A stretch of DNA of 64,000 nucleotides, from positions 1-64,000 of the forward strand of contig JAUMVN010000007.1 of NCBI GenBank assembly GCA_030530145.1, given 5' to 3'. Origin of the DNA: Coriobacteriia bacterium. Lineage in GTDB: Bacteria > Actinomycetota > Coriobacteriia > Coriobacteriales > Atopobiaceae. How positions within the stretch are numbered: the stretch's first letter is position 1; every line of letters starts with the position of its first letter. Made by a program: the position numbers and the translations under genes. The notes under the pieces were generated by a model. The model was given only the letters and a program-made list of their open reading frames with translations, ran no database searches and was not told the origin of the DNA. Shown here in pieces: positions 1-64,000 of the stretch.

Positions 1-60
1 CATATCCGAGGGATACGGCTCTCGAGAGCACTGCGGCGCCGCCGGTGCTAACGTTTGCCC

Positions 61-1215
61 ATGGACACGCTCATCAGTGGATCAACTGCCTTCCAGTTTT
101 GGCGCACGCCGCCAATCGTCGCGCTCTTGGCCGCAGGGCCAAGCGATGACCCCGTGTTGCAAAAGCTCATGGGCGAAGACGAGCTCATCGCCTTTCGCAT
201 GGACCTCCTTGAGCAGCTCCCTCTGCTCAAAGCCTGCTCAAGTCCCAAATCCCACATAGGAGACGGCTTCAAAGCCATTCGCAACGCCAGCGCCCTGCTC
301 GCCCCATCCGCGGAGCTTCCCCTTCAGGTCCTTGTTGATGACCCCAAGCTGCGGCGACCATCATGCCTGTTGAGGCCTTCCGTGTGCACAAGCGAGCTGC
401 CCGCGGGATTTACCCGCATGCTCAACGATGACATTAGCGTCGCCTCCCCTGAGCTCGCATTGCTGCAGCTCGCCCCCAAAGCATCGCTCGCTCAGACCGT
501 GCTCATGGCCTCCGAGCTCTGCGGGAGCTTCGCCGTTTACCGCGCCCCCGCACCCGTTGCGGCCAAGCTCCAGGAGCTCATCGGGGGCGGGCGGCTACGG
601 GCGGTCGACGGCTGGGAACCGTGCCTCACCTCTAACGGCAGAATCGGAGAGCTGTGGAAGCGCCCTCCACTGACAACGCCCAACGAGCTGCTGCATCTTG
701 CCGAGCTCTCGAATTCCCGTCTCGGGGCAGCTCGGCTACGCAAGGCAGCTGAGCTCGTCAAACCCAATGCAGCCTCTCCCTTCGAAGTGCAGGCAGGCAT
801 CTTGCTCGGTTTCTCGAGACGACGCGGCGGAGAGGGGTTCGGCGACTTTACCCACAACGAAAAGGCCGAGCTCTCGAGGGACGCGAAGCTGCTCGCGGGC
901 AGGAGTTACTGTTCTTGCGACCTGTTCTGGCCCGACGGGTTGGACATAGAGTGCCAAAGCGCCCAGTTCCACGACAACGGCAACAGCTTCATCTCGGATT
1001 CGAACCGCACGGCGGCGCTCAGCCTCATGGGCACCCAGGTACTCCCGCTGACGTTTGAGCAGCTCAAGCAGCCGGACAACTTCGACGCGTTCTCCAACGC
1101 CGTCGCGAAGGCACTTGGCCGGAAGCGCAAGCCGAAGTCCGCCCCACAGATCGAGGCCGCGCGCAGGCTCCGCGACGAGGTGTTCTGCGACTGGTGGACG
1201 CTCCCCTACCTGTAA
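61..1215 (+). CDS. Unrecognised protein with Vsr/DUF559-like C-terminus
   Basis: The product is 384 aa from ATG 61. A TTG at 55 is an alternative start, and an in-frame TAA at 49 shows the gene does not extend upstream. Neither start has a clear ribosome binding site. I do not recognise the whole protein. The N-terminus (LISGSTAFQFWR) resembles the start of AbiEi-like regulatory proteins. Residues ~300-365 resemble the PD-(D/E)XK-type domain of Vsr/DUF559 proteins: an acidic DLFW...LDIECQ segment, then QFH, SDSNR and a GTQVLPLTFEQL strand-helix. The usual ExK triad is not clear, since the residues after the Glu are Cys-Gln. There is no signal peptide or membrane segment. It stands alone upstream of galE, followed by a repeat element. 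Function is unknown; the nuclease-like fold is inference. Confidence 0.7.
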   Translation: MDTLISGSTAFQFWRTPPIVALLAAGPSDDPVLQKLMGEDELIAFRMDLLEQLPLLKACSSPKSHIGDGFKAIRNASALLAPSAELPLQVLVDDPKLRRPSCLLRPSVCTSELPAGFTRMLNDDISVASPELALLQLAPKASLAQTVLMASELCGSFAVYRAPAPVAAKLQELIGGGRLRAVDGWEPCLTSNGRIGELWKRPPLTTPNELLHLAELSNSRLGAARLRKAAELVKPNAASPFEVQAGILLGFSRRRGGEGFGDFTHNEKAELSRDAKLLAGRSYCSCDLFWPDGLDIECQSAQFHDNGNSFISDSNRTAALSLMGTQVLPLTFEQLKQPDNFDAFSNAVAKALGRKRKPKSAPQIEAARRLRDEVFCDWWTLPYL

Positions 1216-1254
1216 GCAGCCAGGCTTTCCGGCTCCAGTTGAAGCCCTTCGCAA

Positions 1255-1397
1255 CCAAACTCGCGAGAATGTACGATTGATTTTGAGTTGGTCGAGTAGC
1301 CAAGGCCGAATCGCCCGCGTTTACCCAGTTGGCGACCCACAAAACAGGGTCTCTACTCGGAGGGTTCGATTTCAATCGTACATTCTCAGGAGTTTGG
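1255..1397. repeat. Nested inverted repeat, core family 'CCAGTTGGC', copy A
   Basis: Outer arms of 26 nt (1255-1280 and 1372-1397) match as an inverted repeat at 24 positions. Inner arms CGAGTAG (1293-1299) and CTACTCG (1353-1359) also pair. The enclosed core includes GCGTTTACCCAGTTGGC. A second copy with unrelated arm sequence but a related core lies at 9027-9139. The element fills most of the 336-bp gap before galE; nothing else is recognisable there except a -10-like TATACT at 1502-1507 in front of galE. Confidence 0.7.
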
Positions 1398-1551
1398 TCA
1401 CGGGCGGGCCGCGAAACCGCCGCCGGAGCTACGAAACCGCGCCCCCGGCACGCCCGCGGCGCCGCAGAAAGCCCCTGCGCGCGGCCCGCGCGCACGCGAC
1501 GTATACTGAGGGTTGGCTTATTTGCGCCCCAACCAACCGAAAGGACTGCGC

Positions 1552-2610
1552 ATGAGCGAGAAGAAAGACCCCAAGGACACCTGCGTCCTCGTTACCGGCG
1601 GCGCCGGCTTCATCGGATCCCACACCGTCGTCGAGCTGCTCCAGGCCGGCTACCAGGTCGTCATCGTCGACGACCTCTCCAACGCCTCCGAGAAAGTCCT
1701 CGACCGCATCGACACCATCGTGGGCGAGGACGCCGCCGAGAACCTCACGTTCTACCGCGCCGACGTCAACGACCGCGAGGCGCTCGAGTGCATCTTCGAC
1801 GAGAACCCCGTCGACCGCGTGATCCACTTCGCCGGCTTCAAGGCCGTCGGCGAGTCCGTCTCCAAGCCGATCGAGTACTACTCCAACAACATCGGCAACA
1901 CGCTGACCCTCGTGGACGTCATGCGCGAGCACGGCTGCAAGTCCATCATCTTCTCCAGCTCCGCGACCGTCTACGGCGACCCCGACTCCCTGCCGCTGAC
2001 CGAGGCCAGTCCCAAGAAGCCGGCCACCAACCCCTACGGCTGGACCAAGTGGATGATCGAGCAGATCCTCACCGACCTCCACACCGCCGACCCCGAGTGG
2101 GACGTCGTGCTGCTGCGCTACTTCAACCCCATCGGCGCGCACCCCTCGGGCCTCATGGGCGAGGACCCCAAGGGCATCCCCAACAACCTGCTGCCCTACG
2201 TCGCGCAGACCGCCATCGGCAAGCGCTCCGAGGTCCACGTCTTCGGCGACGACTACGACACGCCCGACGGCACCGGCGTGCGCGACTACATCCACGTCTG
2301 CGACCTGGCCGCCGGCCACGCCGCCGCCCTCGCGTGGATGAACGGCCGCGAGGGCGTCGAGGTCTTCAACCTCGGCACCGGCAAGGGCACCTCGGTCCTC
2401 GAGATCATCACCGCCTTCGGCAAGGCCTGCGGCAAGGACGTCCCCTACGTCATCGACCCGCGCCGCCCCGGCGACGTGACCGCCAACTACGCCGACTGCT
2501 CCAAGGCCAAGCAGGAGATGGGCTGGGAGGCCAAGTTCGACATCGACGACATGTGCCGCGACTCCTGGAACTGGCAGTCCAAGAACCCCAACGGCTACTC
2601 CGAGGACTAG
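1552..2610 (+). CDS. galE: UDP-glucose 4-epimerase
   Basis: The 352-aa product interconverts UDP-glucose and UDP-galactose in the cytosol, feeding galactose metabolism and surface polysaccharide synthesis. It is a short-chain dehydrogenase/reductase of extended type: the NAD-binding glycine motif TGGAGFIGSH lies near residue 15, and the catalytic SSSATVYG and YGWTK (Tyr/Lys) motifs near 125-165. Length matches the family (~340 aa). The start is ATG 1552 because GAAAGGA lies 6 nt upstream; an in-frame ATG at 1513 has no such site. The next gene begins 12 bp after the stop, so the two may be co-transcribed. Specificity for glucose rather than N-acetylhexosamine is the usual assumption and is not proven. 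Confidence 0.93.
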   Translation: MSEKKDPKDTCVLVTGGAGFIGSHTVVELLQAGYQVVIVDDLSNASEKVLDRIDTIVGEDAAENLTFYRADVNDREALECIFDENPVDRVIHFAGFKAVGESVSKPIEYYSNNIGNTLTLVDVMREHGCKSIIFSSSATVYGDPDSLPLTEASPKKPATNPYGWTKWMIEQILTDLHTADPEWDVVLLRYFNPIGAHPSGLMGEDPKGIPNNLLPYVAQTAIGKRSEVHVFGDDYDTPDGTGVRDYIHVCDLAAGHAAALAWMNGREGVEVFNLGTGKGTSVLEIITAFGKACGKDVPYVIDPRRPGDVTANYADCSKAKQEMGWEAKFDIDDMCRDSWNWQSKNPNGYSED

Positions 2611-2622
2611 GGATCGCGAAGA

Positions 2623-3717
2623 ATGACAGCCGCCGAGAACATCGCCGATAAGGGCGCCGCGCCGGCCGCCGAGGCCGCGCCCGGCGCGCGCTTTGCCGCC
2701 TACCTGCATCGCGTTCGCCCGCAGATCGACGACTACCTTGCCCGCACCGCCGCCGCCTGCGTCCCCGGCACGCCCGAGCGCACGGCCGGCGACCTCGGCC
2801 GCTACCTCTACGGTCCTCTTGCCCGCTTTACCGCCTCGGGCGGGAAGCGCACGCGCCCCGCGCTCGCGCTTCTTGGCTGCGAGGCGGTCGGCGGCGAGGC
2901 GTCCGCGGCCATGAGCACGGCGGCTGCCATCGAGGTCTTCCAGTCGGCGGCCCTTATCCACGACGACATCGCCGACAAGTCCGAGCTGCGCCGCGGCGAG
3001 CCCTGCACCTACGTGACCGAGGGCACGGGCGTGGCCATCAACATCGGCGACCTGGGCCTTTCCGACGTGCTCGGCTATGTCCTGCGCGATCAGGCGCTGC
3101 CCGCCGACGTCCGTCTCTCCGTCATGGAGAAGCTCTTCCAGATGGAGGAGCGCACCATCGAGGGCCAGGCGCTCGACCTCGGTTGGGTCCGCGACCGCCG
3201 CTGGGACATCAGCCCCGAGGACTATCTGTACATGGCCTCGCACAAGACGGCCTACTACTCCGCGGCGATCCCGCTGGTGGCCGGCGCCATCGTCGGCGGC
3301 GGCAACGAGGCGCAGCTCAAGGCCCTCGACGGCTTCGGCATGGCGGCCGGACTCGCGTTCCAGCTGCAGGACGACCTCCTCAACCTCGTCGGCGACGCCG
3401 AGGCGCAGGGCAAGGACTTTCGCAGCGACATCACCGAGGGCAAGCGCACTTTGCTCGTCGTGTGGGCGCTCGCGCACCTGGCCGGCGCCGAGAAGGACGA
3501 GCTCGTCGGCATCCTCGAGGCGCAGACCGCCGACCCGGCGCGCCTGGCCCGCGCGGTCGAGCTCATCGACCGGGCGGGGGCCGTCGAGCACGTGAGGGGC
3601 TATGCGCACGAGCTCGTCGCACAGGCGAAGGACCTTCTTTGCGACGTTGAGCTTAACGGGCCCGCTCGCGAGACGCTCGTTTCTATGGCAGACTTTTTCG
3701 TGGAGCGCGCAGGCTAG
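2623..3717 (+). CDS. Polyprenyl (isoprenyl) diphosphate synthase
   Basis: The 364-aa trans-prenyltransferase condenses isopentenyl diphosphate onto an allylic diphosphate to make a longer polyprenyl diphosphate. The first Asp-rich region reads LIHDDIADKSELRRGEP (residues ~108-125), and the second reads FQLQDDLLNLVGD with downstream KDFRSDITEGKRT. Both are Mg-diphosphate ligands in the family, although the second lacks the full DDxxD. Length and the GKRTRPAL motif support a geranylgeranyl or longer chain synthase, and chain length cannot be told from sequence here. A ~40-residue Ala-rich N-terminal extension precedes the conserved fold. It follows galE by 12 bp. Product use (quinone, carotenoid or lipid carrier) is unknown. 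Confidence 0.88.
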   Translation: MTAAENIADKGAAPAAEAAPGARFAAYLHRVRPQIDDYLARTAAACVPGTPERTAGDLGRYLYGPLARFTASGGKRTRPALALLGCEAVGGEASAAMSTAAAIEVFQSAALIHDDIADKSELRRGEPCTYVTEGTGVAINIGDLGLSDVLGYVLRDQALPADVRLSVMEKLFQMEERTIEGQALDLGWVRDRRWDISPEDYLYMASHKTAYYSAAIPLVAGAIVGGGNEAQLKALDGFGMAAGLAFQLQDDLLNLVGDAEAQGKDFRSDITEGKRTLLVVWALAHLAGAEKDELVGILEAQTADPARLARAVELIDRAGAVEHVRGYAHELVAQAKDLLCDVELNGPARETLVSMADFFVERAG

Positions 3718-3773
3718 GCGCCCTCGGGCGCGCACGCGGCCCGCGCGGCGCTTGTATATAAGAGAGGCATTCG

Positions 3774-4700
3774 ATGGAACCCATTCAGGAAGGCGCGCAG
3801 GGCGTCGCGGTCGAGGACATCCAGGAGCGACTGGCTTCGCTCGGCTACCGCATCGACCAGGCGGACCTCGACGCCAAGAAGTTCGGGCGCTCGACGGCAA
3901 CCGCCGTGGCGCGCTTCCGCCTCGACCACGAGCTCTCGCTCGGCGACGTCGTCGACGCCGCCACCTGGTCGACGCTCGTCGACGAGTGCTACCAGCTCGG
4001 CGACCGCACGCTCTACCTGCGTCTTCCCAACTTCCACGGCAACGACGTCCGCCAGCTGCAGGAGCGCCTGAACGTGCTCGGCTTCAGCTGCGGAAAGACG
4101 GACGGCTGCTTCGGCGTCTACACCGAGGCCGCGGTCAAGCTGTTCCAGGAGTCCGTCGGCGCGCTCGCCGACGGCATGGCGTTCCAGGACACCTTCGACG
4201 CCATCGAGCGCCTCAAGCACGTCTGGGGCGGCAAGCCCGCCGCGGGCCCGCACCCCGCCGGCGCCATGGGCTTCGCCCGCGCGGCGAGCGTCCTCGACGG
4301 GATCGGGCTGGCCATCATGGCGGACGACCCCATCGCCCGCAACGTCGCCGGCCGCCTGCTCAACCTTGCGCAGGCCACCAACGACAGCTGCGGCATCGAA
4401 GTCGTCAACTCCGCCGACGAGGCCGGCGAGGGCGTCCGAGCGTTCGTCACGCTCTCGGCCACTCCGCACGACCCGCACGCCGCGCCGCAGGTGGGAAGCA
4501 TCGCGCTCGACGACGTGGACACGCTGCCCCTGCGCCTGCGCACGGCGCTGCAGGTCTCGCGCACCGTGCCGCCCCGCACGCGCATCGAGCTGCCGGTGGG
4601 CGCGAACCCCAGCGGGAGCTTCACCATCGGCGACGCGCAGACCTACGCGGTGCTTCTTCTCGACGCCATCTGCGCCGCCTTCGACGGCCTGGAGCTTTAA
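3774..4700 (+). CDS. Cytosolic protein with two peptidoglycan-binding domains (CwlM-like?)
   Basis: The product is 308 aa. Two PG_binding_1-type repeats are visible: residues ~5-75 (EDIQERLASLGY...ATAVARFRLDHEL) and ~85-150 (VRQLQERLNVLGF...TEAAVKLFQESVG). The C-terminal ~140 residues (from GIGLAIMADDP) have the length and position of an N-acetylmuramoyl-L-alanine amidase domain but show no obvious zinc-binding His/Glu set. There is no signal peptide or membrane helix. In actinobacteria the related layout of CwlM (two binding repeats plus a non-enzymatic amidase fold, kept in the cytosol) regulates MurA; a similar role here is inference. Start ATG 3774 is preceded by GAGAGG and a TATATA-like box. 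Confidence 0.7.
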   Translation: MEPIQEGAQGVAVEDIQERLASLGYRIDQADLDAKKFGRSTATAVARFRLDHELSLGDVVDAATWSTLVDECYQLGDRTLYLRLPNFHGNDVRQLQERLNVLGFSCGKTDGCFGVYTEAAVKLFQESVGALADGMAFQDTFDAIERLKHVWGGKPAAGPHPAGAMGFARAASVLDGIGLAIMADDPIARNVAGRLLNLAQATNDSCGIEVVNSADEAGEGVRAFVTLSATPHDPHAAPQVGSIALDDVDTLPLRLRTALQVSRTVPPRTRIELPVGANPSGSFTIGDAQTYAVLLLDAICAAFDGLEL

Positions 4701-4711
4701 GCCCCTCCTCC

Positions 4712-4849
4712 AAGTTCGGAAGGCTTCCAAACTTGCAAGGCGAGCCGGCGTCGATACGGCCTTGCAAAGAAGCCCAGGTCAGAGGCCGTGCCAAAGGCGC
4801 TTCTCCCCCACTTCGGAAGCCTTCCTAAGTTTGGAAGCCTTCCGAACTT
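4712..4849. repeat. GTTYGGAAG palindrome repeats, tandem block
   Basis: This block holds copies of the imperfect palindrome GTTYGGAAGSCTTCCRAAC, framed by AA/TT. Copies lie at 4712-4734 and 4827-4849, with a partial overlapping copy at 4810-4830. The two full copies are both followed by CTTGCAAGGSGAGCCGG, so they also form a direct repeat of about 40 nt. The same palindrome recurs at 34099, 34202, 34481, 44737, 44755 and 44840. It lies between two convergent transcription units, the 3774 gene and tRNA-Gln. The enclosed ~90 nt do not match the core of the 34.1/44.8 kb copies. Confidence 0.8.
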
Positions 4850-4890
4850 GCAAGGGGAGCCGGGGCCAGGCCCGAAACCAGAACAGCAAG

Positions 4891-4925
4891 AAGGCCCGGC
4901 GAGCGCGCTGCTCGCCGGGCCTTTC
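4891..4925. terminator. Intrinsic terminator, tRNA-Gln side (bidirectional)
   Basis: A 13-bp stem, AAGGCCCGGCGAG (4891-4903) and CTCGCCGGGCCTT (4911-4923), encloses a 7-nt loop. It lies directly downstream of tRNA-Gln on the - strand and could also stop + strand readthrough, where it is followed by TTCTC. Confidence 0.75.
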
Positions 4926-4934
4926 TCGTCAAGA

Positions 4935-5009
4935 TGGCAGGGGTAGAAGGATTCGAACCCTCATTGACGGCACCAAAAACCGCTGTCCTAACCATTGGAC
5001 GATACCCCT
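4935..5009 (-). tRNA. tRNA-Gln (anticodon TTG)
   Basis: On the - strand a complete cloverleaf folds. The 7-bp acceptor stem is AGGGGTA/TACCCCT, the D arm is GTCC...GGAC, and the anticodon arm is GCGGT-TTTTGGT-GCCGT with TTG at positions 34-36, reading CAA (Gln). The T arm carries GGTTCGAATCC. The CCA tail is encoded (4935-4937). A -10-like TACAAT (minus strand, 5022-5027) lies just upstream, and a strong terminator follows. Confidence 0.95.
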
Positions 5010-5185
5010 GTGCGCAGGCCATTGTACCAAGAAGCGCAGCCTCCCGCACGCCCACCGGCTATCTGCGAATTTTACGCAGCCTGAACAATGCCCGTACATA
5101 CGGCCCTACGCCGCCAAACGGCTGAGTTATCATTGTGAACGGTTTTTCTGGGGACATCCACGCATATTTTTGGAGGCACACGCCA

Positions 5186-6577
5186 ATGCCCATGACCGCG
5201 ATCATCCTCGCTGCCGGCGAGGGAACGCGCATGAAGTCCCGTCACCCCAAGGTAATGCATAAACTTCTCGATCGCCCGCTTGTCTCGTGGGTTACGCGCG
5301 CCGCGCGCAACGCCGGGGCCGACCGCATCATCGTGGTCGTCGGCAACGGCGCCGAGGAGGTCCGCGCGCACCTCGCGTCCGAGACGGACGTCGAGTGCGT
5401 CGAGCAGACCGAGCGCCTGGGTACGGGCCATGCCACCCGCGTCGCCATCGAGGCCGCGCACGTCAACGAGGGGCCCGTCGTCATCCTCAACGGCGACCTG
5501 CCGCTCATCGAGGCCGAGACCATCCGCAAGTTCGCGGACTCCGTCTCCGGCGGCGACCACGCCTGCGCCATCCTCACCTGCACCCCGCCCGACCCCTTCG
5601 GCTACGGCCGCGTCGAGCTCGCCGCCGACGGCAGCGTCGCGCGCATCGTCGAGCAGAAGGACTGCACGCCCGAGCAGAGCGCGAACCTGCTCGAGTGCAA
5701 CGCGGGCTGCTACGCGTTCGACGGCGCGCTTCTTGCCGCCCACGTGGGCGAGATCGGCTGCGAGAACGCCCAGCACGAGTACTACCTGCCCGACATGGTG
5801 CAGATCCTGCGCGAGCACGGGCACGCCACCACCATCACCCACTGCGACGACTACGTCGAGGGCCTCGGCGTCAACTCCCGCGTGCAGCTGGCCGAGCTCT
5901 CCGCCCTTGCGCAGGAGAAGATCAACCGCGGCCTCATGGCCTCCGGCGTGACCATGCTCGACCCCAAGACCGTGTGGGTCGGCCCGGACGTGACCGTCGG
6001 CCGCGACACCGAGCTTCTTCCCATGACCATGCTTTGGGGCAAGACGAGCGTCGGCGAGGGCTGCGTCGTCGGCCCGAACACGCGCCTGACGAACACCACC
6101 GTGGGCAACAACGTGACCCTCGAGGAGACCGTCGGCGTCGACGTAGCCATCGACGACGACGTGACCTGCGGCCCGCGCGCCTACCTGCGCGGCGGCGCCC
6201 ACGTGCTCGAGGGCGCGCACATCGGCACGCACGTCGAGCTCAAGAACACCGTCGTGGGCAAGGGCTCCAAGGTCCCCCACCTCAGCTACATCGGCGACTG
6301 CCAGATGGGCGCCGGCGTCAACATCGGCGGCGGCTCCATCACCTGCAACTACGACGGCGTCCACAAGAGCCGCACCACCATCGGCGACGGCGCCTTCATC
6401 GGCTCCGACACGATGATGGTCGCGCCCGTGAACATCGGGGCGGGCGCCATCACGGGCGCAAGCTCCTGCATCACCAAGGACGTGCCCGCCGACGCGCTCG
6501 CCGTTGAGCGCAGCGAGCAGTTCATGAAGGAAGGTTTTGCCAGCAAGAGGCTCGAGCGACTGAGGAAGGAAGCCTAA
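5186..6577 (+). CDS. glmU: Bifunctional UDP-GlcNAc pyrophosphorylase / GlcN-1-P acetyltransferase
   Basis: The 463-aa enzyme acetylates glucosamine-1-phosphate and then uridylates it, giving UDP-GlcNAc for peptidoglycan and surface polymers. The N-terminal nucleotidyltransferase begins AIILAAGEGTRMKSRHPKV with the family's catalytic Arg/Lys, and NGDLPL follows near residue 95. The C-terminal half (~260 onward) is a left-handed beta-helix of hexapeptide repeats containing NYDGVHKSRT and GSDTMMVAPV. Start ATG 5186 has GGAGG 10 nt upstream; a second ATG 6 nt later is possible, while the long upstream in-frame extension has no such site. It abuts prs with no gap, so the two are translationally linked. 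Length is typical (~455 aa). Confidence 0.96.
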   Translation: MPMTAIILAAGEGTRMKSRHPKVMHKLLDRPLVSWVTRAARNAGADRIIVVVGNGAEEVRAHLASETDVECVEQTERLGTGHATRVAIEAAHVNEGPVVILNGDLPLIEAETIRKFADSVSGGDHACAILTCTPPDPFGYGRVELAADGSVARIVEQKDCTPEQSANLLECNAGCYAFDGALLAAHVGEIGCENAQHEYYLPDMVQILREHGHATTITHCDDYVEGLGVNSRVQLAELSALAQEKINRGLMASGVTMLDPKTVWVGPDVTVGRDTELLPMTMLWGKTSVGEGCVVGPNTRLTNTTVGNNVTLEETVGVDVAIDDDVTCGPRAYLRGGAHVLEGAHIGTHVELKNTVVGKGSKVPHLSYIGDCQMGAGVNIGGGSITCNYDGVHKSRTTIGDGAFIGSDTMMVAPVNIGAGAITGASSCITKDVPADALAVERSEQFMKEGFASKRLERLRKEA

Positions 6578-7576
6578 ATGTACGAGAACCTGTCCAACCC
6601 CGCCCCGATCAACACGGAGATCAAGCTCTATTCGGGCAACGGCAACCCCGAGCTCTCCAAGAGGATCGCGGACATCCTGCACCTCGAGCTCCAGGGCCTC
6701 ACCACCGAGAAGTTCGCCAACGGCGAGACCTACGCGCGCTTTACCGAGTCCGTGCGCGGCGACGACGTCTTCTTCATCCAGACCATGGCCGGCGCCAACG
6801 TCAACGACCTCATCATGGAGACGCTGATCGTGGCCGACGCCGCCAAGCGCGCTTCTTGCCGCAAGTTCACCGCCGTCATCCCCCACTACGGCTACGCCCG
6901 CCAGGACCGCAAGGCCGCACCGCGCGAGCCGATCACCGCGCGCCTTCTTGCCAACCTGCTCGAGGCCGCCGGCGTCGATCAGGTCATCACCGTCGACCTG
7001 CACCAGGGCCAGATCCAGGGCTTCTTCAACATCCCCGTGACCCACCTTACCGGCCTCTACCTGCTCGGCGACTACTTCAAGAAGAACAAGGACTTCGACT
7101 GGTCCAACACCGTCGTCGTCTCGCCGGACATGGGCCGCGCCAAGGCCGCCAAGAAGCTCTCCGACTACCTGGGCTGCGAGGTCGCCATCGCCCACAAGAG
7201 CCGCCCGAAGCACAACGCGGCCGAGGTCATGGGCATCATCGGCAACATCGAGGGCAAGACCTGCATCGTCAACGACGACATGATCGACACCGCGGGCACC
7301 CTCTGCGGCTCCGTCAAGAAGCTCAAGGAGATGGGCGCCGGCGAGATCTACGTCTGCGCGACCCACGGCATCTTCACCGCGCCGGCCATCGAGCGCCTTG
7401 AGGAGGCCCCGATCGAGGAGTGCATCGTCACCGACGTCATCCCCTGCGCCGTCGCCGACCAGCCGGGCTCCAAGATCAAGACGATCTCCATCGCCAACGA
7501 GCTCGCCGAGGCCATCTACAGCGTCTACACGAACAAGCCGGTTTCCGACATCTTCGGCGGCAACCTGAACCTCTAG
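6578..7576 (+). CDS. prs: Ribose-phosphate pyrophosphokinase (PRPP synthase)
   Basis: The 332-aa product makes PRPP from ribose-5-phosphate and ATP for nucleotide, His and Trp synthesis. Family landmarks are FANGETYARF near residue 48, the catalytic YARQDRK segment near 108, DLHQGQIQGFF (~145), and the PRPP-binding loop VNDDMIDTAGTL (~230), where many relatives have VDDMIDTAGT. The ATG immediately follows the glmU TAA, with AGGAAGGA inside the glmU 3' end as ribosome binding site. The glmU-prs order is widespread in Gram-positive bacteria. It ends at a strong terminator before pth. Confidence 0.96.
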   Translation: MYENLSNPAPINTEIKLYSGNGNPELSKRIADILHLELQGLTTEKFANGETYARFTESVRGDDVFFIQTMAGANVNDLIMETLIVADAAKRASCRKFTAVIPHYGYARQDRKAAPREPITARLLANLLEAAGVDQVITVDLHQGQIQGFFNIPVTHLTGLYLLGDYFKKNKDFDWSNTVVVSPDMGRAKAAKKLSDYLGCEVAIAHKSRPKHNAAEVMGIIGNIEGKTCIVNDDMIDTAGTLCGSVKKLKEMGAGEIYVCATHGIFTAPAIERLEEAPIEECIVTDVIPCAVADQPGSKIKTISIANELAEAIYSVYTNKPVSDIFGGNLNL

Positions 7577-7603
7577 GCGCGCGAGCACCCCTGCTTTATG
7601 CGC

Positions 7604-7635
7604 GGGGCCACCTCAGGCGAGGCGGCCCCGTTTTT
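7604..7635 (+). terminator. Intrinsic terminator after prs
   Basis: A GGGGCC...GGCCCC hairpin with inner CCT/AGG pairs is followed by GTTTTTG on the + strand, 27 bp after the prs stop. Confidence 0.85.
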
Positions 7636-7651
7636 GTTGAGAGGAGCCTAC

Positions 7652-8221
7652 GTGGCAAAAGCAGCCACCATCATGATCGTCTGCGGGCTCGGCAACCCCG
7701 ACGCCGAGTACGAGCGCACGCGGCACAACGCCGGGTTCGCGACCGTCGACGTCCTCGCCGCCCGCCACGGCGTGCGCTACTGGAAGAGCGAGGCGGGCGC
7801 GCAGACGGCCACGCTGACCTGGCGCGATTCGGATGGCGAGAAGCGCGAGGTGCTTCTTGCCAAGCCGATGAGCTACATGAACACATCGGGCGGGCCGCTG
7901 TCCAAGCTGGCGCGCGCCCACCACGTGCAGCCGGAACAGATCCTCGTGGTCCACGACGAGGTCGACCTGGCGGCCGGCCAGGTCAAGGTCAAGCTCGGCG
8001 GCGGGCTGAACGCCCACAACGGGCTGCGCTCCATCGCCGACAAGCTCGGGAGCCGCAACTTCGCGCGCCTCCAGTTCGGCATCGGCCGCCCGCCCGGAAA
8101 GATGCAGGTCGCCGACTACGTGCTGCGCGAGCTCAAGGGCGCCTTCCTCGACGAGTTCGAGGCCACCGCGCAGCAGGCGGCCGACGTCGTCGAGCGCGTG
8201 CTCACCGAGGGCGCGAAGTAG
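7652..8221 (+). CDS. pth: Peptidyl-tRNA hydrolase
   Basis: The 189-aa cytosolic esterase recycles peptidyl-tRNA released from ribosomes. Diagnostic segments are CGLGNPDAEYERTRHNAGF with the catalytic His (~residue 25), the substrate-binding KPMSYMNTSG (~70) and VHDEVDL (~100, catalytic Asp). The start is GTG 7652, placed by GAGAGGAG 7 nt upstream and by family length (~190 aa); an upstream in-frame ATG at 7598 falls inside the prs terminator. glmU-prs-pth is a common gene order. A bidirectional terminator follows. Confidence 0.95.
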   Translation: MAKAATIMIVCGLGNPDAEYERTRHNAGFATVDVLAARHGVRYWKSEAGAQTATLTWRDSDGEKREVLLAKPMSYMNTSGGPLSKLARAHHVQPEQILVVHDEVDLAAGQVKVKLGGGLNAHNGLRSIADKLGSRNFARLQFGIGRPPGKMQVADYVLRELKGAFLDEFEATAQQAADVVERVLTEGAK

Positions 8222-8242
8222 CCCGCCCCAAACAGCTACGCA

Positions 8243-8286
8243 AAAGAACCCGTCCCAACCCGCTGCGGTTTGGGACGGGTTCTTTC
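8243..8286. terminator. Bidirectional terminator between pth and rbr
   Basis: Stem AAAGAACCCGTCCCAA pairs with TTGGGACGGGTTCTTT around a short loop. With A-rich and T-rich ends it can serve both the convergent pth (+) and rubrerythrin (-) genes. Confidence 0.85.
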
Positions 8287-8307
8287 CTGCCACACGTGTT
8301 GCGCACC

Positions 8308-8844
8308 CTAGAAGTTCTCGGCCGTGATCTCGAAGTAGGCCTGCGGGTGGTTGCAGACGGGACAGACGTCCGGAGCCTTGGTGCCCACGACGATGTGGCC
8401 GCAGTTGCGGCACTCCCACACCTTGACCTCGCTTTTCTCGAAGACGGCGGCCGTCTCGACGTTCTTGAGAAGGGCGCGGTAGCGCTCCTCATGGTGCTTC
8501 TCGATGGCGCCGACCTGGCGGAACTTCTCGGCGAGCTCGGGGAAGCCCTCCTCTTCAGCGGTCTTGGCGAACTCGTCGTACATGTCGGTCCACTCGAAGT
8601 TCTCACCGTCGGCTGCGGCGCCGAGGTTCTGGGCTGTGTCGCCGATACCCTCGAGCTCGCGCAGCCACATCTTGGCGTGGTACTGCTCGTTGGCGCTCGT
8701 CTTGCGGAAGATCTCGGCGATCTGCTCGAAGCCCTCTTTCTTTGCCACGGAGGCGAAGTAGACGTACTTGTTCGTCGCCTGAGACTCGCCGGCAAAGGCC
8801 GCCTGCAGGTTCTTCTCGGTCTGGGTGCCCTCGTACTTACCCAT
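8308..8844 (-). CDS. rbr: Rubrerythrin
   Basis: The 178-aa non-haem iron peroxidase detoxifies hydrogen peroxide in anaerobes using electrons from NAD(P)H-linked carriers. The N-terminal ferritin-like four-helix domain (~1-135) carries the diiron ligands, seen as [18 protein letters not shown] and EKHHEERY. The C-terminal rubredoxin-like domain has two Cys pairs in CRNCG and CPVCNHPQ (~145-170) for the Fe(Cys)4 site. Length and domain order are those of classical rubrerythrin. Ribosome binding site GAGAGGGG precedes ATG 8844, and a -10-like TATAAC (minus, 8915-8920) lies further upstream. It is monocistronic. Confidence 0.95.
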
Positions 8845-9026
8845 GCATAACCCCTCTCAACTGGGAAAACAATGTGCCAATTGAGCCAGCAGCCCCTCGC
8901 TGCAGACTCATTTTTGTTATACCCCGCCGAGAGCTTTCTGGGGCGCGAATCCCGCCGAGACGCCCTCTTCGGACTGGCCGAATGGCGCCACGGAGCGCAG
9001 TCAGCACGTCCAACGAAGTCGGCCCG

Positions 9027-9139
9027 ACTTTTCCCGCTTTAAAATTGGAATCGTGAAGTATCAAGGGCCAATTTGGCTGCATTTATCCAGTTGGCAAGTA
9101 AGGGATACTCGCCGAATCCAATTTTAAAGCGGGAAAAGT
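9027..9139. repeat. Nested inverted repeat, core family 'CCAGTTGGC', copy B
   Basis: Perfect 23-nt inverted arms lie at 9027-9049 (containing CCCGCTTTAAAATTGGA) and 9117-9139. An inner pair, AGTATC and GATACT (9057-9062, 9104-9109), and a core containing GCATTTATCCAGTTGGC follow the same plan as the element at 1255-1397. It sits in the 441-bp gap between nfnB and rbr. Apart from this element, the nfnB terminator and the rbr upstream region, I see nothing else in that gap. Confidence 0.75.
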
Positions 9140-9204
9140 TGGCTGAACCGGCCCCAAGCCGCTCACTCCTCCCCTATCGCGGTGCCCAAACCCCTTTGCC
9201 TACG

Positions 9205-9254
9205 CAAAAAAACGCCGGGCCCGTGCTCACAAAGAAGCGCAGGACCCGGCGTTT
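9205..9254 (-). terminator. Intrinsic terminator after nfnB
   Basis: On the - strand AAACGCCGGGTCC pairs with GGGCCCGGCGTT across a ~20-nt loop and is followed by TTTTTTT (plus-strand A run at 9206-9212). Confidence 0.8.
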
Positions 9255-9285
9255 CGCGCGGAATTGGCCCGTCTGGAAAGAAACC

Positions 9286-10701
9286 CTACTCGGCGGCGCC
9301 CGTCAGGCTCGCGGTGATGGACGCGGCGGCCTTCTTGCCGGCGCCCATGGCCAGGATGACGGTCGCGGCACCGGTGACGATGTCGCCGCCGGCCCAGATG
9401 CGCGGGTCGGTCGTCTGGCCGGTCTCCTCGTCGGCGACGATGTAGCCCCACTTGTTGAGCTCCATCTGACCGCCGATCTTGGCCGCGAACGGGTTGGCGT
9501 TGGTGCCGATGGCGGAGATGGCCACGTCGCAGGGGATCTCCTCGATGGCGCCCTCGATGGGCACGGGACGACGGCGGCCGGAGTCGTCGGGCTCGCCGAG
9601 CTCCATCTTCTGCACGCGCACGGCGCAGACGGTGCCGTCCTCGCCGGCCACGAACTCGAGCGGCGAGACAAGCGGCATGACCTCGACGCCCTCAGCCTTG
9701 GCGTGGTGCAGCTCGGCGCGACGGGCGGGCATCTCTTCCTCGGTGCGGCGATACGCGATGATGGCGTGCTCGGCGCCCAGGCGCTTGGCGGTGCGGACGG
9801 CGTCCATGGCCACGTTGCCGCCGCCGAAGACGACGACGTTCTTGCCGTGCTTGGTCGGCGTGTCGTACTCGGGGAAGTTGTTCGCCTTCATGAGGTTCAC
9901 GCGAGTGAGATACTCGTTGGCGAAGAAGACATTGGGCAGGTTCTCGCCGGGGACGTTGAGGAACTTGGGCAGGCCGGCGCCGGTGGCCACGTAGATGGCA
10001 TCGAAGCCCTCCTCGAAGAGCTCCTCGGCGTTGGTGATGTTGCCCACAACGGAGTTGTACTCGAAGTGGACGCCCATCTCCTCGAGGCCGTCGATCTCGC
10101 GCTTGACGACGGCCTTGGGCAGGCGGAACTCCGGGATGCCGTAGACAAGCACGCCGCCGCCGGTAAAGAAGGCCTCGAAGACGGTGACGTCGAAGCCGTT
10201 GCGGGCGAGCTCGCCGGCGCAGGTGATGCCGGAGGGGCCGGAGCCGACGATGGCGACCTTCTTGCCGTTCTTCGGGAGCATCTTGGGGGCGGAGGCCAGC
10301 TCAGGCTGGTCGCCGACGAAGCGCTCGAGCTGGCCGATGGCCACCGGCTCGCCCTTCTTGCCGCGGACGCACTTGCCCTCGCACTGGTTCTCCTGCGGGC
10401 AGACGCGGCCGCAGATGGCGGGGAGCATGGACTCCTCGCGGATGATGTCAAGCGCACCGCCGTAGTTCTTGGCGCGGATCTGCTCGATGAACTTTGGGAT
10501 GTTGATGTTGACCGGGCAGCCCTCGACGCAGAACGGGCGCTTGCAGTCCATGCAGCGCTCGGCCTCGGCCAGCGCCATCTCCTCGGTGAAGCCCTTGTCG
10601 ACGGGACGGAAGTCGCAGGCGCGCTCGGCGGCCGGCTCCTCGTTGTCGGCGGTACGGGGGGACTTCATGTCCGGGACAAAACGACCATTTACCTGTGGCA
10701 T
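9286..10701 (-). CDS. nfnB: NfnB-type subunit of ferredoxin:NADP oxidoreductase (GltD-like)
   Basis: The 471-aa flavoprotein belongs to the glutamate synthase small-subunit family. The N-terminal Fe-S region (CMDCKRPFCVEGCPVNINI, ~45-65, with later Cys around ICGRVCPQ) binds two 4Fe-4S clusters. Two Rossmann folds follow: FAD (VGSGPSGITCAGEL, ~145) and NADPH (FGGGNVAMDAVRTAKRLG, ~285). No large GOGAT subunit is nearby. Instead the partner just upstream is an NfnA-type subunit overlapping by 13 bp. That pairing is the known layout of NfnAB, which couples NADH and reduced ferredoxin oxidation to NADP reduction by flavin-based bifurcation. A stand-alone GltD reading is less likely. Confidence 0.85.
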   Translation of the reverse strand: MPQVNGRFVPDMKSPRTADNEEPAAERACDFRPVDKGFTEEMALAEAERCMDCKRPFCVEGCPVNINIPKFIEQIRAKNYGGALDIIREESMLPAICGRVCPQENQCEGKCVRGKKGEPVAIGQLERFVGDQPELASAPKMLPKNGKKVAIVGSGPSGITCAGELARNGFDVTVFEAFFTGGGVLVYGIPEFRLPKAVVKREIDGLEEMGVHFEYNSVVGNITNAEELFEEGFDAIYVATGAGLPKFLNVPGENLPNVFFANEYLTRVNLMKANNFPEYDTPTKHGKNVVVFGGGNVAMDAVRTAKRLGAEHAIIAYRRTEEEMPARRAELHHAKAEGVEVMPLVSPLEFVAGEDGTVCAVRVQKMELGEPDDSGRRRPVPIEGAIEEIPCDVAISAIGTNANPFAAKIGGQMELNKWGYIVADEETGQTTDPRIWAGGDIVTGAATVILAMGAGKKAAASITASLTGAAE

Positions 10702-11531
10702 GCGCAGTTCGCCTCCTCATAGGCCTTGAGGGACTGGCCCTCCTCGGTACGGTATGCAGCCTGACGCGCGCGCAGGTCGTTCCAGTCGACCTTGGTGGCG
10801 TCGAAGTCGGGGCCGTCGACGCAGGCGAACTTCGTCTTGCCGTCGACCTCCACGCGGCAGCAGCCGCACATGCCGGTGCCGTCGACCATGATGGGGTTGA
10901 GCGACGCGGTGATGGGCGTGCCGTACTTCTCGGCGGTCATGGCCGAGAACTTCATCATCGGCACCGGGCCGACGCAGAAGACCTGCGAGACGGCCTTGTC
11001 CTGGAGCAGGCGCTCCAGCGGCGCGGTGACGACGCCCTGCTCGCCGTAGGAGCCGTCGTCGGTGGTGATGTGGATGTGCTCGTCGTCGAGCAGCTCACGG
11101 AACTGGTCCTCGAGCAACAGCAGGTCCTTGGTGCGCGCGCCCATGATGGCGTGGACCTCGTGGCCGGTCTCGACCAGGTGCTTGGCCACCGGGAAGGCGA
11201 TGGCCAGGCCGACGCCGCCGCCGATGACGGCGCAGGGGCCCTCGGCCATCTCGGTCGGGACGCCCAGCGGGCCGGTGACGTCCTTGATGGAGTCGCCCGC
11301 CTCGTAGGTGGACAGCATCTCGGTGGTCTTGCCGATCACCATGAAGATGAACTCGACCCAGCCCTCCTCGGGGTTCCAGCCCGCCAGGGTGAACGGCACG
11401 CGCTCGCCCGTCTCGTTGGCGCGCACCATGAGGAACTGGCCAGCATGGGCGTGCTTGGCCATCTTCGGCGCGTCGATGCGGAACTTGAACACCTTCTCAG
11501 AGAACTGCGTCTTTTCGAGGATCTTGTACAT
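10689..11531 (-). CDS. nfnA: NfnA-type subunit of ferredoxin:NADP oxidoreductase
   Basis: The 280-aa protein is of the sulfide dehydrogenase/dihydroorotate dehydrogenase electron-transfer type. A ferredoxin-reductase-like FAD domain (RVPFTLAGW, ~47) precedes an NAD-binding domain (VIGGGVGLAIAFPVAKHL, ~105). A C-terminal 2Fe-2S region follows, with clustered Cys in GTGMCGCCRV and FACVDGPDFD (~225-250). It would receive electrons from NADH and pass them with ferredoxin to the NfnB subunit, whose start overlaps its 3' end. Length matches NfnA (~280 aa). The start ATG 11531 follows GGAGAGGAG. Confidence 0.87.
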   Translation of the reverse strand: MYKILEKTQFSEKVFKFRIDAPKMAKHAHAGQFLMVRANETGERVPFTLAGWNPEEGWVEFIFMVIGKTTEMLSTYEAGDSIKDVTGPLGVPTEMAEGPCAVIGGGVGLAIAFPVAKHLVETGHEVHAIMGARTKDLLLLEDQFRELLDDEHIHITTDDGSYGEQGVVTAPLERLLQDKAVSQVFCVGPVPMMKFSAMTAEKYGTPITASLNPIMVDGTGMCGCCRVEVDGKTKFACVDGPDFDATKVDWNDLRARQAAYRTEEGQSLKAYEEANCACHR

Positions 11532-11723
11532 TAACGAAACTCCTCTCCTGCGTTTCTCTTGCCATGCAGGTGCCGCGGCGATTCCCCCACGAAGTCGAGC
11601 GACCCCTCCAAACTGCGTTATTGTACCGCGCCGGCCGCGCGCGACCTAATGGATTGGCCGTCTGCAGGCGCAGGGGCGCCGCTGGCGGTATTCGCGGCGG
11701 ACAGGCTCGAAACTACCGGAAGG

Positions 11724-12716
11724 CTACTGGAGCGGAGGCATCGGCTTCCAGTCGGGGTCGTGCAGGATCCTGCGCGACTCCTTGTAGCCGGCCCAAAGGC
11801 GCGCCCAGCCGCTCTTCAGGTGGCTGCGGTCGACGATCAGGATGCGCAGCAGCTCCTTGGCGAAGTTGGCGATGGTGCCCACCGCGTAGAGCACGGGATT
11901 GTAGTCGCCGTACACCTGGAAATACCTGGCCAGATACCCACGGTTGCGCGTGATGTAGTAGCGCGTCATGTCGCTCGCGGAGTTGAGCTGACGCACGCTG
12001 CCGATCTCTTTGTTGGCGACCTCGCGACGACGGCTGAGCACGTAGTCGGGCACGTAATACACGTCGGTGACCTTGCTCGCCACGTACCCGAAGCACGCGT
12101 CGTCCAGGTAGATAAAGAATCGCGGATCGGGCAGCCCGGCTTTCTGGACCACGCGCCTCGAGAAGAAGCTCCCCTCGAAACAGAGCACGTTCGCGAGCTT
12201 GTAGCGCTCGCCGGCGCGCCAGCTGTCGCGCGAGAACGGGTTGTAGATGGCCAGGCCCGTCCAGAACCGATGCTGCCAGAAGAAATGGCCCCCGTCGAAG
12301 TCGCGGCGCAGCCCCATAACGGCGTCGGCCTCCTCGGACCAGCGGCCCAAAACAGCCAGACCGTCCGGCTCGACGGCCACGTCGTCGTCCATCACCCAGA
12401 ACCACTCGGCCCCGAGCTCGTACGCGCGCCGCACGCCCTCCGAAAAGCCGCCGGCGCCGCCGGTGTTCTCCGCCATGGGCACGTAAACCACGCGAGACGT
12501 GCCGCCCTCAGCGTCCGGGTCATCCTCCGTGGGACCCCACAGCGAGTTGGCCCGCGCCTCGAAGCCCCGTACGATATCGGCCGTGAGCTGCGCGTTCTCG
12601 TTGTCCACGACCACCACGCGCCACGGCGCGACCGTCGACTTCTCGATGGAGTCGAGCAGCTTCGACAAGAGCTCCTGGCGTTTGAACGTGACGATGACGA
12701 TGGCGGGGCGATTCAT
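11724..12716 (-). CDS. Family 2 glycosyltransferase (GlfT2/rhamnosyltransferase-like)
   Basis: The 330-aa GT-A fold enzyme probably transfers a sugar from a nucleotide donor during surface polysaccharide synthesis. AIVIVTFKRQELLSKLLDSI marks the N-terminal nucleotide-binding start. VVVDNEN (~36) and EWFWVMDDDVAVEPDG (~105) give the metal-binding DxD. GGAGGFSEG lies between them as in galactofuranosyl- and rhamnosyltransferases. ATG 12716 starts the conserved fold; the longer in-frame extension overlaps the divergent neighbour and is not used. Only 87 bp separate its start from the divergent glycosyltransferase at 12804, so they may share a control region. Donor and acceptor are unknown. Confidence 0.85.
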   Translation of the reverse strand: MNRPAIVIVTFKRQELLSKLLDSIEKSTVAPWRVVVVDNENAQLTADIVRGFEARANSLWGPTEDDPDAEGGTSRVVYVPMAENTGGAGGFSEGVRRAYELGAEWFWVMDDDVAVEPDGLAVLGRWSEEADAVMGLRRDFDGGHFFWQHRFWTGLAIYNPFSRDSWRAGERYKLANVLCFEGSFFSRRVVQKAGLPDPRFFIYLDDACFGYVASKVTDVYYVPDYVLSRRREVANKEIGSVRQLNSASDMTRYYITRNRGYLARYFQVYGDYNPVLYAVGTIANFAKELLRILIVDRSHLKSGWARLWAGYKESRRILHDPDWKPMPPLQ

Positions 12717-12803
12717 AGAGGCGCGCGTCCAATCGGTTTGGCGGTAACGCTGACTTATTATAGGGGAGCCCGCACGACCGCGGGCCTGCGCCGAGGAGGG
12801 CAC

Positions 12804-13913
12804 ATGACCAGCATCAAACAAGGGACCGTCTCTGTCGTCGTTCCCATGTACAACGTGGCCGCCACGCTCGAACAATGCCTAACGAGCATCGAGTCGCAGA
12901 CCTACGGCGACCTGCAGATTATTTGCATGAACGACGGCTCGACCGACCTCAGCTCGGACATCGCGCACGCGCACGCCGCGCGCGACGGGCGCATCGTCGT
13001 GGTGGACAAGCCCAACGAGGGCTATGGCGCCACCGTCAACCGCGGCATCGCGATGGCCGACGGCGCGTGGATCGCCATCGTCGAGCCAGACGATTACCTC
13101 GAGCCGACCATGTACGAGCAGCTCGTGGCCAGCGCCGCGGCTGTGCAGGACGCGTCCGGCCGCGCCGTCGACGTCGTCCGCTGCGCGTACTGGCGCGTGT
13201 TCGCCGACGCCTCGGCCGACTCAGGCGAGACGCGCGCAAGCTGCCCCTATATCCACCGCGTGAACCCCGCGTCGCAGCCCTTCGCCATCGGCGACAGCAT
13301 CGAGCTTTTGCTTCACCATCCTGCCATCTGGGCCGGCATGTACCGCCGCGAGTTTCTTGCCAAGAAGGGCATCCGCTTCAAGGAGGTCCCGGGCGCCGGC
13401 TGGACCGACAACCCGTTCCTCATCCAGACGCTCTGTGCGACCGACGCCATCGCCTACGTCGACGAGGCGCTCTACGACTACCGCGAGCACGACCTCAACG
13501 ACGCCGAGGCGCTCGCCGCGCGCTCGCCACTCGTGCCCCTCACGCGCTGGAACGAGATGATGGACGCCGCTGAGGCCCTCAGCGTCACGGACACCCGCGT
13601 CCTCGACGCCCTCGCGCTGCGCGGCGTCAACTACGCGATCATCACCGCGAGCGCCGCAGACCCGAATGACGCCCAGGTCAGCGACCTTATAAAGAAGTCC
13701 ATGGCACGCCTCGACCCCGAGCGCGTCTTTGGCCTGGCTGCGCTCTCGGGCGGCGCGAAGCAGCAGTTCGCGCGCATCCGCGGCATCGAGGCCCCGCGCG
13801 AGAACAAGCTCGCGCGCCTCGGCTACCTTGTGGGCGAGGCCGCCTATCGCGTGCGCACGAACGGCGCGGGCTTCGTCGTCAAGAACGTGAGGAGCCGACT
13901 CAACCGGCTATAG
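12804..13913 (+). CDS. Family 2 glycosyltransferase
   Basis: The 369-aa GT-A glycosyltransferase has VSVVVPMYNVAATLEQCL at the N-terminus, MNDGSTDLSSD (~45) and the metal-binding IVEPDDYLEPTMY (~95). The C-terminal ~150 residues are helical and not recognised. Start ATG 12804 is set by GAGGAGGG 3-4 nt upstream; longer in-frame starts overlap the divergent gene. It is divergent from the 11724-12716 glycosyltransferase and convergent with a third at 14005-15060. The three together suggest a small glycan assembly locus, although no flippase or polymerase is visible. There is no signal peptide, so it acts on the cytosolic side. Confidence 0.85.
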   Translation: MTSIKQGTVSVVVPMYNVAATLEQCLTSIESQTYGDLQIICMNDGSTDLSSDIAHAHAARDGRIVVVDKPNEGYGATVNRGIAMADGAWIAIVEPDDYLEPTMYEQLVASAAAVQDASGRAVDVVRCAYWRVFADASADSGETRASCPYIHRVNPASQPFAIGDSIELLLHHPAIWAGMYRREFLAKKGIRFKEVPGAGWTDNPFLIQTLCATDAIAYVDEALYDYREHDLNDAEALAARSPLVPLTRWNEMMDAAEALSVTDTRVLDALALRGVNYAIITASAADPNDAQVSDLIKKSMARLDPERVFGLAALSGGAKQQFARIRGIEAPRENKLARLGYLVGEAAYRVRTNGAGFVVKNVRSRLNRL

Positions 13914-14004
13914 CGGCCGCCGCCCCGGCTGCCGGCGAGAAGCTCCCGGCGGCCCCGGCTCCGCCAGTCGACCGCCCGCCAACCGGCGTCCGCCGCCCGC
14001 TGCC

Positions 14005-15060
14005 CTAAATGAACGCGTCCGGCGTGAGCGTAGCCGGCGCGCCGCGCCGCACCATCGAGAGCAGGCGCGCCTGCACCATGGCCATCTGCACGTTCTGCGA
14101 CTTGATCGGCCCGATAAGCGCCCTCGACGCGTTGTCGCGCGGCTGGGCGACGCTCGCCGCGAACTGCGCGCGCTCCCCGCCGATCATCCGCCCCACAAGG
14201 GCGCGAGCAGCCTCGCCGCCCTCGGCGCAGGCCATCTCGACGCACAGCGAGAGCATCTCGATGTAGCGGCTCTGCAGCGTCCCCATGCTCGCCGGGTCGC
14301 CCTCGAAACCCCAGTCGACGTACAGGCTGCGGATCTGGTCGTAGGCGGCCTCGACGCGCCCGAACAGCTCGTCGGCGGCGTCGACCCCGACCTTCTCGCC
14401 AAGCGCGCGGCTTACGCGGTAGCCGGACCCGCCGAACGACACCCGCTCAACATCGCGCAGGTAGGACATAGAAAACGAATGGTCGTCGCCCGTCCCGGAA
14501 TCGAAACGGCACCCGACCTCGACCGCCCGCGCGCGCTCGAACAGCTTCGCGCTCGCCGGCGCCAGCCTGCCCGTCGAGAAGTGCCTCCAGGCCTCCGACC
14601 GGAAGTCGTGCTGCAGGAAATAGACCTTCTCCTCGTCGTCGCAATCGAGCTCCACGGTGCGGCGCGGCATGACGACCTCGGCGCTGAAGCCGCCGACCAC
14701 GAGCTGCGAGTGGTTCTTCTCGGCAAGCGAGACGAGCTTCTGCACGTAGGTCGGCTCGTACCAGCCGTCGGCGTCCATGACCAGCAGATAGTCGCCGCGC
14801 GCACGATCGAGCGCCAGGTCAAGGGCCGTTTCTCGGCTGCAAGCGGGCACATGCTGGACCACCACGCGGATGTCGCGCTCGGAGGCGACGTCGAGCATCC
14901 GGCCGGTCCCGTCCTCCGACGCCGGCTCCACCACGACCAACTCGATGTCGTGCATCGTCTGGTTCTGCACGCTCTCGACCGCGCGCCGCAGCGTCGTCTC
15001 GGCATTGTGCGCGCTCATGAGCACGGACACCTTAGGCGAAGTTGGAGAGAAGTGCGACAA
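14005..15060 (-). CDS. Family 2 glycosyltransferase
   Basis: The 351-aa GT-A enzyme shows KVSVLMSAHNAETTLRRAV near the N-terminus, LVVVEPASEDGTGRML (~40) and the metal-binding LVMDADGWYEPTYVQ (~90). I place the start at TTG 15060 because GGAGG lies 6 nt upstream; a GTG at 15087 opens the same frame 9 codons earlier without a ribosome binding site. The C-terminal third has no recognised motif. It lies downstream of a terminator that closes the 15237-16058 gene and is convergent with the 12804 glycosyltransferase. Substrate is unknown. Confidence 0.82.
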   Translation of the reverse strand: MSHFSPTSPKVSVLMSAHNAETTLRRAVESVQNQTMHDIELVVVEPASEDGTGRMLDVASERDIRVVVQHVPACSRETALDLALDRARGDYLLVMDADGWYEPTYVQKLVSLAEKNHSQLVVGGFSAEVVMPRRTVELDCDDEEKVYFLQHDFRSEAWRHFSTGRLAPASAKLFERARAVEVGCRFDSGTGDDHSFSMSYLRDVERVSFGGSGYRVSRALGEKVGVDAADELFGRVEAAYDQIRSLYVDWGFEGDPASMGTLQSRYIEMLSLCVEMACAEGGEAARALVGRMIGGERAQFAASVAQPRDNASRALIGPIKSQNVQMAMVQARLLSMVRRGAPATLTPDAFI

Positions 15061-15149
15061 ATACGGCCTCCGCGAGCAACCCGACACCAGTCAAAATGAC
15101 CCAAACGCAATCATTATCAAGCTCGTTTATGCATACCTTGTGAGTAGAA

Positions 15150-15186
15150 GCGCCCTCCCCAAATCACCAGATTTAGGGAGGGCGCC
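15150..15186 (-). terminator. Terminator after the 15237-16058 gene
   Basis: GCGCCCTCCC pairs with GGGAGGGCGC, extended by AAATC/GATTT-like pairs around a short loop, then TTCTACTC on the - strand. Confidence 0.65.
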
Positions 15187-15236
15187 AAGGTCGGCGGCGA
15201 GCCGCCATGCATTCATTGCGGGGGGGGCGGGCCTCG

Positions 15237-16058
15237 TTACTGGACGAGCGTGCGCACCGCGATGCACAGCCACGTGCGGTCGATGCACTGGTAGCCCGTC
15301 TCGGCGGTCGAGCCGTCCTCGGCCTGCGCGGTCTCGGCGTACAGCGGGGCATCGAACGCCTGGTAGTTGTCCTCGCTCACGGAGGCCGCGGAATTAGCCA
15401 GCGCGATGAGCTCCTCGGCCGTCATATCCGTGCGGAGCTTCTTCAAAAGGCTGGTGTAATCGTCGACGAACGTGGAGGCGTTCGCCGTGGTCAGGGCCAT
15501 GATCTGGTCGAACACGTCCTCGCTCGCCACGACGACGTGCGAGAACTTGATGTTCGACGCGGCGTTGAGCGGCACCACGCACGCGGCCGCGCCCTGCGTC
15601 GCGCAGTAGTCGGAAAGGGTCGAGGCCACCTCGCCGGAGCCGACCTTGGTCTCGAGCGGGACGTTGACGACGCTCTCCTTCATGACCGTCGACGCCGAGC
15701 CGCTCTCGTCCTCGATGCTCACCCCCTCGAGCACGAGGATGCGCGCGCCGGTGATGGCCGTCGGGGTGTTCGGGTCGTCGGCGTCGGCCACGGTCAGGAA
15801 GAGCACCTTCGTGAAGGAGTTCTTCGAGATGGAGTAGTTCTCGTCCGTGATGCTCATGGAGGACTGGGCGCTCACCTGCTTGGAGAGGTCGGAGTCGCCC
15901 AGGCGCGTCTCCAGGGCCACGCGGTCGGCGACCTTCGTCACGATAAAGAACAGCGCCACCGCGACGACGGCGAGGACGACGCCTCCGATGATGTTCGTAT
16001 ACGGGCCCGGCGTCGGCACGTCGGTGCGCTCGAAGCGCTCGCGCTTCCTAAAGAGCAT
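15237..16058 (-). CDS. Membrane-anchored extracytoplasmic protein, possible degenerate LytR-CpsA-Psr fold
   Basis: The 273-aa protein has a short basic N-terminus, one membrane helix (IIGGVVLAVVAVALFFIV, ~23-40) and an outside C-terminal domain. From residue ~80 the order of segments (KVLFLTVADADD, ARILVLEG, VVNVPLETKV, HVVVASEDVFDQIMALT) loosely resembles an LCP domain, the family that attaches polymers to the cell wall. The conserved Arg/Asp residues of active LCP enzymes are not evident. The nearby glycosyltransferases fit a surface-polymer role, but this is inference. Two Cys near the C-terminus could form a disulfide. Otherwise the family is unrecognised. Confidence 0.65.
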   Translation of the reverse strand: MLFRKRERFERTDVPTPGPYTNIIGGVVLAVVAVALFFIVTKVADRVALETRLGDSDLSKQVSAQSSMSITDENYSISKNSFTKVLFLTVADADDPNTPTAITGARILVLEGVSIEDESGSASTVMKESVVNVPLETKVGSGEVASTLSDYCATQGAAACVVPLNAASNIKFSHVVVASEDVFDQIMALTTANASTFVDDYTSLLKKLRTDMTAEELIALANSAASVSEDNYQAFDAPLYAETAQAEDGSTAETGYQCIDRTWLCIAVRTLVQ

Positions 16059-16103
16059 GGAGAACCGCCTTCCCGTGCGGCTCTGCGCACGTGAGAATCC
16101 TTT

Positions 16104-17099
16104 TTACAACAGGATACCTAACGCGCACACCGCGAGTCCCGCGAGAACGGACAGACCGTAAACCAAAACGGTAACGACCGCGTTCTGGCGCAGGTCGGAG
16201 TTGGTGCGCCAGAGCACGAGGAGGCCGACGCCGCCCGAGGAAAGAAGCCCGGCGATCATCGGACCGCTCGCCAGCGTGCCGTCGAGGAAGAGCTCGGTGA
16301 TGGCAACCGACGCGCCGCAGTTGGGAATGAGCCCCACGATGGCGGCCAGGAAGGTGGCGCGCACCGGGTGGTCGGCGAGAAGGGCGCCGATCGTGTCCTC
16401 CCCCACGCCCTCGATGACGAGGCCGAACACGAGCGTGATCAGGAAGATGAACGCCGTGACCTGCACCGTGTGCACGAGCGCCGAGCGGACGATGCCCCAG
16501 GCGCCGTGATGGTGTGCGTGGCCATGGTGGCCGTGCGCGTGGTCATGCCCGTGCTTATGCGCGGCCCCGCGAGCATCCTCGTGCTTCTCGCCGTCGAGCC
16601 CCTCTTCCTCGGACTCCTCCTCGTCGAGATCCTCGCAGTGGCAGTGCTCGCGCTCGCAGAGCTCGTGGATGTGCGCGTGGCCGTCGCCCTCGCGGTGCAG
16701 CAGGTGCAGCGCCGCGTCGAGCGCGAGGCCCGCGACCAGGCCGCAGGCCACCTTGATGCCGATGATGGCGAACATGCGGCCCGCGTTCGCCTGGTGCGCG
16801 ACGAAGACGGGGATCATCTCGTCGGACGTGGAGAGGATGACGGCGACCAGGGTGCCCATCGTGACCACGCGGCCGGAGAAGAGGGTCGCCGCCATGGCCG
16901 AGAATCCGCACTGCGGAAGGGCCCCGAGCACCGAACCCGCGACGGGCCCGAGGGCTCCGGCGCGCTCGACGGTCTCCTGGATCTTGTGGCTGGCGGCGTG
17001 CTCGAGCGCCTCCATGGCCAGGTAGGTGACGAAGAGGAAGGGGATGAGCTTAAGGGTATCGATGACCGAGTCGGCAAGCACGTCGACGAGGAGTTCCAA
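16104..17099 (-). CDS. Putative manganese/metal permease (PF11449-like)
   Basis: The 331-aa integral membrane protein has two homologous halves of about five helices. Each half carries a related re-entrant-like motif: ALPQCGFSAMAATLFSG (~60) and LIPNCGASVAITELF (~255). A long cytosolic loop between them (~135-205) is very rich in His and acidic residues (HGHDHAHGHHGHAHHHG), typical of metal binding. This is the plan of the family annotated as putative manganese transporter or arsenic efflux protein; the substrate is not established. I start at TTG 17099 with AAAGGA ~8 nt upstream, because a longer frame would run into truA. Confidence 0.78.
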   Translation of the reverse strand: MELLVDVLADSVIDTLKLIPFLFVTYLAMEALEHAASHKIQETVERAGALGPVAGSVLGALPQCGFSAMAATLFSGRVVTMGTLVAVILSTSDEMIPVFVAHQANAGRMFAIIGIKVACGLVAGLALDAALHLLHREGDGHAHIHELCEREHCHCEDLDEEESEEEGLDGEKHEDARGAAHKHGHDHAHGHHGHAHHHGAWGIVRSALVHTVQVTAFIFLITLVFGLVIEGVGEDTIGALLADHPVRATFLAAIVGLIPNCGASVAITELFLDGTLASGPMIAGLLSSGGVGLLVLWRTNSDLRQNAVVTVLVYGLSVLAGLAVCALGILL

Positions 17100-17146
17100 A
17101 GCGAAGGTCCTTTCGGAAAATGAACGGTTGCGGCAACTGCCGCCGA

Positions 17147-17992
17147 TTACCAGGGAAGAAGCGCGCCGGCGGGATAGTCCACGCCGACGAAGGTGAGGCC
17201 CTTTGCCGGCGCGCACGGGCCGGCCGCCACGCGGTCGCGGGCCTCGAGCACATCGGCGACCCAAGCCGGATCGCGGTGGCCGCGCCCCACCTCCACAAGG
17301 GTGCCGGCGATGGTGCGTACCATGTTATGGAGGAAGGCGTTGCCCTCGATGTCGATGCACACGAGCTTCTCTCCGGCCTCCTCCACCTCAGAGACTCGGA
17401 GGCTGGACACGTAGCGGTGCGTGGGCTTATCGACCGCCGAGGCGGCCTTACAGAAGCTCTTGAAGTCATGCTCGCCCACGAGCGACTGCGCCGCGGCGTC
17501 CATGGCCTCGGCGTCGAGCGAGCCCTTGTACCACCAGGCGTGGTCCCACGCCATGACGGGGCGCGGCCCGCCCGCCGCGATGCGGTACCGGTAGCGCCGC
17601 GCCTCGGCGTCGAAGCGCGCCGAGAAGCCCGCCGGAGCGCGATAGAGACCGATGACCGAGAGGTCGTCCGGCGTGAGGGCGGTGAGGCCTCGCGTCAGGC
17701 GGTTGGCCGGAAAGGCGAGCTCGGCCTCGCTCACGGGGACGCTCACGTACTGCGCGATGGCATGGACGCCGGCATCGGTGCGCCCGGCGCAGGTGAGCTC
17801 GCAGGGGCGACGGAGCACAGTCTCGAGCGCCCGGCGCAGCTCGCCGGTCACGGTGCGCTCGGTCGGCTGCTCCGCGAAGCCGGCGAAGGCCTCCCCGCGA
17901 TACCCGAGCTTGATCGCGAGGGTCCCCGCGGCCGGCAGGCCGTCGACCATCGGGGTCTCGCGCTCCACGTTTTCACGAACGTACGAACCCAT
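17147..17992 (-). CDS. truA: tRNA pseudouridine(38-40) synthase
   Basis: The 281-aa enzyme converts U38-U40 in the tRNA anticodon arm to pseudouridine. The catalytic Asp lies in CAGRTDAGVHAIAQ (~residue 80). RRYRYRI, DFKSFCKA and FLHNMVRTIAGTL (~215) are also conserved in TruA. Start ATG 17992 follows GGGAG; an in-frame TTG at 18013 lacks a site. It is the common neighbour of rplQ, but here a terminator lies between them, so it may have separate expression. The permease starts 48 bp downstream. Confidence 0.94.
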   Translation of the reverse strand: MGSYVRENVERETPMVDGLPAAGTLAIKLGYRGEAFAGFAEQPTERTVTGELRRALETVLRRPCELTCAGRTDAGVHAIAQYVSVPVSEAELAFPANRLTRGLTALTPDDLSVIGLYRAPAGFSARFDAEARRYRYRIAAGGPRPVMAWDHAWWYKGSLDAEAMDAAAQSLVGEHDFKSFCKAASAVDKPTHRYVSSLRVSEVEEAGEKLVCIDIEGNAFLHNMVRTIAGTLVEVGRGHRDPAWVADVLEARDRVAAGPCAPAKGLTFVGVDYPAGALLPW

Positions 17993-18014
17993 GAACAAAC
18001 ACTCCCACGTCAAT

Positions 18015-18046
18015 AAAAAAGGACCCCGGCGATTGCCAGGGTCCTT
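18015..18046 (-). terminator. Terminator after rplQ
   Basis: AAGGACCC pairs with GGGTCCTT across a short loop and is followed on the - strand by TTTTTTATTG. It closes the alpha operon 27 bp after rplQ. Confidence 0.85.
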
Positions 18047-18072
18047 GTGCTCTTTTGCGAAAAGAGAACCAC

Positions 18073-18564
18073 TTACTCAGCGGTCTCCTCGGCAGCGGCC
18101 TCCTCGACGGGAGCCTCGGCCTCAACCTCGACCTTGGGGGCCTCGGCGGGGGCGGCGACCTTGGACACGGTGGTCTTGGCAGCCTTGGCCTTCGGGGTGA
18201 CGGGCTCGGTGACGAGCTCCATCAGCACCATCTCGGCAGCGTCGCCCTTGCGGGGCCCGAGCTTGATGATGCGGGTGTAGCCGCCGTTGCGGTCGGCCCA
18301 CATGCCCTGAGCGGCCTTCTCGAAGACCTCGCGGACGACTTCCTTGTCGCCGAGCTTCGCGATGGCCTGGCGACGGGAGTAGACGTCGCCCTTCTTGGCC
18401 AGGGTGATGATGCCGTCGACATCGCCGCGGATGGCCTTGGCGCGGACGTCGATCGTCTTGATGCGATCGTTCATAAACAGGGCGCGGACAAGGCTCTTCT
18501 TCATTGCCTTGGTGTGCGAAGCGTCGGTACCGAGCTTCATGCCCTTCTTCTTGTTGTGACGCAT
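18073..18564 (-). CDS. rplQ: Ribosomal protein L17
   Basis: The 163-aa 50S subunit protein begins MRHNKKKGMKLGTDASHTKA, the conserved L17 N-terminus; the conserved fold ends near residue 118. The remaining ~45 residues are an Ala/Glu/Pro-rich acidic tail (PAEAPKVEVEAEAPVEEAA) not found in short L17 proteins but seen in various actinobacteria. It is the last gene of the alpha operon and follows rpoA by 30 bp. Confidence 0.96.
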   Translation of the reverse strand: MRHNKKKGMKLGTDASHTKAMKKSLVRALFMNDRIKTIDVRAKAIRGDVDGIITLAKKGDVYSRRQAIAKLGDKEVVREVFEKAAQGMWADRNGGYTRIIKLGPRKGDAAEMVLMELVTEPVTPKAKAAKTTVSKVAAPAEAPKVEVEAEAPVEEAAAEETAE

Positions 18565-18594
18565 AACTGCTTCTCCTAAGCGTTCGGGCGCGCG

Positions 18595-19536
18595 TTAAGC
18601 CTTGAGCGAAAGGCCCATGGTCTCGAGCTTGTCCTTGACTTCCTCGATGGACTTAACGCCGAAGTTTCTGATGTTGAGAAGATCGTTCTCGGAGAACTCC
18701 ACGAGCTGGCGCACGGAGTGGATGCCGGCGCGCTTGAGGCAGTTGTAGGAGCGGACGGAGAGGTCCAGGTCCTCAATCTGCTTGTCGAGCTCGATGTTGT
18801 CCTCGACCGTGCTGGTGGTGAAGATCGAGGCGTCCTCGACCGGCTCGTCCTCATCGGCCAGGCCCATGAACGCGGTCATGTGCTGGTTGATGATGTTGGC
18901 AGCCTCGACGACGGCGTCGCGCGGCGTGATGGAGCCGTTGGTCTCGACCTCGAGCACCAGGCGGTCATAGTCGGTGCGGCGACCGACGCGGCAGTTCTCG
19001 ACGACCTTGGCGCAACGACGGACGGGCGAGTAGAGCGAGTCGACGTGGATGACGCCGATGGGGTCGCTCTCGCGCTCGTTGTCCTCGTTGGAGACGTAAC
19101 CGCGGCCCATGCCGATGCGCATCCTCATGGAGAGGTGGTGGCCCTCGGCGAGGGTGCAGATCACGTGATCGCCGTTGACGATCTCGAACTCAGCGGGGAC
19201 GTCGAAGTCGCCGGCGGTGACGGTCATGGGGCCGTCGACCGAGATGGAGGCCTCCGCCTCGGAGCCGGTGCCCATGGAGCGGAAAACCAGGCCCTTGACG
19301 TTGAGCACGATGTCGGTGACGTCCTCGTAGACGCCCTCGATCGTCGTGAACTCGTGCTGCACGCCGTCAATGGCGATGGCCTCAACGGCAGCGCCCTCGA
19401 GCGAAGAGAGGAGCACGCGACGCAGGGAGTTGCCCAGCGTGTCGCCGTAGCCGCGCTCGAGCGGCTCGACGTTGATGCGGGCAAGGCTGCCGCTGATCTC
19501 CTCTACCGACACCTGCGGTCGGATGAATTCGGACAT
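18595..19536 (-). CDS. rpoA: RNA polymerase alpha subunit
   Basis: The 313-aa alpha subunit nucleates core RNA polymerase assembly. The N-terminal dimerisation domain carries PLERGYGDTLGNSLRRVLLSS (~25-45), and the C-terminal domain (~245-310) contains the helix-hairpin-helix region NCLKRAGIHSVRQLVEFSE and LLNIRNFGVKSI that contacts UP elements and activators. Start ATG 19536 has GGAGG 5 nt upstream; an in-frame start 4 codons earlier overlaps that site. It sits between rpsD and rplQ in the usual alpha-operon order. Confidence 0.97.
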   Translation of the reverse strand: MSEFIRPQVSVEEISGSLARINVEPLERGYGDTLGNSLRRVLLSSLEGAAVEAIAIDGVQHEFTTIEGVYEDVTDIVLNVKGLVFRSMGTGSEAEASISVDGPMTVTAGDFDVPAEFEIVNGDHVICTLAEGHHLSMRMRIGMGRGYVSNEDNERESDPIGVIHVDSLYSPVRRCAKVVENCRVGRRTDYDRLVLEVETNGSITPRDAVVEAANIINQHMTAFMGLADEDEPVEDASIFTTSTVEDNIELDKQIEDLDLSVRSYNCLKRAGIHSVRQLVEFSENDLLNIRNFGVKSIEEVKDKLETMGLSLKA

Positions 19537-19560
19537 TGCTACCTCCAAAAGGGGTCGGGC

Positions 19561-20151
19561 TTACTTGGAGTAGAGCTCGACGATGAGCTGGGCGTCGAGG
19601 TCCAGGTCGATCTGGTCGCGGGTCGGGACCTGAAGGACGGTGCCCTGGAGCTTCTCGATGTCAACCTCGAGCCAGCCGGGGACGGCCATGTGCTCGGAGG
19701 AGATGAGGGCCTCCTTGATGGGGAGAAGGTCCTTGTACTTCGGGGCGACGGCAATGACGTCGCCGGCCTTGACCTGAGCGGAGGGGATGTCGCAGCGGTG
19801 GCCGTTCACGGTGATGTGGCCGTGGCGGACGGTCTGGCGGGCCTCCTTGCGGGTGCGGGCGAAGCCGAGACGGAAGACGACGTTGTCCAGGCGGCACTCG
19901 AGGATGCTCATCAGGTTGTCGCCGGTGATGCCCTCGCGCTTAAGGGCGGCGTCGTAGTAGCTGTGGAACTGGTTCTCGAGAACGCCGTAGATGAACTTGG
20001 CCTTCTGCTTCTCGCGAAGCTGGATGCCGTACTCGCTCTCCTTGCGGCGACGCTTGGGCTCGCGGTGAGAAGTCTTGTTAATCCCCATCACAACGGGGTC
20101 GATGCCGAGCTGACGGCACCTCTTAAGGACGGGAGTCCTATCAATTGCCAT
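19561..20151 (-). CDS. rpsD: Ribosomal protein S4
   Basis: The 196-aa 30S assembly-initiating protein carries an S4 RNA-binding domain (RLDNVVFRLGFARTRKEARQTVRHGHITVN, split here around residues 90-120 into LDNVVFRLGFA and QTVRHGHITVNG). The N-terminus MAIDRTPVLKRCRQLGIDP lacks the paired-Cys zinc knuckle, so this is the zinc-free form. S4 is the classical autogenous regulator of alpha operons. Confidence 0.96.
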   Translation of the reverse strand: MAIDRTPVLKRCRQLGIDPVVMGINKTSHREPKRRRKESEYGIQLREKQKAKFIYGVLENQFHSYYDAALKREGITGDNLMSILECRLDNVVFRLGFARTRKEARQTVRHGHITVNGHRCDIPSAQVKAGDVIAVAPKYKDLLPIKEALISSEHMAVPGWLEVDIEKLQGTVLQVPTRDQIDLDLDAQLIVELYSK

Positions 20152-20169
20152 TGTTAAATCCTCCTAGAG

Positions 20170-20571
20170 CTACACGCGACGACGCTTGCTCAGACGGCAA
20201 CCGTTGTGCGCGATGGGGGTCTTGTCCTGGATGCCCGAAACCTCGAGGCCGGCGGCCTGGAGGGAACGGATAGCGGTCTCGCGGCCGGAGCCGGGACCCT
20301 TCACAAAGACGGCCACCTTGTGCAGGCCGTGCTCCATGGCTGCCTTCGCAGCGGCCTCGGCGGCCAGCTGAGCGGCGAACGGGGTGGACTTACGGGAGCC
20401 CTTGAAGCCCACGGTGCCGCCGGACTGCCAGGAGATGACGTTGCCCTGGGGATCGGTGATCGAGACGATCGTGTTGTTGAACGTGCTCTTGATGTGGGCC
20501 TGACCCACAGCGATGTTCTTACGCTCGGAGCGGCGGACGCGCGTGGTGCGAGCGTTCTTCTTCTGCGCCAT
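20170..20571 (-). CDS. rpsK: Ribosomal protein S11
   Basis: The 133-aa 30S platform protein shows the conserved [32 protein letters not shown] and C-terminal [15 protein letters not shown] segments. It lies between rpsM and rpsD, with ~18-bp spacing on each side. Confidence 0.97.
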
Positions 20572-20588
20572 GTTCTATATCCCCTGTC

Positions 20589-20957
20589 CTACTTCTTCTT
20601 GCCGCCGATTTGACGCTTCTTGCCCTTGCGGGTGCGAGCGTTGGTGTGCGTGCGCTGACCACGGACGGGGAGGCCCTTGCGGTGACGGAGGCCGCGGTAG
20701 CAGCCGATCTCCATCAGGCGGGCGATGTTCTGGCGGGTCTCACGACGGAGGTCGCCCTCGGTCGTAAAGTTAGCATCGATGTAGTCGCGAATCTTGGTGA
20801 CCTCATCCTCGGTCAGATCCTTGACGCGGGTGGAAGGATCGACGCCGGTCTCGGCGCAGATCTTGGTGGCGCTGGTACGGCCGATGCCGAAAATGTAGGT
20901 GAGTCCGATCTCGACGCGCTTCTCGCGCGGGAGGTCGACGCCGTTAATACGGGCCAA
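20589..20957 (-). CDS. rpsM: Ribosomal protein S13
   Basis: The 122-aa 30S head protein starts [19 protein letters not shown] and has the helix-two-turn-helix region and the basic tail ([17 protein letters not shown]) that contacts the P-site tRNA. It follows rpmJ in the typical bacterial order infA-rpmJ-rpsM-rpsK. Confidence 0.97.
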
Positions 20958-20972
20958 CTTGGTGCTCCTCTC

Positions 20973-21086
20973 TTAGCCCTGACGCTGCTTGTGGCGCGGG
21001 TTCTCGCAAATGACGTAAACCTTGCCGTGGCGACGAATGATCTTGCACTTGTCGCACATCTTCTTGACCGAAGGACGTACCTTCAT
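20973..21086 (-). CDS. rpmJ: Ribosomal protein L36
   Basis: The 37-aa 50S protein begins [19 protein letters not shown] and ends NPRHKQRQG. The zinc ligands are C-x2-C, then a later Cys and His (CDKC...C...H), so this is the zinc-binding C+ form. The ATG at 21086 lies downstream of infA and the stop is 15 bp before rpsM. Confidence 0.96.
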
Positions 21087-21168
21087 GAGTCATTCCTCTC
21101 GGTAGTGCTGATACGAACTTATCTACTCGCCCAGCCGCTGGCGTGATTTCCGAGGCTGTGGGCCGCTC

Positions 21169-21387
21169 CTACTTGTAGCGGTAGGTGATGCGACCGCGCG
21201 TGAGGTCATAGGGAGAAATCTCCACCACGACCCTGTCGCCGGGGAGGATGCGGATGTAGTTCATCCGGATCTTTCCCGAGATGGTGCAGAGGATGGTCTT
21301 ACCATTTTCGAGCTCAACGTTGAACATGGCGTTGGGCAGCGGCTCTACGACCTTGCCTTCCAGCTCGATTGCGTCTTGCTTGCTCAA
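21169..21387 (-). CDS. infA: Translation initiation factor IF-1
   Basis: The 72-aa OB-fold factor occupies the ribosomal A site during initiation. [19 protein letters not shown] and the terminal [11 protein letters not shown] are characteristic. A hairpin and an AT-rich stretch separate it from map, so infA may have its own promoter for the infA-rpmJ-rpsM-rpsK-rpsD-rpoA-rplQ set. Confidence 0.96.
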
Positions 21388-21432
21388 GTTAGTCCTCTCT
21401 ACGCCGTGACAGCGACTAACAAATATATCGAA

Positions 21433-21469
21433 AATTCACGGAGCCGTCCACAAGCACGTGAACGGCTCC
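21433..21469 (-). terminator. Hairpin between map and infA
   Basis: GGAGCCGT pairs with ACGGCTCC (21440-21447 and 21462-21469), followed on the - strand by GTGAATTTTCG. It could terminate or attenuate transcription from map. The AT-rich TTCGATATATTTG beyond it could contain a promoter for infA. Confidence 0.6.
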
Positions 21470-21525
21470 ATAACCTCACCACGGCCGACCTGCATAGAAG
21501 CCCGCCGCGGCGTATGTCTGCGAAC

Positions 21526-22314
21526 CTAGCGCGCGCCGCCCTCCATCGAACACCAGGGGCCGTCCTCATCCGTGGTCAGGATGACGGGCCCGTCGGCGGT
21601 GATGGCCACGGTGTTCTCGTAGTGCGCCGCGGGAAGACGATCGGCCGTGACGACGGTCCAGCCGTTGCCGAGGGTCTCGCAGTCGTAGGTGCCCATGGTG
21701 ATCATCGGCTCGATGGCGATGACCATGCCCACCTGGAGCTTGACGCCGCGATGGCGCTTGCCGTAGTTGCGGACCTCGGGGTCCTCGTGCATCACGCGTC
21801 CGACGCCGTGCCCGACGTAGTCGCGCACCACGCCGAAGCCGTTCTCCTCGGCGAGCTCCTGGACCGCGGCGCCGATGTCGCCGAGGCGGTTGCCGGGGAC
21901 GGCCTGCTCGATGGCGGCCTTCAGGCAATCGCGGGCAACCTCGCAGAGCGCGCGGCTCTGCTCGGAGACCTTGCCGACGCAGAAGGTCCACGCGTTGTCC
22001 CCCACCCAACCTTGGTAGGTGGCGCCCGTGTCGATGGACACGATGTCGCCCTCGGAAAGGACGACGGCGGGGGACGGGATGCCGTGGACGACCTGCTCGT
22101 TCACGGAAGCGCAGACGCTGCCCGGGAAGCCGCCGTAGCCCTTGAAGGTCGGGACGGCCCCGTGCAGGCGGATGTAGTTCTCGACCGCGGTGTCGATCGC
22201 GAGCGTGGTCGCGCCGGGGACGCACAGGGTCCCAGCTAGACGAAGGGCCGCCTTGGACAGAGCCCCGGCGGCCTTCATCTGCTCGATCTGTTGAGGAGAC
22301 TTGATCTTGATCAT
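21526..22314 (-). CDS. map: Methionine aminopeptidase, type I
   Basis: The 262-aa metallopeptidase removes the initiator Met from nascent proteins. The five metal ligands fall in recognisable segments: SIDTGATYQGWVGDNAWTF (Asp pair, ~95-108), YVGHGVGRVMHEDP (His, ~170), IEPM (Glu, ~205) and a C-terminal ENTVAI (Glu, ~238). Start ATG 22314 overlaps the adk stop as ATGA, implying translational coupling. adk-map-infA is a usual spc-operon end. Confidence 0.96.
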   Translation of the reverse strand: MIKIKSPQQIEQMKAAGALSKAALRLAGTLCVPGATTLAIDTAVENYIRLHGAVPTFKGYGGFPGSVCASVNEQVVHGIPSPAVVLSEGDIVSIDTGATYQGWVGDNAWTFCVGKVSEQSRALCEVARDCLKAAIEQAVPGNRLGDIGAAVQELAEENGFGVVRDYVGHGVGRVMHEDPEVRNYGKRHRGVKLQVGMVIAIEPMITMGTYDCETLGNGWTVVTADRLPAAHYENTVAITADGPVILTTDEDGPWCSMEGGAR

Positions 22315-22937
22315 AGGGCGAGAAGCGCCTTTACATCGGTATAGACCTCGTCGACGGGACGGTTGCCGTCGACCTCCTTCAGGATCGAGTGACCCTTGTA
22401 GTACTCGATCAGCGGGGCGGTCTGGGTGTGGTAGGTGTCCAGACGGCGCTGAATCGTCTCGGGCTTGTCGTCGTCGCGCTGGTACATCTCGCCGGAGCAG
22501 CGCGGGCACGTCTCGGTGCCGGCGGGGGCGGTGTAGCCGCAGGACTTGCAGGTGCGGCGAGAAGAAAGGCGCTCGACGACGGCCTCGTCGGGGACGCTCA
22601 CGAGGAGCGCCGCGTCGAGGTCGCGGCCCATGTCGGAGAGCTCGGAGTCGAGCGCAACGGCCTGGGCGGTGTTGCGAGGGAAACCGTCGAGGATGAAGCC
22701 CTTCTGGGCATCATCGGAATCCAGGCGCTCCTTGACCAGGTCGATGACGAGCTGGTCGGGAACGAGCTGGCCGGACTCCATGTAGGACTTGGCCTTCTTG
22801 CCGAGTTCGGAGCCCGCCTTGACGGCGGCGCGGAGAAGGTCGCCGGTGGAAATGTGGGCAAAGCCGAACTCCTCCACGAGCTTCTGGCCCTGGGTACCCT
22901 TGCCTGCGCCCGGGGCGCCGAGCAGAACAATGTTCAC
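22311..22937 (-). CDS. adk: Adenylate kinase
   Basis: The 208-aa enzyme catalyses ATP + AMP = 2 ADP. It has the P-loop LLGAPGAGKGTQ (~5-16), the AMP-binding ISTGDLLRA (~30) and FILDGFPRN (~82). The LID domain carries CKSCGYTAP and CPRCSGEMYQRDDD with two Cys pairs, so this is the zinc-containing form. It lies between secY and map and its stop overlaps the map start. Confidence 0.97.
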   Translation of the reverse strand: MNIVLLGAPGAGKGTQGQKLVEEFGFAHISTGDLLRAAVKAGSELGKKAKSYMESGQLVPDQLVIDLVKERLDSDDAQKGFILDGFPRNTAQAVALDSELSDMGRDLDAALLVSVPDEAVVERLSSRRTCKSCGYTAPAGTETCPRCSGEMYQRDDDKPETIQRRLDTYHTQTAPLIEYYKGHSILKEVDGNRPVDEVYTDVKALLAL

Positions 22938-22992
22938 TGTAGATCCCCTTTCGAAGAAACTGGCCTGACACTTACCCGCGCGAACGGACTTC

Positions 22993-24270
22993 TTACTTGA
23001 AGAAACCGTCGTAGTTGTTCATCTTGAGCTGGCTCTCCAGGGAGGAAAGCGTGTCCATCGCGACGCCGACCATGATCAGGACCGAGGTGCCGCCGAAGGC
23101 CTGGATCAGCGAGTTACCGGTGAACCAGAAGATGATGGTCGGCACCACAGCAAGAACAGCCATGAACAGGGCGCCCGGAAGGGTGACGTGGTCGATGACG
23201 TTCTTGATGTAGTTGGCAGTCGCGGCGCCGGGGCGAACGCCCGGGATGAAGCCGCCCTGCTTACGGAGCTGATCGGCGGTCTCCTCAGGGTTGAACACCA
23301 TCGAGGAGTAGAAGTACGCGAAGGCCACGATCAAGAGGACCGAGAGGACCCAGTTGATCCAACCGGAGCTGAGGGCGCTCGCGAAGGTCTGGACCCACTC
23401 GACGTTCGGGAAGAACACCGCTATCTGGGCCGGCAGATACAGGATCGCCGAGGCGAAGATGATCGGCACGACGCCGGCGGTGTTCACCTTAATCGGGAGA
23501 TAGGTGGCCTGCCCGCCCATCATGCGGCGACCCACGACGCGCTTGGCGTACTGGATCGGGATGCGGCGCTGGCCGCGCTCCACGTACACGATGATGGGGA
23601 TGATCGCCACGATCACGATGAGGGTGATCACCGTGAGGACGACGTTTCCGGAGCTGGTCACCGAGGAGATCAGCGAGGTGGGCAGGCCGCTCATGATGTT
23701 CGCGAAGATGATGAGCGACATGCCGTTGCCGATCCCGCGCTGGGTGATGACCTCGCCCAGCCACATGATGATCATGGCGCCGACGAGCATCGTGAAGACC
23801 ACGATGAAGCCCTCGAGCGCCTCGGGCACGCCGGTGTCCGAGAAGCTGACGCCGTAGCTCTGGAACAGGAACAGGTAACCGATGGAGGAGATGAGGGCGA
23901 GCACGATCGTGAGGTAACGCGTGTACTGCGTGATCTTGCGCTGACCGGACTCGCCCTCCTTAGCAAGCTCGCCGAGCGACGGAATCACGGCCTGCATCAG
24001 CTGCAGAATGATCTGCGCGGTGATGTAGGGCATGATGCCGAGGCTGAAAACGGACATGCGGGAAAGCGCGCCACCCGAGAACAGGTTGAGCACAGCCATA
24101 GCGCCGTTCGCGGAAAGGTTGCTCTGGTAAGCGGACAACATATCCTGGAACGGAACTCCCGGGACGGGAAGATAAGCGCCGAAGCGATACAGCAGGAGGA
24201 TACCCACCGTGAGCAGGAGCTTCTTCCTCAGTTCCGGAACGCGAAACGCGTTGGCGATTCCCTTTAGCAC
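22993..24270 (-). CDS. secY: SecY preprotein translocase subunit
   Basis: The 425-aa channel-forming membrane protein of the Sec translocon has about ten transmembrane helices. The plug/TM2 region [20 protein letters not shown], split by cytosolic loops such as [19 protein letters not shown], is diagnostic. The start is GTG 24270, overlapping the rplO stop by 7 nt. It is followed by adk after ~55 bp. Confidence 0.96.
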
Positions 24271-24713
24271 GCCTGCTCGACCTTTCCTCCGGCCGCCTCA
24301 ATCTTGGTCTTGGCAGAGGCGGAGACCTTGTCGACCTTGACGGTGAGCTTCTTGGTGAGCTCGCCGTCGCCGAGGACCTTCACGAGCTCGTACTCGTGCT
24401 TGATGACGCCCTTCTCCATGAGGGAGGCGCCGTCGACGGTCTCGCCGTCGGCGTAGAGAGCATCGAGACGAGCGAGGTTGACAGGCGCGTACTCGACGCG
24501 GTTCGGGTTCCTGAAGCCGGGGAGCTTAGGAAGGCGCATGGCGAGCGGCATCTGGCCGCCCTCGAAGCCCTTGCCCTTGCCGCCGCCGGAGCGGGAAAGC
24601 TGGCCCTTGGTGCCGCGACCGGCAGTGGTGCCGTGGCCGGACGAGTTGCCGCGGCCGATGCGCTTGCGGTTCTTGCGGGAGCCCTCCGCGGGGCGCAGAT
24701 CGTTGAGCTGCAT
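24264..24713 (-). CDS. rplO: Ribosomal protein L15
   Basis: The 149-aa 50S protein begins [20 protein letters not shown] and has the Gly-rich [17 protein letters not shown] extension that threads into 23S rRNA. The C-terminal [15 protein letters not shown] is also typical. It overlaps the secY start. Confidence 0.97.
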
Positions 24714-24723
24714 TGGTTGACTC

Positions 24724-24909
24724 CTAGTTCTCTTCCACGTTAACGAGGTGCTTGATCTTGAAGATCATGCCACGGATGCCGGGGTTGTCCGGCTGCTCGA
24801 CGGAATCGCCGATCTTGCGAAGGCCGAGGGCCTTGGCGGTAGCGGTCTGGTCCTTCTTGACGCCGCACTGGGCGGAGCGGACCAGGGTGATCTTGAGGGA
24901 CTGAGCCAT
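24724..24909 (-). CDS. rpmD: Ribosomal protein L30
   Basis: The 61-aa 50S protein, [20 protein letters not shown] followed by [16 protein letters not shown], is the short bacterial form. It starts 2 bp after the rpsE stop and ends 10 bp before rplO. Confidence 0.96.
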
Positions 24910-24911
24910 CT

Positions 24912-25433
24912 TTAGTTCTCCTTACCGACGAACATCTCGCCCACGGTGAGGCCGCGGCGCTCGGCGGTCTGCTCGGGGGTAGAGAGCTCCTTGAGGCCCT
25001 CGGCGGCGGCCTTGATCATGTTCAGGGCGTTGTTGGTGCCAAGGGACTTGGAGAGGACGTTGGTGATGCCGGCAAGCTCGAAGAGCGGGCGGACGGGGCC
25101 GCCGGCGATGACGCCGGTACCCTCGATAGCCGGCTTGATCAGGACGCGGCCGGCGCCGTAGTGGCCCTCGACGGCGTGAGGCACGGAGCCGGACTCGGTG
25201 ACCTCGACGTGGAACATGTTCTTCTTCGCGTCCTCGACGGCCTTGGAAATAGCCAGGGGCACCTCGGCGGACTTGCCGAGGCCGAGGCCCACGTTGCCCT
25301 TGCCGTCGCCCACGACCACGAGGGCGAGAAGGGACATGCGGCGGCCGCCCTTGACGGTCTTCGAAACGCGGTGGATGAAGACGACGCGCTCCTGAAGATC
25401 CGTATCCTGCTGGCGCTTACGATCTCGTGCCAT
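24912..25433 (-). CDS. rpsE: Ribosomal protein S5
   Basis: The 173-aa 30S protein is involved in decoding accuracy. The N-terminal double-stranded-RNA-binding-like domain contains [20 protein letters not shown], and the C-terminal domain contains [19 protein letters not shown]. It follows rplR by 9 bp. Confidence 0.97.
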
Positions 25434-25442
25434 TGAATCCTC

Positions 25443-25811
25443 CTAGAACTTCAGGCCCGCGTTGCGGGCACCGTCTGCGAGAGCCTTGACGCGGCCGTGG
25501 TAGATGCGGCCACCGCGGTCGAACGTGACCGTGGTAACGCCCTTCTCCAGGGCGCGCTTGCCGACGAGCTCGCCAACGAACTCGGCGGCCTCCTTGTTGG
25601 AGCCCAGCTTGCCGGTAGCGCGGAAGTCGGGATCCAGGGTCGAGGCGGCGCAGATGGTCTTGCCGTTGACGTCGTCGATGACCTGGGCGTAGATGTGGGC
25701 GTTGGTGCGGTGCACGGCGAGGCGCGGACGCTCGGGGGTACCGGAGACCTTGCCGCGGACGCGGCGCTTGCGGCGCTCGAGACCGGCCTGCTTGGCCTGG
25801 AACTTGTTCAT
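25443..25811 (-). CDS. rplR: Ribosomal protein L18
   Basis: The 122-aa 5S rRNA-binding protein has a basic N-terminus ([19 protein letters not shown]) and [13 protein letters not shown], ending [20 protein letters not shown]. It lies between rplF and rpsE. Confidence 0.97.
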
Positions 25812-25870
25812 TCCTTCTCCTTAAACATGCCATCACCTGACGGGGTGGTGGACTTTGACAGTGAGCGTTA

Positions 25871-26407
25871 CTACTTAGCGGCCTTGCCGAGCTTGCGGCG
25901 GATGTGCTCGCCCTCGTAGTGGATACCCTTGCCCTTATACGGCTCGGGCGGACGCTTCATGCGGATCTCGGCGGCAACCTGGCCGACCTGCTCCTTGGAG
26001 ATGCCCTTGACGGTGATGTGGGTGTTGTCGGGCACGAGGAACTCGATGTTCTCGGGAGCCGGGTAGATGACCGGGTGAGAATAGCCGAGGGAGAGGTCGA
26101 GGTCCTTGCCCTTGAGCGCGGCGCGGTAGCCGACGCCGGTGAGCTCGAGCTTCTTCTCGAAGCCCTCGGAGACGCCCACGACCATGTTGTTGATGAGGGT
26201 GCGGACGAGGCCCTGCTGAGCGTTGGACTCGGTGGACTCGTCGTTGCGCACGACGTTGATCTCGGAGCCCTCCTCCTTGATGGTGAGGAGCTCGGAGAAG
26301 GTGCGGGTCAGCTCGCCCTTGGGCCCCTTGACGGTAACGGTGGTGTTATCGATAGCCACGGTGACGCCGGCGGGAATCACGACAGGCTTCTTACCAATAC
26401 GAGACAC
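25871..26407 (-). CDS. rplF: Ribosomal protein L6
   Basis: The 178-aa 50S protein has two homologous alpha/beta domains. It begins MSRIGKKPVVIPAGVTVAI and contains the L6 signature RMKRPPEPYKGKGIHYEGE near residue 155. It lies between rpsH and rplR. Confidence 0.97.
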   Translation of the reverse strand: MSRIGKKPVVIPAGVTVAIDNTTVTVKGPKGELTRTFSELLTIKEEGSEINVVRNDESTESNAQQGLVRTLINNMVVGVSEGFEKKLELTGVGYRAALKGKDLDLSLGYSHPVIYPAPENIEFLVPDNTHITVKGISKEQVGQVAAEIRMKRPPEPYKGKGIHYEGEHIRRKLGKAAK

Positions 26408-26435
26408 TTGAGTCTCCTTTCATTCCTGCCGAAAT

Positions 26436-26834
26436 TTACCAGATGTAGGCGATGACCTCGCCGCCGATGCCGGCCTTGCGGGCATCGCGGTCGCACATCA
26501 TGCCGCGGGAAGTGGAGATAACGGCGGTGCCGAGGCCACCGAGGACGCGCGGGAGCTTGTCAGCGGTGGAGTAGATGCGCAGGCCGGGCTTGGAGACGCG
26601 CTTGATGCCCTTGATGACCTTGGCGCGGCGGGCGCCGTACTTGAGGGTGATGTGAAGGGTCTTCTGGGGCTTGGTGTCCTCGACCTCATAGCCCTCGATG
26701 TAGCCCTCCTCCTTGATGACGCGCGCGATCTCGACCAGAACCTTGGTCGAGGGCATGGAGACCTCAGCCTTGTTGGCGGAGTTCGCGTTGCGAATGCGCG
26801 TCAGCATGTCAGAAACGGGATCGGTAATCTTCAT
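26436..26834 (-). CDS. rpsH: Ribosomal protein S8
   Basis: The 132-aa 16S-binding protein is the usual translational repressor of spc operons. It shows [21 protein letters not shown] at the N-terminus and the C-terminal [20 protein letters not shown] segment. Confidence 0.97.
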
Positions 26835-26926
26835 GGATCCTTTTCTCCTTTGTTAATGATGAACCTGTGCGCTCGGTTCGCTCCCACCCTTAGCGGGCGC
26901 GCCTGAACGCCAGAGCCCTTTGCGTC

Positions 26927-27112
26927 CTACCAGCTCGCCTTGCGGACGCCAGGAAGCTCGCCCTTGCTCGCAAGCTCGCGGAAGCACACACGGCAGAGGC
27001 CGAACTTGCGATACACGGAGTGGGGACGCCCACAGCGCTGGCAACGGTTCTGCTTGCGGGTCGAGTACTTCGGCTCGCGCGACGCCTTGACGATCATCGA
27101 TGTCTTAGCCAC
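26927..27112 (-). CDS. rpsZ: Ribosomal protein S14, type Z
   Basis: The 61-aa zinc-binding short form of S14 is recognised by CQRCGRP and CRVCFREL (two C-x2-C pairs, ~24-45), ending [11 protein letters not shown]. It sits between rplE and rpsH as in most Gram-positive spc operons. Confidence 0.96.
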
Positions 27113-27174
27113 AAATCCTCCTTCAGAGAATCCTTTGGGGAGACTCGCGCCTCCCCTACTGCAAACTTATTGAC

Positions 27175-27735
27175 TTACGCCTTCTTGAACGGGAAGTTGA
27201 AGGCGGAAAGAAGCGCCTTGCCCTCCGCGTCGGTCTGGGCGGTGGTCACGATGGTGATGTCCATGCCACGGGTGTGATCGATCTTGTCGAAGTCGATCTC
27301 CGGGAAGATGAGCTGCTCGGTGACGCCCATGGAGAAGTTGCCGCGGCCGTCGAACGACTTGTCGGAGATGCCGCGGAAGTCGCGGATGCGCGGGATGGCG
27401 ATGCAGATCAGGCGATCCAGGAACTCCCACATGCGGTCGCCGCGGAGGGTGACCTTGGCGCCGATGGGCATGCCGGCGCGCAGGCGGAAGGTAGCGATAG
27501 ACTTGCGGGCCTTGGTGACCAGCGGCTGCTGGCCGGTGATGGCGCGCAGGTCGGCGACGGCGCCGTCGATGGCCTTGGAGTCGGTAGCGGCCTCGCCGAC
27601 GCCCATGTTCACGACGATCTTCTCGATCTTCGGGATCTGCATAACGTTGCCGTAGCCGAACTCCTTCTGGAGCTCGTCGCGAACGGTCTCGAGGTACTGC
27701 TGCTTAAGACGCGGGACGTACTTCTCGTCTGCCAT
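27175..27735 (-). CDS. rplE: Ribosomal protein L5
   Basis: The 186-aa 5S rRNA-binding protein contains [29 protein letters not shown] and [18 protein letters not shown] start at ATG 27735 with AAGGAG ~7 nt upstream; a GTG two codons earlier overlaps that site. It is separated from rplX by 432 bp of hairpin-rich DNA where most bacteria have fewer than ~30 bp, so it may depend on readthrough or an internal promoter. Confidence 0.95.
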
Positions 27736-27943
27736 GTTCACTCCTTAAATCATGGGGTTTTAAGCCCGGGGCGTCTGTGCCTCGGACCTCCTTCGGCGTG
27801 GCGCGCCTCCGGAGCCTTATATGTACGTGCATCCGAGACAGAAACCTCCCGTCAACAGACGCGATTGTCTACTTTACGCCTTTCTTCACAGAATAGGTAG
27901 ACCAAATATCACGCCACCCATCCTGCACATCTCTCCCCCACCC

Positions 27944-28032
27944 CTCGGCGGGGCCGGGCTTCTCTCCGGGGGCTGCGCTCGCTTCGCTCGCTTGGATGCC
28001 CCCTACGAGAAGCCCGACCCCGCCCCGCCGAG
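27944..28032. repeat. Long hairpin with 42-nt conserved core (copy 2) between rplX and rplE
   Basis: Arms CTCGGCGGGGC...GGGCTTCTC (27944-27964) and their complement (28007-28032, with a 5-nt insertion) enclose a 42-nt core at 27965-28006. The reverse complement of that core matches the core of the neighbouring hairpin (28089-28130) at 34 of 42 positions. Invariant pieces are GGGCATCCAAGCG and GCGCAGCCC. Confidence 0.85.
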
Positions 28033-28069
28033 GAGGAGCGGTGCTCGAATACATAGCCTCGATAGAGCA

Positions 28070-28149
28070 GAAGACCCCGGATTTTCTCGGAAAGGGCATC
28101 CAAGCGCGCGAAGCGCGCGCAGCCCTTGTAGAGAAAATCCGGGGTCTTC
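28070..28149. repeat. Long hairpin with 42-nt conserved core (copy 1) between rplX and rplE
   Basis: Perfect 19-nt arms (28070-28088, GAAGACCCCGGATTTTCTC, and 28131-28149) enclose a 42-nt core at 28089-28130. The core folds on its own, with AAGGGC/GCCCTT closing an apical GCGCGC-GAA-GCGCGC hairpin. It starts 18 bp after the rplX stop. Together with the 27944-28032 hairpin it occupies much of the 432-bp gap; the rest (27736-27943) shows no gene. Confidence 0.85.
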
Positions 28150-28167
28150 GGACAGATCAGAGCGATC

Positions 28168-28494
28168 TTAGAACTCGGCGCCGCACTTCTTGCAGATGCG
28201 AAGCGAGGTCTTCTTGCCGTTGAGCTCGCCCTGCTTGTGGCCGACGCGGGTGGCCTTGTTGCAGCTCGGGCACACGAGCATCACGTTGGAGACCTGAATC
28301 TTGGCCTCCTTCTCGACGAAGCCGCCCTGCTGGTTGACGGCGGTCGGACGCTGGGCCTTCTTGACGACGGCGACGCCCTCGACGATGACCTTGCCCTCAG
28401 AGGGGAAGGCGCGCAGGACCTTGGCCTGCTTGCCCTTGTCCTTGCCGGAGATGACCTCGACGAGGTCCTCCTTCTTTACAGACATCTTAGGCAC
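28168..28494 (-). CDS. rplX: Ribosomal protein L24
   Basis: The 108-aa 50S assembly-initiator protein has a KOW motif in VEVISGKDKGKQAKVLRAF. Its C-terminal half has two Cys pairs (LVCPSCNKATRVG and RICKKCGAEF), a zinc-ribbon-like feature present in some bacterial L24 proteins. The start is GTG 28494 with GGAGG 8 nt upstream; an ATG three codons later is possible. The downstream gap to rplE is exceptionally long and carries two large hairpins. Confidence 0.95.
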   Translation of the reverse strand: MPKMSVKKEDLVEVISGKDKGKQAKVLRAFPSEGKVIVEGVAVVKKAQRPTAVNQQGGFVEKEAKIQVSNVMLVCPSCNKATRVGHKQGELNGKKTSLRICKKCGAEF

Positions 28495-28507
28495 TGTTCA
28501 TACCTCC

Positions 28508-28876
28508 TTAGAGCGTCTCAGGCGCGAGCGAGACGATCTTCATGTACTTGTGATCGCGCAGCTCGCGGGCGACGGGCCCGAAGATACGGGTACCCTTGGG
28601 CTCGCCCTCCTTGTTGACCAGGACGCAGGCGTTCTGGTCGAACTTGATGTAGCTGCCATCCTTGCGGCGGTTCTCCTTCTTGGTGCGCACGATGACGCAG
28701 CGAACGATGTCGCCCTTCTTCACCGAGCCACCCGGCGTGGCCTCCTGAACGGCGCCGATGACGACGTCGGCAAGGCCGGCGTAACGACGCTTGGAGCCAC
28801 CAAGGACCTTGATGCACTTGACTCGCTTGGCGCCGGAGTTGTCGGCGACGGCGAGCATGGTCTCCATCTGAATCAT
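28508..28876 (-). CDS. rplN: Ribosomal protein L14
   Basis: The 122-aa 50S protein begins [19 protein letters not shown] and contains [19 protein letters not shown] and [12 protein letters not shown]. It lies between rpsQ and rplX. Confidence 0.97.
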
Positions 28877-28961
28877 GTTGGTGTTCCTCCGAACCTAGGC
28901 CCTCCCAGAGGTGCGCCCACTCGTGCGGCGCACATGGGATGGCGAGGGGTTTGCAAAAAAC

Positions 28962-29228
28962 TTACTTGGCGCGCTCGACGATCTCCACGAGACGCCAACG
29001 CTTGGTCTTGGACATGGGACGGGTCTCCATAACGGTGACCTTGTCGCCCAGGCCGCACTCGTTGTTCTCGTCGTGAACGTGGAGCTTCTTCGAGATGGTC
29101 ATCATCTTGCCGTACTTGGGGTGGTGCTTACGGTAGTCGATCTTCACCGTCACGGACTTGTTGCCGGAGATGGAGACGACGATACCGGTGCGAACCTTGC
29201 GCGCGTTCCTGTTTTCGGTCTCAGCCAT
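28962..29228 (-). CDS. rpsQ: Ribosomal protein S17
   Basis: The 88-aa 30S OB-fold protein shows RTGIVVSISGNKSVTVKI and the signature GDKVTVMETRPMSKTKRW. It follows rpmC by 19 bp. Confidence 0.97.
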   Translation of the reverse strand: MAETENRNARKVRTGIVVSISGNKSVTVKIDYRKHHPKYGKMMTISKKLHVHDENNECGLGDKVTVMETRPMSKTKRWRLVEIVERAK

Positions 29229-29247
29229 TTCTTACCTCTCCTGCAAT

Positions 29248-29463
29248 CTACTGCTGGGCAGCGGTCTTCTCCGCTGCGATCTCGCGGGCACGCTGCTCGG
29301 TGAGAATACGAGCGACGTCCTTCTTGACGTTCTTGACTCGAGCGGTGTTGTCGAGCTGGCTGGTGGCCATCTGGAAGCGGAGGTTGAAGAGCTCGGCGCG
29401 GCACTCCTCCAGCTTCTGGGTGAGCTCGGCGTCGGTGAGCTCCTTAATGTCCTTGTACTTCAT
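29248..29463 (-). CDS. rpmC: Ribosomal protein L29
   Basis: The 71-aa two-helix 50S protein lies near the exit tunnel: [20 protein letters not shown] then RFQMATSQLDNTARVKNVKK. Its ATG overlaps the rplP stop by one base (TAATG), indicating translational coupling. Confidence 0.96.
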   Translation of the reverse strand: MKYKDIKELTDAELTQKLEECRAELFNLRFQMATSQLDNTARVKNVKKDVARILTEQRAREIAAEKTAAQQ

Positions 29464-29894
29464 TAGGCTTCCTCCCCGTCCTGCTGAACGGTGCGGGTGA
29501 CGATCTTGGTCTTGATGGGCAGCTTGTGCTGAGCGAGACGCAGGGCCTCCTTGGCAACTTCCTCGGGCACGCCGTCGATCTCGAACATGATGCGGCCCGG
29601 CTTGACGACGGCCACCCACTCCTCGGGGTTGCCCTTGCCCTTACCCATGCGGGTGTCCTGGGGCTTCTTGGTGATGGGCTTGTCCGGGAAGATGGTGATC
29701 CAGACGCGGCCGCCACGCTTCATGCAGCGGGTCATGGCGATACGAGCAGCCTCGATCTGGCGGTTGGTGATCCAGTGGGCCTCGAGCGCCTGGATACCCC
29801 AGGTACCGAAATGCAGCTCGGTGTTGCCCTTGGCGTGGCCCTTCATGGAGCCGCGCTGAACCTTACGGTGAAGAACGCGCTTAGGAGCGAGCAT
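29463..29894 (-). CDS. rplP: Ribosomal protein L16
   Basis: The 143-aa 50S protein near the A-site tRNA begins [20 protein letters not shown] and has [19 protein letters not shown]. Its start overlaps the rpsC stop by one base and its stop overlaps the rpmC start. Confidence 0.97.
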
Positions 29895-30604
29895 TAACGG
29901 TTCCTCCTATCGTTACGACCACGGCGGGGACGCGAAGAGCCCTCGAGGGCCGGACGCGGGGTCGGCTGGCCGGGGAGCTTCTCGCCGAGGTAGATCCAGG
30001 TCTTGATGCCGCAGGCACCCATGGTGGTGCGGGCGGTGGCGGTGCCGTAGTCGATCACGGCACGCAGGGTGTGCAGGGGCACGCGACCCTCGCGGTACCA
30101 CTCGCGACGGCCCATCTCGGCGCCGTTGAGGCGGCCGGAGCACTGGATACGGATACCCTTGGCGCCGGCCTTGCGGGCGGACTGGACGGCCTTGCGCATG
30201 GCGCGGCGGAAGGCGACGCGCTGCTCGAGCTGCTCAGCGATGGACTGGGCGACGAGGTTGGCGTCGAGCTCGGGGCGCTTGACCTCGACGACGTCGACGT
30301 TGACCTGGCCCTTGGCGACCTTGGCGACCTTCTCGAGCTCGGTGCGGAGGGCGTCGATGTCGGCGCCCTTCTTGCCGATGACAATGCCCGGGCGGGCGGT
30401 GTAGATGGTGACCTTGACCTTGTCGCCGGCGCGCTCGATATCGACGCGGGAGAGGGCGGCGTTGGCCAGGCGCTTGTTCAGGAACTCGCGGATGGCGAGG
30501 TCGTTGCCGAGGTTCTCGGCGTAGTTCTTATCGGCGTACCAGCGGGAACGCCACTCCTCGGTGATGCCGAGACGGAAGCCAGTAGGCTGAACCTTGTGAC
30601 CCAT
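29894..30604 (-). CDS. rpsC: Ribosomal protein S3
   Basis: The 236-aa 30S mRNA-entry protein has an N-terminal KH domain with [19 protein letters not shown] and a C-terminal domain with [17 protein letters not shown] and IDYGTATA. A short Arg-rich tail follows. It begins 7 bp after rplV. Confidence 0.97.
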
Positions 30605-30611
30605 GCTTTCC

Positions 30612-30974
30612 CTACGCCTCCTTTCGAGGAGCGACGACGACGGTGATGTGGCTCGTGCGCTTGTTGATGCGGGAAGCGGAGCCCTTGGCGCGAGGACGGA
30701 TGCGCTTGAGCGTGGGGCCCTCGTCGACGTAAGCCAGCTTGACGTACAGGTCGTCAGCGCGCAGGCCGTTGTTGTTGACGGCGTTGGCGATGGCGGAGCG
30801 CAGGACCTTCTCGACGGGCTCGGAAGCGGCGCGAGTACTGAACTGCAGGACCTCGAGCGCCTTGGCGACGGGGAGGTTGCGGATCATGTCGATGACCATG
30901 CGGGTCTTGCGAGGGGCCATGCGCACGTACTTGGCGACGGCGCGGACCTCGACGCTGTTGGTGTTGTTTGCCAT
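30612..30974 (-). CDS. rplV: Ribosomal protein L22
   Basis: The 120-aa 50S exit-tunnel protein shows [18 protein letters not shown] near the N-terminus and the tunnel-lining loop [20 protein letters not shown]. It is followed by rpsC. Confidence 0.97.
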
Positions 30975-30988
30975 TTACTACTACTCCC

Positions 30989-31249
30989 CTACTTAACCTT
31001 GTGACCGCGGAAGGTGCGGGACGGGGCGAACTCGCCGAGCTTGTGACCGACCATGGACTCGGTGACGTACACCGGGACGTGCTTGCGGCCATCGTGGACG
31101 GCGATGGTGTGGCCGACCATCTCGGGGTAGATGGTAGAAGCGCGGGACCAGGTCTTGATGACGTCCTTGGTGCCGGCCTCGTTCTGAGCGGTGACACGCG
31201 CGAGGAGGCGAGTCTCCACGAACGGGCCCTTCTTGAGACTTCTGCTCAT
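30989..31249 (-). CDS. rpsS: Ribosomal protein S19
   Basis: The 86-aa 30S head protein begins [19 protein letters not shown] and carries [19 protein letters not shown]. It lies between rplB and rplV. Confidence 0.97.
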
Positions 31250-31273
31250 GTGTTCTTTCTCCTACTCGTGTAA

Positions 31274-32110
<837 letters not shown>

Positions 32111-32184
32111 TTGGTTCTTTCCCTTCTATGTCCGTTGGCCGGCTCGCTCAGGGATTGGCGGGCCGACACCGGATTACCACGGTA

Positions 32185-32243
32185 CCGCGCGTATCCATCA
32201 TGCGCGGCATAAGAGCCCGGCCTCCCCGATCGGGAGGCGCGGG
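32185..32243. repeat. Two hairpins in the rplW-rplB gap
   Basis: CCGCGC (32185-32190) pairs with GCGCGG (32202-32207) around GTATCCATCAT. A second hairpin, GCCTCCC/GGGAGGC within CCCG...CGGG, spans 32216-32243. No clear U-run follows on the - strand, so these are not simple terminators. They may be weak attenuators or repeat remnants. Confidence 0.5.
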
Positions 32244-32256
32244 CAGAAAAACCGAG

Positions 32257-32553
32257 CTACTCGGCAGCCTGGGTGGCGAAGATCTCGATCGACTCACCGT
32301 CGGCAACGGTGACGATGGCCTTCTTCCAGGAGCGGGTCATGCCGGACTGATAGCGGACGCGCTTCATCTTGCCGCGGACGTTCATGGTGTTGACCTTGAC
32401 CACGTGCACGTTGAAGATCTTCTCGACGGCGTCGGCGATCTCCTCCTTGCAGGCGGACTTGGCGACCTCGAACGTGTACTTGCCCTGCTCCATGAGATCG
32501 TAGGAACGCTCGGAGACGATCGGGCGGACGATGACGTCGTAGACGGAGTTCAT
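32257..32553 (-). CDS. rplW: Ribosomal protein L23
   Basis: The 98-aa 50S protein at the tunnel exit is a docking site for trigger factor and SRP. It has YDVIVRPIVSERSYDLMEQG and VVKVNTMNVRGKMKRVRY. Its ATG overlaps the rplD stop by one base. Confidence 0.96.
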   Translation of the reverse strand: MNSVYDVIVRPIVSERSYDLMEQGKYTFEVAKSACKEEIADAVEKIFNVHVVKVNTMNVRGKMKRVRYQSGMTRSWKKAIVTVADGESIEIFATQAAE

Positions 32554-33182
32554 TATGCGAGCACCTCCCCGAACTTCTTGGCCACATCGGCGGTAAGGAC
32601 CAGAGCCTTGTTGTCGATGAGGAAGCGGCTGGTGGCCTCGACGTCAGCAATGATGGTGACGTTGGCGAGGTTGCGGAACGACAGGTAGGCGTTGATGGCC
32701 TCGTCGTTGACGACGACGGTCACGCGCTTGTCGTCGGTGATGCCGAGGGCGTGCAGAGCAGCCTTGGCCTTCTTGGTGGAGGGAGCGTCGAAGTCGAAGT
32801 TGTCGACGACGAAGAGCTCACCGTCGGCCAGCTTGCCGGAGAGCACGGAGCGCATGGCGAGCTTGACCATCTTGTTGTTGATCTTCTTGTTGTGGGTGCG
32901 GGGGGTCGGTCCGAAGACGACGCCGCCACCGCGCCACTGGGCCGCGCGGATGGAGCCCTGGCGAGCACGGCCGGTGCCCTTCTGACGGTAGGGCTTGCGG
33001 CCGCCGCCGGAGACCTCGTGGCGGTTCTTGACCTTGTGGGTGCCCTGGCGCAGGCAGGAATCCTGGCAGACCACGACCTGGTGGATGACGGGGATGTTCG
33101 GCTCGATGCCGTACACGGCGTCGGAGAGCTCGGTCTGCTCGACCTCAGCCCCCTCGACGTTCTTCACGGAAATCTTGGACAT
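32553..33182 (-). CDS. rplD: Ribosomal protein L4
   Basis: The 209-aa 50S protein has an extended loop reaching the exit tunnel, recognised by [19 protein letters not shown] and [15 protein letters not shown]. In several bacteria L4 represses its own S10 operon, but no such site is proven here. Confidence 0.97.
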
Positions 33183-33225
33183 TGTGTCCTCCTAATAGAC
33201 CTAAAGGTTTGCTTTCTCGGGGCCC

Positions 33226-33846
33226 TTAGGCCATGCGGACCTGGACGAGGCCGTTCTTGCCGCCGGGGACAGCGCCCTTGACGAGCATGAGGTTCTGCTC
33301 GGCGTCGACGCGGACGAGCTTGAGGTTGCGCACGGTGACGCGCTCGTTGCCCATGTGGCCGTACATGTGCAGGCCCTTGCGGACGCGCGCGGGGTAGGCG
33401 CACTGGCCGATGGAACCCGGCTTGCGCTGGTTGCGGCAGCCGTGGGTCATGGGGCCGCGGGAGAAGTTCCAGCGCTTGACGGTGCCCTGGAAGCCCTTGC
33501 CCTTGGAGGTGCCGGTGACGTCGACGGACTTGACGTCGGAGAAGTCAGCGACGGTGACGACGTCGCCGCAGTTGTGCTCCTCGCCGTTCTCGACGCGAAC
33601 CTCGCGCAGGTACTTCATCGGCTCGACGCCGTGCTTGGCGAAGTGGCCGGCCATCGGCTTGTTCACGTGCTTGGCGGAGATGTCTCCGAAGCCGATCTGG
33701 ACGGCGTCGTAGCCGTCGGTCGCCTTCGTCTTGACCTGCGAGACGGTGCAGGGGCCAGCCTGGATGACGGTCACGGGGACGACGTTGTCGTTCTCGTCCC
33801 AGACCTGGGTCATTCCGAGCTTGCGGCCAAGGATGGTGTTGACCAT
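33226..33846 (-). CDS. rplC: Ribosomal protein L3
   Basis: The 206-aa 50S protein begins MVNTILGRKLGMTQVWDEN and has VTGTSKGKGFQGTVKRWNF and GSIGQCAYPARVRKG. It is the first gene of the S10-spc-alpha block here, because rpsJ, which normally precedes it, is ~11 kb away at 44961. It has its own promoter candidate and a ~120-nt leader. Confidence 0.97.
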   Translation of the reverse strand: MVNTILGRKLGMTQVWDENDNVVPVTVIQAGPCTVSQVKTKATDGYDAVQIGFGDISAKHVNKPMAGHFAKHGVEPMKYLREVRVENGEEHNCGDVVTVADFSDVKSVDVTGTSKGKGFQGTVKRWNFSRGPMTHGCRNQRKPGSIGQCAYPARVRKGLHMYGHMGNERVTVRNLKLVRVDAEQNLMLVKGAVPGGKNGLVQVRMA

Positions 33847-33973
33847 GCTCTTTCCTTACCTTCGGTGGTCATGGGACACGTGAGGCACCCTTTGCCCCAA
33901 CCCCAGCGGACCACGTCCTTTACCTGCTGTTTTGCGTGGAGACACAGTCGTCCCCAAACTTCACAGCTTGTCT

Positions 33974-34002
33974 ACTATACACGCGCGCGGGCGGGTTCAC
34001 AA
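33974..34002 (-). promoter_or_regulatory. Promoter candidate for the rplC (S10-spc) operon
   Basis: On the - strand TTGTGA (33997-34002) and TATAGT (33974-33979) are 17 bp apart. Predicted transcription would start near 33967, leaving a ~120-nt leader before rplC. That leader can form a GGACGTGG/CCACGT-type hairpin around 33877-33919. Confidence 0.6.
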
Positions 34003-34090
34003 TCTCTACGCAGAACTTTTTCGGGTATCTACCTGCGGCTCGAATTTCCCCGCAGCCGGGCGTATCCATCCCGCGCCGCGGCCGCCGCTC

Positions 34091-34232
34091 CTCTCCCCGA
34101 GTTCGGAAGGCTTCCAAACTTGGGAAGGCTTCCGAACTTTGGTTTACTTCTGTATATGCGCAGGTAGACGGCTTGTCGCTGCTGGCAAGACGGACGTTGG
34201 CAAGTTTGGAAGCCTTCCGAACTCGGGGAGAG
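34091..34232. repeat. Palindrome-flanked dispersed element, copy C1
   Basis: The left side carries a GTTYGGAAG palindrome (34099-34121) and an overlapping partial one (34119-34138). The right side carries a palindrome at 34202-34224. The outer CTCTCCCCGAG/CTCGGGGAGAG pair makes ~30-nt inverted termini. The enclosed core contains GTTTACTTCT, TATAT and GCAGGTAGACGGCTTG, shared with the copy at 44737-44862 in the same orientation. The 673-bp gap 33847-34519 holds this element, a four-copy palindrome, a hairpin next to accDA and the rplC promoter, and no gene. Confidence 0.85.
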
Positions 34233-34312
34233 GGGCAGCGACGGGAGGCGCAGCGGGGCTACGGTACTTCTTGCCACATAAACGCGGAGCCGGCGACGTC
34301 GCGAGCAGGTGG

Positions 34313-34453
34313 CGCCACAGAACCGCAGCTCGGGCGACGTGAATTCGGCTTCTCGCTACAGAACAGCGCCCCCGGCGACAGCTAAACGTCGCCGGGGGCG
34401 CTGTTCTGTGGCGAGAAGTGCGGCGCTTGTCGCCGAAGGCGCTGTTTTGTGGC
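34313..34453. repeat. 141-bp palindrome built from four copies of a 25-mer
   Basis: The 25-mer ends with GGCGCTGTTYTGTGGC after GTCGCCGRR. It occurs inverted at 34313-34337 (degenerate) and 34355-34379, and direct at 34388-34412 and 34429-34453, symmetric about 34383. The inner pair extends to 31-nt arms (34349-34379 and 34388-34418, one wobble) around an 8-nt loop. The layout is like a BIME/REP cluster. No REP-associated transposase is in the window. Confidence 0.85.
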
Positions 34454-34470
34454 TTGTCGCGACGACGACG

Positions 34471-34517
34471 CCCCTCTCCCAAGTTTGGCAGTCTTCCGAA
34501 CTTGGGAGAGGGGGCGC
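34471..34517. repeat. Hairpin at the accDA 3' end containing a GTTYGGAAG variant
   Basis: CCCCTCTCCCAAGTT (34471-34485) pairs with AACTTGGGAGAGGGG around a variant TTGGCAGTCTTCC. The T-rich tail (CGCTTTTA) is on the + strand side, so it does not look like a simple terminator for accDA, although it abuts its stop codon. Confidence 0.7.
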
Positions 34518-34519
34518 TT

Positions 34520-36277
34520 TTACGCCAGGCGGTCGGAGCCGATGGCGCGGAGCTTCTCGTAGCGGCGGCGCTCGAGCTCGTCGGCGGGCAGGGCAAGAAG
34601 GTCCTCAAAGGCCGCGGAGACCTCGCGCATGAGGTCGCGCGCGAGCTCGTCGCGCGACAGCCCGGCGTCGTCGATCACGCCGTCCACGAGCCCGAGCTTC
34701 TGGAGCTCCGGGGCCGTGAGCGCGAGCGCAGCGGCGGCGCCCCCCGCGCGCTTGGGGTCCTTCCACAGGATCGACGCGCAGGCCTCGGGGCTCACCACCG
34801 AGAGCACCGAGCTCCCCAGCATGAGGAGCTTGTCGGCGACGCACAGCGCGAGCGCGCCGCCGCTGCCGCCCTCGCCCGTGACCACGCTCACGACGGGGAC
34901 CTTGAGCCCGCTCATGGCAACGAGGTTGTGGGCGATGGCCTCCCCCTGCCCGCGCTCCTCGGCCCCGATGCCGCAGTAGGCGCCCGAGGTGTCGACCAGG
35001 CACAGGACGGGACGGCCGAACTTCTCGGCCTGTCGCATAAGGCGCAGCGCCTTGCGGTACCCCTCCGGGTGCGCCATGCCGAAATTGCGGCGCACCCGCT
35101 CCTTCGTCGTGGTGCCGCGCTCGATGGCGATCACCGTGAGCGGGCGGCCGTCTTTCCAGCCGATGCCGGCCACCACGGCCGCGTCGTCGCCGTACAGGCG
35201 GTCGCCGTGGAGCTCGACGAAGCCGTCGAGGCCGTGCTCGATGATCTCCGACGCGGTCGCGCGCTCGGCGGACCGCGTGAGCTTGACGATGTCGTAGGGG
35301 CTCTTCGCGGCCGCAGCCACAACCGCGGCCGCGCCCTTATCCTTGCCCTTGGCTTTTCCACCGCGCTTGGCGGCCGGCCGGCTCTCGCGCGCGCCCCCGA
35401 ACCCATGGGGCGCGCCCTCGCCCGGGGCCTTTCCCGCATGAAGCGCGAGCAGCTCGGCCAGCGTCGCGGCCATGTCCGCGCGCGCCACGATCGCGTCGCA
35501 GAACCCGTGCTCCAGGATGAACTCCGAGCGCTGGAAACCAGCAGGGAGCTTCTTTCGGGCGGTCTGCTCGATCACGCGCGGCCCGGCGAAGGCCACGAGC
35601 GCGCCCGGCTCGGCGAGGGTGATGTCGCCCTCCATGGCGAAGCTCGCCGTGACGCCGCCCGTCGTGGGGTCGGTGAGCACGCAGACGTAGAGAAGTCCGG
35701 CCTCTGAATGGCGCCGAACGGCCGCCGATATCTTTGCCATCTGCATGAGTGAGGTCACGCCCTCCTGCATGCGCGCGCCGCCGGAGACCGTGAAGCCGAC
35801 GACGGGCAGGCCGAGTTCGGCGGCCCTCTCGAACACGCGGCAGACCTTCTCGCCGACGACCGAGCCCATGGAACCCATCATGAAGTCCGCGTTCATGAAG
35901 AAGAGCGCGCACTCCCGGCCGCCGATGCGACCGCGGCCGCAGACCACGGCGTCGTTCTCGCCCGAGGACTCGCGCGCGGCCCCGAGCTTCTCCTTGTATC
36001 CCGGAAAGCCGAGGAAGTCGACGGCGCGCAGGCCGGCGTCCCATTCCTCGAAGCTCCCCGCGTCCACGGTCATGCGCATCCGCTGGCGCCCCGACACGCG
36101 CAGGTGCTTGCCGCAGCGCGGGCAGACCTCCAGGTTCGCCCGCAGGTCCTCCTCGTCGATGGCGCGCCGGCAGCCCGGGCACTTGACGAGCACGTGGCGC
36201 GCGGGGAACTCGGCGCAGACCTCGGTCATGGGGGCCTCGAGCGTGTTCAGCGCATGCGCGATCCTATCGCTCAGCAT
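34520..36277 (-). CDS. accDA: Fused acetyl-CoA carboxylase carboxyltransferase beta-alpha (AccD-AccA)
   Basis: A single 585-aa chain joins both carboxyltransferase subunits that make malonyl-CoA from carboxybiotin and acetyl-CoA. Residues ~1-280 are AccD-like, with the zinc ribbon CPGCRR and CPRCGKH (~33-56), FMNADFMMGSMGSVVGEK and SGGARMQEGVTSLMQM. A Lys/Ala-rich linker (~295-325) leads to an AccA-like half with ELHGDRLYGDDAAVV, FGMAHPEGYRKALRLM and GEGGSGGALAL. No internal stop or start separates them. It overlaps accC by 14 bp and is the last gene of the FASII operon. A split accD/accA is the more common state in bacteria. Confidence 0.93.
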   Translation of the reverse strand: MLSDRIAHALNTLEAPMTEVCAEFPARHVLVKCPGCRRAIDEEDLRANLEVCPRCGKHLRVSGRQRMRMTVDAGSFEEWDAGLRAVDFLGFPGYKEKLGAARESSGENDAVVCGRGRIGGRECALFFMNADFMMGSMGSVVGEKVCRVFERAAELGLPVVGFTVSGGARMQEGVTSLMQMAKISAAVRRHSEAGLLYVCVLTDPTTGGVTASFAMEGDITLAEPGALVAFAGPRVIEQTARKKLPAGFQRSEFILEHGFCDAIVARADMAATLAELLALHAGKAPGEGAPHGFGGARESRPAAKRGGKAKGKDKGAAAVVAAAAKSPYDIVKLTRSAERATASEIIEHGLDGFVELHGDRLYGDDAAVVAGIGWKDGRPLTVIAIERGTTTKERVRRNFGMAHPEGYRKALRLMRQAEKFGRPVLCLVDTSGAYCGIGAEERGQGEAIAHNLVAMSGLKVPVVSVVTGEGGSGGALALCVADKLLMLGSSVLSVVSPEACASILWKDPKRAGGAAAALALTAPELQKLGLVDGVIDDAGLSRDELARDLMREVSAAFEDLLALPADELERRRYEKLRAIGSDRLA

Positions 36278-37607
36278 AGATGTGCTCCATCAAATCGGTG
36301 TGGTAGTTGCCGGACAGGAACTCCTCGTTGGAAAGAATCCGCAGCTGAAGGTCGCTGTTCTCCTCGACGCCCTCGATCACGAGCTCGCCCAGAGAGGAGC
36401 GCATCTTTCGGATGGCGCCGTCGCGCGTGGGCGCGCAGACGATGACCTTGGCGAGCATGGAGTCGTAGTACGGGGGCACGGAGGCGCCGGGGAAGAGCGC
36501 GGAGTCGAAGCGCACGCGGGGCCCTCCGGGCACGTGCAGCATCGTGACGGTGCCGCAGGAGGGAAGAAACTCCGGGGTCTCGGCGTTGATGCGGCACTCC
36601 ATGGCGTGGTTCTTGACGGGGACGTCCTCCTGCGAGAAGGGCAGCGGCTGGCCGGCGGCCACGCGCAGCTGCCACTTGACGAGGTCGACGTCGGCCACGA
36701 ACTCGGTGACCGGGTGCTCGACCTGCAGGCGGGTGTTCATCTCCATGAAGTAGAAGCTGCCGTCGTCCGAGTAGAGGAACTCGATCGTGCCCGCGCCCTC
36801 GTAGCCCACGGCGCGCGCCAGGTCGCGGGCGGCGCGGTGCATCCGCTCGCGGACGTCGTCGCGCCCCTCGAGGCACGGCGCCGGGCTCTCCTCGACGAGC
36901 TTCTGGTTCCGCCGCTGGACCGAGCACTCGCGCTCGCCCAGCGAGAAGACGCGCCCCTGCTTGTCGGCCATGATCTGCACCTCGACGTGGTGCGCCGGCG
37001 AGACGAACTTCTCCATGTAGCACTCGCCGTCTCCGAAGACCGCCTGCGCCTCGGAACGGGCCTCGGAGAAGGCCTTCGCGGCGTCCTCGACGCGCTCGAC
37101 CTTGCGGATGCCCCGGCCGCCGCCGCCCGAGCGGGCCTTGATGAGGACGGGGCAGCCGATGCGCGCGGCCTCGCGCTCGGCTTCCTCGGGGCTCCGCAGC
37201 AGGTCGCAGCCGGGGACGACGGGGATCCCGGCCGCGCGGGCGGTGCGGCGGGCGGCGTCCTTATCGCCCATGCGGCTGATGACGTCGGCCGACGGGCCGA
37301 CGAACGCCAGGCCGCACTTCTCGCACTCGCGCACGAAGCCGGCGTTCTCGGAGAAGAAGCCGTAGCCGGGGTGGATGGCCTTGGCGCCCGACTTGACGGC
37401 GCAGGTGAGAACGGCGTCCTCGTTGAGGTAGCTCTCCGCCAGGCGGGAGCCGCCGATGCAGTAGGCCTCGTCGGCCAGGCGTACATGGAGCGCCTCGGCG
37501 TCCGCCGGTGAGTAGACGGCCACGGTCCGCACGCCCATGTCCCGGCACGCGCGGATCACGCGGACGGCGACCTCGCCGCGGTTGGCCACCAGAATCTTGT
37601 CGAACAT
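36264..37607 (-). CDS. accC: Biotin carboxylase subunit of acetyl-CoA carboxylase
   Basis: The 447-aa ATP-grasp enzyme carboxylates biotin on AccB. It begins MFDKILVANRGEVAVRVIRA. The ATP-binding Gly-rich loop reads KARSGGGGRGIRKV (~155-168), and FMEMNTRLQVEHPVTE (~285) is the biotin carboxylase signature. Length matches the family (~450 aa). It lies between fabZ and accDA with a 14-bp overlap at the 3' end. Confidence 0.96.
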   Translation of the reverse strand: MFDKILVANRGEVAVRVIRACRDMGVRTVAVYSPADAEALHVRLADEAYCIGGSRLAESYLNEDAVLTCAVKSGAKAIHPGYGFFSENAGFVRECEKCGLAFVGPSADVISRMGDKDAARRTARAAGIPVVPGCDLLRSPEEAEREAARIGCPVLIKARSGGGGRGIRKVERVEDAAKAFSEARSEAQAVFGDGECYMEKFVSPAHHVEVQIMADKQGRVFSLGERECSVQRRNQKLVEESPAPCLEGRDDVRERMHRAARDLARAVGYEGAGTIEFLYSDDGSFYFMEMNTRLQVEHPVTEFVADVDLVKWQLRVAAGQPLPFSQEDVPVKNHAMECRINAETPEFLPSCGTVTMLHVPGGPRVRFDSALFPGASVPPYYDSMLAKVIVCAPTRDGAIRKMRSSLGELVIEGVEENSDLQLRILSNEEFLSGNYHTDLMEHIYAER

Positions 37608-37616
37608 CCCAGCCTC

Positions 37617-38039
37617 CTATTTCCGTTGGTCGACCAGGGCAAACGACATGCTCGCCTTGCAGCAGGTCTCCCCGTCGACGCGCGCCTCGCCCTCGCAGAA
37701 CCTGAAGGCCCCGCGAGAGCGGGTCAGGCGGCAGCGCATCTCGACGGTGTCGCCCGGGCGAACGGGGCGCTTGAAGCGGACCTTGTCCAGGCTCGTGTAG
37801 AGGGGCATCCCGCCGCGGGAGAGCTCGTCGGCAAAGAGGACGCAGCAGGCCTGGGCGAGCATCTCGCACTGGATAACGCCCGGGACCACGGGGTTTCCGG
37901 GGAAGTGCCCCTGGACGAAGTACTCGTCGCCCGTGATGGTCAGCCTGCCCACGGCCTCGCCGTCGACCAGCTCGGCCTCGTCGAGGAGCAGCATCGGCTC
38001 CCGGTGCGGCAGGATGTTCTTGATCTCTTCTTTGTTCAC
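37617..38039 (-). CDS. fabZ: 3-hydroxyacyl-ACP dehydratase
   Basis: The 140-aa hot-dog-fold dehydratase removes water from 3-hydroxyacyl-ACP in the FASII cycle. The catalytic His is in ILPHREPMLLLDE (~12), and the Glu in GHFPGNPVVPGVIQCEMLAQ (~50-65). No FabA-type isomerase is seen in the operon, so how unsaturated chains are made (if they are) is unclear. Confidence 0.95.
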   Translation of the reverse strand: MNKEEIKNILPHREPMLLLDEAELVDGEAVGRLTITGDEYFVQGHFPGNPVVPGVIQCEMLAQACCVLFADELSRGGMPLYTSLDKVRFKRPVRPGDTVEMRCRLTRSRGAFRFCEGEARVDGETCCKASMSFALVDQRK

Positions 38040-38047
38040 TGGGGCTC

Positions 38048-38575
38048 CTAGCCGATCGTCATCAAGCGGCCGCCGTACTCGACGAGCTCGCCGTCGGACG
38101 CGTCGATGGAGAGAACCTCGCCGTCCGCCTCGGCGGCGACCTCGTTCATGACCTTCATCGCCTCGATGATGCAGAGCGTCTCGCCCTTCTTGACCTTCGA
38201 GCCGACGCGGACGAAGGGTTCGGCGCCGGGCGCCGGGGCGGCGTAGTAGACGCCGACCATGGGGGCCTTGACCTCGTGGGCCTCGGGCTCCTGCGGGGCG
38301 GCGGCCTCCCCCGCCTCGGCCGAGGATGCGGGCGCTGCGGGCGCCGCCGGCGCGGCCGGGGGCGCGGGCGCCGCGGCGAGCGTCGCGATCGGCGCGGCCA
38401 CGGCAGCGTCCGCCGCGACGACCTGCGGCACCACGACGGCGGGCACGGGCGCCTGCTCGACGGCGCGCTCGAGCTCGAAGGCGGAGCCGTCCGGCTCCTC
38501 GACGCGGACGCGCGTGAGGCCGCGGTCCTCCATGACGTCGGCTATCTGCGCGATCTTGTTCGAATCCATGCTCAT
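38048..38575 (-). CDS. accB: Biotin carboxyl carrier protein of acetyl-CoA carboxylase
   Basis: The 175-aa carrier has a C-terminal biotinyl domain in which EAMKVMNEV (~140) holds the biotin-accepting Lys, with the FVRVGSKVKKGETLCI loop before it. A long Ala/Pro-rich flexible linker (~55-95) precedes it. Start ATG 38575 overlaps the fabF stop as ATGA, with GGAGG upstream. The biotin ligase gene at 43958 would charge it. Confidence 0.95.
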   Translation of the reverse strand: MSMDSNKIAQIADVMEDRGLTRVRVEEPDGSAFELERAVEQAPVPAVVVPQVVAADAAVAAPIATLAAAPAPPAAPAAPAAPASSAEAGEAAAPQEPEAHEVKAPMVGVYYAAPAPGAEPFVRVGSKVKKGETLCIIEAMKVMNEVAAEADGEVLSIDASDGELVEYGGRLMTIG

Positions 38576-39819
38576 GCCTCCCTGGCGGCGCGCAGCGCGA
38601 CGCACGCGTTGTGCCCGCCGAAACCGAGGTTGGTCGAGAGCGCCCAGGTCAGCTCGCAGGCCACGGCCTCGTTGGGCGTGTAGTCCAGGTCGCACGCGGG
38701 GTCGGGCGCGCGGTAGTTGATAGTCGGGGGCACCACGCCGTCCGCGAGCGCGAGCGCGGACGCCATGACCTCGACGGCGCCGGTCGCCCCGATCATGTGG
38801 CCGGTCATGGACTTCGTCGAGCTCACGTGCGCCGCCCGCGCGGCCTTCTCGCCGAGCGCGCGCTTGAGCCCGAGCGTCTCGGACGAGTCGTTGAGCCTGG
38901 TCGAGGTCCCGTGGGCGTTGATGTAGAGGCCTTCCTTGGGACGGACCCCGCCCTCCTCCACGGCAAGACGGACGGCGCGCGCGATCCCCGCCGCATCCGG
39001 GTCGGGGCTCGTTATGTGGTGCGCGTCGTCGGTGTTGCCGTAGCCCACGACCTCGGCGTAGATCCTCGCCCCGCGCGCGACGGCGTGGTCCCAGCGCTCG
39101 AGCGCGAGGACGCAGCCGCCCTCGCCCATCACGAAGCCGTCACGGTCCGCGTCGAACGGCCGGCACGCCGTTGCCGGGTCCGGGTTCGTGGTCAGCGCCC
39201 GGCAGGCGGTAAAGCCCGAGATGACCTCCGGGAAGATGGCTGCCTCGGCGCCGCCGGCGAGAATCGCGTCGGCGTAGCCGTGCTTGACGGCGCGGAACGC
39301 CTCGCCGACCGCATGGGCCGAGGTGGCGCACGCGGTGACCACCGGCAGCGTCGGGCCCTTGGCGTTGTGCCGGATGGCGACGTTGCCCGCCGCCATGTTC
39401 GGGATCATCATGGCGACCAGGTAGGGAGAGGCGCGCCTCAGGCCTTTCTTCTCCATAAGGTGCACCTGCTCGGTGTAGGTCTCCACGCCGCCTATGCCGG
39501 AGCCGATGTAGACGCCCAGGCGCTCGGGGTCGACGGCGCCCTCCTCGCCCAGCCCGGAGTCGGCCATCGCCTCGTCGGCGGCCGCCATGGCGAACTGCAC
39601 GCAGCGGTCGAGGTGCCTGGCCTCGCGGGCGCCGAAGTACGACTCGCCGTCGAACCCTTTAACCTCCGCCGCCACCTGGACCGCGAAGCCCTCCGCGTCG
39701 AACCGGCTGATCCGCCCGATGCCGCAACGGCCGGCGCGCATGGCCTCCCAGGTGTCGGGCGCCGTGTTCCCAAGCGGTGTGACGGCTCCGATGCCCGTGA
39801 TCGCCACCCTGTGTTCCAT
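38572..39819 (-). CDS. fabF: 3-oxoacyl-ACP synthase II
   Basis: The 415-aa condensing enzyme elongates acyl-ACP with malonyl-ACP. The active-site Cys is in VVTACATSAHAVGEA (~165), with His in NAHGTSTRLNDSSE (~305) and KSMTGHMIGATGAVE (~340). Start ATG 39819 has GGAG 6 nt upstream; a TTG 4 codons earlier overlaps that site. The accB start overlaps its stop. Confidence 0.95.
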   Translation of the reverse strand: MEHRVAITGIGAVTPLGNTAPDTWEAMRAGRCGIGRISRFDAEGFAVQVAAEVKGFDGESYFGAREARHLDRCVQFAMAAADEAMADSGLGEEGAVDPERLGVYIGSGIGGVETYTEQVHLMEKKGLRRASPYLVAMMIPNMAAGNVAIRHNAKGPTLPVVTACATSAHAVGEAFRAVKHGYADAILAGGAEAAIFPEVISGFTACRALTTNPDPATACRPFDADRDGFVMGEGGCVLALERWDHAVARGARIYAEVVGYGNTDDAHHITSPDPDAAGIARAVRLAVEEGGVRPKEGLYINAHGTSTRLNDSSETLGLKRALGEKAARAAHVSSTKSMTGHMIGATGAVEVMASALALADGVVPPTINYRAPDPACDLDYTPNEAVACELTWALSTNLGFGGHNACVALRAAREA

Positions 39820-39858
39820 CGTCTTCTCCAAACCGGGCCGGCTGGCGCCGGGCCCTCT

Positions 39859-40629
39859 CTACATCGCCATGCCGCCGTCGACGCGCACGACCTCGCCCGT
39901 CACGTACGCGGCGGCGTCGCTTACCAGGAAGCGGACCACGGCCGCCACCTCGGCGGGCTCCGCCAGGCGCCTCAGGGGAATCTGCCCCTCGTATCGCTCG
40001 ACGGCCTCGCCGGGCAGCGCCGCCGTCATATCCGTCCGCACGAACCCCGGGGCGACCGCGTTCACGGTGACGCCGCGGCCCGCGAGCTCGCGGGCGACCG
40101 ACTTGGTGAGGCCGACGAGGCCCGCCTTCGACGCGGCGTAGTTGGCCTGGCCGGCGTTGCCCATGAGCCCCACGACGGACGACATGTTCACGACGCGGCC
40201 TCCGCGCTGGCGCATGAGGGGCCGCGCCAGGGCGCGCGTCATGTTGAAGGCACCCACGAGGTTCACGCCGAGGACGCGCGAGAAGTCCTCGTCCTTCATG
40301 CGGGCAAGGGCCCCGTCGCGCGTGACGCCGGCGTTGTTCACCAGGGCCCAGACCGAGCCGAAGTCGGCAAGAATCGCGTCGACGGTAGCCTTGACCTGCT
40401 CAGCGTCCGAGACGTCGCAGCGGTAGGCGCGCGCCGTGGCGCCGAGCGACTCGCAGGCGGCGACGGCCTCGGCCGCGGCGTCATCGTTGCCCGCGTAGAC
40501 GAGCGCGACATCGAAGCCGTCGGCGGAAAGTCCTTCCGCAACGGCGCGGCCGATGCCGCGGGAGGCGCCGGTCACGAGCGCGACGCGGCGAGCGGCGTCC
40601 CGCGCGATCGCCGGCTCCTTACCTGCCAT
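39859..40629 (-). CDS. fabG: 3-oxoacyl-ACP reductase
   Basis: The 256-aa short-chain dehydrogenase reduces 3-oxoacyl-ACP with NADPH. The cofactor motif is VTGASRGIGRAVAEG (~18-32). The catalytic Ser and Tyr-x3-Lys are in NMSSVVGLMGNAGQANYAAS followed by K (~150-168), and the C-terminus YVTGEVVRVDGGMAM is typical of FabG. Start ATG 40629 overlaps the fabD 3' end by 11 nt, with AAAGGA upstream. Confidence 0.95.
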   Translation of the reverse strand: MAGKEPAIARDAARRVALVTGASRGIGRAVAEGLSADGFDVALVYAGNDDAAAEAVAACESLGATARAYRCDVSDAEQVKATVDAILADFGSVWALVNNAGVTRDGALARMKDEDFSRVLGVNLVGAFNMTRALARPLMRQRGGRVVNMSSVVGLMGNAGQANYAASKAGLVGLTKSVARELAGRGVTVNAVAPGFVRTDMTAALPGEAVERYEGQIPLRRLAEPAEVAAVVRFLVSDAAAYVTGEVVRVDGGMAM

Positions 40630-41584
40630 TCGAGGATCCTTTCCCGCCCAGCAGCTCATCGGCCACCGCATCGAGCTCCTCGGGGGTCTCGACGTGGTAG
40701 GTCCTCGCGTCGCCGAGCGTCCTGCGTACGAGGCCAGACAGCGTGGTTCCGGGGCCGAGCTCCACGAAAGCGTCCGCGCCCGCGGCCTCCATCGCGCGGA
40801 GCGTCTCCACCCATCGGACAGGGCTGGCCACCTGCCCGGAAAGAAGCGCGGCCGAGGCCTCGGGGTCCGCCGGGTACGGGCACGCCGTGCTGTTGGCGTA
40901 CACGGGGACGCGCGTCTCCCGCGGCAGGCAGCCCTGCCTCATGAAGGCCTTAAGCCCGCTGGCCGCAGGCTCCATGTACGGGCTGTGGAACGCGCCCGAC
41001 ACCGTGATCGGCATCGAGCGCCCGCCCGCGCTTCTCACCAGCTCGTCGAGCTTCTCGCACGCGGCGGGCGACCCCGCGACCGCGGTCTGCATCGGGCTGT
41101 TGTAGTTCACCGGCCAGCAGTCTCCGCCGGTTGCCGCCGCGGCCTCGCGGGCAAGCTCCTCGACCTGCGCTGCATCGAGCTTGACGACGGCGCGCATGGC
41201 GCCCGGCCGGGCTGACGCGGCCTCCGCCATGAGCTCGGCCCGGCGGCACACGAGGCCGAACCCCGCTTGGTCGCCGAACGCGCCCGCGAAGGTCAAGGCC
41301 GCGACCTCGCCGAGCGAGAAGCCCGCCGCCATGTCGGGCTCGACGCCCCGCTCCTGGAGCGCACGCGCGCACGCCAGGTCGACGGCGAACACGCACGGCT
41401 GGGTGTTCGCCGTGAGGGAGAGCTCCTCCTTGGTGGCCGCCCGGCACTGGTCGAAGGTCCGGGGGCGCAGGGAATCGGCGACCTCGAAGACGGCGCGGGC
41501 CGTAGGCGACGCCGCCGCCAGGGCGACGCCCATGCCGGGGTGCTGGGCGCCCTGCCCCGCGAAGAGAAACGCTACCTTACCCAT
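40619..41584 (-). CDS. fabD: Malonyl-CoA:ACP transacylase
   Basis: The 321-aa enzyme loads malonyl groups onto ACP. It begins MGKVAFLFAGQGAQHPGMG. The catalytic Ser lies in AGFSLGEVAALTFAG (~90) and the His in SGAFHSPYM (~200). Start ATG 41584 has GGAGGGGAG upstream and overlaps the fabK 3' end by 13 nt, consistent with translational coupling along the operon. Confidence 0.95.
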   Translation of the reverse strand: MGKVAFLFAGQGAQHPGMGVALAAASPTARAVFEVADSLRPRTFDQCRAATKEELSLTANTQPCVFAVDLACARALQERGVEPDMAAGFSLGEVAALTFAGAFGDQAGFGLVCRRAELMAEAASARPGAMRAVVKLDAAQVEELAREAAAATGGDCWPVNYNSPMQTAVAGSPAACEKLDELVRSAGGRSMPITVSGAFHSPYMEPAASGLKAFMRQGCLPRETRVPVYANSTACPYPADPEASAALLSGQVASPVRWVETLRAMEAAGADAFVELGPGTTLSGLVRRTLGDARTYHVETPEELDAVADELLGGKGSSNGR

Positions 41585-42516
41585 GCGCTCCCCTCCGAAA
41601 GGACCCGCTCGGCGCCGTCGACAAGGTCGTCGACGATCTCCGCCGCGCTCTGCCGCCGGCTCACCATGCCCGCGACCTGCCCGCAAAGAAACGACCCGTT
41701 CTTGACGTCGCCGTCCTTCGCCGCGCGGCGCAGGGCGCCGGTGCCGAACTCCGCGAGCTCCTCCGGGGTGGCGCCCGCGGCCTCGAGCCTTGCGTACTCG
41801 TTGGTAAAGCGGGTCTTGAGCGCCCTGACCGGGTGCCCCGTAGAGCGGCCCGTCGCGCGGGTCGATATATCCTTCGCGCTTATCACCAGCTCTTTGTAGG
41901 CGTCCGACACGGTGCACTCGTCCGCCACGAGGAAGCGCGTGCCGACCTGGACGCCCTGGGCGCGCAGCATGAGCGCGGCCGCCACGCCCCGCCCGTCCGC
42001 GATGCCGCCGGCCGCCACGACCGGAATGTCCACGGCATCGACGACCTGCGGGACGAGCGCCATCGTGGTGAGCTCGCCGATGTGGCCGCCCGACTCGGTG
42101 CCCTCGGCCACGACCGCCGCCGCGCCCGCTCGCGCCACGAGCTTTGCCAGCGCCACCGAGGCAACCACCGGCACGACCTTGACGCCCGCCTCGATCCATG
42201 CGCGCATGTACTTGCGCGGGTTCCCCGCGCCGGTGACGACCACCGGGACCTTCTCGTCTGCCACGACCTGGGCGACCTCGTCGGCAAACGGGCTCATGAG
42301 CATAACGTTCACGCCGAACGGCTTGTCTGTGCGGGCGCGCAGCTCGTGGATCTGGCCCCGGAGCCATTCCGGGCCCGCGTTCATGGCGGCGATGATCCCG
42401 AGGCCGCCCGCCTCGGAAACGGCCGCGGCCAGGGACGCGTCGGCGATCCAAGCCATGCCGCCTTGGAAGACGGGCTTCTCGATTCCCAGGGTGTCGCAAA
42501 GCGGAGTCCTCAGCAT
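41572..42516 (-). CDS. fabK: FMN-dependent enoyl-ACP reductase II
   Basis: The 314-aa TIM-barrel flavoprotein of the 2-nitropropane dioxygenase-like family catalyses the last reduction of FASII. MLRTPLCDTLGIEKPVFQGG opens the barrel. VVTGAGNPRKY, EGTESGGHIGEL and VVAAGGIADGRGVAAAL follow as FMN-contacting segments. Its place between acpP and fabD is the classic FabK context, as in streptococci. No FabI is visible in the window. Confidence 0.92.
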   Translation of the reverse strand: MLRTPLCDTLGIEKPVFQGGMAWIADASLAAAVSEAGGLGIIAAMNAGPEWLRGQIHELRARTDKPFGVNVMLMSPFADEVAQVVADEKVPVVVTGAGNPRKYMRAWIEAGVKVVPVVASVALAKLVARAGAAAVVAEGTESGGHIGELTTMALVPQVVDAVDIPVVAAGGIADGRGVAAALMLRAQGVQVGTRFLVADECTVSDAYKELVISAKDISTRATGRSTGHPVRALKTRFTNEYARLEAAGATPEELAEFGTGALRRAAKDGDVKNGSFLCGQVAGMVSRRQSAAEIVDDLVDGAERVLSEGSAWVR

Positions 42517-42518
42517 GG

Positions 42519-42755
42519 CTACTTCTCCAGCTGCTCCTCGACCAGGTCGACGAACTCGCCGACGGTCGAGGGGGCCGCGTCCTGGGAGATCTGGATATCG
42601 AACTCGTCCTCGCAAGCGACGACGACCTCGACCGTCGCCAAGCTGTCGAGGCCGAGGTCCGACATCGTGGTCTCGCGCGCGAGAGCGACGTCGCCGGCCC
42701 CGGCGTTGTCGCGGATGATGTCGCACACGCGGTCGAACGTGGTCTTCTTGTCCAT
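42519..42755 (-). CDS. acpP: Acyl carrier protein
   Basis: The 78-aa four-helix carrier has the phosphopantetheine-accepting Ser in MSDLGLDSLATVEVV (~residue 38). It begins MDKKTTFDRVCDIIRDN and is acidic, as usual. AAAGGAG lies 9 nt before ATG 42755. It sits between fabH and fabK. Confidence 0.96.
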   Translation of the reverse strand: MDKKTTFDRVCDIIRDNAGAGDVALARETTMSDLGLDSLATVEVVVACEDEFDIQISQDAAPSTVGEFVDLVEEQLEK

Positions 42756-42844
42756 GATGAATCTCCTTTGTTCTCCTCTGCCGGCACGGTTCGGCCGGCC
42801 CTTCGCGCGGACGGCTCCGCGCGCTCTTCTATGCGTCCCGCCCC

Positions 42845-43804
42845 CTACCAGCGAAGCAGGCATGCGCCGATGTCGAGGCCGGCTCCGAAACCGACCATGG
42901 CGATAAGGTCGCCGGGCCTGAGTTTTCCCGCGCGCGCGAGCCGGTCGAGGGCGAGGGGGATGCAGGCGCTCGAGATGTTTCCGGTCTCGCGGAGGGTGCG
43001 CGCGACGCGGGCGTCCTCGATGCCGAGCCGCTTGACCGCCGCCGCAAGGATCCTCTCGTTGGCCTGGTGGAAGACGAAGTGGTCGATGTCGCCGATCCCC
43101 ACGCCCGCCTCGGACGCCAGGGCCTCGACCTCGTCGCAAATCGCGGCGACGCCGAAACGAAACACCCGGCGGCCATCCATCCTGAGCACGCTTGCCGGGC
43201 GGGTCCCGACGAGGAACGGCGACGTTCCGGCCATGCCGGCGACCTCGAGGGTGCCGACCTCGGGCGTCGTCGAGAAGCGCATGGCCAGGGGGTTCTTCTC
43301 GGCACAAGGCCCCAGGACCGCCGCCGCGGCGCCGTCGCCGAACAACACGCAGGTGGATCGGTCGGCCCAGTCGAGGACGCGGCTCATCTGCTCGCACGCA
43401 ACGATAAGCACGTGCTGCGCGCGGCCGCGGGCGATATAGCCGTCGGCGACGTCGAGCGCGAGCACGAACCCCGCGCAGGCGGCCGAGACGTCGAACGCCG
43501 CGCATCGGATGCCGAGCCTCTGGGCGACCGCGCAGGCCTCGGCGGGCATGAGGTGATCGGCCGTGGACGTCGCGCAGATCACGAGGTCGACCTGCGCGGC
43601 GGCGACGCTCGCGGCCTCAAGCGCACGGGATGCCGCAGCTTCGGCCAAGTCGTCGAGCGTCTCGTCGGCGCACACACGGCGCTCCTTGATGCCCGTGCGG
43701 CTGAAGATCCATTCGTCCGAGGTGTCGAGAAACGCGGATAGCTCGTCGTTCGTCACCACGCGCCCGGGCAACGCGGAGCCTGTGCCGAGAATCCTGAAAG
43801 TCAT
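42845..43804 (-). CDS. fabH: 3-oxoacyl-ACP synthase III
   Basis: The 319-aa enzyme starts fatty-acid synthesis by condensing acyl-CoA with malonyl-ACP. The catalytic triad is visible: Cys in DVSAACAGFVLALDV (~108), His in HFVFHQANERIL (~243) and Asn in RETGNISSACIPLA (~273). It is the first gene of the FASII operon, with putative repeated operators just upstream. It is divergent from birA with 153 bp between starts. Confidence 0.95.
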   Translation of the reverse strand: MTFRILGTGSALPGRVVTNDELSAFLDTSDEWIFSRTGIKERRVCADETLDDLAEAAASRALEAASVAAAQVDLVICATSTADHLMPAEACAVAQRLGIRCAAFDVSAACAGFVLALDVADGYIARGRAQHVLIVACEQMSRVLDWADRSTCVLFGDGAAAAVLGPCAEKNPLAMRFSTTPEVGTLEVAGMAGTSPFLVGTRPASVLRMDGRRVFRFGVAAICDEVEALASEAGVGIGDIDHFVFHQANERILAAAVKRLGIEDARVARTLRETGNISSACIPLALDRLARAGKLRPGDLIAMVGFGAGLDIGACLLRW

Positions 43805-43834
43805 GGTGTAAACGCGCTCCTACCGGTTCGTGAT

Positions 43835-43848
43835 GTTGACTGGTCAAC
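43835..43848. promoter_or_regulatory. Putative operator 1 upstream of fabH
   Basis: Palindrome GTTGACTGGTCAAC is followed by CTCTGAA. It matches operator 2 in plan (GTTGAYTSRTCAAC then CTCTGAA or TTCTGAA), 48 bp centre to centre. The TTGAT-ATCAA half-sites resemble FabT (MarR family) boxes of lactobacilli, but no fabT-like gene is in the window. Confidence 0.55.
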
Positions 43849-43882
43849 CTCTGAAGAGGAGAATACTGCAAGCGCGTTAGTT

Positions 43883-43896
43883 GTTGATTCATCAAC
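43883..43896. promoter_or_regulatory. Putative operator 2 upstream of fabH
   Basis: Palindrome GTTGATTCATCAAC is followed by TTCTGAA. It overlaps the region where a -35 (TCAACA) could pair with a TATTCT -10 on the - strand for the FASII operon, so occupancy by a repressor would block the promoter. Confidence 0.55.
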
Positions 43897-43957
43897 TTCT
43901 GAAAGCGCGAATCGCCACGTTTGCTTCACACAACCGAACCGGGAGGATCGAGCCAAG

Positions 43958-44722
43958 ATGCGAGCGGTAGAAATCGTCGAGGTAACAGGCTCCACGAACG
44001 ACGACCTGCTCAAAGCAGGTAAAGAAGGGGCGCCGCACGGATATGCCCTGGCGGCCCGGCGCCAGACGGCGGGAAGAGGGAGGCGCGGCCACACCTGGGA
44101 CTCGAGCGAGGGCAACCTGCTGCTCTCAATCGTCTTGAGGCCCAAGGTGAGCCCCGCCGACCTTTGCGGACTGGCGGCTGTTTGTGGGTTGGCGGCACTC
44201 GAGAGCCTTGAGGGGCGAGGTTTGGCGGAAGGTGTCCAGCTCAAGTGGCCGAACGACCTCTACGCCAGGGGGAAGAAGCTCGGGGGGATTCTCATCGAGG
44301 CGGCCAAGGATCGCGACGGCGCCTATTTCGCGGTCGCCGGCATCGGCATCAACGTCGCCTATGCGCCGCCGACCGTCCCGGACGCGGGGCTGCCGGCCGT
44401 GAGCCTTGGCGATCTGAACGGCACGGTGCCGGAGCTTGAGCCGCTTATCGCCGACATTCACGCGGCGACGGTCAAGAAGTGCGACGAATGGGCCTCAGAG
44501 CTCGCGCGACCACAAGCGCACGGGCCTCTTTCCCCGTTGATCAAGCAGTACCAGGAGCGTCTGGCATGGATTGGAGAGGAGGTGGCAGCGCTCTCCCCCG
44601 ACGGCGCGGAGCTCGCGCGGGGTGAATTCATGGCCGTCGACGATTACGGCCGCGCCGTGCTGGGGACCGAAGACGGCACGGCCAGCTTCTCCTTCGAAAC
44701 AGCCTCCCTCAGGCCCCTCTAA
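43958..44722 (+). CDS. birA: Biotin--[acetyl-CoA-carboxylase] ligase (no DNA-binding domain)
   Basis: The 254-aa enzyme activates biotin with ATP and attaches it to AccB. The biotin/ATP loop reads RRQTAGRGRRGHTWDS (~35-50). LKWPNDLYARGKKLGGILIE (~93-112) holds the catalytic Lys region, and AGIGINV follows (~127). The chain starts directly with VEIVEVTGSTNDDLL, so it lacks the N-terminal winged helix of repressor-type BirA. Regulation of the divergent FASII operon by this protein is therefore unlikely. Its place next to accB/accC links ligase and substrate. Confidence 0.92.
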   Translation: MRAVEIVEVTGSTNDDLLKAGKEGAPHGYALAARRQTAGRGRRGHTWDSSEGNLLLSIVLRPKVSPADLCGLAAVCGLAALESLEGRGLAEGVQLKWPNDLYARGKKLGGILIEAAKDRDGAYFAVAGIGINVAYAPPTVPDAGLPAVSLGDLNGTVPELEPLIADIHAATVKKCDEWASELARPQAHGPLSPLIKQYQERLAWIGEEVAALSPDGAELARGEFMAVDDYGRAVLGTEDGTASFSFETASLRPL

Positions 44723-44736
44723 CCCCCGCCCGCATA

Positions 44737-44862
44737 AAGTTCGGAAGGCTTCCAAACTTTGGAAGCCTTCCGAACTCTAGTTTACTTCTCTATATCCGCA
44801 GGTAGACGGCTTGGTGTTTCTGGCAAGAAGCGCCCGCTCAAGTTTGGAAGCCTTCCGAACTT
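44737..44862. repeat. Palindrome-flanked dispersed element, copy C2
   Basis: GTTYGGAAG palindromes lie at 44737-44759, 44755-44777 (overlapping) and 44840-44862. The core 44778-44839 contains GTTTACTTCT, TATAT and GCAGGTAGACGGCTTG, then CTGGCAAGA, matching copy C1 (34091-34232) in the same orientation. It lies between the convergent 3' ends of birA and rpsJ. Confidence 0.85.
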
Positions 44863-44884
44863 TGGAAAGAAGGGCTTAGACGCG

Positions 44885-44925
44885 CTACAAAGAAGCGCCC
44901 GCCGGCAGTTAGCCAGCGGGCGCTT
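44885..44925 (-). terminator. Terminator after rpsJ
   Basis: AAGCGCCCGC (44893-44902) pairs with GCGGGCGCTT (44916-44925), followed on the - strand by CTTTGTAG. It closes the rpsL-rpsG-fusA-rpsJ unit. Confidence 0.75.
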
Positions 44926-44960
44926 GTTGCTACGTCATTCGACGCTCTGAAGGCTTAAGC

Positions 44961-45269
44961 CTAGAGCTTGATCTCGATGTCGACGCCAGCGGGGAGGTCG
45001 AGGCGCATGAGCGAGTCGACGGTGCTGGAAGAGGGATCGAGGATGTCGATGAGGCGCTTGTGGGTGCGCATCTCGAACTCGTCGCGGGAGTCCTTGTCCT
45101 TGTGCGGCGAGCGGATGACGCAGTAGAGGTTGCGCTCGGTCGGCAGGGGGATGGGGCCGGACACCTTGGCGCCGGTCTTCTGGGCGGTGTCGACGATGAG
45201 CTTGGCGGACTGATCAACGACCTCGTGGTCATAGCCCTTGAGGCGGATCCTGATCTTCTGGCTGGACAC
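44961..45269 (-). CDS. rpsJ: Ribosomal protein S10
   Basis: The 102-aa 30S protein shows [20 protein letters not shown] and [20 protein letters not shown]. It directly follows fusA by 37 bp, with no tuf gene between, and is followed by a terminator rather than by rplC. The usual rpsJ-rplC junction is broken by the FASII/birA block. Confidence 0.97.
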
Positions 45270-45306
45270 TGTGGTACCTCCGTAAATGAGCTATCGCTCG
45301 GGTCGT

Positions 45307-47397
45307 TTAGTTGGTGCCGTTCTTGGCGACGATCTCGTCGCGGACGGCCTTGGGGACGGGCTCGTAGGAGTCGAACTGCATGGTGTAGCTCGCGCGGCCC
45401 TGAGTCTGCGAACGGAGGTCGGTGGCGTAGCCGAACATCTCGCCCAGGGGCACCTTGGCGCGGATCACCTTGGTGTCGCGACGATCCTCCATGCCCTCGA
45501 TCTTGCCGCGGCGGCCAGAGAGGTTGCCCATGACGTCGCCCATGTACTGCTCCGGGGTCTCGACCTCAACGGCCTCGACGGGCTCGAGCAGGATCGGGTC
45601 GGACTTCTTGAGGGCGTCCTTGATGGCCATGGAGCCGGCGATCTTGAAGGCGGCCTCGGAGGAGTCGACCTCGTGGTAGGAGCCGTCAATCAGCTTGACC
45701 TTGATGTCGACGACCGGGTAGCCGGCGATGACGCCGGTCTCGAGCGCCTCCTGGATGCCCTTGTCGATGGAGGGGATGTACTCCTTCGGGATGACGCCAC
45801 CGACGATGGCGTTCTCGAACTCGTAGCCCTTGCCCTCCTCGTTCGGCTCCATGTCGATGACGGCGTGGCCGTACTGGCCGCGGCCGCCGGACTGGCGGAC
45901 GAACTTGCCCTCGGCGTGAGCGACGGCCTTGCCGGCGGTCTCGCGGTAGGCGACCTGGGGCTTACCCACGTTGCAGTCGACCTTGAACTCGCGGCGCAGG
46001 CGGTCGACGATGATCTCGAGGTGCAGCTCACCCATGCCGGCGATGATGGTCTGGCCGGTCTCGTGGTCGGTGTGCACCTGGAAGGTCGGGTCCTCCTCGG
46101 CGAGCTTGGCGAGGCCCACGGACATCTTGTCCTGCTCGGCCTTGGTCTTCGGCTCGACGGCGACGTCGATGACGGGGTCGGCGAACTGGATGGACTCGAG
46201 GATGATCGGGTTCTTCTCGTCGCAGAGGGTGTCGCCGGTGGTGGTGTTCTTGAAGCCGACGCAGGCGACGATGTCGCCGGCGGAGCAGGCCTCACGGTCA
46301 ACGCGGTCGTTGGCGTTCATCTCGAGGATGCGGCCGAGGCGCTCGCGGTTGTCCTTGGTGACGTTGTAGACGTAGGAGCCCGCCTCGGCGTGACCGGAGT
46401 ACACGCGGATATAGGTGAGCTTGCCGACGAAGGGGTCGGTCATGATCTTGAACGCCAGGGCGGAGAAGGGCTCCTTCACGTCGGCGTGACGGACGTCGGC
46501 CTCGCCCTTGGGGGTGGTGCCGTCGATCTCGGTGACGTCGAGCGGGGAAGGCAGGTAGTCGACGACGGCGTCGAGAAGCTCCTGGATGCCCTTGTTCTTG
46601 TAGGCGGAGCCGACGAAGACGGGGTTGATGCCGCCCTCGAGCACGCCCTTGCGGATGGCGGCCTTCAGGACGTCGACGGGGATCTCGGCCTCCTCGAGGA
46701 CGGCCTCCATGATCTCGTCGGAGAAGTTGGAGGCGGCGTCGAGAAGCTCATCGCGCTTGGCCTGGGCCTCGTCGGCGAACTCGGCGGGGATCTCGTCCAT
46801 GGCCTCGGGGTAGATCATGCCCTTGGAGTCTTCCTTGAAGTCCCAAGCGGTCATGGTCACGAGGTCGATGATGCCCCAGAAGTTGGCCTCGGAGCCCATG
46901 GGCAGCTGAGCCGCCACGGCGGGAGCGGAGAGGCGCTCCTTCATGGTCTCGATGGCGTGGTCGAAGTCGGAGCCGACGCGGTCGAACTTGTTGATGAAGG
47001 CGATGCGGGGCACGTTGTACTTCGTGGCCTGGCGCCAAACGGTCTCGGACTGCGGCTGGACACCGGCGACGGCGTCGAAGACGGCAACAGCGCCGTCGAG
47101 GACGCGCAGGCAGCGCTCGACCTCAGCGGTGAAGTCGACGTGGCCCGGGGTGTCGATGATCTGGATGACGTGGTCCTTCCAGAAGCAGGTGGTAGCCGCG
47201 GAGGTGATGGTAACGCCGCGCTCCTGCTCCTGAACCATCCAGTCCATGGTGGCGGCGCCGTCGTGGACCTCGCCGATCTTGTGGTTCTTGCCCGTGTAGT
47301 AAAGGATGCGCTCGGTCGTGGTCGTCTTACCGGCGTCGATGTGGGCCATGATGCCGATGTTACGAAGCTTGTCGAGCTGATACTTAGCCTTAGCCAT
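45307..47397 (-). CDS. fusA: Translation elongation factor G
   Basis: The 696-aa GTPase drives ribosomal translocation. G motifs are visible: G1 [17 protein letters not shown] (~19-35), G3 [15 protein letters not shown] (~82-96) and G4 INKFDRVGS (~136). The switch segment [18 protein letters not shown] lies between. Domains II-V follow to a normal length. It is between rpsG and rpsJ. Confidence 0.98.
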
Positions 47398-47416
47398 AGT
47401 GGTTTATCCCCTCGGA

Positions 47417-47887
47417 CTAGAAGCGGTAGTGAGAGAACGCGCGGTTGGCCTCGGCCATCTTGAAGAGGTCCTCGCGCTTCTTCACGGACGCGCCCACGCC
47501 GTTGGAGGCGTCGAGGATCTCGTTCGCAAGGCGCTCAGCCATGGAGTTCTCCTTGCGGGCACGGGAGAAGTTGACCATCCATCGGATGGCGAGGGTGGTG
47601 GCGCGACGGGAGTTGACCTCCATCGGCACCTGGTAGGTGGCGCCGCCGACGCGCTTCGGCTTGACCTCGAGGGTCGGGCGGATGTTGTCCATGGCCTTCT
47701 TGAAGACGGCCAGGGGATCCTCGCCGGACTTCTCGGCGACGATGTTGAAGGCACCGTAGACGATGCGCTCGGCGGTGGCCTTCTTGCCGTCAAGAAGGAC
47801 CTTGTTGATGAGCTGGGTCACGAGACGGTTGTTATAGACGGCGTCAGGCTGGACCTCACGACGGTTAGCTGCTGCACGACGCGGCAT
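47417..47887 (-). CDS. rpsG: Ribosomal protein S7
   Basis: The 156-aa 16S-binding protein, the usual str-operon regulator, begins [20 protein letters not shown] and contains [13 protein letters not shown]. It lies between rpsL and fusA. Confidence 0.97.
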
Positions 47888-47934
47888 GTGAATCTCCTTA
47901 GTTGCTTAAAGCGGTGTTTGCTGAGAAAAGCGAC

Positions 47935-48306
47935 TTACTTCGGGCGCTTGGTGCCGTAGCGGGAACGGGCCTTCTGGCGGTTCTGGACGGCAGCGCAGTC
48001 GTAAGCGCCGCGGACGATCTTGTAGCGCACACCAGGGAGGTCGCGGACGCGGCCGCCGCGGATCAGGACGATGGAGTGCTCCTGGAGGTTGTGGCCCTCG
48101 CCGGGGATGTAAGCGGTGACCTCGATGCCGTTGACAAGACGGACACGGGCGACCTTACGAAGAGCGGAGTTCGGCTTCTTCGGGGTGGTGGTGAAGACGC
48201 GGGTGCAGACGCCGCGCTTCTGGGGGTTGTGCTGCAGGGCTGCGTTCTTGGACTTGGCCTTGACGCTCACGCGACCGTTGCGAACGAGCTGGTTGATAGT
48301 AGGCAA
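47935..48306 (-). CDS. rpsL: Ribosomal protein S12
   Basis: The 123-aa decoding-centre protein has [19 protein letters not shown] with the Lys residues involved in streptomycin resistance, and [18 protein letters not shown] start at TTG 48306, preceded by AGGAGAG and giving the universal [12 protein letters not shown]-terminus; longer frames add non-conserved sequence. A promoter candidate lies ~90 bp upstream. Confidence 0.95.
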
Positions 48307-48395
48307 AGTTCTCTCCTTCTTATACCTATCGACGTGCTGATTTACGATATTCATGGGCTGCGCAGCACCGCCGCCCCGGATTGACGCGACGTTGA

Positions 48396-48425
48396 ACTTT
48401 ACGCCTGGTGTTCGGCTGTTGTCAA
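48396..48425 (-). promoter_or_regulatory. Promoter candidate for the rpsL operon
   Basis: On the - strand a consensus TTGACA (48420-48425) and TAAAGT (48396-48401) are 18 bp apart. The predicted 5' leader is ~83 nt. A GAGCCGG/CCGGCTC hairpin (48436-48461) lies just upstream of the -35. Confidence 0.65.
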
Positions 48426-48524
48426 AACGCCACGGAGCCGGGCGTATCCATTTCACCGGCTCTCCACTTTCGCGGGGACGCGCTTCTCGCCGCGCTTCTT
48501 GCCCGCTTTGGGGACCTGAAACAA

Positions 48525-48591
48525 CTGGCGGGATTCTCACAGCCGTTACGGCCCGATTTTCGGCCCCAAACGGCTATCAGAATCCCGTCAG
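48525..48591. repeat. Nested inverted repeat between rpsL and the ABC permease
   Basis: Outer arms CTGGCGGGATTCT (48525-48537) and AGAATCCCGTCAG (48579-48591) pair with one wobble. Inner AGCCGTT/AACGGCT (48541-48547, 48569-48575) enclose ACGGCCCGATTTTCGGCCCC. Design is like the other nested repeats, with a different core. The rest of the 435-bp gap 48307-48741 holds the rpsL promoter and leader and no gene. Confidence 0.65.
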
Positions 48592-48741
48592 ATTTTTCAG
48601 TTTGCCAAGAAGCCCTCGGGCCGTCATGGCATCGGAGGCGTCGAACACCGCGGTTGGCCCGATTTACCCCACTTTATGACATGACGTAGCTGCGCATTTG
48701 CCGCACGCTGGCCCCAGTCGACTGAAGTGGAGGCCCGACGC

Positions 48742-49890
48742 ATGAGGACGATCGTCAACTTCTGTAAGGCGCTGATGCGCGACCCGTTGCTCTGGGGAGC
48801 CTGCGCCCTTCTTATCGTTGGTGCGCTCATACCCGCGCTCGTGCCCTCGGGGGCCTACGGGATGGCCGACCTGCGCTCTGAGATCGAGCAGCAGCACGCT
48901 TCCCTTGTCCAATACCTTGGTGACGGGAGCTTCGACACCGCCCCGGACGATATGCGCGCGTTGCTGCAAGCCCGCAACGATCGCATGGAAGAAGCCCTGT
49001 CGGCGACGGACTGCCGCTCTTTCTACAAAGCCGCGGCCGAGCTTGCCCAGCTGAGCGTAGAGATGATCCAGAGGGACTACCTGAGCTACGACAAGCTGAT
49101 GGCGGAAGCGGACTACGAGTACTCCCAGGCGCTGGCGGACTACGGGGAGGCGACGCCCGCGAGCAGCACATCGGAGCTCACGCTCTTCGAGGGCGCCACG
49201 GTCTCGGTCGCGTGCCTCCCCAGCGTCGCCTGGTTCCTCCCCGTGCTCGTCCTGGCGGCGCGCGCCCTGACGATGTCGCGGGAGCGTCACCTCTTCGAGG
49301 CCCCCACGCAATCCGCGGGCAGGCGGGCCGTGCTCGTCTTCGCCCCGATGGCCGCGGGCGCCGCGGCCATCCCGCCCGCTGTCATCGCCCCGGCCCTGGC
49401 GCTCTTCGGCATAAGAAACGGCGTCGGGGGAGCGGGCCAGCCGATCACCTATGTCGTCGGCGGTGACGTCAAGGTGACCACCACGGGCGCCGCGCTCGGG
49501 CTCACGCCGCTCTTCATCGTGCTGAGCGGCCTGTTCCTCGCCGCGCTCGCCGCCCTGCTCTTCCGGCTCACCGCCCGGCCCGCCGTCGGCGTCGCGGGCG
49601 CCGCGCTCGTGGCGGCGCTGCCGATGTTCCCCGGCTACTTCGACGCCTCCGGCCCCCTCGCCGGCATCGTCGCGTTCCTCCCCTCCACGTACTGCGCGCC
49701 GGCGTCCTTCGTCCCGTCTGCCGGGTTCACCGCGTACCTCGTGATGCAGTGCCAGGCGGACATCGACCCCGCCGCGGGGGCCGCGGGTCTCCTGGCGGGC
49801 ACGGCTCTCCCTGTCGCCGCCTCGGCCTTTGTAGACAAGCTCGCACTCCCACGGCTCGCGCCCCGTCGCAGAAAGGCGGACCCATGCTAA
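48742..49890 (+). CDS. ABC transporter permease-like membrane protein
   Basis: The 382-aa protein has a membrane helix near residues 17-35 (LLWGACALLIVGALIPALV), a ~120-residue soluble segment and then about five hydrophobic helices (~155-375), as in ABC-2-type exporter permeases. Start ATG 48742 has GGAGG 8 nt upstream. Its stop overlaps the next gene, an ABC ATPase, by 7 nt, so the two almost certainly form one transporter. The substrate is unknown. A membrane LuxR gene is convergent downstream. Confidence 0.75.
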   Translation: MRTIVNFCKALMRDPLLWGACALLIVGALIPALVPSGAYGMADLRSEIEQQHASLVQYLGDGSFDTAPDDMRALLQARNDRMEEALSATDCRSFYKAAAELAQLSVEMIQRDYLSYDKLMAEADYEYSQALADYGEATPASSTSELTLFEGATVSVACLPSVAWFLPVLVLAARALTMSRERHLFEAPTQSAGRRAVLVFAPMAAGAAAIPPAVIAPALALFGIRNGVGGAGQPITYVVGGDVKVTTTGAALGLTPLFIVLSGLFLAALAALLFRLTARPAVGVAGAALVAALPMFPGYFDASGPLAGIVAFLPSTYCAPASFVPSAGFTAYLVMQCQADIDPAAGAAGLLAGTALPVAASAFVDKLALPRLAPRRRKADPC

Positions 49891-50633
49891 CGATGTCAGG
49901 CGCCTCCGTCGGCTACCCCGGGCACACCGTGGCCGCGGGCCTTAACCTCAGCGTCCGCGCCGGCGAGGTCATCGCCCTCGTCGCTCCGAACGGACAGGGG
50001 AAGACGACCCTGCTCATGGCCCTGGCCGGACGCCCCCAGACACTGCAGTGCGGCACTGTGGAGGTAGACGGCGTGCCCTCGGGGCGCTTCGCCGAGTTCT
50101 CGCGGCGCGTCTGGTACGCCTCGAGCGAGGCGTCGCTCCTCGAGCCGCAGATGACGCTTCGCTTCCATCTGGAGACCATCCGGGAACTCTGGGGGTCCGA
50201 CGCCGAGCCGGACGACCTCACGGCCCGCACGGGCAGCTCGGAGCTTCTCGACCTGCGGATCGCGAAGATGTCGCAGGGGATGCGTCAGGCCGCGACCATA
50301 ACCTGCGCGCTCGCGACCGGCGCGGACTACCTGCTCTTCGACGAGCCGCTCAACGGGCTCGACCCCCTGCGCGCCCGCGAGATGCTCGGGCTCTTCTCGG
50401 ACCTCGCCGCCGAGGGGCGCGCGATCCTGGTCTCGTCACACATCTTCAACGAGCTCGAGGACATCGCCGACCGGCTCTTGCTGCTCACGCCAAACGGACT
50501 CGAGTCGAGGCCCACGGGCCTCGACTGGCGCCAGCTGTTCCTGGAGACCTATGGAAAGGAGGGTGGCCATCTACCAGGAATCGCGCCGCCAAAGAATAAG
50601 CCGAAGGCAAAGCATTTGAGGACTCATAACTAA
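49884..50633 (+). CDS. ABC transporter ATP-binding protein
   Basis: The 249-aa ATPase has Walker A VAPNGQGKTTLL (~33-44), a non-canonical signature MSQGMRQAATI (~130), Walker B YLLFDEPLNGLDP (~150) and the H-loop SSH (~185). The Pro in place of the usual Gly just before NG, and MSQGM in place of LSGGQ, resemble exporters of the bacitracin/lantibiotic type. Start ATG 49884 lies within the permease 3' end. The two genes form a likely half-transporter pair of unknown substrate. Confidence 0.88.
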   Translation: MLTMSGASVGYPGHTVAAGLNLSVRAGEVIALVAPNGQGKTTLLMALAGRPQTLQCGTVEVDGVPSGRFAEFSRRVWYASSEASLLEPQMTLRFHLETIRELWGSDAEPDDLTARTGSSELLDLRIAKMSQGMRQAATITCALATGADYLLFDEPLNGLDPLRAREMLGLFSDLAAEGRAILVSSHIFNELEDIADRLLLLTPNGLESRPTGLDWRQLFLETYGKEGGHLPGIAPPKNKPKAKHLRTHN

Positions 50634-50706
50634 GTTTGTTAAGAAGCTCGTGCTCGTTGCCGCCGTCGCCCGAGCCGTCATGAGAGCCGAGGCCGGCAAC
50701 GCCCTT

Positions 50707-52866
50707 TCAAAGGTCCCGGCGCGAGGAAGAAGGAGCGCCGTCCCCGGCAACTAAGCTCATAACGCGCTCGATCAGCTCGGCCTGCGAATGGACGCCCATC
50801 TTCCTGTAGACGGCCTTCTTCTGGGTCGCGACGGTGCTTCTCGACAGCAGGAGCTTGTCGGCTATCTGGGGCACCGTCATCCCCTGAGCAAGAAGATCGC
50901 ACACGATGCGCTCGGCTTCGGTCAGGCCGACCGCCGCGAGCGCCTCTTCCTTCCCCGGAGCAGCGCCGCCGGCGCGCTTCCCCCAATCGCGCACGCGCCC
51001 GGCAGACACGCGGGCGCGTGCGCACAGCGCTGCCGCCAGGAGCAGGCGAACGACAGCCAGACCGCCCGTCAGCTCCGTAGGCAGGGCAAGGAGGGAGACG
51101 TGGCCCAGCAGGCAGCCAACAAGATAGCAGCCCAATAAAGCCTCTCTCCCCTTATACGACGCAGCAAGGACCGCCGCCGCGGCGGTCAGCACAGCCGCGG
51201 CGGCTATGCTCCCTAGATCGCCGCCGAGAATGGAGAGCGTCTCGCCCCCTCGCAGGCCGAAGACCCCGGCAGCGACCGCCGAGGCCATGCAGGAGATCGG
51301 CAAGTAACCGCATTCCCCTTGCCGTGCCGGCGAGAACCCTAGCGCGGCGCACGCGCCGAAGGAGGACGCCGCGCCCGCCGCAAGTACAAATGCCCAGGTA
51401 AAGTCGTTGCCTGCAACCGCGGCTGGATACTGCAGCTGCGCCACCATCACATCTGAGGCCAGGGCCGCAAGCAGCGCCAGGCAAATCGCGCCGCGTCGAG
51501 CGCCCATTGGCGTCCAGCCCATGAGCCGCGCGCCGGCCGCCCCCGCAAGCATCCCGAGGGCAACGAGGGGCCTCATGTTATCCAGCCCCGTTCTCATCGC
51601 GGCCGCGCTCCCCGTCCTCAGGCCAAGCTGGAACGCGAAGAACAGCAGCGCCGCTGCCGGCGCCAGCGCCCAAACCGGTATCGCCCGGCAACCCGGCCCC
51701 GCATACGCACCGGCGCCCGAGGCGTCGGAGACCAGTTTTGCGCGCAGCTCGCCCGCTCCGCGAACACCAGCCTTATCGAAGACGCGCCTTCTGTACGTGG
51801 CGACCGTTCCCGCGGAAACACCGAGCTCAGCCGCGGTCTGCTTGACCGTCGCCCCTTGGAGCAAGAAGCAGGCGACATCGGCCTCGCGAGACGAGAGCCC
51901 CAGGTATGCGACCGCCTGTCGTGCAAGCCCCTCCGCAGCGTCCTTCTCGTCGCGGCATGACTCGGCGCGGCGCGGCGCCCCCAAGAGCTCGGACGCCCAG
52001 GACAGCACGCACAGCGCCACCAGAAGCCACGCAATGGTGGGCCGGGGGCCTACCTGGTCCGCGGACGAATATAGGGACACCCCACGACAACTGCCCGCGC
52101 ACAGAAACACGCCGCCGAGCACTGCCCCCGACACCCCACCGATAAGCGCCTCTTCGCTCGATGCCCTGTCCTCACGGGACAAGCGCCCCACGCACGAGGC
52201 GATCAGGACCGACACCGCCGTCAAAGCCGGCAAGGCATATCCCCACGCGCGCCCCCGGCCGGTTAAGGCGAACAACGCGAGCGCACCGAGGGCGACGGCC
52301 AGAATAAGCGCGCCTATTCCCGTGCGAACATCGCGCTGCCGCAGCCACGCCGCCGCAAAGACCACGGCGAGGCCGGCCAAGAGGACCAAGACGGGCAGCA
52401 CAGCACTGAGGCAGGCTGGAAGGGGCGCCATGGCCTCCGCGTCGTCGCCGCTGCGCAAGCCAAAGCCGAAGACGATTACCAGAGGCAAGAGCAGAGACGC
52501 GCCGCACATGCGCAGACATGAGCCGGCCGAGGGCGCTTTCTGCTTCGGGGCCTGCGCAAGAATCGCAGAGGCCGACGCGAAGGACCCGACCGTAAACGAG
52601 GCTATCCAGGCCACGCCTTTGACGACCGTCGGCAGCAAAGCCCCAACAGCGGCAACGGCAAGAAGCCCCAGCGCAAGCGCCTCCAGGGTAAGGACGGTTC
52701 GTTCGGCAAAAACAGGGTCGCCCCTGAGCGACCGGGCGACCGCCAGGGCGATCCCCGCGGCGATGGCCGGGCAGGCAATAAGGCACGGGAAGTAGTCGAG
52801 CATCGTCGCCGCGACGACCCATAGGCACAGGGCGGCGGCTGCGCAAAGCTCCTTCTTGCCTCCCAT
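50707..52866 (-). CDS. Tandem membrane-LuxR regulator with two HTH domains
   Basis: The 719-aa chain repeats the same unit twice. The first ~295 residues hold about eight hydrophobic helices, followed by a LuxR-type HTH at ~318-378 (LGLSSREADVACFLLQGAT, SAGTVATYRRRVFDKAGV). A second set of ~7 helices (~395-620) follows, then a second LuxR HTH at ~643-705 (GLTEAERIVCDLLAQGMT, SRSTVATQKKAVYRKMGV). Single membrane-LuxR proteins are frequent in Coriobacteriia; a two-HTH fusion is unusual. Start ATG 52866 has GGGAGGGG upstream. The upstream 120 bp hold seven CGAGGTGG boxes. The gene is convergent with the ABC transporter, which could be a target. Ligand and targets are unknown. Confidence 0.85.
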   Translation of the reverse strand: MGGKKELCAAAALCLWVVAATMLDYFPCLIACPAIAAGIALAVARSLRGDPVFAERTVLTLEALALGLLAVAAVGALLPTVVKGVAWIASFTVGSFASASAILAQAPKQKAPSAGSCLRMCGASLLLPLVIVFGFGLRSGDDAEAMAPLPACLSAVLPVLVLLAGLAVVFAAAWLRQRDVRTGIGALILAVALGALALFALTGRGRAWGYALPALTAVSVLIASCVGRLSREDRASSEEALIGGVSGAVLGGVFLCAGSCRGVSLYSSADQVGPRPTIAWLLVALCVLSWASELLGAPRRAESCRDEKDAAEGLARQAVAYLGLSSREADVACFLLQGATVKQTAAELGVSAGTVATYRRRVFDKAGVRGAGELRAKLVSDASGAGAYAGPGCRAIPVWALAPAAALLFFAFQLGLRTGSAAAMRTGLDNMRPLVALGMLAGAAGARLMGWTPMGARRGAICLALLAALASDVMVAQLQYPAAVAGNDFTWAFVLAAGAASSFGACAALGFSPARQGECGYLPISCMASAVAAGVFGLRGGETLSILGGDLGSIAAAAVLTAAAAVLAASYKGREALLGCYLVGCLLGHVSLLALPTELTGGLAVVRLLLAAALCARARVSAGRVRDWGKRAGGAAPGKEEALAAVGLTEAERIVCDLLAQGMTVPQIADKLLLSRSTVATQKKAVYRKMGVHSQAELIERVMSLVAGDGAPSSSRRDL

Positions 52867-52903
52867 GCGCCCCTCCCATTGACGTTTCGAGCCAACGCTG
52901 GCT

Positions 52904-53027
52904 CGAGGTGGTGTCTGGCTCGAGGTGGCGCCACCTCGAAGCAATTCTCTTCGAGGTGGCGCGAAAACGCAAAGAAAATCGCCCGAGGTGGTGCTTGGAA
53001 CACCACCTCGGGCGAAACGCCACCTCG
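52904..53027. repeat. Cluster of seven CGAGGTGG boxes
   Basis: CGAGGTGG occurs at 52904, 52921, 52952 and 52984, and its complement CCACCTCG at 52931, 53003 and 53020. They form three overlapping hairpins between hypA and the LuxR gene. One of these has a terminator shape for hypA. The others lie 38-95 bp upstream of the LuxR start and could be operator sites. Confidence 0.75.
52970..53014 (-). terminator. Terminator after hypA
   Basis: CGCCCGAGGTGGTG pairs perfectly with CACCACCTCGGGCG around a 7-nt loop (52980-53014) and is followed by ATTTTCTTT on the - strand, 52 bp after the hypA stop. Confidence 0.85.
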
Positions 53028-53065
53028 AAAGAATTCGCACCAGGTCAGCAGGCCGCCGCCTCGCG

Positions 53066-53410
53066 TCAGCAGGCCTCGATCTCGGTGAGCTCGACCTGGT
53101 CGCCGGTGAGAAGCACCGTGTCCTCGCTGCCGCAGTGCGGGCAGGTTCGCCCGTGCTCAACGGTGCCGTACGTCTTGCCGCACGCGTTGCACACGGTGAC
53201 GGCCGGCGCCTCCTCGACCTCGAGAACCGAGCCGCGGATCAGGTCGTTCTTCTCGGCCGTCCAGCGCCAGCAGTCCACCAGGTAGTCGGGCACGACACCC
53301 GAGACCTCGCCGAGCGTGAGCTTGACGCGGCTTACGGAGGTGAGGGAGTTCTGCTCCCCCACCTCCTCGACCATCTTGACGATGTGGAAAACGATTCCGA
53401 GCTCGTGCAC
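53066..53410 (-). CDS. hypA: Hydrogenase/nickel maturation protein HypA
   Basis: The 114-aa zinc- and nickel-binding chaperone delivers Ni to NiFe hydrogenase (or urease) with HypB. MHELGIVFHIVKMVEE gives the N-terminal Ni site (His2). The zinc ribbon has CNACGKTYG and CPHCGSEDT (~74-95). It begins 9 bp after the large Fe-S flavoprotein gene. No hydrogenase structural gene or other hyp genes are in the window. Confidence 0.94.
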   Translation of the reverse strand: MHELGIVFHIVKMVEEVGEQNSLTSVSRVKLTLGEVSGVVPDYLVDCWRWTAEKNDLIRGSVLEVEEAPAVTVCNACGKTYGTVEHGRTCPHCGSEDTVLLTGDQVELTEIEAC

Positions 53411-53419
53411 GCGCGTCCC

Positions 53420-56335
53420 CTACTTCTGCTTGCCGGGCTTGTTCTTATTGCCATGGAGTAGCAGCTTGATGCCGCGCTTGGCCGCGTGCGGGAGGATCGC
53501 GCCCATCTTCTTCTCGGACGCGACCATCGTGGAGCACGCCGGGTTGTCGCGCTCCAGGTGGATGGCGTCGAACTCGCAGCGCGTGGTGCACAGGCCGCAG
53601 CCGATGCAGCGGTTGGCGTCGACGATGCTCGCGCCGCACTTGAGGCAGCGGGCGCACTCGGTCTTGACCTGCTCCTCGGTGAAGGTGTGGCGCGTGTCGG
53701 TCCAGTCGTGCAGAATCGTCTTGACGTGGTCGACCTTGGGCTGCTGGCGGCCGGCGTGGTCGTAGCCGTTGGGGTCGACCATGATGTCGGCCTTGTTCAG
53801 CTCCACATAGTGCAGCTGGTTGCGGCCGATGGTGAGCGAGCCCTTCTGCACGTAGCGGTGGATGGAGGTCGCGGCCTCGTGACCGGCGGCGATGGCGTCG
53901 ATCACGAACTTGGGGCCGGTGTAGACGTCGCCGCCGACGAAGATGTCGGGCTCGGCGGTCTGATAGGTCTTGGGGTCGGCGACGGCGCCGTTGCCGCGGC
54001 CGAGCTCGACCTTGGAGCCGGCAAGAAGCTCGCCCCACTCGATGCTCTGGCCGATGGAGAGAATCACGTTGTCGCAGGCGACGGTCACGGTGTCGGCCTC
54101 GTCGTAGACGGGGGCGAAGCGGTGGTTCTCGTCATAGGCGCTCGTGCAGCGCTTGAACGTGACGCCGGTCACGTGGCCGTCCTCGCCGACCTCGATCTTC
54201 GCGGGGCCCCAGCCGTTCTTGATGGCGACGCCCTCCTCGGTGGCCTCGTCGATCTCCTCGGGCAGGGCCGGCATCTCGTCGAGCTGCTCCAGGCAGTACA
54301 TGGAGACCTCGGGCGAGCCGCAGCGGACGCTCACGCGCGCGGCGTCGATGGCCACGTTGCCGCCGCCGATGACGACCGTGGTGCCCTTGGCCTCGTGGTC
54401 GGGGTCGTCCAGCGCGGCGCGCAGGAAGTCGACGGCCGTGAGCACGCCCTCGGCGTCCTCGCCCGGCACGCCCGCGCGGCGGCCGCCCTGGCAGCCGATG
54501 GCCACGTAGAAGGCAACGAAGCCCTGCTCGCGCAGCTCGGCGAGCGTCACGTCGCGGCCCACCTCGACGCCGCAGCGGATCTCGACGCCCATCTGGCGCA
54601 GGACGTCGATCTCGGCCGCGACGACGTCCTTGGCCAGCTTGTAGGCCGGGATGCCGTAGGTCATCATGCCGCCGGGCAGCGGGTTCTTCTCGAAGACCAC
54701 GGGGTTGTAGCCCTTGTCCGCCAGGCAGTAGGCGCAGGAGAGGCCCGCAGGGCCGGCGCCGATGATGGCGACCTTCTGCTTGAAGCGGCCGCGCATGGAG
54801 GGGATAGTCGGCACCGGGACGTAGCGGGTCTCGGCGTCGAGGTCCTTCTCGGCGATGAACTTCTTGACCTCGTCGATTGCCACGGCCTCGTCGACGGTGC
54901 CGCGCGTGCAGGCCTCCTCGCAACGGCGGTTGCAGACGCGCCCGCACACGGCCGGGAAGGGGTTCGCGCGCTTGATCAGGCCGAGCGCCTCGGTGTAGCG
55001 GCCCTGGGCGGCCATGCGCAGGTAGCCCTGGACGGGGACGTGCGCCGGGCAGGCCACCTTACAGGGCGCGGTGCCGGTCTCGTGGCACTCGATGCGGTTG
55101 TGGTCCTTGTAGTCCCAGTCCCAGTCATCCTCGCCCCAGTGGTTGTCGTCGGGCAGGGGCTGGATGGGGTACTCCACCTTGCCGTTCTTCGTGCAGAGCT
55201 TCTGGCCGAGCTTGGGCGCGCCGGCCGGGCAGACCTCCACGCAGGCACCGCAGGCCACGCACTTGGCCTCATCGACGTGGGCCACGTAGGCCGAGCGGCT
55301 CATGTTCGGGGTGTTGAACAGCTGAGAAGTGCGCAGGGCGTGGCAGACGTTCACCTGGCAGTTGCAGATGGCGAAGATCTTGTCCTCGCCGTCGATGTTC
55401 GTGATCTGGTGGACGAAGCCGTTCTTCTCGGCGCGGAGAAGGGTCTCGATGACCTGGTCATAGGTGATGAAGTGGCCCTTGCCCGTCTCGACCAGGTAGT
55501 CGGCCATGTCGCCCACGCCGATGCACCAGTCCTGCGGGTCATCGGAACTGCCGGCCCCGCGGGCGCGCTCGCCCAAGCGACAGGAGCAAGCGCCGGCGGC
55601 GTAACGGTCGTACTTCTTGAGCCAGTGTGAGATGTGCTCGATGTCGGCCGACTGGTTGACGTGGGCGATGGACTTCTCGACGGGGATGACGTGCATGCCG
55701 ATGCCCGCGCCGCCGGGCGGGACCATCTTGGTCACCTTGGTCAGCGGCAAAAAGGCCATGCGCTCGAAGAAGCTGCCGAGCTCCGGGTGCTCCTCGAGCT
55801 GCTTCTGGTTCATGAGCGTGAACTCGGCGCAGCCGGGCACGTACATGGGCAGGACGTACTGCTTCTCGTGCGCGGGGTTCTCCCAGTTGTACTCGAGGAT
55901 GCCCTTGACGGACATGGAATCCAGGAGCTCCTGGACCTTGGCCTCGGGCATGCCGGACTTCTTGACCAGCTCAGGCAAGGTGATAGGCACGCGCATCTTG
56001 ATGTGCGCGCAGAGCTCGGCCTCGTCGTTGGTCATAACGGAGGCGAGGCCCCAGTAGTCGGGGTCGTCGGCGCTGGTCTTGTTGCCGATGCGGTCGGTGA
56101 TCTTCGACGCGGTGGCAAGAACCGCCGGCTTCAGCGGCTCGGAGGCCGCGGGGCCGGGAGTGTTACGGTCTTCGTTCGTCCAGGTGGTAAAGGTGTCGAC
56201 CTCCTGGAAGTAGTCCTCAGCCAGGATGCGGTGCGGCTCGCCGGCCGGGTTCGTGGTCGGGATGACGTTGCGGGCCGCGATCTCCTCGTCGGTGAGCGTG
56301 CCCCGCATCGGGTTCTCGTTCAGGTCTACGGACAT
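53420..56335 (-). CDS. Large Fe-S flavoprotein, GltD-like with N-terminal HTH/ferredoxin module
   Basis: The 971-aa protein is a multi-domain electron-transfer enzyme. Residues ~103-345 contain a winged-helix-like segment (ITLPELVKKSGMPEAKVQEL) and scattered Cys (ACSCRLGE, AICNCQVNVC). A ferredoxin 4Fe-4S motif CVACGACVEVCP lies at ~359-370. Residues ~425-900 are GltD-like: Cys-rich CKVACPAHVP and CGRVCNRRCEEAC, FAD loop GAGPAGLSCAYCLADKG (~526) and a nucleotide loop GGGNVAIDAARVS (~645). The C-terminus has further clusters, CARCLKCG and CIGCGLCTTRCEF. It lies between hypB and hypA, suggesting a tie to hydrogen or nickel-enzyme metabolism. The exact reaction is unknown. Confidence 0.85.
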   Translation of the reverse strand: MSVDLNENPMRGTLTDEEIAARNVIPTTNPAGEPHRILAEDYFQEVDTFTTWTNEDRNTPGPAASEPLKPAVLATASKITDRIGNKTSADDPDYWGLASVMTNDEAELCAHIKMRVPITLPELVKKSGMPEAKVQELLDSMSVKGILEYNWENPAHEKQYVLPMYVPGCAEFTLMNQKQLEEHPELGSFFERMAFLPLTKVTKMVPPGGAGIGMHVIPVEKSIAHVNQSADIEHISHWLKKYDRYAAGACSCRLGERARGAGSSDDPQDWCIGVGDMADYLVETGKGHFITYDQVIETLLRAEKNGFVHQITNIDGEDKIFAICNCQVNVCHALRTSQLFNTPNMSRSAYVAHVDEAKCVACGACVEVCPAGAPKLGQKLCTKNGKVEYPIQPLPDDNHWGEDDWDWDYKDHNRIECHETGTAPCKVACPAHVPVQGYLRMAAQGRYTEALGLIKRANPFPAVCGRVCNRRCEEACTRGTVDEAVAIDEVKKFIAEKDLDAETRYVPVPTIPSMRGRFKQKVAIIGAGPAGLSCAYCLADKGYNPVVFEKNPLPGGMMTYGIPAYKLAKDVVAAEIDVLRQMGVEIRCGVEVGRDVTLAELREQGFVAFYVAIGCQGGRRAGVPGEDAEGVLTAVDFLRAALDDPDHEAKGTTVVIGGGNVAIDAARVSVRCGSPEVSMYCLEQLDEMPALPEEIDEATEEGVAIKNGWGPAKIEVGEDGHVTGVTFKRCTSAYDENHRFAPVYDEADTVTVACDNVILSIGQSIEWGELLAGSKVELGRGNGAVADPKTYQTAEPDIFVGGDVYTGPKFVIDAIAAGHEAATSIHRYVQKGSLTIGRNQLHYVELNKADIMVDPNGYDHAGRQQPKVDHVKTILHDWTDTRHTFTEEQVKTECARCLKCGASIVDANRCIGCGLCTTRCEFDAIHLERDNPACSTMVASEKKMGAILPHAAKRGIKLLLHGNKNKPGKQK

Positions 56336-56450
56336 CTTTTCTCTCCTTTATACGAGCGGCCACTCCCCCAAGCAGCTCGCTGTGTTGCGAATAAGCGCCA
56401 GCTCAAAGGCGCTACGGCGCGCTGTGCGACCAGCCGCGCCGGACGGCACG

Positions 56451-57122
56451 TTAGGCCTGCTTCCAAGCGGCGACCTCGGCGCGCAGCCAGTCGTACCACT
56501 CGCCCATGCCCTCGCCCGTCTTCGCGCAGATCGGGATCACGCGGGCCTTCGGGTTGCGCATGGCCACGTTGGCGCGGCATTTCTCGAGGTCGAAGTCGAA
56601 GTAGGGCGCCACGTCGATCTTGTTCACGAGGACCACGTCGCAGACCTGGAACATGAGCGGGTACTTGAGCGGCTTGTCATCGCCCTCGGGCACGCTCAGG
56701 ATGCAGGCGTTCTTGCAGGCGCCGGTGTCGAACTCGGCGGGGCACACGAGGTTGCCCACGTTCTCGAGGAAGATGAGGTCGGCGTCGGAGGCTGCCAGGC
56801 CGTCGAGGCCCTGCTGGCACATGCCGGCGTCCAGGTGGCACATGCCGCCCGTGTGGAGCTGGATAGTCTTCGCGCCGAGCCGGGCGATGGTCGCGGCGTC
56901 GACGTCGGAGTCGATGTCGGCCTCCATGACGGCGAGCTTGAGCTCGGGCGCCAAGGCCTCGATGGTGCGGGAAAGGGTGGTCGTCTTGCCGGAGCCGGGC
57001 GAGCTCATGAGGTTGAGCAGGTACTGGCCCCGCGCCTTGAGCCCTTCTCGCACGGCATCCGCCTCGCGGTCGTTGTCGGCAAAGACGGACTGCTTGATCT
57101 CGAGTACGCGGTACTCCTCCAC
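56451..57122 (-). CDS. hypB: Hydrogenase/nickel maturation GTPase HypB
   Basis: The 223-aa GTPase powers Ni insertion into NiFe enzymes. P-loop LMSSPGSGKTTTLSRTI (~38-54), MEADIDSDVDA (~75) and LVNKIDVAPYF (~165) are typical. The metal-binding CHLDAGMC (~105) is present. It lacks the His-rich or CxxCGC N-terminal extension of storage-type HypB. I start at GTG 57122 with GGGGAG upstream; a TTG at 57146 has no site. A promoter with a palindromic -35 lies just upstream. Confidence 0.93.
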   Translation of the reverse strand: MEEYRVLEIKQSVFADNDREADAVREGLKARGQYLLNLMSSPGSGKTTTLSRTIEALAPELKLAVMEADIDSDVDAATIARLGAKTIQLHTGGMCHLDAGMCQQGLDGLAASDADLIFLENVGNLVCPAEFDTGACKNACILSVPEGDDKPLKYPLMFQVCDVVLVNKIDVAPYFDFDLEKCRANVAMRNPKARVIPICAKTGEGMGEWYDWLRAEVAAWKQA

Positions 57123-57158
57123 GGCTCTCCCCTCGTCGCGGCACAAATAAACAATTTG

Positions 57159-57190
57159 AGTATAGCGATGTCCGTTGACACCCTGTCAAC
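57159..57190 (-). promoter_or_regulatory. hypB promoter with palindrome over the -35
   Basis: On the - strand TATACT (57159-57164) is a good -10. The palindrome GTTGACAGGGTGTCAAC (57174-57190) provides a TTGACA 19 bp upstream, slightly long. The symmetric 7-bp halves suggest a repressor or activator site. Confidence 0.5.
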
Positions 57191-57233
57191 CCTTATCGGC
57201 GAGCGGCCCCATCGGCTGGCGGCAGGTCGTCGC

Positions 57234-57265
57234 AAAAAAGGGCGGCCCCGGATGGGACCGCCCTT
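57234..57265 (-). terminator. Terminator after rpoC
   Basis: AAGGGCGG pairs with CCGCCCTT (with flanking CC/GG) across a short loop and is followed on the - strand by a run of T (plus-strand A run 57234-57239), 24 bp after rpoC. Confidence 0.85.
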
Positions 57266-57288
57266 GGCAGTGCTATGGAGCCTTGAGG

Positions 57289-61725
<4,437 letters not shown>

Positions 61726-61727
61726 AG

Positions 61728-64000
<2,273 letters not shown>

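What the first reader, a model, noticed from the sequence alone, without database searches (positions are those of the whole stretch)
27736..28167. 432-bp hairpin-rich insertion between rplX and rplE with covarying 42-nt cores
rplX-rplE spacing is normally tiny. Here two long hairpins occupy the gap. Their outer arms are unrelated in sequence but each is self-complementary. Their 42-nt cores are the same element in opposite orientation (34 of 42 identical). The differences at core positions 4-5 (AA vs GG) and 38-39 (TT vs CC) are compensatory, indicating selection on pairing. The opposite orientation hints that a DNA hairpin, not only RNA, is the functional unit, as for elements that insert into hairpin loops.
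Basis: partly seen in the sequence, partly recalled or inferred. Interest (0 to 1): 0.72.

Follow-up and report, generated by a model that had tools for sequence, protein, structure and literature searches.

The report
Capped gene-end hairpins between rplX and rplE
The two hairpins between these ribosomal genes belong to a repeat family in which hairpins at gene ends carry a shared, strictly oriented cap on stems that change rapidly while keeping their pairing; this is a little-described way of building the ends of bacterial genes, not a stray insertion.

Summary
Two long hairpins (27943-28033, 28070-28149) fill the rplX-rplE gap, their 42-nt cores match 34/42 in opposite orientation, and the AA/TT versus GG/CC change is compensatory. 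The interpretation needs revising. In this family (apparently Atopobiaceae) the gap is always wide, and in most relatives examined a terminator-type hairpin follows rplX: plain with a T-tract (e.g. G001, G087) or capped (genus g33, G000). The cores are variants of a repeated apical cap. The main type, centred on AGCGAGCGAAGCGAGCGC, occurs in 39/397 genomes of the order (up to 146 copies), all in this family, on a long stem in nearly every copy read. In G000, copies with a gene end on one side only share one orientation to that gene (13/13). Caps show compensatory pairs, GNA triloops and tandem G.A mismatches. At orthologous rplX ends the lower stem changes as whole pairs (10/16) while the cap stem never varies. 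Hairpin 2 is best read as rplX's 3'-end hairpin; hairpin 1 is its inverted partner, upstream of a conserved promoter-like block and an rplE leader. End-forming activity and cap spread are inferred. Closest kinds: REP/BIME repeats and uptake-sequence terminators; the GTAG tag and RAYT link were not met.

The parts
28070..28149 (-). Hairpin 2: 3'-end hairpin of rplX, stem 28070-28088/28131-28149 (19 bp), 18 nt after the rplX stop codon
   Evidence: orthologous hairpin in relatives
28089..28130 (-). Cap of hairpin 2: 3x3 internal loop (TAC/TCC on the rplX mRNA strand, GGA/GTA on the other), cap stem AAGGGC/GCCCTT, 24-nt loop
   Evidence: same kind of internal loop around a different cap in genus g33
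27943..28033 (+). Hairpin 1: inverted partner, stem 27943-27964/28007-28033 with a 5-nt bulge, same cap type (27965-28006) in opposite orientation
   Evidence: no gene end on either side
27845..27880 (-). Block conserved upstream of rplE in relatives (GGCGTAA..GT......TTGCGTC type), read as the rplE promoter region
   Evidence: sequence comparison; the sigma-70 consensus scan found no match
27742..27816 (-). Conserved two-hairpin leader of rplE
28168..28494 (-). rplX, upstream gene whose 3' end the hairpin follows
   Evidence: tblastn of relatives
27175..27741 (-). rplE, next gene downstream

Best explanation
The two hairpins are members of a dispersed family of capped gene-end hairpins in this bacterial family. 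Each has a gene-specific lower stem of about 20-45 bp, which drifts quickly by paired changes, and a shared apical cap that is conserved and repeated within a genome. Hairpin 2 forms at the 3' end of the rplX transcript and most likely defines or protects that end, either by stopping RNA polymerase without a classical T-tract or by blocking 3' exonucleases after another mode of termination. Hairpin 1, facing the other way, lies between that end and the separate promoter-like block and leader of rplE, and would act on transcription or RNA from the opposite direction. Shown: anatomy, repetition, position, orientation, compensatory change. Inferred: that the hairpins form transcript ends, and how caps spread.
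For: Orthologous rplX ends carry a terminator-type hairpin in most relatives examined: plain with T-tract in G001, G087, G007, G019, G029; differently capped in six g33 genomes and in L012. The cap family recurs in G000 (16 of the main type, 3 of the variant) and in 39/397 genomes of the order, on long stems in nearly all copies read. In G000, 13 of 13 copies with a gene end on one side only have the same orientation to the gene. The g33 cap is also repeated (4-13 per genome) and mostly in one orientation (17 sense, 5 anti; the anti ones mostly 49-102 nt from the gene end). Compensatory pairs in the cap: covariation 0.230 versus at most 0.021 when slid, 0/500 shuffles. At rplX ends 10 of 16 stem pairs change on both sides, cap stem invariant. 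The rplE leader is conserved and covarying.
Against: Capped hairpins lack a T-rich tail (T about 25%), unlike the plain ones, so classical intrinsic termination is doubtful. Hairpin 1 has no gene end beside it. In G076 the orientation bias is weaker and of opposite sign (10 versus 3). Several relatives (e.g. L300, L316) show no clear hairpin after rplX by the finder used. No transcript data were available.
Confidence: 0.66

Rival explanations
1. REP/BIME-like miniature mobile element: the folded single DNA strand (cap plus stem) is the unit recognised and moved by a tyrosine transposase, and its place at gene ends only reflects where insertion is tolerated.
For: High copy numbers in some genomes (118 in G064, 146 in G076); whole hairpins related to each other in G070/G076; inverted pairs; GNA triloops and tandem G.A on one strand, from established knowledge a stable DNA mini-hairpin type; all ten genomes searched hold Y1 transposase genes.
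Against: No conserved GTAG tag; the cap does not flank the Y1 genes found, while other palindrome families do, and G000's own Y1 gene has different flanking repeats. Strict orientation to the gene in G000 is not expected from tolerance alone. No empty site or target duplication was shown.
Confidence: 0.3
2. The cap alone is a short element that enters the tips of existing terminator hairpins, which is why arms are unrelated.
For: The same gene end is plain in some species and capped in others, with different caps in different genera; G087 in g33 is plain where six others are capped; at one other gene end G000 and G058 share GAAGGCCCCGGAC in the stem but have different apices.
Against: Conservation fades gradually from the cap outward rather than ending sharply; stems drift fast by paired changes at one locus, which also makes arms unrelated; capped hairpins have lost the T-tract.
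Confidence: 0.25
3. Ordinary strong terminators that look alike only because of G+C-rich composition and palindrome perfection by template switching.
For: Few G.U pairs (12 of 620 in G000) and almost no one-sided intermediates fit correction by template switching.
Against: The cap sequence is shared to the base across loci and genera, with controls near zero in most genomes, and template switching does not conserve a sequence across loci.
Confidence: 0.08

Closest known systems
REP / BIME repeats (GTAG- and CGTC-tagged palindromes; PMC3733652)
   Same: Dispersed palindromes, mostly downstream of genes, often as close pairs in opposite orientation, plausibly transcribed
   Different: 60-130 nt rather than 20-40; conserved apex on variable stem instead of conserved stem; no constant GTAG/CGTC tag; not next to the Y1 genes found; fixed orientation to the gene in G000
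Rho-independent (intrinsic) terminators
   Same: G+C-rich hairpin a few to about 35 nt after the stop codon, at the same place as plain terminators of relatives
   Different: Much longer stem, repeated structured cap, no T-rich tail
Uptake-signal terminators of Neisseria and Pasteurellaceae (PMC1852404)
   Same: Repeated sequence built into the hairpins at gene ends
   Different: There the repeat forms the stem as an inverted pair; here it forms the apex and the stem is gene-specific
MITEs and other palindromic repeats next to genes (background in PMC3733652)
   Same: Palindromic, non-coding, repeated, intergenic, able to influence RNA of neighbouring genes
   Different: No fixed terminal inverted repeats; arms differ from copy to copy in G000

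Membership tests
REP (GTAG/CGTC-tagged) | short palindromic stem-loop repeated in intergenic DNA | tested here: met
REP (GTAG/CGTC-tagged) | constant GTAG or CGTC tag at one end | tested here: not met
   main cap has none; rplX variant has GTA(G or A) in hairpins 2 and 3 and on the other side in hairpin 1; g33 flank varies TAC/TTC/TCC/TGC
REP (GTAG/CGTC-tagged) | association with RAYT genes | tested here: not met
   25 Y1 loci in 10 genomes: one lies near a copy of this cap (L235, an IS200-sized gene), none is flanked on both sides
BIME | units paired in opposite orientation | tested here: met
   six close pairs in G000, all in the order (-,+)
Rho-independent terminator | stable hairpin shortly after a stop codon | tested here: met
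   mostly 3-27 nt in G000 and g33, some up to 73
Rho-independent terminator | T-rich tail directly after the stem | tested here: not met
   T about 25% in 14 G000 and 20 g33 copies; one search finds no terminator with such a tail at either hairpin
Rho-independent terminator | transcripts end there | not testable with these tools
   no RNA data
Rfam family | match above gathering score | tested here: not met

The most novel reading that the evidence does not exclude
A single-strand DNA cap, stabilised by GNA triloops, tandem G.A mismatches and a GGA/GTA-type internal loop on the strand opposite the mRNA, colonises the tips of gene-end hairpins with fixed orientation to transcription, and different genera carry different caps at the same gene ends: a mobile or copied element specialised on terminators.
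Probability: 0.22. Interest if true: 0.78.

Novelty: new variant of a known kind. Interest (0 to 1): 0.57.

Why it matters
Gene ends are usually seen as plain hairpins with a T-tract. Here many genomes of one bacterial family carry hairpins made of two parts with opposite evolution: stems that change rapidly as whole base pairs and repeated caps that are kept. This gives a natural, testable system for how repeats and transcript ends shape each other, and for telling selection on pairing from template-switch correction. It also warns that unrelated arms around a shared core need not mean insertion.

Tried and rejected
Exact 32-nt core in all genome contigs: no hits, and in the family only G000; the family became visible only after loosening the search. 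An own-genome pattern with a wrong spacing found nothing. Core in viral contigs: none. Y1 transposase as the mover: genes present but not cap-flanked. Conserved spacer between paired hairpins (REPIN-like unit): spacers read look unrelated, by eye only. Rfam: only microRNA-shaped chance matches far below threshold. Opposite orientation rule in G076: seen but weak (10 versus 3), not claimed. Scoring gene ends in genus g30 with G000 codon usage failed and was repeated with G076's own. My first selection of cores fixed some positions; repeated with up to 6 substitutions allowed.

Full report
Observation. The gap between rplX (28168-28494, minus) and rplE (27175-27741, minus) is 426 bp and holds two long hairpins. 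Their 42-nt cores agree at 34 positions in opposite orientation, and the AA/TT versus GG/CC change is compensatory. A third copy on another contig (L003) lies between convergent genes and has CA/TG at that place.

The gap is not an anomaly of this genome. In relatives the rplX-rplE gap is 127-1047 nt, whereas in other actinobacteria it is about -14 to 40 nt. In most relatives a terminator-type hairpin follows rplX directly. G001, G087, G007, G019 and G029 have plain ones with a T-tract. Six genomes of genus g33, and L012, have a longer one with the cap GAGAAGTGCGCTTCGCGGAACTTCTC. G000 has its own cap on the stem GAAGACCCCGGATTTTCTC. A few relatives show no clear hairpin by the finder used. Just before rplE the relatives share a leader, and most share a promoter-like block. 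The two hairpins thus stand between what look like two transcription units.

A repeat family. Exact searches saw only three copies. A looser one showed long hairpins elsewhere in the genome with a related apex. The centre AGCGAGCGAAGCGAGCGC, with up to two mismatches, marks 18 places in G000, of which all but one lie in such hairpins. The longer pattern occurs in 39 of 397 genomes of the order, all in the window's own family, with up to 118 and 146 copies (reversed-pattern controls near zero except in G074). Copies read from many genomes sit on stems of about 20-45 bp. Of 85 distinct cores found with up to 6 substitutions allowed, 72 have at least 18 of 32 flanking positions paired without gaps, and most of the other 13 fall just short of that gapless measure.

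Position and orientation. With a codon-based gene caller, 13 G000 copies have a gene end on one side only, and all 13 have the same orientation to that gene; two more have gene ends on both sides and four on neither, hairpin 1 among them. The g33 cap shows 17 sense, 5 anti, 3 both and 1 neither; the anti cases are mostly 49-102 nt away. In G076 the bias is weaker and reversed, 10 versus 3. Six close pairs in G000 all have the order minus, plus. In the window, and before rpsO (assigned by me from sequence; L217:4366-4590), one member follows a stop codon and the other lies upstream of the next gene's leader. Unlike plain terminators, the capped hairpins have no T-rich tail.

Structure of the cap. 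Thirty distinct gapless cores give 97% paired cells, covariation 0.230 against at most 0.021 for slid partners, and no shuffle of 500 as high. Varying pairs include A-T/C-G/G-C at the junction, A-T/G-C in the first mini-hairpin and G-C/A-T in the second. Both mini-hairpins end mostly in GNA with a variable N, and the tandem G.A mismatches of the second mini-hairpin were in all 72 paired copies. GNA loops and such G.A pairs are known from my own knowledge as stable in DNA; in G000 they lie on the strand opposite the mRNA. That points to a DNA role but does not prove it, since the transcript can fold too (one search finds both strands of hairpin 2 about equally stable).

Stem against cap. In seven orthologous rplX hairpins, 10 of 16 lower-stem pairs have changed on both sides, with one G.U and one unpaired cell among 112, while all 7 cap-stem pairs are invariant. 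Unrelated arms around a shared core therefore need no insertion into loops: stems drift fast in pairs. Conservation fades gradually outward from the cap. In G070 and G076 whole hairpins are related to each other, so whole hairpins have also multiplied.

Mechanism. Best reading: hairpin 2 is the 3'-end hairpin of rplX, and hairpin 1 its inverted partner in front of the rplE unit. Whether polymerase stops there or exonucleases are blocked is open. How caps spread is open: Y1 transposase genes exist in these genomes but are not flanked by this cap, while other palindromes do flank them.

Known kinds. REP/BIME repeats share dispersion, gene-end position and inverted pairing, but the constant tag and the RAYT link were not met. 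Intrinsic terminators share position, but the T-tail was not met. Uptake-signal terminators use the repeat as stem, not apex (PMC1852404). I found no paper on capped gene-end hairpins in the library searched, which holds open-access papers only. Taxonomy of the window is inferred from rplE matches to Thermophilibacter and Olsenella at about 90%.

Noticed in passing
window 27742-27816 (-): Conserved two-hairpin leader of rplE in Atopobiaceae; 15 predicted pairs, 9 with changes on both sides in 16 sequences. No Rfam match, and rplE is not named in the ribosomal-leader list of PMC7247131: a candidate new ribosomal-protein leader.
   Followed up: partly
G076 loci L195, L199, L202, L204, L207, L208, L211: A second cap family with apex like CGCGCAGTTCGCGAAGCGCTGTTCGAGCA on unrelated arms.
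   Followed up: no
L243, L245, L250, L254, L257: Other palindromes (GGGACAGTCCC and CTCAAGGGGGAGTACCCC types) lie on both sides of RAYT-like Y1 genes.
   Followed up: partly
L241 955-1031 and 2108-2184: The only Y1 gene found in the window's genome is flanked by inverted arrays of a 35-nt repeat (GAGAGCTTTGGGGAC type), 86% complementary over 77 nt.
   Followed up: no
window 34090-34233 and 44736-44863; L221, L229, L231: Repeat with AGTTCGGAAGGCTTCCAAACTT arms and loops of about 80 nt.
   Followed up: no
L013 and L301 (G082) rplX-rplE gap: The gap is 1047 nt and seems to hold an extra gene; the two loci look like the same genome.
   Followed up: no
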